Part shown: positions 1 to 20,708 of the stretch, piece after piece
Numbering within the stretch: position 1 is the stretch's first letter
How the letters are laid out: every line of letters begins with the position of its first letter
DNA from: a virus
IMG/VR virus record: IMGVR_UViG_3300027976_000260
Coordinates: 1-20,708 of that record
DNA length: 20,708 bases
Strand: one strand, 5' to 3'
Program-made: the position numbers and the translations under genes
The notes under the pieces: model-generated
Databases searched by the model: none
The model's input: only the letters and a program-made list of their open reading frames with translations
Told to the model about the DNA's origin: nothing

Positions 1-4
1 TGCA

Positions 5-2317
5 ATGAGCAAAATTACACTAGAAGAGGTTCAATGCTTTATTGAGGACGCGACTAAGGCGCGAGAGTCTTGGCTCAAAATTGCGGATATGAGTTGGCAA
101 GAGATCAAGCGCCGAAATAAAAACAATCAGCTCTGGTCCGTATCTCCTAATGGGACTCGTAGACGCGCTAAATATCCAGCGTGGTATTCCATTTTTAAGA
201 TACGACAACCTCTATTGCTCAGCCGCGTTGGTATACCTATCGGGCGAGATACTACACAAGATGGCAATGATAATATTGGAGCCACGGCGGCGATAATTTT
301 AGAGAGGCTCTCCCAAAATCTGCCGCGAAACTTTGATTTTTTTGACGTATTATCTAGCGCGCGGGATGACTTCTTGGTCACTAACGTCGGGCAGGTGCGT
401 GCATATTACGAGAGAGAGGAGGTTAAGGCTCAAGTAAAAGAGTACGTTACGCCGAGAGAGACCGAGAGCGGTGTCGTTTTTCTTAACGGCGCGGGAGAAG
501 AGGTCGTTAAGGGCGACATGGGGCAAGATGATACCGGTTATTTTGTTGAGCACTCCGAGACCATCGACGTTACCAATGAGCGCATTATATTAGAGCCGGT
601 TTTTTATCGAGATTTTTATGTCGATCCAGACGTTAGGCGTTGGCAACGATGCAAGCGCGTAGCGTTTAAGAAGTACTACTCCGAGCGCGAGTTCAAAGAT
701 ATTTTTGGCGCTCCCGCACTACTAACCAGAGGTGCGGATGATACGACAGGGAGCGATGCGGCAAGCCCGAAAAATCAGAGCATCGCGGTGTTTGAGTATT
801 GGGATAAATATTTAAAAGAAACCGCTTACCTAATAGAGGGAGGTAGTGAGTTAATAACACCACTCGCGGCAACGTATCCCTCAGATAGTGAGTACCTAGA
901 GGCAGGGAGCGGAGAGGATTGTAACGGGATCTACAACTTGGAGGGAGTATTCCCCATGCCGGATCCGATGGTCATGAACCAGGCAACGGACGAGTTCCTG
1001 CCGATTCCCGAATATTTCCAGTTGTACGAAATACTAGAGGATATCCACGGGATATTTACGGGCATGATGGCGCTGACGCGAGCAATCCGCCCAAGACTAT
1101 TATTTGACAACTCGGTTGAGGGATTGCAAGAGGCGTTAGGCGAGGCCGCAGTAGGCGATGCGTTTGGTGTGACTAATCTCGCCCAAAGTCTATCCGGTGC
1201 AGGTGGATCTATTAACGGTGTGGTGCAATACGTACCAGTGCAAGAGATGATTACCGCGCTCTCACAAGCGTACGCCGCACTAGATCAGAGGCTCAACACA
1301 TTATACCGATTAACCGGGACAAGCGATCTGCTGCAGGGCCTCATTAGCGATCCAACTCAGCGCACGTTTGGCGAGAGGCAAATGACCGAGAAATACGCGC
1401 TAAACCAATTGGCGGAACCTCAGCGCAAAATGCAAGAGTTCGTGCGCGGGTGTTATCAATTAATGTGCGAGATGGCGCTCAAAAATTTTAAAGATGAGAG
1501 CCTTGACGATTACATTATGCCGCAAACAATGGAGCCGGAGCATCAAGAGAGATACCGCGCGGCTCTCTCGCTACTAAGAGAGGACACAAAACGTTTTCGA
1601 GTTGAGCTAGAAACGGACTCTACGATTGCTCTAAATGAAGAGTACGACAAGGCAATGAGAATCGAACTCGTTAATACCCTAACTAGCGCGATTGAAAAAG
1701 TGGCCGCTGTTGCGAGTAGCTCTCCGGCCCTAGTAGGAGTAGATCTGCACGCTCTTAAATTCCTGGTGCAAGGTTTTCGGCAAGGAAAATTATTTCAACA
1801 GGAGATTACACAAGCCATTGATCAGGTGATAGAGCTATCGAGTCAACAACCGGCACCGTTTAACCAGGCGCAAGCGGATTTTGGATTGCGGCAACAGGAG
1901 TTTGCAATGCGAGCGGAGGCCAGTCAGCAAAAAACAGCGACCGAGATGGCAAGAGTACAGGTGGACAACTTTGAGGCGCAAAATGACGCGGCATTTATGC
2001 AGTTGGATCTCAATCTAAAAGCACAGCGCGATCAGTTGTTGGGACAATTGGCCGTGCTAAATTTTAGGCTCGAGGAGCAAAAGGCCGGAGTTGAAATACA
2101 AAACAAACTTGCCGACAATCAACGGCTCGAGGCGTTGGCGGCTAACGATATAACTAACGGGGGCACGAGGGAGAGAGGACCGCAGGTAGTAGTAATCCCA
2201 TCCCCTCCAGCACCGGCGGTGGCGGGGCCTACGATTATTAACGCGCCTAATCCGGCTCCCCAAACGAGCATCATCCAACCGGTGCAGACGGTGCCAATAA
2301 CGGTGCCAATAATATAA
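5..2317 (+). CDS. Portal protein, P22 gp1-like
   Basis: 770 residues, close to the size of P22-type portals. It would form the dodecameric ring at one capsid vertex through which DNA is packaged and ejected, and to which the adaptor docks. The N-terminal half has the family look: a helical start, then beta-rich wing sequence with the stretch YRDFYVDPDVRRWQRCKRVA (about residues 199-218), typical of these portals. The C-terminal third (about 620-705) is a long Gln/Ala-rich helix or coiled coil matching the portal barrel/crown region, ending in a Pro-rich tail. It heads the morphogenesis operon, where portal normally follows terminase, which would lie upstream of the window. The ATG is four bases from the window edge, so its ribosome binding site cannot be judged. 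Assignment rests on pattern recognition and gene order. Confidence 0.88.
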   Translation: MSKITLEEVQCFIEDATKARESWLKIADMSWQEIKRRNKNNQLWSVSPNGTRRRAKYPAWYSIFKIRQPLLLSRVGIPIGRDTTQDGNDNIGATAAIILERLSQNLPRNFDFFDVLSSARDDFLVTNVGQVRAYYEREEVKAQVKEYVTPRETESGVVFLNGAGEEVVKGDMGQDDTGYFVEHSETIDVTNERIILEPVFYRDFYVDPDVRRWQRCKRVAFKKYYSEREFKDIFGAPALLTRGADDTTGSDAASPKNQSIAVFEYWDKYLKETAYLIEGGSELITPLAATYPSDSEYLEAGSGEDCNGIYNLEGVFPMPDPMVMNQATDEFLPIPEYFQLYEILEDIHGIFTGMMALTRAIRPRLLFDNSVEGLQEALGEAAVGDAFGVTNLAQSLSGAGGSINGVVQYVPVQEMITALSQAYAALDQRLNTLYRLTGTSDLLQGLISDPTQRTFGERQMTEKYALNQLAEPQRKMQEFVRGCYQLMCEMALKNFKDESLDDYIMPQTMEPEHQERYRAALSLLREDTKRFRVELETDSTIALNEEYDKAMRIELVNTLTSAIEKVAAVASSSPALVGVDLHALKFLVQGFRQGKLFQQEITQAIDQVIELSSQQPAPFNQAQADFGLRQQEFAMRAEASQQKTATEMARVQVDNFEAQNDAAFMQLDLNLKAQRDQLLGQLAVLNFRLEEQKAGVEIQNKLADNQRLEALAANDITNGGTRERGPQVVVIPSPPAPAVAGPTIINAPNPAPQTSIIQPVQTVPITVPII

Positions 2318-2322
2318 GGATT

Positions 2323-2859
2323 ATGGACAAAAAAATTAAGTCAAAGATCTTGCAGCGCGGGCACGAGCATGAGAGTGATTGGCCCCCAATATACGGTGAG
2401 GGATCTCGTGGATGTTTTTGGTACGATACGGAGGCAAAATGCATGACGCAAGAACCTCCGGCTAGGCCGATTAGTTACGGCCGCGCTCCCGCTATAATAC
2501 AAGACACTCTAAAGACCGCTTACTATCACCCGGGCGCGTGCAAGTGGACCGAGTCGAGGAGTGAGCTAAACGCACTCGATCAAAAAACGGGAACGATCAC
2601 CACAGATAAGAAAATCCCTCCTAGCCCAACGCAAAAACGTCAGCGGGATTACGAGAGACTCCAAGATATAAAAGAGGCGCAACAAAAGGCGATAGCGGCT
2701 ATTGATAACGGGTCTGCTAAAATATCTGAAGAGACTCAAGCTATCTGTGACCAGGAGAACGAGAGAATAACCAAGGCAACCGGAGTTGATGCTTTTAATA
2801 TCGCTGGAAAAAAACGAAATGACAAATCAAAACGACTCAGAAAATACGTTAGAAAATAA
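2323..2859 (+). CDS. Small conserved phage protein between portal and scaffold
   Basis: 178 residues, hydrophilic and strongly basic at the C terminus (KKRNDKSKRLRKYVRK). The middle has a pattern I have seen in phage proteins at this same position: FWYDTEAKCM, then a Pro-rich PPARP, then IIQDTLKTAYYHPG and a Ser/Lys-rich segment reading TESRSELNALDQKTG. This looks like a compact conserved domain at about residues 28-92, followed by a charged helical tail. Function is unknown; a head-assembly role is inferred only from location. The start has AAGGATT directly upstream, so the Shine-Dalgarno is present but close. Its last 41 bases overlap the scaffold gene in another frame, which suggests translational coupling. 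Confidence 0.75.
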   Translation: MDKKIKSKILQRGHEHESDWPPIYGEGSRGCFWYDTEAKCMTQEPPARPISYGRAPAIIQDTLKTAYYHPGACKWTESRSELNALDQKTGTITTDKKIPPSPTQKRQRDYERLQDIKEAQQKAIAAIDNGSAKISEETQAICDQENERITKATGVDAFNIAGKKRNDKSKRLRKYVRK

Positions 2860-3904
2860 AGAACCGCCCGAGGTAGCAGAAGATCTAGAAAAAGTAGAGG
2901 AGCCAAAAGGGCTATCTACTAGAGATGCTCTGGAGGTGGCGATAGCAGCCGCGAAAGATAAAGAAGAAGAAGCTCCGAAGCGAGAGCCGCGACGGGCCAT
3001 AGTTACCGAGAGAAATGAGGTAAAAGTAATTACGAAAGATGCCCCTGCATTAGAGGCACCGGCGGAATACTCGAGAGAAGAGAAGGATGACTTCCGCGCG
3101 AGTTCCCGGAAATCGCAAGAAGCGAACTTAAGATTGCACAAGTCCCGCATGGGAACGCTCGAGCAAATAAAAAGAGAGTCAGCGGAACTGCAATGGTCGA
3201 GGGATCTAGTTAAACAGGTTGAACCGTTTTTGAAAGTACGCGGAGATAAAGAGCCAACACACTCACAACTCTTGAAGGCGCTAAAAGTTATTAATGAGAT
3301 TGATGATAATCCGAGGCAAGCGCTTGCGCAGATATTACGCGCAAAAGGGTTAGACGTACCTCGGGAGTTAACGCAAGAAGAAAATAAAGAATCTCGAAAC
3401 ATCGCGGAAACGATAACCCCTTTACAATCTCGGATAGACGCATTAGAAAAGAGAATAGCGGATGAAGAGAATCAAAAGGTTGGCGCTGTTTATGTCAACG
3501 CGTTTGATGCATTTTCCTCCGCAACGAATGCGGGAGGTGTCGCAAAATACCCGGATATCAATAATACTGAATCAGGTCTGCGACTATCATCTCAAATTGG
3601 TTCCCTTGTTGGTGGTAATTCTGACCTATCCAGGCAGTTTATCGCGAGCGTACAAAGTCGCATTCCAAATGCGCCGTTGGAAACTTACTATGCAGAAGCA
3701 TATAAATTCTATGGCGGATCTGTTGACGACTCTCTCGCACCGAGGTCTCAAAACACGCAAACACATCTACAAAAATCAGCACGAGCAGCATCTAGTGTCC
3801 CATCTAGTAGCAGCCGATCAGCGGATGGTAACGGCACTAAGCGATTCAAAACAACTTTAGAAGCGCTAATGCACGCATCAGCCGAATTAAAAAACCAAGA
3901 GTGA
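2819..3904 (+). CDS. Scaffolding protein (predicted)
   Basis: 361 residues from the ATG at 2819. A start at 2786 would add an unlikely hydrophobic 11-residue leader (MMLLIS...), so I prefer the later ATG encoding MTNQNDSEN. The protein is highly charged and low in aromatic residues: an acidic N terminus, a predicted helical core (about 85-165, EYSREEKDDFRASSRKSQE onward), another coiled-coil-like helix near 185-215, and a Ser-rich low-complexity end. Acidic, helical, placed directly before the capsid gene: this is how scaffolding proteins appear. The scaffold would template procapsid assembly and leave before or during packaging. No protease domain is visible. It overlaps the preceding gene by 41 bases. 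Confidence 0.7.
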   Translation: MTNQNDSENTLENKEPPEVAEDLEKVEEPKGLSTRDALEVAIAAAKDKEEEAPKREPRRAIVTERNEVKVITKDAPALEAPAEYSREEKDDFRASSRKSQEANLRLHKSRMGTLEQIKRESAELQWSRDLVKQVEPFLKVRGDKEPTHSQLLKALKVINEIDDNPRQALAQILRAKGLDVPRELTQEENKESRNIAETITPLQSRIDALEKRIADEENQKVGAVYVNAFDAFSSATNAGGVAKYPDINNTESGLRLSSQIGSLVGGNSDLSRQFIASVQSRIPNAPLETYYAEAYKFYGGSVDDSLAPRSQNTQTHLQKSARAASSVPSSSSRSADGNGTKRFKTTLEALMHASAELKNQE

Positions 3905-3915
3905 TCTAATCACTC
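3899..3915 (+). promoter_or_regulatory. Short hairpin between scaffold and capsid genes
   Basis: A perfect 7-bp stem GAGTGAT / ATCACTC with loop CTA. It includes the scaffold stop codon and sits 21 bases before the capsid ATG. It is followed by CTATAGCGTGAG and then a TATATTTTT run, so the T-run is too distant for a standard intrinsic terminator. It could block 3' decay of the upstream mRNA or separate scaffold and capsid translation. This is inference from structure and place. Confidence 0.4.
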
Positions 3916-3936
3916 CTATAGCGTGAGTATATTTTT

Positions 3937-4914
3937 ATGGCAGGACTAAGCGAACTTCAAGCAACCACATTCGAGCACAGAGAAAAAAAACCAAGTGACA
4001 TGGTCTCTGACAACAGCCCCCTTCTTCACATGCTAAGAAAAAAGGGCCGCGTAACTGTAATCAACGGCGGCCGCGAAATTTGGGAAGATATCAGATACGC
4101 TCAGAACTCGTATGTTCAAAACATTGATGCGAGTGAAGAGATCACAATCGGATACAACCAAACAATCACGGGCTTTCAGTATGCTCCAAAGATTATTGTT
4201 GTGCCGGTGGTTATTAATGATCTAGAGCGCGCGCAGAATCAGGGCGAGGCTGAGTTTCTGAATCTACTCGCGCAGAGAAATGATACTGCGGACGATAGTC
4301 TCTACAATGAGGTGGAGAGTCAGCTACAGGGCGACGGCACAGGATCGGGCGGTAAGGATTTTGCCGGTATCCAGTCTTACATTGTGACGAGCGTGACCTC
4401 GGGATCTTATGGTGGACTCTCACGAGCATCATATAGCTCCATCCGCAACAGCTCGATTGATGCACCTACTTTGTTTACTGGACTTACTGATTCGAGCAAC
4501 GTCGAATCGAGACTCCGATATTCAAAAAATACCGTACTCCGACAGGGCGGGCCAGAGTTGTGCCTAGCAGGACAGGGCATTTTTAATTCGGCGTGCGACG
4601 CGATGAGCGCTAAGCAGAGGTTCACCCAAAACAAAGATATGTTGGAAGCAAACTTTGAAAATATCGTGATCGAGGGAATGACGATGGTTAATGCAAACGG
4701 GAAAGTCTTTAGTGGACTTGCTCGCATTGCGTCAGATCGTTGTTACGGTATCCGACTCGATAACGTAGCGTTTCGCATGTACAAAAATTATAACTTTCAG
4801 CCTGTACAGCAGAGGGTGTCGGTTAATCAGCTTGTAGATGTTGCAATAACTGTAGGCATTGGGCAATTCACGTCGAACGGCACCGGTCTCTGTTTTGTAA
4901 TGTGGGACTCTTAA
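3937..4914 (+). CDS. Major capsid protein (predicted HK97-fold)
   Basis: 325 residues, the size of small HK97-fold coat proteins. The N terminus (MAGLSELQATTFEHREKKPS) is helical, followed by a beta-rich body with a charged extended segment (GGREIWEDIRYAQNSYVQN, about residues 45-63). The C-terminal part contains IVIEGMTMVNANG and YNFQPVQQRVSVNQLVDVAI, resembling the P-domain and A-domain beta strands of coat proteins. Position directly after scaffold and before a decoration-type protein is the main evidence, since this is the expected coat slot. There is little Shine-Dalgarno upstream (only GTGAG about ten bases away), surprising for the most abundant virion protein. No proteolysis domain is visible. 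Confidence 0.8.
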   Translation: MAGLSELQATTFEHREKKPSDMVSDNSPLLHMLRKKGRVTVINGGREIWEDIRYAQNSYVQNIDASEEITIGYNQTITGFQYAPKIIVVPVVINDLERAQNQGEAEFLNLLAQRNDTADDSLYNEVESQLQGDGTGSGGKDFAGIQSYIVTSVTSGSYGGLSRASYSSIRNSSIDAPTLFTGLTDSSNVESRLRYSKNTVLRQGGPELCLAGQGIFNSACDAMSAKQRFTQNKDMLEANFENIVIEGMTMVNANGKVFSGLARIASDRCYGIRLDNVAFRMYKNYNFQPVQQRVSVNQLVDVAITVGIGQFTSNGTGLCFVMWDS

Positions 4915-4939
4915 TAAATTTTATTTCGGGAAAAAAATC

Positions 4940-5422
4940 ATGATACACGCAAGTCCTAATTTAACTTCTTCCGACGGCACTACCGCAGTCTTTGCGATTG
5001 GCGATACTTATGAATCGGGTGGCGCAACTTGGCAATATTGCCAGGCAACAGCTGCAGCTATTGCGGCGTACGCAATATGTAGCGGGACCAGTCCGGGAGC
5101 GGCAAAAGAGGCTACAACCACAACAGCAGACGCGCTAGGCACAGCTGGAGGTTTCGCTTGTATTCCGCAGTTTACGGTTGCGGCGAGTGAGTACTTTTGG
5201 GGTCTAGTTGGTCCATTTAATACTAACCCCGTTGATGCGAGCGTGTTTAAAGTTCTGGCCGCAAACACAACAGCCGGAGCATTGTTGTACTCAACAGCAA
5301 CGGCGGGCGTGCTTGATGATGCAGTTACTACTGTACTTGCTGGACTCAAGACCACGGCGACCGTGACTACTCAAGCAGCAACGGCGTGCACATCATGGCG
5401 ACGGCTTGGTTGGGTTAGATAA
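4940..5422 (+). CDS. Probable head decoration / cement protein
   Basis: 160 residues, rich in Ala and Thr, with no charged core. The N-terminal part has the pattern VFAIGDTYESGGATWQYCQA (residues 14-33). Later comes FTVAASEYFWGLVGPF (about 79-94). Phage genes directly after the major capsid gene often encode small proteins with this arrangement: a beta strand, G-D-x-x-x-G-G, W-x-Y-x-x-A, an Ala-rich stretch, then A-x-x-Y-x-W-x-x-x-x-G. They are usually taken to be capsid surface proteins. I infer the same role here. Four cysteines are present, unusual for such a small virion protein. Upstream CGGGAAAAAAATC gives only a weak ribosome binding site. Confidence 0.55.
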   Translation: MIHASPNLTSSDGTTAVFAIGDTYESGGATWQYCQATAAAIAAYAICSGTSPGAAKEATTTTADALGTAGGFACIPQFTVAASEYFWGLVGPFNTNPVDASVFKVLAANTTAGALLYSTATAGVLDDAVTTVLAGLKTTATVTTQAATACTSWRRLGWVR

Positions 5423-5446
5423 TTTTATCCCGGGGTAACAAGAAGA

Positions 5447-6145
5447 ATGAATAACTCTCCACTCTCAGCAATTCCCACGTTCGGTTCCGCGACACTCGAG
5501 TCCGACTTTGATATGTCGACGTACGAGGCGGGGAAACCGCTACGCGGAAATAGCAAAAGGCAATTCGTACGGTTTTACAGTCATACGTTTACTGAGGTTT
5601 ACACAACCAAGGCAAACATAAACGAGAAAACCGGATCTTCTACTCCCGTCGAAACGGGAGTGAGAGAGGTCACAAAGGAGATGGTTAATATTGTTACTCC
5701 GGGAGATCCCAATATAGTTGATGAGTATGCGACCGCATGGCATCGGCGCATGTTTTTTAAACAATACAAAGCGTTCCGAGATGGGAAAACCGCACCGATG
5801 GGGTACCCGGTTGAGGAGGCGCAGTTTATTGGGCCGAGTATTGCGACCGAGCTAAAATATTTAGGGTGCCACACTGTCGAGCAGTTAGCGGATGCATCAG
5901 ATGTATTGTGCGGGAATCTTGCGAACGGTTTTGAGTTACGAGATTTTGCGAGATCGTATTGCAAGGCGCAGATATCTAATAAGACATCTCCTCAAGTAAT
6001 ATTGCTACACGCGGAGCTGGAGAAAGCGAAAGCAGAGATCTCCGCAATGAGATTGCACCTGGACTCCGCTCTTGTGGATCTTAAGGGCCAACCGATCAAA
6101 ACATCCGGGCGCAAGGGCAAAAGTGATTTAAAATTTATAGAGTGA
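5447..6145 (+). CDS. Phage structural-module protein with C-terminal helical domain
   Basis: 232 residues. The N-terminal half holds a phage-typical segment: VNIVTPGDPNIVDEYATAWH, then a basic stretch RRMFFKQYKAFRDGKTAPMG and YPVEE (about 90-130). After it comes ELKYLGCHTVEQLADASD (about 137-154) and FELRDFARSYCKA, resembling a small helix-hairpin-helix-like module seen in phage proteins encoded near the capsid gene. The C terminus is a predicted coiled coil (LHAELEKAKAEISAMRLHLD, about 188-207) with a basic tail. Biochemical role unknown. It lies between the decoration candidate and the exported fibre-like gene; its TGA overlaps the GTG/ATG start region of the next gene. An AAGAAG sequence directly before the ATG is its only ribosome-binding hint. 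Confidence 0.65.
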   Translation: MNNSPLSAIPTFGSATLESDFDMSTYEAGKPLRGNSKRQFVRFYSHTFTEVYTTKANINEKTGSSTPVETGVREVTKEMVNIVTPGDPNIVDEYATAWHRRMFFKQYKAFRDGKTAPMGYPVEEAQFIGPSIATELKYLGCHTVEQLADASDVLCGNLANGFELRDFARSYCKAQISNKTSPQVILLHAELEKAKAEISAMRLHLDSALVDLKGQPIKTSGRKGKSDLKFIE

Positions 6146-6147
6146 TT

Positions 6148-6987
6148 ATGAAATTAAATAAATTAGTTATCGCGTGTTTGGCATCGGCGCTACTCTCATC
6201 CTCCGCCTATGCGGATGCGTGCGGCACACTTCTTACCGGCACATTCCCAGCTGCGCAGGCAAGAAAATTATGCGCGACTTTTCCGCAGATTGGAGTTTAC
6301 TCTTCTGATATTCTCCCGGCGGCAAATAATACCTACGATATAGGATCGCAAGATCTGTTGTGGAGTCAGGTGTGGAGCTACAGCGCTGTGCTCCTCCGGT
6401 ACGGAGCCGATGTACAAGGGGCGGCAACCACCTACTACAAGACTCGAGGAGCGGGACCAACTAGCTACACAATACTAACTGACGGTGATGCGATTGGGAC
6501 ACTCCGGTTTATTGGATCTGACGGTTCCGGATTTACTCAGGGCGCGCAAATTGAAGGGTTTGTCGATGGGACTCCCGGCGTGTCGGATATGCCCGGAGCA
6601 ATACGGTTACAGACTACGCCAGACGGCTCAGACACTCCGCTTACTCGCTGGACCGTAAAGGCGAGCGGCGATCTTGTGAGTGATAGCACGAGCGGCGGTA
6701 ACTTAACTCTCGCAGTTGCGGGGAAAAAAATCACAGTAAAAGGCGGCGGCGCGGCGGCAACGGCGGGCACATTTACGTGTAATGGTACTACCGGCGTAGT
6801 GGTCGCAACTACTGCGGCATCCGTAACAGGCATGACTATCGTATTCGCCCCGGCCACGATCTCTGGCTCCGCTGGAGTAGGAGCACCATTCGTTTCCGCA
6901 ATTTCTGCGGGAGTGAGTTTCTCCGCAAAATGTAGCGCTGTCGGAGAGACCTCTACATATAACTGGGCAATGATTTCTGTGAGCTGA
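6148..6987 (+). CDS. Fibre-like protein with N-terminal signal peptide
   Basis: 279 residues from the ATG at 6148; a GTG at 6142 would add only two residues before the signal sequence. Residues 1-23 form a classic Sec signal peptide: K-rich start, hydrophobic core, and SAYA before DACG, an A-x-A site. The mature part looks like phage tail-fibre sequence: NNTYDIGSQDLLWSQVWSYS (about 52-71) and a C terminus with GTFTCNGTTGVVVATTAASV followed by TSTYNWAMISVS, a pattern common at the ends of phage fibre proteins. A tail fibre should not need export, so this may be a host-surface or periplasmic protein, for instance one blocking superinfection, rather than a virion part. Cysteines at the start and near the end of the mature protein could form disulphides in the periplasm. 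Confidence 0.65.
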   Translation: MKLNKLVIACLASALLSSSAYADACGTLLTGTFPAAQARKLCATFPQIGVYSSDILPAANNTYDIGSQDLLWSQVWSYSAVLLRYGADVQGAATTYYKTRGAGPTSYTILTDGDAIGTLRFIGSDGSGFTQGAQIEGFVDGTPGVSDMPGAIRLQTTPDGSDTPLTRWTVKASGDLVSDSTSGGNLTLAVAGKKITVKGGGAAATAGTFTCNGTTGVVVATTAASVTGMTIVFAPATISGSAGVGAPFVSAISAGVSFSAKCSAVGETSTYNWAMISVS

Positions 6988-6990
6988 AAA

Positions 6991-7194
6991 ATGAGAAGAT
7001 TACTTTTTGTTTTGTTGCTTTGCGGCTGTAGCGCCGCAGGAAAACAGAATGAGGTAGACGCGGCGATAGCCACACACTCGGCAGTAATTACAGCGATTAC
7101 GGAGTATGTGGCTAACTTGCAACAGCTAGAGATCTTACCAACTACGGCAGAGGCTAAGGCAAAACTTGATGCGCAAGCGTTAACAGTCAAGTAG
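6991..7194 (+). CDS. Small predicted lipoprotein
   Basis: 67 residues. The N terminus is MRRLLFVLLLCGCSAAG, with a lipobox L-C-G-C that would place the lipidated cysteine at residue 13. The mature part is about 55 residues, Ala-rich and helical (NEVDAAIATHSAVITAITEY), with two Thr/Ala-rich ends. It starts three bases after the exported fibre-like gene and probably forms a pair with it. Size and lipidation recall outer-membrane spanins (Rz1) and superinfection-exclusion lipoproteins, but it lacks the Pro-rich body usual for Rz1 and lies far from the lysis genes. Function not known. Confidence 0.65.
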   Translation: MRRLLFVLLLCGCSAAGKQNEVDAAIATHSAVITAITEYVANLQQLEILPTTAEAKAKLDAQALTVK

Positions 7195-7228
7195 TGATCA
7201 GAGATTGGTTTATTTTGGCGGGTCCGAT

Positions 7229-8152
7229 GTGTCAACGATCAAAGAGATCTTACAAAATTTTTGTCACAGAATAAATGTACCGGCCCCTAGCTCGTTCGTA
7301 GGAATCTCTCAACCCGCACAGCAGCAGTATCTATCACTCCTCCAATTCGTGGGCGACAATCTCCGCAATCGACCGTATCAATGGCCGCAGCTAAAGCGCG
7401 GATACAAATTTAACACTGCCGTGGGCGTTCGCAATTATCAACTACCAGGTGACTTTTACCGCATCCTAGAATCATCTCAATGGGATGTCGGTAATAACTG
7501 GCCGATGATGGGACCGCTATCAGATGCGGCGTTTACCTTTAGCGAGTTCGCAATAGTTTCCCTCCAAACTCGTAAGGGGTATAGGCTGATAGGGCCTACT
7601 CAATATCTATACTCCACTGCACCGTACTCTAAGAGATCTCGCGGATGGTTTCAAATTGAGCCTGCCGGGGTTAACAATACGGATGAGCTTTTTTTGGGTT
7701 ACGTATCTTGTAATTGGGTGTGGCCGCGTGATTGGGTAGCATCCACTGCGTACTCATTAGGAGATGTTAGAGCGGGCAACGGTTACGTTTACATTGTAAC
7801 AACGGCGGGCACGAGCGGCACAACTAGGCCGAGCGTAGCAACTGGCACACAGACAGACGGCACGGTTACGTGGACAGTGTACACGGAGGACTACCCATGC
7901 CAAGCGGCCAACGCAAAATTAAACGACGGCGATCAAATACTTTTTGACGAGGATCTTATGATCGAGGGTATGAGATGGTCATACCTAAGATCTAAGGGGC
8001 TAGATTATCAGCAAGAGAGATCAGATTGGGAGGCGCAGTGTAAGAGCGCGTTCGCCAGGTTTAACGGGCCAGTGCGGATAAATGTAGCGAGAGACTTAAA
8101 CGATGCTCTCGGGCTGTGGCCGTTAGCACCAGAGGGATCATGGAGCGTATAA
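7229..8152 (+). CDS. Head-tail adaptor, P22 gp4-like, with inserted beta module
   Basis: 307 residues from GTG 7229 (VSTIKEILQNFCHRINVPAP). An upstream TTG at 7205 would add eight residues; the GTG fits better with the usual N terminus of these adaptors. The core matches the P22 gp4-type family: a helical N terminus with INVPAPSSF, QQYLSLLQFVGDNLRNRPYQWPQL, then YQLPGDFYRILESSQWD and a C-terminal QILFDEDLMIEGMRWSYLRS. It would bind the portal ring from outside and close the head. Residues about 169-216 (WVASTAYSLGDVRAGNG ... DGTVTWTVY) are a separate module inserted in the core, with the T-A-Y-x-x-G-D ... A-G-T-S-G ... D-G-T-V-T-W pattern of small exposed phage beta domains. Neither start has a good Shine-Dalgarno. 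Confidence 0.72.
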   Translation: MSTIKEILQNFCHRINVPAPSSFVGISQPAQQQYLSLLQFVGDNLRNRPYQWPQLKRGYKFNTAVGVRNYQLPGDFYRILESSQWDVGNNWPMMGPLSDAAFTFSEFAIVSLQTRKGYRLIGPTQYLYSTAPYSKRSRGWFQIEPAGVNNTDELFLGYVSCNWVWPRDWVASTAYSLGDVRAGNGYVYIVTTAGTSGTTRPSVATGTQTDGTVTWTVYTEDYPCQAANAKLNDGDQILFDEDLMIEGMRWSYLRSKGLDYQQERSDWEAQCKSAFARFNGPVRINVARDLNDALGLWPLAPEGSWSV

Positions 8153-8156
8153 AAAA

Positions 8157-9548
8157 ATGGAAGTGAATTTAGGCGCAATTAATTACGCAAACTATCAGAG
8201 TTGGGAGATGCTAACCGCACCATCCGGCGCTGTCTATTACGTAGTACCCGGCACGGCGTACGTATACGATCCGTTTTTGTCTCAACAAAAAGGGCGGGCG
8301 GTTTTATGGCAAAACCCAAAAGCGACCTGGGAGGAAAAAGCTCGCACAGAAAAAATGATAGAAAATGCTAACTCTCCTACGGGACAAGTGGCGGCTGTTG
8401 CCGGGCCGGTACTCGGGACGGTAGGCGCGAATTACGCGATTAATGCACTAGGGCCTACTAGTGCGGCTACTCAGGGCGGAGCGCAATTAGCGGCGCAAGG
8501 CGGTACTCAATTAGCGGCGCAAGCCGGTGCTCAGGGCGGATCGGCGGCTCTTGCCGCTCCAGAAATCTTGGGAGTCACGAGGGGAACGGCAGAACTCGCG
8601 GCGGGTAACACTACAAACGCATCCGCTACCTCTGCGGGCGAGGGTCTCGGTACAGCGGTCGGGATAGCAACAACTGCTAAGGGGGCCTATGACACACAAA
8701 GAGGATGGGAGAGCGGCGGAGAGGGTTTACGCAGTGGCCTAACTACTATGGGAGCAGGAGCAGGCGGCCTAATAGCAGGGCCACTCGGGGCGGCGGCCGG
8801 AGGGTTAATAGGTAATGTTCTCGGCTACGGATTACAGGGGAGCGGCTGGAAAAATCACGCCGCGTTAGTAGCAACGGCTCCAATATTAGCTGGCCTAAAG
8901 CTTAGTGGCGTTAACCTCGTACACCAAACTACGAGGCAGTTACAGCAAGAACATACGCAAAAATTATTAGAGTCTGCGCCTACGAATGAGGCGTGGGCTA
9001 ATTATGTTAAGAGCATGCGGTACCAAGAAGCAAATAAGGATATGCCGTTCGCAGGCAAATACAAAACTTTTGAAGAGTATAAAAAAGCTGGCCTACAGGC
9101 CGATGATCTAACTGGAGTGTACGGTAACCTCAATGCATTCGGGGCGGGGACAACGCGCGACTGGTTGACGTTAACGTTTCTGGAGAAAAAGAAAGTAACG
9201 CAAGGGCTTATCGATGCGGGCCTATACGACTCGACCAAGGGTGAGGTTATTATTACCGATCCGATTAAGGCGAATGATGTTTTTGATAAAACTCTTGGTC
9301 GTGCTGCTCCCACAACATCGAGCGGCGCGTTTGCAGACGGCGCGGGGTTGCCGAATCCAAAAGATAAACAATCATTAATTGGGAGGATAGAGCCTCCGCA
9401 GAATTTAATCGGGAGAGTCGCTCCGGCTCCAATAGTTATGGAGCAACCAATGAGATCCAAAACTCTATCCCCTGGCGTTGGTCTCGATGGGCAGAGACTC
9501 GAGACGGAGAGATTGGGAAAATTGTTAGCGAAGAGGCTCAAAAAATAG
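8157..9548 (+). CDS. Glycine/alanine-rich virion protein, possible ejection protein
   Basis: 463 residues. After an ordered N-terminal domain (about 1-70, ending WQNPKATWEEKARTE) comes a low-complexity region with near-repeats GGAQLAAQ, GGTQLAAQ and AGAQ (about 105-125). A Gly-zipper-like hydrophobic stretch follows (GAGAGGLIAGPLGAAAGGLI, about 199-218). These Gly zippers are characteristic of phage proteins that enter or cross membranes during DNA ejection. The C-terminal half is soluble and mixed, ending in a basic coiled tail (ETERLGKLLAKRLKK). Order between adaptor and tail hub fits an internal or tail-associated virion protein. The TAG stop shares its last base with the GTG start of the next gene. 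Confidence 0.55.
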   Translation: MEVNLGAINYANYQSWEMLTAPSGAVYYVVPGTAYVYDPFLSQQKGRAVLWQNPKATWEEKARTEKMIENANSPTGQVAAVAGPVLGTVGANYAINALGPTSAATQGGAQLAAQGGTQLAAQAGAQGGSAALAAPEILGVTRGTAELAAGNTTNASATSAGEGLGTAVGIATTAKGAYDTQRGWESGGEGLRSGLTTMGAGAGGLIAGPLGAAAGGLIGNVLGYGLQGSGWKNHAALVATAPILAGLKLSGVNLVHQTTRQLQQEHTQKLLESAPTNEAWANYVKSMRYQEANKDMPFAGKYKTFEEYKKAGLQADDLTGVYGNLNAFGAGTTRDWLTLTFLEKKKVTQGLIDAGLYDSTKGEVIITDPIKANDVFDKTLGRAAPTTSSGAFADGAGLPNPKDKQSLIGRIEPPQNLIGRVAPAPIVMEQPMRSKTLSPGVGLDGQRLETERLGKLLAKRLKK

Positions 9549-11146
9549 TGGAACCCCTTGCGCTACCTCCACCATATGGCGGCATGAATGATAGGACTCC
9601 CAAGATCTCTATCCGGTCCCCTCAGTGCGAGTCATTAATTAATTGCAACGTGACCGAGGGCGGCGTTAGCGTGCGCTACGGAGATCACAATCTATCATAC
9701 GCAACATCCACCACTACTGGATTTGATGAGTGTACTATGGTCGTAGCTGTGGATGCTCTGTTATTGGTGTTGGGCACAACCGCCGCGAATCAATTTAGGA
9801 TCTACAATTACCTAACTCCCGGCGTTGCGTATACGGGGCCAGTAATAGTAGGTGATCCCTCTCCTCTGAGTCATCTCACATTTAAGTCATATACGTTTTT
9901 TTTAACCAAGACTAATGTCTACTCTTATAACGGCGCAGCGTACGGTGTCGCCGCATGGGTACCCAACACAAACCTAATGACGGGGACGGTCTATAAAAAC
10001 CGTATTTATTTCGTGCAGTACCAGTCCGCCGCTTACCGGTACTCGGCGGTTAGTGCAATCGGTGGCGCGCTAGCAGAGGTTGATCTTGGCGGCGTGTTGC
10101 AAAAGGGCGGCAAGCTCGCAATTATTGCCAACTTCAGCATTTCAAATGTTACGCAAAATCAAAATATCTTGGCGTTTATTACGACAACGGGCGAGGTTTT
10201 ATTTTATTCGGGCACGTATCCAGACTCTAATTCTTGGGCGCTAATAAACAGGGCACAGATAAGTCCTCCGATTAGCCACACATCTCTACTAGATTTTGAG
10301 GGCGATGTTTTGATCTTCGCCATTGGCGGGGTTTATTCTCTTCGGGACTTGTTTGTCCGTGGCTCCCAAATCGGGACCAGTAGACTATTTAACGAGAGCA
10401 TCAAAAATGTTTGGACGGAGAGCATAGGGACATGGATAAGAGAGTTTGGTTACAAAATTAACGACAACACTGCACTCAATCTTATCTCCGGCGTTTATGA
10501 CACCTCAAAAAATCGAGTAATAATCCTGTTTAGATATTTAAACGCTGCTGTCTCGGATGAGACTACGTGTTTATATTTTATTTTTGACGTGCTGGTGAAT
10601 GCTTGGTATCTGCACAAGAGGCCGCTATATAACGTTGATGATGCCTCCGCTAATAGGAGCCGGTGCGACATGACTATGTGGGAGGGGCCGTACGGATTAC
10701 TACCAGTAACACTACTATCGGATCCGCTAACGGTTACGCTCTCGGTTAAGGAGGGGGCGGTATTTTATACTCCCCTTGATACGTTTGCAGAGGCACCGCT
10801 GCCGTACCTAAACCTCCTTGGAGTTAGCTACGAGATAATCTCAGCACCGATTGGATCGAGTAGTCCTTACCTACAAAAAGCGGCAGGGATGGACGTTATC
10901 CTCGAGACCGATATGTATGAGGAGACATCCTATAAATTTATAAAAGATTTAGGCGCGGAAGAAACGGTAGCGCAAACTCTACCGGTTGGCCCAACCACAA
11001 GCCTACAAAAGCCGTTTATAAATATCGGCATCGAGGGGTCTATTATCCAGTACAAAATATCCGGAACCTCCGGCGAGGACAGGACGGTAGGACTTAATAT
11101 TTACGGCACGAACATTTGGCTTGATAACGGCAGGAGACCTTCATAA
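9548..11146 (+). CDS. Tail hub / beta-propeller-like tail protein
   Basis: 532 residues from a GTG that overlaps the upstream stop (TAGTG). The early sequence ALPPPYGGMNDRTPKISIRS followed by INCNVTEGGVSVRYGDHNL is the conserved opening of podovirus tail proteins that fill the role of P22 gp10 / T7 gp12: a P-P-x-G-G-[LM]-N motif, then a line reading N-x-x-x-x-x-G-x-x-x-R-x-G. The rest is nearly all predicted beta strand with regularly spaced aromatic and Gly residues, consistent with a propeller. This would be the tail-nozzle or hub ring under the adaptor. The GTG is favoured over ATG 9584 because the conserved N-terminal motif would otherwise be lost. Confidence 0.65.
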   Translation: MEPLALPPPYGGMNDRTPKISIRSPQCESLINCNVTEGGVSVRYGDHNLSYATSTTTGFDECTMVVAVDALLLVLGTTAANQFRIYNYLTPGVAYTGPVIVGDPSPLSHLTFKSYTFFLTKTNVYSYNGAAYGVAAWVPNTNLMTGTVYKNRIYFVQYQSAAYRYSAVSAIGGALAEVDLGGVLQKGGKLAIIANFSISNVTQNQNILAFITTTGEVLFYSGTYPDSNSWALINRAQISPPISHTSLLDFEGDVLIFAIGGVYSLRDLFVRGSQIGTSRLFNESIKNVWTESIGTWIREFGYKINDNTALNLISGVYDTSKNRVIILFRYLNAAVSDETTCLYFIFDVLVNAWYLHKRPLYNVDDASANRSRCDMTMWEGPYGLLPVTLLSDPLTVTLSVKEGAVFYTPLDTFAEAPLPYLNLLGVSYEIISAPIGSSSPYLQKAAGMDVILETDMYEETSYKFIKDLGAEETVAQTLPVGPTTSLQKPFINIGIEGSIIQYKISGTSGEDRTVGLNIYGTNIWLDNGRRPS

Positions 11147-11149
11147 CTT

Positions 11150-12298
11150 ATGGCAAAAACGATCACTACAAAATACGGGACGAAAATTGACGTAACGGGT
11201 CTCTCTCCCCAACAGGTGGCGCGAGTTAGATCTATTGCGGAGGATAACGGCGCTTACGGAGCTAAGGGGGCGGCGCTTGCAGAAACGCTAAGGAAACAAT
11301 CCCTATCATCGAGAGGGTCAAATAATAGCGCTCCTCCGGGAGGAGGAGGTGGCACCACGCCATCGGGCGATCTGGTATCAGACACATCGCAGTCGGGGAA
11401 TCCAGCATCGGGACCTCCGGCATCAGGGCCTCCGGAAAATCCAAATCCAGCACCAACTCCAACACCAGAGCCGCCCGCAAAAAGAAAAACGATCACTACA
11501 AAATACGGGACGAAAATTGACGTAACGGGTCTTACCCCTAAGCAGGTGGAGAGAGTAAGATCTGTAGCGGAGGACAACGGCGCTTACGGGACCAAGGGGA
11601 GAGCGCTCGCGGAGAAGCTCAGAAAACAGGCGATAGCATCGGGCGGGTCAGATGGCAATGAACCGTACGATCCATCAAAGGGGGCACCAACAGATCCAGC
11701 ACCGGGTCCATCAAGTCCGCCACCAACTCCGGCATTTGATCCTGGTCTCGGAGAGTTTCACGGCAAGAGGAGCGGCGCGTTTGAAGATCCTAACGCATTA
11801 TTTAACGCGGCTCCAAAAATTCCGAGCGCGGAAGATCTAATAGGAGAGATTGGGAAAGTCCGGGACGCTAATTATGCATACCTATCGAGAGATTTTGCGC
11901 GAAACAAACAGCAGGAAATTACGGACACCGAGCAGGACTTGGCGGATCGAGGCATCCCGTTTGATCCAAGTCCGAATAGCCTGTACGGCAAAACAATGGC
12001 GCAGTTGCAAACTCGATATGGAGACATGGACAGTCAAGCAAGGCAGCAATCTATTATCGGCGGAGATAATTCCTTCTCGACTTTAGTCGGCGCGGGAAAA
12101 ACCGCGAATGATGCATTTTATCAGGGGATTTTCGGACTCACGGATGCAGAGCTAACCAAATACGGAATAGATAAAGATGTCGCGGTTAAGCTAAAACAAA
12201 TACAGGCCGCGAAGGAGGCGGCGCGACAAAGAGGCTCAGGGACTCCACCACCACCAGAAGATAACAGCCCGTTAATCGGCGGAATCGCACCAGGATAA
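11150..12298 (+). CDS. Virion-associated protein with duplicated N-terminal module
   Basis: 382 residues. It contains two copies of a module of about 50 residues: residues 3-52 and 113-162, both beginning KTITTKYGTKIDVTGL and continuing V-x-R-V-R-S-[IV]-A-E-D-N-G-A-Y-G-x-K-G. The copies are separated by a Gly/Pro/Ser linker of about 60 residues (PPGGGGGTTPSGD and PAPTPTPEPP), and a second Pro-rich linker follows copy two. The C-terminal half (about 205-382) is a different, mainly helical domain with KNQQEITDTEQDLADRGIPF. Repeated domains on flexible linkers suggest binding to a polymer or surface. Function unknown; location between tail and ejection genes points to a virion or tail role. Confidence 0.6.
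   Translation: MAKTITTKYGTKIDVTGLSPQQVARVRSIAEDNGAYGAKGAALAETLRKQSLSSRGSNNSAPPGGGGGTTPSGDLVSDTSQSGNPASGPPASGPPENPNPAPTPTPEPPAKRKTITTKYGTKIDVTGLTPKQVERVRSVAEDNGAYGTKGRALAEKLRKQAIASGGSDGNEPYDPSKGAPTDPAPGPSSPPPTPAFDPGLGEFHGKRSGAFEDPNALFNAAPKIPSAEDLIGEIGKVRDANYAYLSRDFARNKQQEITDTEQDLADRGIPFDPSPNSLYGKTMAQLQTRYGDMDSQARQQSIIGGDNSFSTLVGAGKTANDAFYQGIFGLTDAELTKYGIDKDVAVKLKQIQAAKEAARQRGSGTPPPPEDNSPLIGGIAPG
11155..11532 (+). repeat. 48-bp perfect direct repeat, in-gene duplication
   Basis: Bases 11155-11202 and 11485-11532 are identical over 48 bases, at an offset of exactly 330 bases (110 codons). Beyond that the copies remain similar for about 100 bases but diverge at many third positions. The identical core therefore looks more recently homogenised than the flanks. 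Confidence 0.9.
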
Positions 12299-12304
12299 AA
12301 AATT

Positions 12305-13363
12305 ATGGGAAATCAAGAAACACTAACGGCGTTGATGGCGGGGATAAACGGAGGCGCGGATCTAAATGATCTCTCTCAGTTTAGGAGCACCATCGCGCAA
12401 AACGATCCGTGGAGAATGGCAGCGGCTCCAATACTTGGATCTAGGTTTAACACGTCGACGTGGTCGCCAACGCAAACGCTTGCGGTAACGGGCGGGCAAG
12501 CATTTTTGGGAGCACTCCTCAATGGGCTTGGTCAGAGGAGCGAAGCGGCACAAATAGATAGATTAGCGCAGGTATTGCCACAGTTAACGGCGGATCCGTT
12601 AAATACTGCAGCACCAGAGGGAGTAGATGAAGAGGCGTTTAATGTTTTTAAAACCAACCAGGCGATCAGAAACGCGGCTACCGCAAATAAGCGCACCGAG
12701 GCAATGGAAAAGCGAGCGCTAGATTTATTTTACTCGGGAGAAGAGGCGCAGGCTCAGGCGAGAGGACAAATCTTAGGAAAAAACGAGGCTTACAAATTAT
12801 CGGGAGTAGGAGATCCTGATAGTCCAGAGCGCAAAACTGGAGATGATATTCGCGCGCAGTTGCAAAGAATCCACGGGAAAGATTTTGCGGAATTTGGCGA
12901 GGTACGAACTAAATATCAGGTCTTGCAAAAGGCGATGCTAGATAAGTCCGCCACCTCAGACCTAGACTTCATTTTCGGCATTGCGAAAGTGATAGATCCT
13001 GAATCCACGGTGAGAGAGAGCGAGGGGCAGATGATCGTGGAGAGTCAGTCCATGCTCGCCTCGACGCTCGGGACTATCAATAAGGCACTTAAGGGCGGCA
13101 CCGCATTGGATAGAGCGGGCCTCATGGCGCTTGCCACTAGGCACTATGATACGAGGCGGGAGAGTATACAGGGCATCCTTAGTAATTACGGAGAGATTGC
13201 ATCCGCGAGAGGAGTAAGACCTGACGATATTACATCGTATTATAAGGCCTACCTCAACCCTCCGGCTAAGATCTCGGGTCCGCCGCCCGAGAGTAGTCAG
13301 GCAGTAGCTCCCGATTTTAGCGGGATCCCTGGCAAGATTATTTCTGTAAAAAAAATCAAATAA
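12305..13363 (+). CDS. Internal virion / DNA ejection protein
   Basis: 352 residues. The stretch DFIFGIAKVIDPESTVRESE (about 221-240) matches a line I know from phage internal core proteins, of the form F-x-F-x-K-x-x-D-P-x-S-x-V-R-E-x-E. The N terminus is mixed helical with a small hydrophobic patch (AVTGGQAFLGALLNGLGQRS, about 60-79); the rest is polar helices. The C terminus ends in a Pro/Ser linker and a basic tail. Such proteins are held in the head and released through the tail before DNA. It precedes the transglycosylase ejection gene by one base, consistent with partners of one internal complex. Upstream AGGATAAAAAATT gives an AGGA at the long end of normal spacing. Confidence 0.65.
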   Translation: MGNQETLTALMAGINGGADLNDLSQFRSTIAQNDPWRMAAAPILGSRFNTSTWSPTQTLAVTGGQAFLGALLNGLGQRSEAAQIDRLAQVLPQLTADPLNTAAPEGVDEEAFNVFKTNQAIRNAATANKRTEAMEKRALDLFYSGEEAQAQARGQILGKNEAYKLSGVGDPDSPERKTGDDIRAQLQRIHGKDFAEFGEVRTKYQVLQKAMLDKSATSDLDFIFGIAKVIDPESTVRESEGQMIVESQSMLASTLGTINKALKGGTALDRAGLMALATRHYDTRRESIQGILSNYGEIASARGVRPDDITSYYKAYLNPPAKISGPPPESSQAVAPDFSGIPGKIISVKKIK

Positions 13364-13364
13364 T

Positions 13365-15950
13365 ATGGGCACCTACGAGGTCACTACAACAGAGGGAGTA
13401 TTTGAGGTTACAACCGAGGATGAGGTAGCGGAGACTCCTCTGGGTTATCAGATGTCAGATCTCGGGAATGATTTTTTGGCTGTTGGTAATCGCACAGTGG
13501 ACGGAGTTGCTGGCCTGGCAGATCTCTATGAGACGGCTAAACTTAATCTTAGTCCGTACGAGCTGGGCGGAGCGCGCTTGTTTGGCTTAAACGACAATAA
13601 GTTTAATCAACTCCCGGAGCAGTCATTAGGGGAGAAAATAAAACAGGGATTAGAGTCAGCGTATCTATACGGGCCAGAGCGGGCACGCACCGAGCCGGGG
13701 ATATACTTGTCCGACGTTGCCGAGAATGCCACAGCGGCTGCACCGTTTGGGCCAGCGGCTATGATAGCAAGCGGAGTTTTAGGCGGCACGGGCGCATACG
13801 GCGGCCGGAAACTCGGAGAATCCGTAGGACATCCAGAGGCGGGGGCCGCTATCGGATCTATATTTGCGGGGATCACTCCCGGGGCAATTGCGAAATTACA
13901 AATAGTAAAAGCGCTGGGGAAACAACTGGGGCCTACTATCTCTCACGTACCAGGCATTGAGAAAATATTTGGCACTGGTAGCGCCACATCCGCAGTAGGG
14001 AGAGCTTTAGGCGCGGTAAGTAGCGACGTGCCAGCGCTCGAAAAAAATCTATCAAAGATAAACGAGATCGTAGGTCCTAAAACACGGCTCGACTCCCTAA
14101 AAACTACGGCGGAGATCGCGGGAGATCGTGGGCTTGCTCGAGCGGAGGATGCACTAACGGCGCAAGATCCGAGCAGTATCTTTCCAGGGCTGCGGGCCGA
14201 GCGGGCGGAGATAAGAGCAGGCAATGTGCTCAGTAATTACAGTCCAAAAGAGACGAGCTACGAGACATCAAAACTACTCGAGCAAGCGATAACCAAATCA
14301 GCAGATGAAATTAAAAAATTAGAGACTGCCGCGTGGGGTGGATTTAGTGGCAAAGAGCAAGTGATCTCCGATATCCCGGAGCTAAATGCGGATCTAGCAA
14401 ACGTTGTTAATCGCTTAACCTATGACGGGAGTCTCCCATTACCCGGAGAGGCTGCCGCAATATTAAAAACCGTAAAGAGCGCAAGAAATAAGGGCGTTGC
14501 CACCATGGCGCAGATACAAGATCTGAGATCTCGAGTGTTGGAGTTAGGGCGAGATACAAAGAGCGTAGCGACGGCAGAGGATCGAGTAACAAATAAATTA
14601 ACAAAAGAGCTGGAAAAATACTTATCTAAAATAGTGGACGCGAATGCGGAGGCTGGCGTTTTGCCAGAAGCGGCGGTGGAAACTTGGGAGAGCGCGAGGA
14701 GAGCGACTAAATTTAAAATAGCGACGTTCTCCGCAAAAGAGGGCGGGACAAAAGGCACTCAAGCGTTAGCGCTGGAAGGCAAAGATCTGGATAATACCGC
14801 GCTACTAATGGAGGGACTTAGGAGTCCAGATAAAATGTCCGCGCATATTAATGCGGCAGTGGCGGGGGGCGAGGATGTTAGGCCGATATATCAACAGGCG
14901 CTAAAGGGCGAGTTAGATGGTGCGGCGCAGTGGCGATGGGCCGAGATCATTGAGCGCAAAAAAGAACAATGGAAGTTAGCGTTTTCCGCCGATGAGATGA
15001 CGAGCGTCGAGAAAAACCTTGACGACATCGCGTCAGAGTTAGGAAAAACGAGAAGCTCTACAATCGCCGGGTCTGCTACTAACCCGCGAGGGAAAGCTCA
15101 AGAAGTGTTAACCCTCGAAAAAGGATTAGCGCCCCTACTGTCAAAATATAACACGGCCCCCCTCGCACTAGCTGGGGCGACTGTGGGGTGGAATACCGGG
15201 GACACCTTGCCGGAAAAAATTAAGAACGCTGTCATCGGCGGAGTAGGCGGGGTGGCGACGGGTAAGGTTATTGGCGGGTCGGCGCGGCGCGCATCTAATA
15301 AATTTGACGCGCTACTCACCGAGGCACTAAGAGATCCGAGAGCTGCAATGGAGGCATTGGAGGCCGCGAAACCATCGGAGTTTACGGCGCAATTAGGCAA
15401 GGCGGTCTTGGGCGGCGCGAGAGCGTCAGCCGTAAGGGGGGCTGGGGTAATTGCGAAGGACCAACTAGGCATTGGTCCTCGAGATCAGGGCACCGCAATC
15501 TCGGAGATGTTCAAACAAGAGGGGAGTCAAAAAATGGAAGAAGCTCCGGAAGAAGTAGCAAAACTCTCGACGATGAAAGATGAAATATTAGACGCGGTAA
15601 GAAAGGTGGAATCGTCGGATGGGAAATTCCTAACCTCTCGCGCGGGTGCTCGAGGCGCGTACCAATTTATGCCCGCCACGGCCCGTGCCTATAGTGTAGA
15701 TCCAACAGATAACGATGAGACAGATGACAGAGCCGGAGCGTGGGAGTTAATAACTGACGAGTATGAGGCACTAGGGTCGTTACCCCTAGCACTAGCGTCA
15801 TATAACGCGGGGAGGCGACGGGTTAATCAAGCAATAAAAATGGCGGGGTCAAGAGAGTGGCCGGATGTGCAGGCGGCCCTACGAGAAATGGGGCTGGAGG
15901 AAACCGCTGACTATGTTACAAAATATGAGAGACTAGGGATAAAAGTTTAG
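13365..15950 (+). CDS. Ejection protein with C-terminal lytic transglycosylase (SLT) domain
   Basis: 861 residues. The N-terminal part contains a Gly/Ala-rich hydrophobic zone (about 120-175, with MIASGVLGGTGAYGG and GAAIGSIFAGITPG), typical of proteins inserted into the host envelope with the genome. The middle is long polar helices. A second Gly-rich patch (AVIGGVGGVATGKVIGG) is near residues 622-638. The last 125 residues are a soluble lytic transglycosylase fold: the catalytic Glu is E749 in KVESSDG, followed by GAYQFMPATA (764-773) and LASYNAG (810-816), the three standard SLT motifs. The enzyme would cleave the glycan strands of peptidoglycan locally so the ejection complex can cross the wall. 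This is the only cell-wall hydrolase I recognise in the window. Confidence 0.85.
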   Translation: MGTYEVTTTEGVFEVTTEDEVAETPLGYQMSDLGNDFLAVGNRTVDGVAGLADLYETAKLNLSPYELGGARLFGLNDNKFNQLPEQSLGEKIKQGLESAYLYGPERARTEPGIYLSDVAENATAAAPFGPAAMIASGVLGGTGAYGGRKLGESVGHPEAGAAIGSIFAGITPGAIAKLQIVKALGKQLGPTISHVPGIEKIFGTGSATSAVGRALGAVSSDVPALEKNLSKINEIVGPKTRLDSLKTTAEIAGDRGLARAEDALTAQDPSSIFPGLRAERAEIRAGNVLSNYSPKETSYETSKLLEQAITKSADEIKKLETAAWGGFSGKEQVISDIPELNADLANVVNRLTYDGSLPLPGEAAAILKTVKSARNKGVATMAQIQDLRSRVLELGRDTKSVATAEDRVTNKLTKELEKYLSKIVDANAEAGVLPEAAVETWESARRATKFKIATFSAKEGGTKGTQALALEGKDLDNTALLMEGLRSPDKMSAHINAAVAGGEDVRPIYQQALKGELDGAAQWRWAEIIERKKEQWKLAFSADEMTSVEKNLDDIASELGKTRSSTIAGSATNPRGKAQEVLTLEKGLAPLLSKYNTAPLALAGATVGWNTGDTLPEKIKNAVIGGVGGVATGKVIGGSARRASNKFDALLTEALRDPRAAMEALEAAKPSEFTAQLGKAVLGGARASAVRGAGVIAKDQLGIGPRDQGTAISEMFKQEGSQKMEEAPEEVAKLSTMKDEILDAVRKVESSDGKFLTSRAGARGAYQFMPATARAYSVDPTDNDETDDRAGAWELITDEYEALGSLPLALASYNAGRRRVNQAIKMAGSREWPDVQAALREMGLEETADYVTKYERLGIKV

Positions 15951-15960
15951 GAATAAAAAT

Positions 15961-16365
15961 ATGACAAATCCAGTACAGCCGTTTCGGCGGCAATCGCAGG
16001 CGCACAAACGGAAGGGCACGGGCACACTCGGCTACGACGGCGCGTATACGGCAGAGTTATATGCGAGAGCGGGCGTAGGGGTAGGCACTGACGGCGTAGT
16101 AATCGCGGCAGTCGCGGGGAGTCGTATTAGGGTGCTTAGTTACGCAGTTAACGGGTCAGCGGCTGGTGTTGCATCGATTACGTTTAATTCAAAACCTGCG
16201 GGCGCGGGCGCTGCAATCTCTCAACTGATATCGCTAGCCGCGAACGGCGGATTTGGCGAGTCAGATAATAACGGGCTGTTTCAAACGGTGGTTAACGAGG
16301 GATTATCCGCAACTGTAGGCACTAACACCACGGGCGTTAGGGTTACGTATATTTTAGTAGATTAG
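15961..16365 (+). CDS. Small beta-rich phage protein A
   Basis: 134 residues with a basic N terminus (RRQSQAHKRKGTGTLG) and a beta-rich body of short Gly/Ala/Ser/Thr strands. The segment VIAAVAGSRIRVLSYAVNGS (about 46-65) is closely echoed in the next gene product. Predicted to be a small beta-sandwich, perhaps a tail or head surface protein; no catalytic motifs. AGGAATAAAAAT before the ATG is among the better ribosome binding sites of the late region. It opens a run of small genes leading into the envelope cassette. Confidence 0.6.
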   Translation: MTNPVQPFRRQSQAHKRKGTGTLGYDGAYTAELYARAGVGVGTDGVVIAAVAGSRIRVLSYAVNGSAAGVASITFNSKPAGAGAAISQLISLAANGGFGESDNNGLFQTVVNEGLSATVGTNTTGVRVTYILVD

Positions 16366-16366
16366 C

Positions 16367-16750
16367 GTGGAGAGTTACACCGTTGATCCAGTACGCAAGT
16401 TTGAGACTAAAGGCGGAGTATCTCAACTGATTAGCGTGCCGTTTGCGGCAGCGGTAGGCGTTAATCAGGTAGTATATGCAGCTGTCGCTACTCAGCGCAT
16501 CCGCGTCATGGGATGGAGAGCGCACAGTAATACGGCCGCACTCGGATCGTGGACACTAAAAAGCGGGACACTCGTTACAATCGGCGGGCCAAATTGGGCA
16601 CCGCTAAATACCGCCCCTGTGGATATTATGCCGGTAGTAGATAGTGGATACCTAGAGACTGATACCGGGTTTGGATTACTTGTAGATGTTGCGCTCTCTG
16701 CCGTTAATTTTAACATTTTTATTATCGTATACACTCCGGGCACAATCTAG
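16367..16750 (+). CDS. Small beta-rich phage protein B (related to A)
   Basis: 127 residues from a GTG one base after the upstream stop; no Shine-Dalgarno is visible, so translation is probably coupled. The segment VVYAAVATQRIRVMGWRAHS (about 35-54) aligns with the same region of protein A, and the strand order after it is similar (short hydrophobic strands, a Gly-rich turn, a final hydrophobic strand). The two are likely old duplicates. Function unknown. The TAG stop shares its G with the GTG start of the next gene. Confidence 0.6.
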   Translation: MESYTVDPVRKFETKGGVSQLISVPFAAAVGVNQVVYAAVATQRIRVMGWRAHSNTAALGSWTLKSGTLVTIGGPNWAPLNTAPVDIMPVVDSGYLETDTGFGLLVDVALSAVNFNIFIIVYTPGTI

Positions 16751-17037
16751 TGGAAACAAAGGAAAACGGAGGGGAGCATAGATCGAAATATCACCTCCGT
16801 TTTTCAAAAGTCGAAGGGGCCTTGGCTACGATCGAGGCGGAACTTGCAACTGCGATACGAGACCAGACTAAAGTGACACGAGAATTATCGGCGGCTGTTG
16901 TGCACTTAACAAACGAGATCGGATTATGGGATCGGTCAGTCCCGATTAAATTGGTTATGATCATGTTTGGCGTGCTCGTGGGGGCAATCGGTAGCATCGA
17001 CGCTATACATGCGTACATACGATTAGCGGAGCGTTAA
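16750..17037 (+). CDS. Coiled-coil membrane protein, possible lysis accessory
   Basis: 95 residues from a GTG overlapping the upstream TAG. Residues about 18-58 form an amphipathic helix or coiled coil (KVEGALATIEAELATAIRDQ), and about 67-88 form one transmembrane segment (IKLVMIMFGVLVGAIGSID). This soluble-helix-then-single-TM layout is that of XhlA-type holin partners and some phage superinfection proteins. It lies four bases before a holin candidate, so a role in membrane permeabilisation is likely but not shown by sequence. A GTG start with no clear ribosome binding site suggests low or coupled expression. Confidence 0.55.
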   Translation: METKENGGEHRSKYHLRFSKVEGALATIEAELATAIRDQTKVTRELSAAVVHLTNEIGLWDRSVPIKLVMIMFGVLVGAIGSIDAIHAYIRLAER

Positions 17038-17041
17038 TATT

Positions 17042-17233
17042 ATGGCAAACTTCAGTCAGAAGAAAATCAAAACTATACTAGGCGCGATCTTAGCTCTCGG
17101 AGGGCTTGCGTATAATGTGGATTGGGACACTCTCCTCGAGAGTCACCCGCAGATTATCAGCGGCGTGATCGCAATACTCGGCACGTACTTAAGCTCAACC
17201 GGCCCGAGTGTAAAACGGCAGCGACGACTATGA
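17042..17233 (+). CDS. Holin candidate
   Basis: 63 residues with two short hydrophobic stretches: about 11-25 (TILGAILALGGLAYN) and about 37-50 (QIISGVIAILGTYL), separated by an acidic turn (DWDTLLESHP), and a basic C-terminal tail (VKRQRRL). This is the usual layout of a small two-TM holin that would open the inner membrane at the time of lysis. It has GAG upstream with loose spacing. The final bases overlap the next gene as ATGA, so holin and the exported protease are translated in sequence. No second start giving an antiholin was recognised. Confidence 0.5.
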   Translation: MANFSQKKIKTILGAILALGGLAYNVDWDTLLESHPQIISGVIAILGTYLSSTGPSVKRQRRL

Positions 17234-17838
17234 GACTATTCGCACTATTAGTAGCGGCGTTCTTTTTTATTAACAGTGCGCGCGCGGAGATCTCTGTAAA
17301 CCTTGTCGTAGCACAGGGACCTAATAGCCTAACAAGAGAGGAGGCAGATAGTTTATTTAATGCCGCGAATATGCAAGTTACGCTGCAGATGGGAGAGCCT
17401 CTCGTATTAAAAAAATACCGGGTAATCTCTAATCCATTTCCCGAGGAGCAAAAAAAACTATCTAAAAGACTCCGACTTTTGCGGCTGTGGGACGGATGGT
17501 TTAAGCGGCGCGGTGTGGGCGCGGATGTTAATTACGCAATCACTCCACCGTTTGAGGACGGCGGCCTATACTGGATGGCGGGATACTCAGAGGGCGTGTG
17601 CAAAAAAAACGGCACTGCGTACTCAACCGCCGAGATGTTTAATAACTACGGAGCGCCGCGATTCGAGCACTCTCTTGTCGCGTTTTTACACGAGCTGGGG
17701 CACATCGTGGGCGGAGAGCACGAGGACTCGAACACTCTCATGCACGCCGATGCATTAGCGCGGACTGAAAGGATGAAGAAAATCCGATACTCCAACCAAA
17801 CAAGCGAGAGGATCAAAAAATGTCTAAGAAAGTGGTAA
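17230..17838 (+). CDS. Exported metzincin-type zinc metalloprotease
   Basis: 202 residues from ATG 17230, which overlaps the holin-candidate stop (ATGA). A longer reading from 17122 would bury the signal peptide 36 residues inside. Residues 1-17 (MRLFALLVAAFFFINSA) with SARA before EISVN are a Sec signal with an A-x-A site. The catalytic centre is H154-E155-L-G-H158-I-V-G161-G-E-H164, the full metzincin HExxHxxGxxH, with a likely Met-turn at M171 (NTLMHAD). H154, H158 and H164 bind zinc; E155 is the general base. The only Cys in the mature protein are in EGVCKKN and IKKCLRK, perhaps a disulphide. It sits where an endolysin is expected, so it may cut envelope proteins during lysis. Metzincin assignment is firm; substrate is unknown. 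Confidence 0.8.
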   Translation: MRLFALLVAAFFFINSARAEISVNLVVAQGPNSLTREEADSLFNAANMQVTLQMGEPLVLKKYRVISNPFPEEQKKLSKRLRLLRLWDGWFKRRGVGADVNYAITPPFEDGGLYWMAGYSEGVCKKNGTAYSTAEMFNNYGAPRFEHSLVAFLHELGHIVGGEHEDSNTLMHADALARTERMKKIRYSNQTSERIKKCLRKW

Positions 17839-17945
17839 CGAAGAAAAACTACGTTCAGGCGTTAATCGTGTGTTGTTTTTTTGCGTGCCTGTTAGTGCTC
17901 GGATCGTTGGCGTTTTTGTTAACTAAGATGGCGATAACTTTATGA
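17820..17945 (+). CDS. 41-residue single-TM peptide
   Basis: Encodes a 41-residue peptide beginning MSKKVVTKKNY, with one strong TM helix (about 13-35, ALIVCCFFACLLVLGSLAF). Three cysteines lie in the membrane part. It overlaps the metalloprotease end by 19 bases in another frame, and its own TGA overlaps the ATG of the next gene as ATGA. Chained overlaps of this kind are strong evidence for real small genes. A basic N terminus and a short C terminus suggest an inner-membrane protein, compatible with a holin, antiholin or inner-membrane spanin part. No similarity can be claimed. Confidence 0.55.
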   Translation: MSKKVVTKKNYVQALIVCCFFACLLVLGSLAFLLTKMAITL

Positions 17946-18103
17946 CAACAAAAAAGATAAAGAAAAAGAACTCTCAAGATCTTACAGTGCGAAATTTAAG
18001 AGCCGCGAAAAAGAGAGAGTCGAGTTTGGAGGCGAGAGTACAAAAATTAGAATCGTACGTCATGGAGTTGCGCATACTAGCGAGGGGAAACCCCCCATTT
18101 TAA
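17942..18103 (+). CDS. 53-residue basic coiled-coil peptide
   Basis: 53 residues, starting inside the stop of the TM peptide (ATGA). The N terminus is very basic (MTTKKIKKKNSQD), and the middle has heptad-like spacing (SLEARVQKLESYVMELRIL), a coiled-coil prediction by eye. It could be the soluble partner of the adjacent TM peptide: a spanin-like or antiholin function split over two open frames. It is followed after a single base by the ATG of the FN3-like gene. Its short length makes function uncertain; the overlap chain is the main support. Confidence 0.5.
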   Translation: MTTKKIKKKNSQDLTVRNLRAAKKRESSLEARVQKLESYVMELRILARGNPPF

Positions 18104-18104
18104 A

Positions 18105-18494
18105 ATGAGCAAAATACTTATCGCAATCGCGGCGTGTTGTTGCATGGGCATGGTGAGGGGTGAGGTAGTATGGACGGAGTGGAAGCGCCCATTAATAAAT
18201 ACTGACGGATCTCCTCTGACAGATCTCAAGGGGTACGCTATTTACATTACCTCTGATAATCCTCGCAAAAATTCCGCCTATAGTGTGTTTCCGATTCTTG
18301 CAATAAATCAGACCGTGGTTAAATGGCCGTTTTTAGTTGGGGACAATGATTGTTTCTATGTGCAGATTGCATCTATTAATAATAAAAACATCGAGAGTGT
18401 AAAAACAGATAAAGTTACAATAAAAGGAAAAGGAATTTATGAAAAAAATCTTACTTGCTCTGCTACTCCTAGCGCCACTCCGCACGTACGCTGA
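18105..18494 (+). CDS. Exported fibronectin-III-like protein A
   Basis: 129 residues with a hydrophobic N terminus (MSKILIAIAACCCMG). A lipobox reading I-A-A-C could lipidate C11, or a signal peptidase I site lies near MVRGE; the triple cysteine is odd. The mature part has the FN3-type pattern VVWTEWKRP, a DGSPLTDLKGYAIYI stretch, then VKWPFLVGDNDCFYVQIASI. FN3 domains mediate binding, often to carbohydrate or protein surfaces. Its last 56 bases run in a different frame over the start of the next FN3-like gene. Probable duplicate of that neighbour. The domain assignment is by eye, and function is unknown. Confidence 0.55.
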   Translation: MSKILIAIAACCCMGMVRGEVVWTEWKRPLINTDGSPLTDLKGYAIYITSDNPRKNSAYSVFPILAINQTVVKWPFLVGDNDCFYVQIASINNKNIESVKTDKVTIKGKGIYEKNLTCSATPSATPHVR

Positions 18495-18792
18495 TACAAT
18501 TACGTTTGTGTGGGATGCGGTAACAACTGGCGTTGACGGTCAGCCGGTTGTTGGGTTGATCGGATATAAATTATATACATCAAAAACTAGTGGCGTGTAT
18601 GCGGCTCCGGTTAAAACGGTAACGACATCCGCCACGCCAACATCTAGTGTGATAGAGCCGCTAATCGGGAAATATTTTGCCGTTGTGACTGCCTACAATG
18701 AGGCGGGAGAGAGCGCGAAATCTTCGGAAGTTTCATACGAGGTAAAAGCAAAAGTCCCAACCGCACCGGTGCAATTTAAAACTGTCCCGTAA
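18439..18792 (+). CDS. Exported fibronectin-III-like protein B
   Basis: 117 residues with a Sec signal MKKILLALLLLAPLRTYADT (cleavage likely after TYA). The mature part is almost exactly one FN3 domain: ITFVWDAVTTGVDGQPVVG, the strand LIGYKLYTSKTSGVY, then GKYFAVVTAYNEAGESAKSS, matching the Y-x-x-x-V-x-A-x-N-x-x-G-x-S-x-x-S signature of strands F and G. It has a strong upstream AAAAGGAAAAGGAA. It overlaps the previous gene by 56 bases in another frame, a longer overlap than usual in this genome. Both FN3-like proteins share W-x-x-x, D-G-x-P-[LV]-x-x-L-x-G-Y, indicating duplication. Probable periplasmic or surface binding protein at the end of the late operon. Confidence 0.65.
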   Translation: MKKILLALLLLAPLRTYADTITFVWDAVTTGVDGQPVVGLIGYKLYTSKTSGVYAAPVKTVTTSATPTSSVIEPLIGKYFAVVTAYNEAGESAKSSEVSYEVKAKVPTAPVQFKTVP

Positions 18793-18801
18793 TTACAACT
18801 G

Positions 18802-18810
18802 TGGTATTCT
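18802..18810 (+). promoter_or_regulatory. Possible extended -10 promoter element
   Basis: TGGTATTCT just after the FN3-like gene fits TGn plus a -10 of TATTCT. No convincing -35 lies 17 bases upstream, but extended -10 promoters can work without one. It would start transcription near 18817, just ahead of the structured region. Weak evidence. Confidence 0.25.
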
Positions 18811-18823
18811 TGTAAGCGGAAAG

Positions 18824-18935
18824 ACTCTAAAAAAAAGGTTTTTAAGGAGAGTGCAGAGCAGCACCAGAAATAGCCTGTATCCTACCGCCTCCCCCAAGGC
18901 AAAACGAGGCGTATTCTGTAACCTCTGTGCTCTCC
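18824..18935 (+). ncRNA. Structured RNA candidate or large late-operon terminator
   Basis: Bases 18846-18858 pair with 18923-18935 over 13 consecutive base pairs including two G-T (G-U in RNA) pairs. Inside, 18865-18872 pairs with 18912-18918 (7 bp, one bulged A), then 18886-18891 pairs with 18906-18911 (6 bp), leaving a loop of 14 and one 13-base bulge. The total is 26 pairs in 90 bases. Upstream, ACTCT (18824-18828) can pair with AGAGT (18848-18852), with A29-33/T39-43 inside; this competes with the long hairpin. The 3' side runs into TATTATTTT. It could be a small RNA, an attenuator, or just an unusually large terminator. Confidence 0.5.
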
Positions 18936-18950
18936 TATTATTTTGGTGAT

Positions 18951-18987
18951 GGTTTTTTAAGCAATGTGGAAAGTACATTGTTAAACC
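18951..18987 (+). promoter_or_regulatory. Second hairpin in the intergenic region
   Basis: CAATGT (18962-18967) pairs perfectly with ACATTG (18975-18980) around a GGAAAGT loop; an outer stem GGTTT/AAACC (18951-18955, 18983-18987) forms across a four-base bulge. It is not followed directly by a T-run; a T7 run lies about 16 bases further on. Terminator or mRNA leader structure. Confidence 0.4.
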
Positions 18988-19027
18988 GTTTGGACCTCAT
19001 GATTTTTTTATAAGGTTTTTTTAGAGC

Positions 19028-19052
19028 CTTCCACCCAAAAAAAATGTGGAAG
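19028..19052 (+). promoter_or_regulatory. Hairpin covering the nuclease start codon
   Basis: CTTCCAC (19028-19034) pairs perfectly with GTGGAAG (19046-19052). The ATG at 19044 sits at the loop/stem border. No Shine-Dalgarno is visible upstream, so translation would depend on opening this stem or on another mechanism. Confidence 0.45.
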
Positions 19053-19367
19053 AAGAGAAATAAATACGGCGCAAAAAAAATCGAGATAGATGGAATTATC
19101 TTTGCGTCACGAAAAGAGGGAGCGCGGTACAGCGATCTCAAGTTACTCCTCAAGGCGGGAAAAATTTCTAACCTGCAACTGCAGGTAAAATTTCCAATCG
19201 TAGTGGAAGGAAAAAAAATCTGTATTTATATTGCAGATTTCACCTACTGCGAATTACCGCTATTCCCGGTAATTGAGGACGTAAAGGGGATCAGAACGCC
19301 GCTATTTAATTTGAAGTGGAAATTGATGCAGGCCATGTACCCAAAAAATACATTTCGGATCACATGA
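19044..19367 (+). CDS. DUF1064-like PDDEXK nuclease
   Basis: 107 residues. Family features are the N-terminal NKYGAKK followed by a G-I-x-F-x-S-R-K-E-x-x-R-Y motif (residues 17-29), then IYIADFTY with D65 and IEDVKG with D79 and K81. E25, D65 and D79-x-K81 match a PDDEXK-type active site, so the protein is expected to bind a metal ion and cut DNA. DUF1064 genes are common in phages, but substrate and role (replication, recombination, packaging or defence) are not settled. The YGAKK motif is near the start, so ATG 19044 is the only sensible start. It stands alone between a structured leader and a symmetrical terminator, apart from the late operon. Confidence 0.75.
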   Translation: MWKKRNKYGAKKIEIDGIIFASRKEGARYSDLKLLLKAGKISNLQLQVKFPIVVEGKKICIYIADFTYCELPLFPVIEDVKGIRTPLFNLKWKLMQAMYPKNTFRIT

Positions 19368-19393
19368 GCGCATCCCTAGATGGAGATGCGCTC
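19366..19393. terminator. Symmetrical hairpin between convergent genes
   Basis: Perfect 9-bp stem GAGCGCATC / GATGCGCTC with a 10-base loop, beginning inside the nuclease stop codon. On the + strand it is followed by AAATAATTAAA, so it lacks a T-run there; on the - strand it lies a few bases after the leftward gene stop. Placement between two converging genes is the strongest argument that it ends both transcripts. Confidence 0.6.
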
Positions 19394-19399
19394 AAATAA

Positions 19400-19690
19400 T
19401 TAAACGATCTCGGTTAGCTTTGCGGATATTGCGGCGGCACCGTCACGAACAGATAGCACCTCTACGCCGAGGAGATCTAACTGCTCCTGCGATACTGGTC
19501 CACCGGCAACGATCTCGGCGCGAAGGGTGGCAATAAGAGCCAGTATCCCGTCAATCTTGCCGTCAATTTCTGCGATCGCGAACCTCGCCTCTGTGAGACT
19601 GGCGGATACTTGTAGATAGCTTGTCATAAAAAAAATCCTAGAAAAATAAAAAACTAAACCGAGAAGGAGCAACAGCAAGAGAATAGCCAT
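19400..19690 (-). CDS. Small membrane-anchored or coiled-coil protein
   Basis: Leftward gene of 96 residues from ATG 19690, or 75 from ATG 19627. The long form begins MAILLLLLLLGLVFYFSRIF, one clean TM helix; the short form, which starts MTSYLQVSASLTEARF, has a better ribosome binding site (TAGGA, about eight bases upstream). Both share a helical body (GKIDGILALIATLRAEIV) and a short second helix (QLDLLGVEVLSVRDGAAAIS), resembling small phage proteins made of two alpha helices with a Gly-Pro turn. The long form starts ten bases after the stop of the upstream HTH gene, suggesting one transcript. Role unknown; ends before the symmetrical hairpin. Confidence 0.5.
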   Translation of the reverse strand: MAILLLLLLLGLVFYFSRIFFMTSYLQVSASLTEARFAIAEIDGKIDGILALIATLRAEIVAGGPVSQEQLDLLGVEVLSVRDGAAAISAKLTEIV

Positions 19691-19699
19691 GATAATTAA

Positions 19700-19963
19700 T
19701 TACCTGGATTTGGGGCGGGCCGAAACCCCTAACCGTGATTTCTTGGTGGTTTTTTTTTCCTCTGAGGCGGCCACGAGCAGGTCCCAAAAATCTGACGGTG
19801 CCAGGCCGGAGATATCCTGCAATCGTATGAGATCCACCGTGGTAATTTTTGTGTTAGTCCTCTCTAATTTTATGTACGCGGGGAGGTTGTTCTTTTGCAT
19901 CGCGATGGACATTCCTGTCGAGTTCAGCCCGAGACTTTCTCTAATGATCTTAACTAGTTGCAT
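19700..19963 (-). CDS. Cro/CI-type HTH regulator
   Basis: 87 residues from ATG 19963 (MQLVKIIRESLG), preceded by the strong TGGAGGACC; the longer reading from 19981 lacks such a site. Residues about 1-63 match an HTH_XRE fold: helix one LVKIIRESLG, the turn helix GMSIAMQ, the recognition helix LPAYIKLERT, then ITTVDLIRLQDISGL and SDFWDLL. The tail is basic (EEKKTTKKSR and ARPKSR). It lies beside divergent promoters with an inverted repeat, so it probably represses one or both of them, as Cro or CI does. It lacks the LexA-like C-terminal protease domain of lambda CI, so any induction would not use RecA-stimulated autocleavage. Confidence 0.7.
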   Translation of the reverse strand: MQLVKIIRESLGLNSTGMSIAMQKNNLPAYIKLERTNTKITTVDLIRLQDISGLAPSDFWDLLVAASEEKKTTKKSRLGVSARPKSR

Positions 19964-19992
19964 GGTCCTCCAGTGGCACAATTAATTGGTAA

Positions 19993-20021
19993 ATTATAGT
20001 TGACAACGCCGGTGCTGTCCG
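19993..20021 (-). promoter_or_regulatory. Leftward sigma70-type promoter
   Basis: On the - strand, -10 TATAAT (19998-19993) is perfect, with a 17-base spacer and a weaker -35 CGGACA (20021-20016). It predicts transcription of the HTH gene with a leader of about 20 bases before ATG 19963. The -35 falls in the inverted repeat GCCGG-N6-CCGGC. Confidence 0.6.
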
Positions 20022-20029
20022 GCTATAAC
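20000..20029 (+). promoter_or_regulatory. Rightward sigma70-type promoter
   Basis: Consensus -35 TTGACA (20000-20005), 18-base spacer and -10 TATAAC (20024-20029). The expected start near 20036 would give a leader of about 30 bases to ATG 20066. It would drive the zinc-finger and recombination genes. The spacer contains the inverted repeat 20008-20023, so binding there would block this promoter. Its -35 lies one base from the leftward -10. Confidence 0.7.
20008..20023. promoter_or_regulatory. Inverted-repeat operator candidate
   Basis: GCCGG (20008-20012), six bases, CCGGC (20019-20023): a perfect 5-bp inverted repeat. It lies within the spacer of the rightward promoter and overlaps the leftward -35. 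A 16-bp symmetrical site like this suits a dimeric HTH regulator such as the one encoded next to it. The -35 itself lies in a second small palindrome, GTTGACAAC (19999-20007). Confidence 0.5.
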
Positions 20030-20039
20030 ATAACATAAC
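20025..20039 (+). repeat. Short ATAAC tandem repeat at the transcription start
   Basis: ATAACATAACATAAC: three tandem copies of ATAAC, including the last five bases of the -10 and the predicted start region. No function is assigned. Confidence 0.6.
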
Positions 20040-20065
20040 ACAACCTAAGTTTCGAGGCAACCAAA

Positions 20066-20365
20066 ATGAGATACCTAGCTGACATAATAAACTCCGGCGA
20101 AATATTCGACCTATTAGGAGAGCCAAGGGCCGCGCGTGTTAGTGAGGAGGCTACTCCGGCTACTCAGAGGCTCATCGTTAGATATCACGCAACCCTGCGG
20201 CAACTACGAGACCTAGAGGACCGGGTGGTAGAGATATACGGGAGTGATTGGTTCCGCTGTGCGGCGTGTGGGGGGCTATACCACCACACAGATCACTCGG
20301 GAGTAGCAGTAGGGCATGGGCACTGCAGCTCGTGTGTACCGGAGGGTAATTTCGATGGCGAGTAA
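20066..20365 (+). CDS. Small zinc-finger-like early protein
   Basis: 99 residues. The N-terminal two thirds are helical (RLIVRYHATLRQLRDLEDRV). The C terminus carries two Cys pairs, C65-x2-C68 and C87-x2-C90, separated by a His-rich loop (YHHTDHSGVAVGHGH), a likely zinc site. Such proteins are often early regulators or DNA-binding accessory factors, but no specific role can be given. GAGGCAACCAAA before the ATG is a good ribosome binding site. Its last 11 bases overlap the early candidate start of the next gene. It is the first gene behind the rightward promoter. Confidence 0.65.
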   Translation: MRYLADIINSGEIFDLLGEPRAARVSEEATPATQRLIVRYHATLRQLRDLEDRVVEIYGSDWFRCAACGGLYHHTDHSGVAVGHGHCSSCVPEGNFDGE

Positions 20366-20708
20366 CAACATTAACAACATTAACAACATTAACAACATTA
20401 ACAATAGAGGACAAAATATGGACACGCAATTAATAGATTATCGAGATCCAAAAATGATCGCGACGCTCCGCAATACTGTAGCTCGAGATCTAACAGATTC
20501 AGAGTTTCAATTATTTGCAGAGATCTGCAAATCTAGCGGGCTAAACCCGTTCAAAAAAGAGGTGTGGGCAATTAAAACCAACGGCAAACTGCACGCAATG
20601 ACCGGTATCAACGGCTACCTCGCAATCGCTAACAATCACCCGCAATTTGATGGCATGGAGATAGATGTCGAGATGACGGCTGATAGGCCGGTTAGGGCCA
20701 CTTGCAAA
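20355..20708 (+). CDS. bet: Bet/RecT-type single-strand annealing protein, 3' truncated
   Basis: Runs off the window end, so only about 97 to 118 residues are seen. The reading from ATG 20418 (MDTQLIDYRDPK) has the Bet/RecT opening: RDLTDSEFQLFAEICKSSG, then LNPFKKEVWAIKTNGK and HAMTGINGYLAIANNHPQFD, matching lambda Bet order. The protein anneals complementary single strands during phage recombination. A second in-frame ATG at 20355 follows a strong GGAGGG and would add a 21-residue leader of ASN-ASN-ILE repeats (MASNNINNINN...). ATG 20418 also has GAGG seven bases upstream. Which start is used cannot be settled by reading. A partner exonuclease, if present, would lie beyond the window. Confidence 0.8.
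   Translation, partial: MASNNINNINNINNINNRGQNMDTQLIDYRDPKMIATLRNTVARDLTDSEFQLFAEICKSSGLNPFKKEVWAIKTNGKLHAMTGINGYLAIANNHPQFDGMEIDVEMTADRPVRATCK
20364..20402 (+). repeat. 9-bp tandem repeat at the start of the bet-like gene
   Basis: Four perfect tandem copies of AACAACATT followed by AAC. The unit length is a multiple of three and the frame is open from ATG 20355, so the array could be translated as (Asn-Asn-Ile)4. It could also expand or contract by replication slippage without changing frame. Confidence 0.9.

Follow-up and report, generated by a model that had tools for sequence, protein, structure and literature searches.

In Listeria, a phage-derived secreted metzincin (Mtz) is paired with a TIMP-like lipoprotein (Tim) (Boichis et al. 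2021, PMC8235301). Their genes are often located downstream of the holin-lysin genes in prophages, and Mtz and Tim together, and only if the enzyme is active, sensitise cells to holin-lysin lysis; virion release is about 5-fold higher with the pair, and Mtz also cleaves Tim (PMC8235301). Hence, a phage metzincin acting with lysis is already known. The exported metzincin described here is encoded by a 20.7-kb stretch of DNA (hereafter the window, meaning the whole stretch) from an uncultured phage of the short-tailed type. Compared with the published description of Mtz, it is likewise a phage-associated, Sec-exported metzincin with the extended zinc site and a Met-turn; its accessory gene is placed towards the end of the lysis region, and a second exported protein accompanies it. 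However, Mtz-Tim belongs to a Gram-positive host and lies downstream of a real holin-lysin pair, and its TIMP-like lipoprotein partner has no counterpart seen in the window, where the exported proteins encoded downstream of the metzincin are without a clear lipobox. The arrangement of Mtz and Tim as a pair makes these co-encoded exported proteins worth attention.

Further points of comparison are the adamalysin/reprolysin family (MEROPS M12B) and fragilysin. With M12B, the window protein shares family matches above threshold, a single catalytic domain and a cysteine pair at matching positions, whereas it has neither a prodomain nor a disintegrin domain and is phage-encoded. In reprolysins, the third histidine of the zinc site is followed by Asp. 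This residue is Glu165 in the window metzincin, and Asp in its homologue L131; the window protein is therefore called M12B-like and not a member of M12B. Fragilysin, which gave the best PDB fold matches, shares with the window protein a bacterial metzincin catalytic fold belonging to the ADAM group, but the two are only about 15-18% identical, and fragilysin carries a large prodomain and attacks animal tissue. There is no indication of such a target for the window metzincin.

The gene and its sequence features are as follows:

17230..17838, + strand: exported metzincin (M12B/reprolysin-like) of 202 aa, assigned on families, fold and selection
17230..17286, + strand: Sec signal peptide with a predicted cut after ARA19, from sequence and alignment
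17599..17601, + strand: Cys124, invariant in the six family sequences aligned
17689..17721, + strand: zinc-binding site, H154 E155 L G H158 x2 G161 x2 H164
17740..17742, + strand: Met-turn methionine, M171
17821..17823, + strand: Cys198, invariant partner of Cys124 in the alignment

The first-pass annotation had described a Sec signal peptide, a full HExxHxxGxxH site and a Met-turn, and all of these are present in the 202-aa translation, with H154 and E155 correctly numbered. Export was predicted with sequence rules rather than a dedicated program, and the predicted signal peptide reads MRLFALLVAAFFFINSARA|E. The zinc site reads HELGHIVGGEH, and M171 is invariant in the aligned family sequences. 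Cys124 and Cys198, both kept in the six sequences aligned, probably form a disulfide, their positions presumably matching the 117-197 bond of adamalysin. The HExxHxxGxxH...M motif was obtained in 0 of 200,000 shuffles of the protein and its complete form occurs once in the six frames of the window. Together with the Pfam matches and the dN/dS of a 91% identical copy (see below), this indicates that the open reading frame is not a chance one.

In Pfam, the window metzincin matches Reprolysin_5 (PF13688, E 7.6e-7, 30 bits against a cut-off of 27) and Reprolysin_3 (PF13582, E 1.8e-5, 25.7 bits against 22.4). The L131 homologue also passes Reprolysin_2, Reprolysin_4 and Reprolysin (PF01421, 21.7 against 20.8). 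No family was found in PHROGs, no match above the cut-off in NCBIfam and no relative among 50,697 phage records. The cultured phage records and plasmids searched held no homologue, and two scans of genome contigs with narrow patterns returned no cellular one. An AlphaFold2 model of medium confidence, built from 23 window and locus sequences, reached a pLDDT of 66 and a pTM of 0.64, the stretch before the active-site helix falling below 50 pLDDT. The top PDB matches of this model in Foldseek are all metzincins (probability 1.00, best E 1.8e-5) and include fragilysin, ADAM10, adamalysin-type venom proteases, archaemetzincin and ADAMTS. A better match to an unrelated fold had been named as grounds for abandoning the assignment, and no such fold appears among the best 50 matches listed. 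As modelled, the window protein has the metzincin catalytic fold, and the original call of an exported metzincin is borne out by families, fold, selection and homologues.

The window carries a portal, a major head protein and tail genes. Its portal distantly resembles those of Myxococcus phage Mx8, a Stenotrophomonas phage and a Bradyrhizobium phage, from which a Gram-negative host appears likely. Upstream of the metzincin, the genes run in the order 861-aa virion protein with an SLT domain, two small virion-like proteins, 95-aa transmembrane (TM) protein and 63-aa TM protein; downstream, a 41-aa TM open reading frame, a 53-aa peptide, two exported proteins and a resolvase-like gene follow:

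16750..17037, + strand: 95-aa protein with a charged N-terminal part and a C-terminal transmembrane segment
17042..17233, + strand: 63-aa open reading frame with two weak hydrophobic segments, the holin candidate of the first-pass annotation, absent from L001
17820..17945, + strand: 41-aa open reading frame with a single TM segment, which overlaps the 3′ end of the metzincin gene and is missing in L001
17942..18103, + strand: 53-aa charged, coiled-coil-like peptide, in the shared cassette
18105..18494, + strand: 129-aa exported protein with a signal peptide, 98% identical in phage G001
18439..18792, + strand: 117-aa exported protein, in tandem with the 129-aa one and distantly related to it; the resemblance to fibronectin III is by eye only
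19044..19367, + strand: Holliday-junction-resolvase-like gene, first of the next module

The metzincin ATG overlaps the stop of the 63-aa frame as ATGA, as had been reported. The identity of the latter as a holin is nonetheless insecure, since its hydrophobic segments are weak, it matches no family and it has no homologue in phage records or IMG/VR. Similarly, the description of the surroundings as a lysis-like cassette is only partly supported: no endolysin is nearby, and conserved synteny with a holin and an endolysin was not found. Searches of the window for endolysins of the lysozyme, amidase and M15_4 types gave none, and the SLT domain in the 861-aa virion protein is the sole murein hydrolase domain found near the metzincin. 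Promoter and terminator scans around the metzincin gene remained at chance level, so its co-transcription is suggested by the layout.

Elsewhere in the window, a tail-fibre-like protein (6142-6987, phrog_9942, 1e-16) begins with a Sec signal peptide and is directly followed by a 67-aa lipoprotein-like frame (6991-7194). In L137 (6135-7109) and L146 (7015-8997 and 8997-10097), too, fibre-like or large structural-region proteins carry signal peptides. The product of 9548-11146 matches the PHROG 5107 ‘amidase’ (2e-22), yet it sits among tail genes and the label may be wrong.

A close copy of the metzincin was found in one IMG/VR contig only, at locus L001 of phage G001 (27.4 kb), with 91% protein identity. 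The dN/dS of the mature metzincin against L001 is 0.086 (Fisher p 2e-13) and every zinc ligand is kept; the gene is under strong purifying selection. The possibility that the frame is non-functional or misread is thus very remote, given this ratio, the conserved zinc site and cysteines, and homologues in five other phages. The DNA common to the window and G001 lies in two segments:

17252..17850, + strand: 92% identity, left edge inside the signal peptide
17958..18571, + strand: 96% identity, reaching the end of the G001 contig

The rest of the window has no other significant DNA similarity to G001, nor any protein similarity at E 0.01, and the window portal has no match there. Hence a cassette comprising the metzincin, the 53-aa peptide and the two small exported proteins is swapped between unrelated phages. 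In L001, the n-region of the signal peptide is replaced while the AxA|EISVN cleavage site is retained. The 63-aa gene is absent upstream of the L001 metzincin, and a TM protein of about 104 aa with the same layout as the 95-aa protein is encoded directly upstream instead. The 41-aa frame is missing as well, the junction lying at a repeated KKKN coding stretch. The dS between the window and G001 is 0.29 for the metzincin and 0.03 for the 129-aa gene; exchange of the cassette thus probably took more than one step.

Profile-guided scans of viral contigs recovered divergent homologues. Full-length relatives are L131 (32% identity), L132 (31%) and L133 (24%), and the L137/L065 homologue, present in five contigs, is 33% identical to the L131 protein. 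The HExxHxxGxxH site and the Met-turn methionine are retained in L131 (first copy), L132, L133 and L137, and the cysteine pair is kept except in L137. Loss of the zinc ligands in homologues had been proposed as evidence against the protease, and it occurs in part: the second L131 copy (7880-8443) reads HNIAHILGAFD, having lost the catalytic glutamate and the third ligand, while the other homologues keep the site. This paralogue means that some members of the family may act non-catalytically. The L131 metzincin is surrounded by small exported genes, an LpxR (3e-67) and a Peptidase_C1, with replication genes beyond; L132 follows RecT; L133 is near an Enc34-type ssDNA-binding protein, the lysozyme of this phage being 20 kb away on the other strand; and L137 lies between a fibre-like gene and replication genes. 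No recognised lysis gene adjoins any of these four. An occurrence of homologues only outside lysis cassettes, likewise named as a ground for doubt, thus applies in part, namely to these copies in accessory or early regions, and conservation of synteny with holins in other phages is weak for the family, L001 itself being without the 63-aa gene. Exported proteins are not significantly enriched in the six phages carrying the family (16/281 against 52/1370, p 0.14, with a crude predictor).

In L131, the LpxR lipid-A deacylase (5577-6476, 3e-67), the papain-like peptidase (6460-7263, 2.7e-15) and the dead-site paralogue are all close to the active-type metzincin. The same contig encodes a protein resembling adenylosuccinate synthetase/PurZ by eye (28-1014), which hints at a base-modified (Z) genome.

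Metzincins are common in viral contigs, a motif scan giving at least 120 matches. Because the members of this census were picked by motif, an iterated profile search drifts to all metzincins and was not used for membership. The view of the first-pass annotation that phage lysis genes normally do not encode metzincins is contradicted by Mtz-Tim (PMC8235301) and by three census loci. In L031 a Phage_lysozyme (4.5e-7) is directly upstream of a lipoprotein metzincin, L059 has a metzincin, a TM protein, a lipoprotein and an amidase (Amidase_2, 1e-11), and L067 has a metzincin, a TM protein and a GH108 endolysin (4e-23). These three metzincins resemble that of the window in being exported, about 175-205 aa long and equipped with the zinc site and Met-turn, but they are mostly matrixin-like by Pfam, have a real endolysin alongside and show no full-length similarity to it. 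Lysis genes were rejected as the general company of viral metzincins: an hmmscan of 150 proteins neighbouring census metzincins revealed no dominant lysis family, and, among the matches listed, small TM genes were found near 20 of 51 metzincins against 45 of 174 controls, an excess that is not significant (p 0.08).

Several other census loci deserve mention. In L098 (3299-3997), a coiled coil and TM segment, XhlA-like by eye, is in frame with a metzincin domain, possibly a lysis protein naturally fused to a protease. L022, L023, L053, L093, L104 and L129 represent a large viral metzincin family without a signal peptide, often encoded directly downstream of a small TM protein. They are perhaps from viruses of marine archaea, in which the protease could serve as an S-layer lysin; the archaeal-virus literature consulted on metalloproteases offered no useful precedent. 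L004 (332-1625) contains two tandem lipoprotein zincins on a 394-kb phage contig.

Taken together, the sequence evidence leans modestly towards a Sec-exported, catalytically competent M12B-like endopeptidase, which is carried by a mobile accessory cassette at the junction of late and early genes and cuts envelope proteins. The protein would combine a signal peptide with one catalytic domain, probably stabilised by a single disulfide. Its gene closes the late region and immediately precedes the replication module; the protein would probably be made late with the upstream membrane proteins, cross the inner membrane by Sec, fold in the periplasm and cut host envelope proteins in a zinc-dependent manner. 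The neighbours, i.e., the 129-aa and 117-aa exported proteins here and LpxR with Peptidase_C1 at L131, point to the envelope as the site of action. The outcome could be easier envelope rupture and release or a remodelling of the infected-cell surface, such as removal of a receptor; the two appear about equally likely, each falling a little short of an even chance.

Acting as an accessory to lysis and co-translated with the 63-aa holin-like gene, the metzincin would weaken the envelope or replace spanins and thereby speed up release. The ATGA overlap and the TM gene upstream are consistent with this role, as are the TM-protein gene directly upstream in L001, the phage metzincins adjoining endolysins (L031, L059 and L067) and the increase in holin-lysin lysis by Mtz-Tim in Listeria (PMC8235301). 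However, no endolysin lies beside the gene, the 63-aa gene is not shared with L001, the divergent homologues occur away from lysis cassettes, the metzincins next to lysis genes are for the most part matrixin-like by Pfam and are not full-length relatives, and the excess of small TM genes over the control, among the matches listed, is weak. This role is conceivable to the same degree as that of a moron for envelope remodelling or superinfection exclusion, in which surface proteins would be altered so as to become unusable for other phages or for sister virions adsorbing to debris. The position of the L131 copy among consecutive small exported genes, beside LpxR and the papain-like peptidase, the accessory or early location of the family in L131, L132, L133 and L137, and the moron-like movement of the cassette between unrelated phages speak for the latter, whereas the window gene follows late genes, and nothing indicative of lysogeny genes was noted in the window.

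It is rather improbable that the metzincin is chiefly a maturation protease, whose main substrate would be the co-encoded 129-aa or 117-aa exported protein as the true effector. Both exported proteins accompany it in both phages and Mtz cleaves Tim, but the neighbourhoods inspected of other homologues are without such partners, and the dS difference (0.29 against 0.03) implies that the metzincin and the 129-aa gene do not always move together.

To our knowledge, there are hardly any examples, beyond the listerial Mtz-Tim, of phage proteins that attack the proteins of the envelope instead of the cell wall. Because no PHROG corresponds to it and no member occurs in 50,697 phage records, the family would escape annotation. 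The metzincins in lysis cassettes of unrelated phages (L031, L059 and L067) constitute a distinct group, mostly matrixin-like, which merits separate study. The window metzincin, a small enzyme with ready catalytic controls, provides a tool to ask if phages digest proteins of the host envelope and, if so, whether this serves release or the exclusion of rivals. A broader and more doubtful proposal is that ADAM-like metzincins, in some cases together with a lipid-A deacylase and a papain-like protease, are exported by a family of phages and would remodel the infected-cell surface irrespective of lysis, the protease genes moving as cassettes between unrelated phages.
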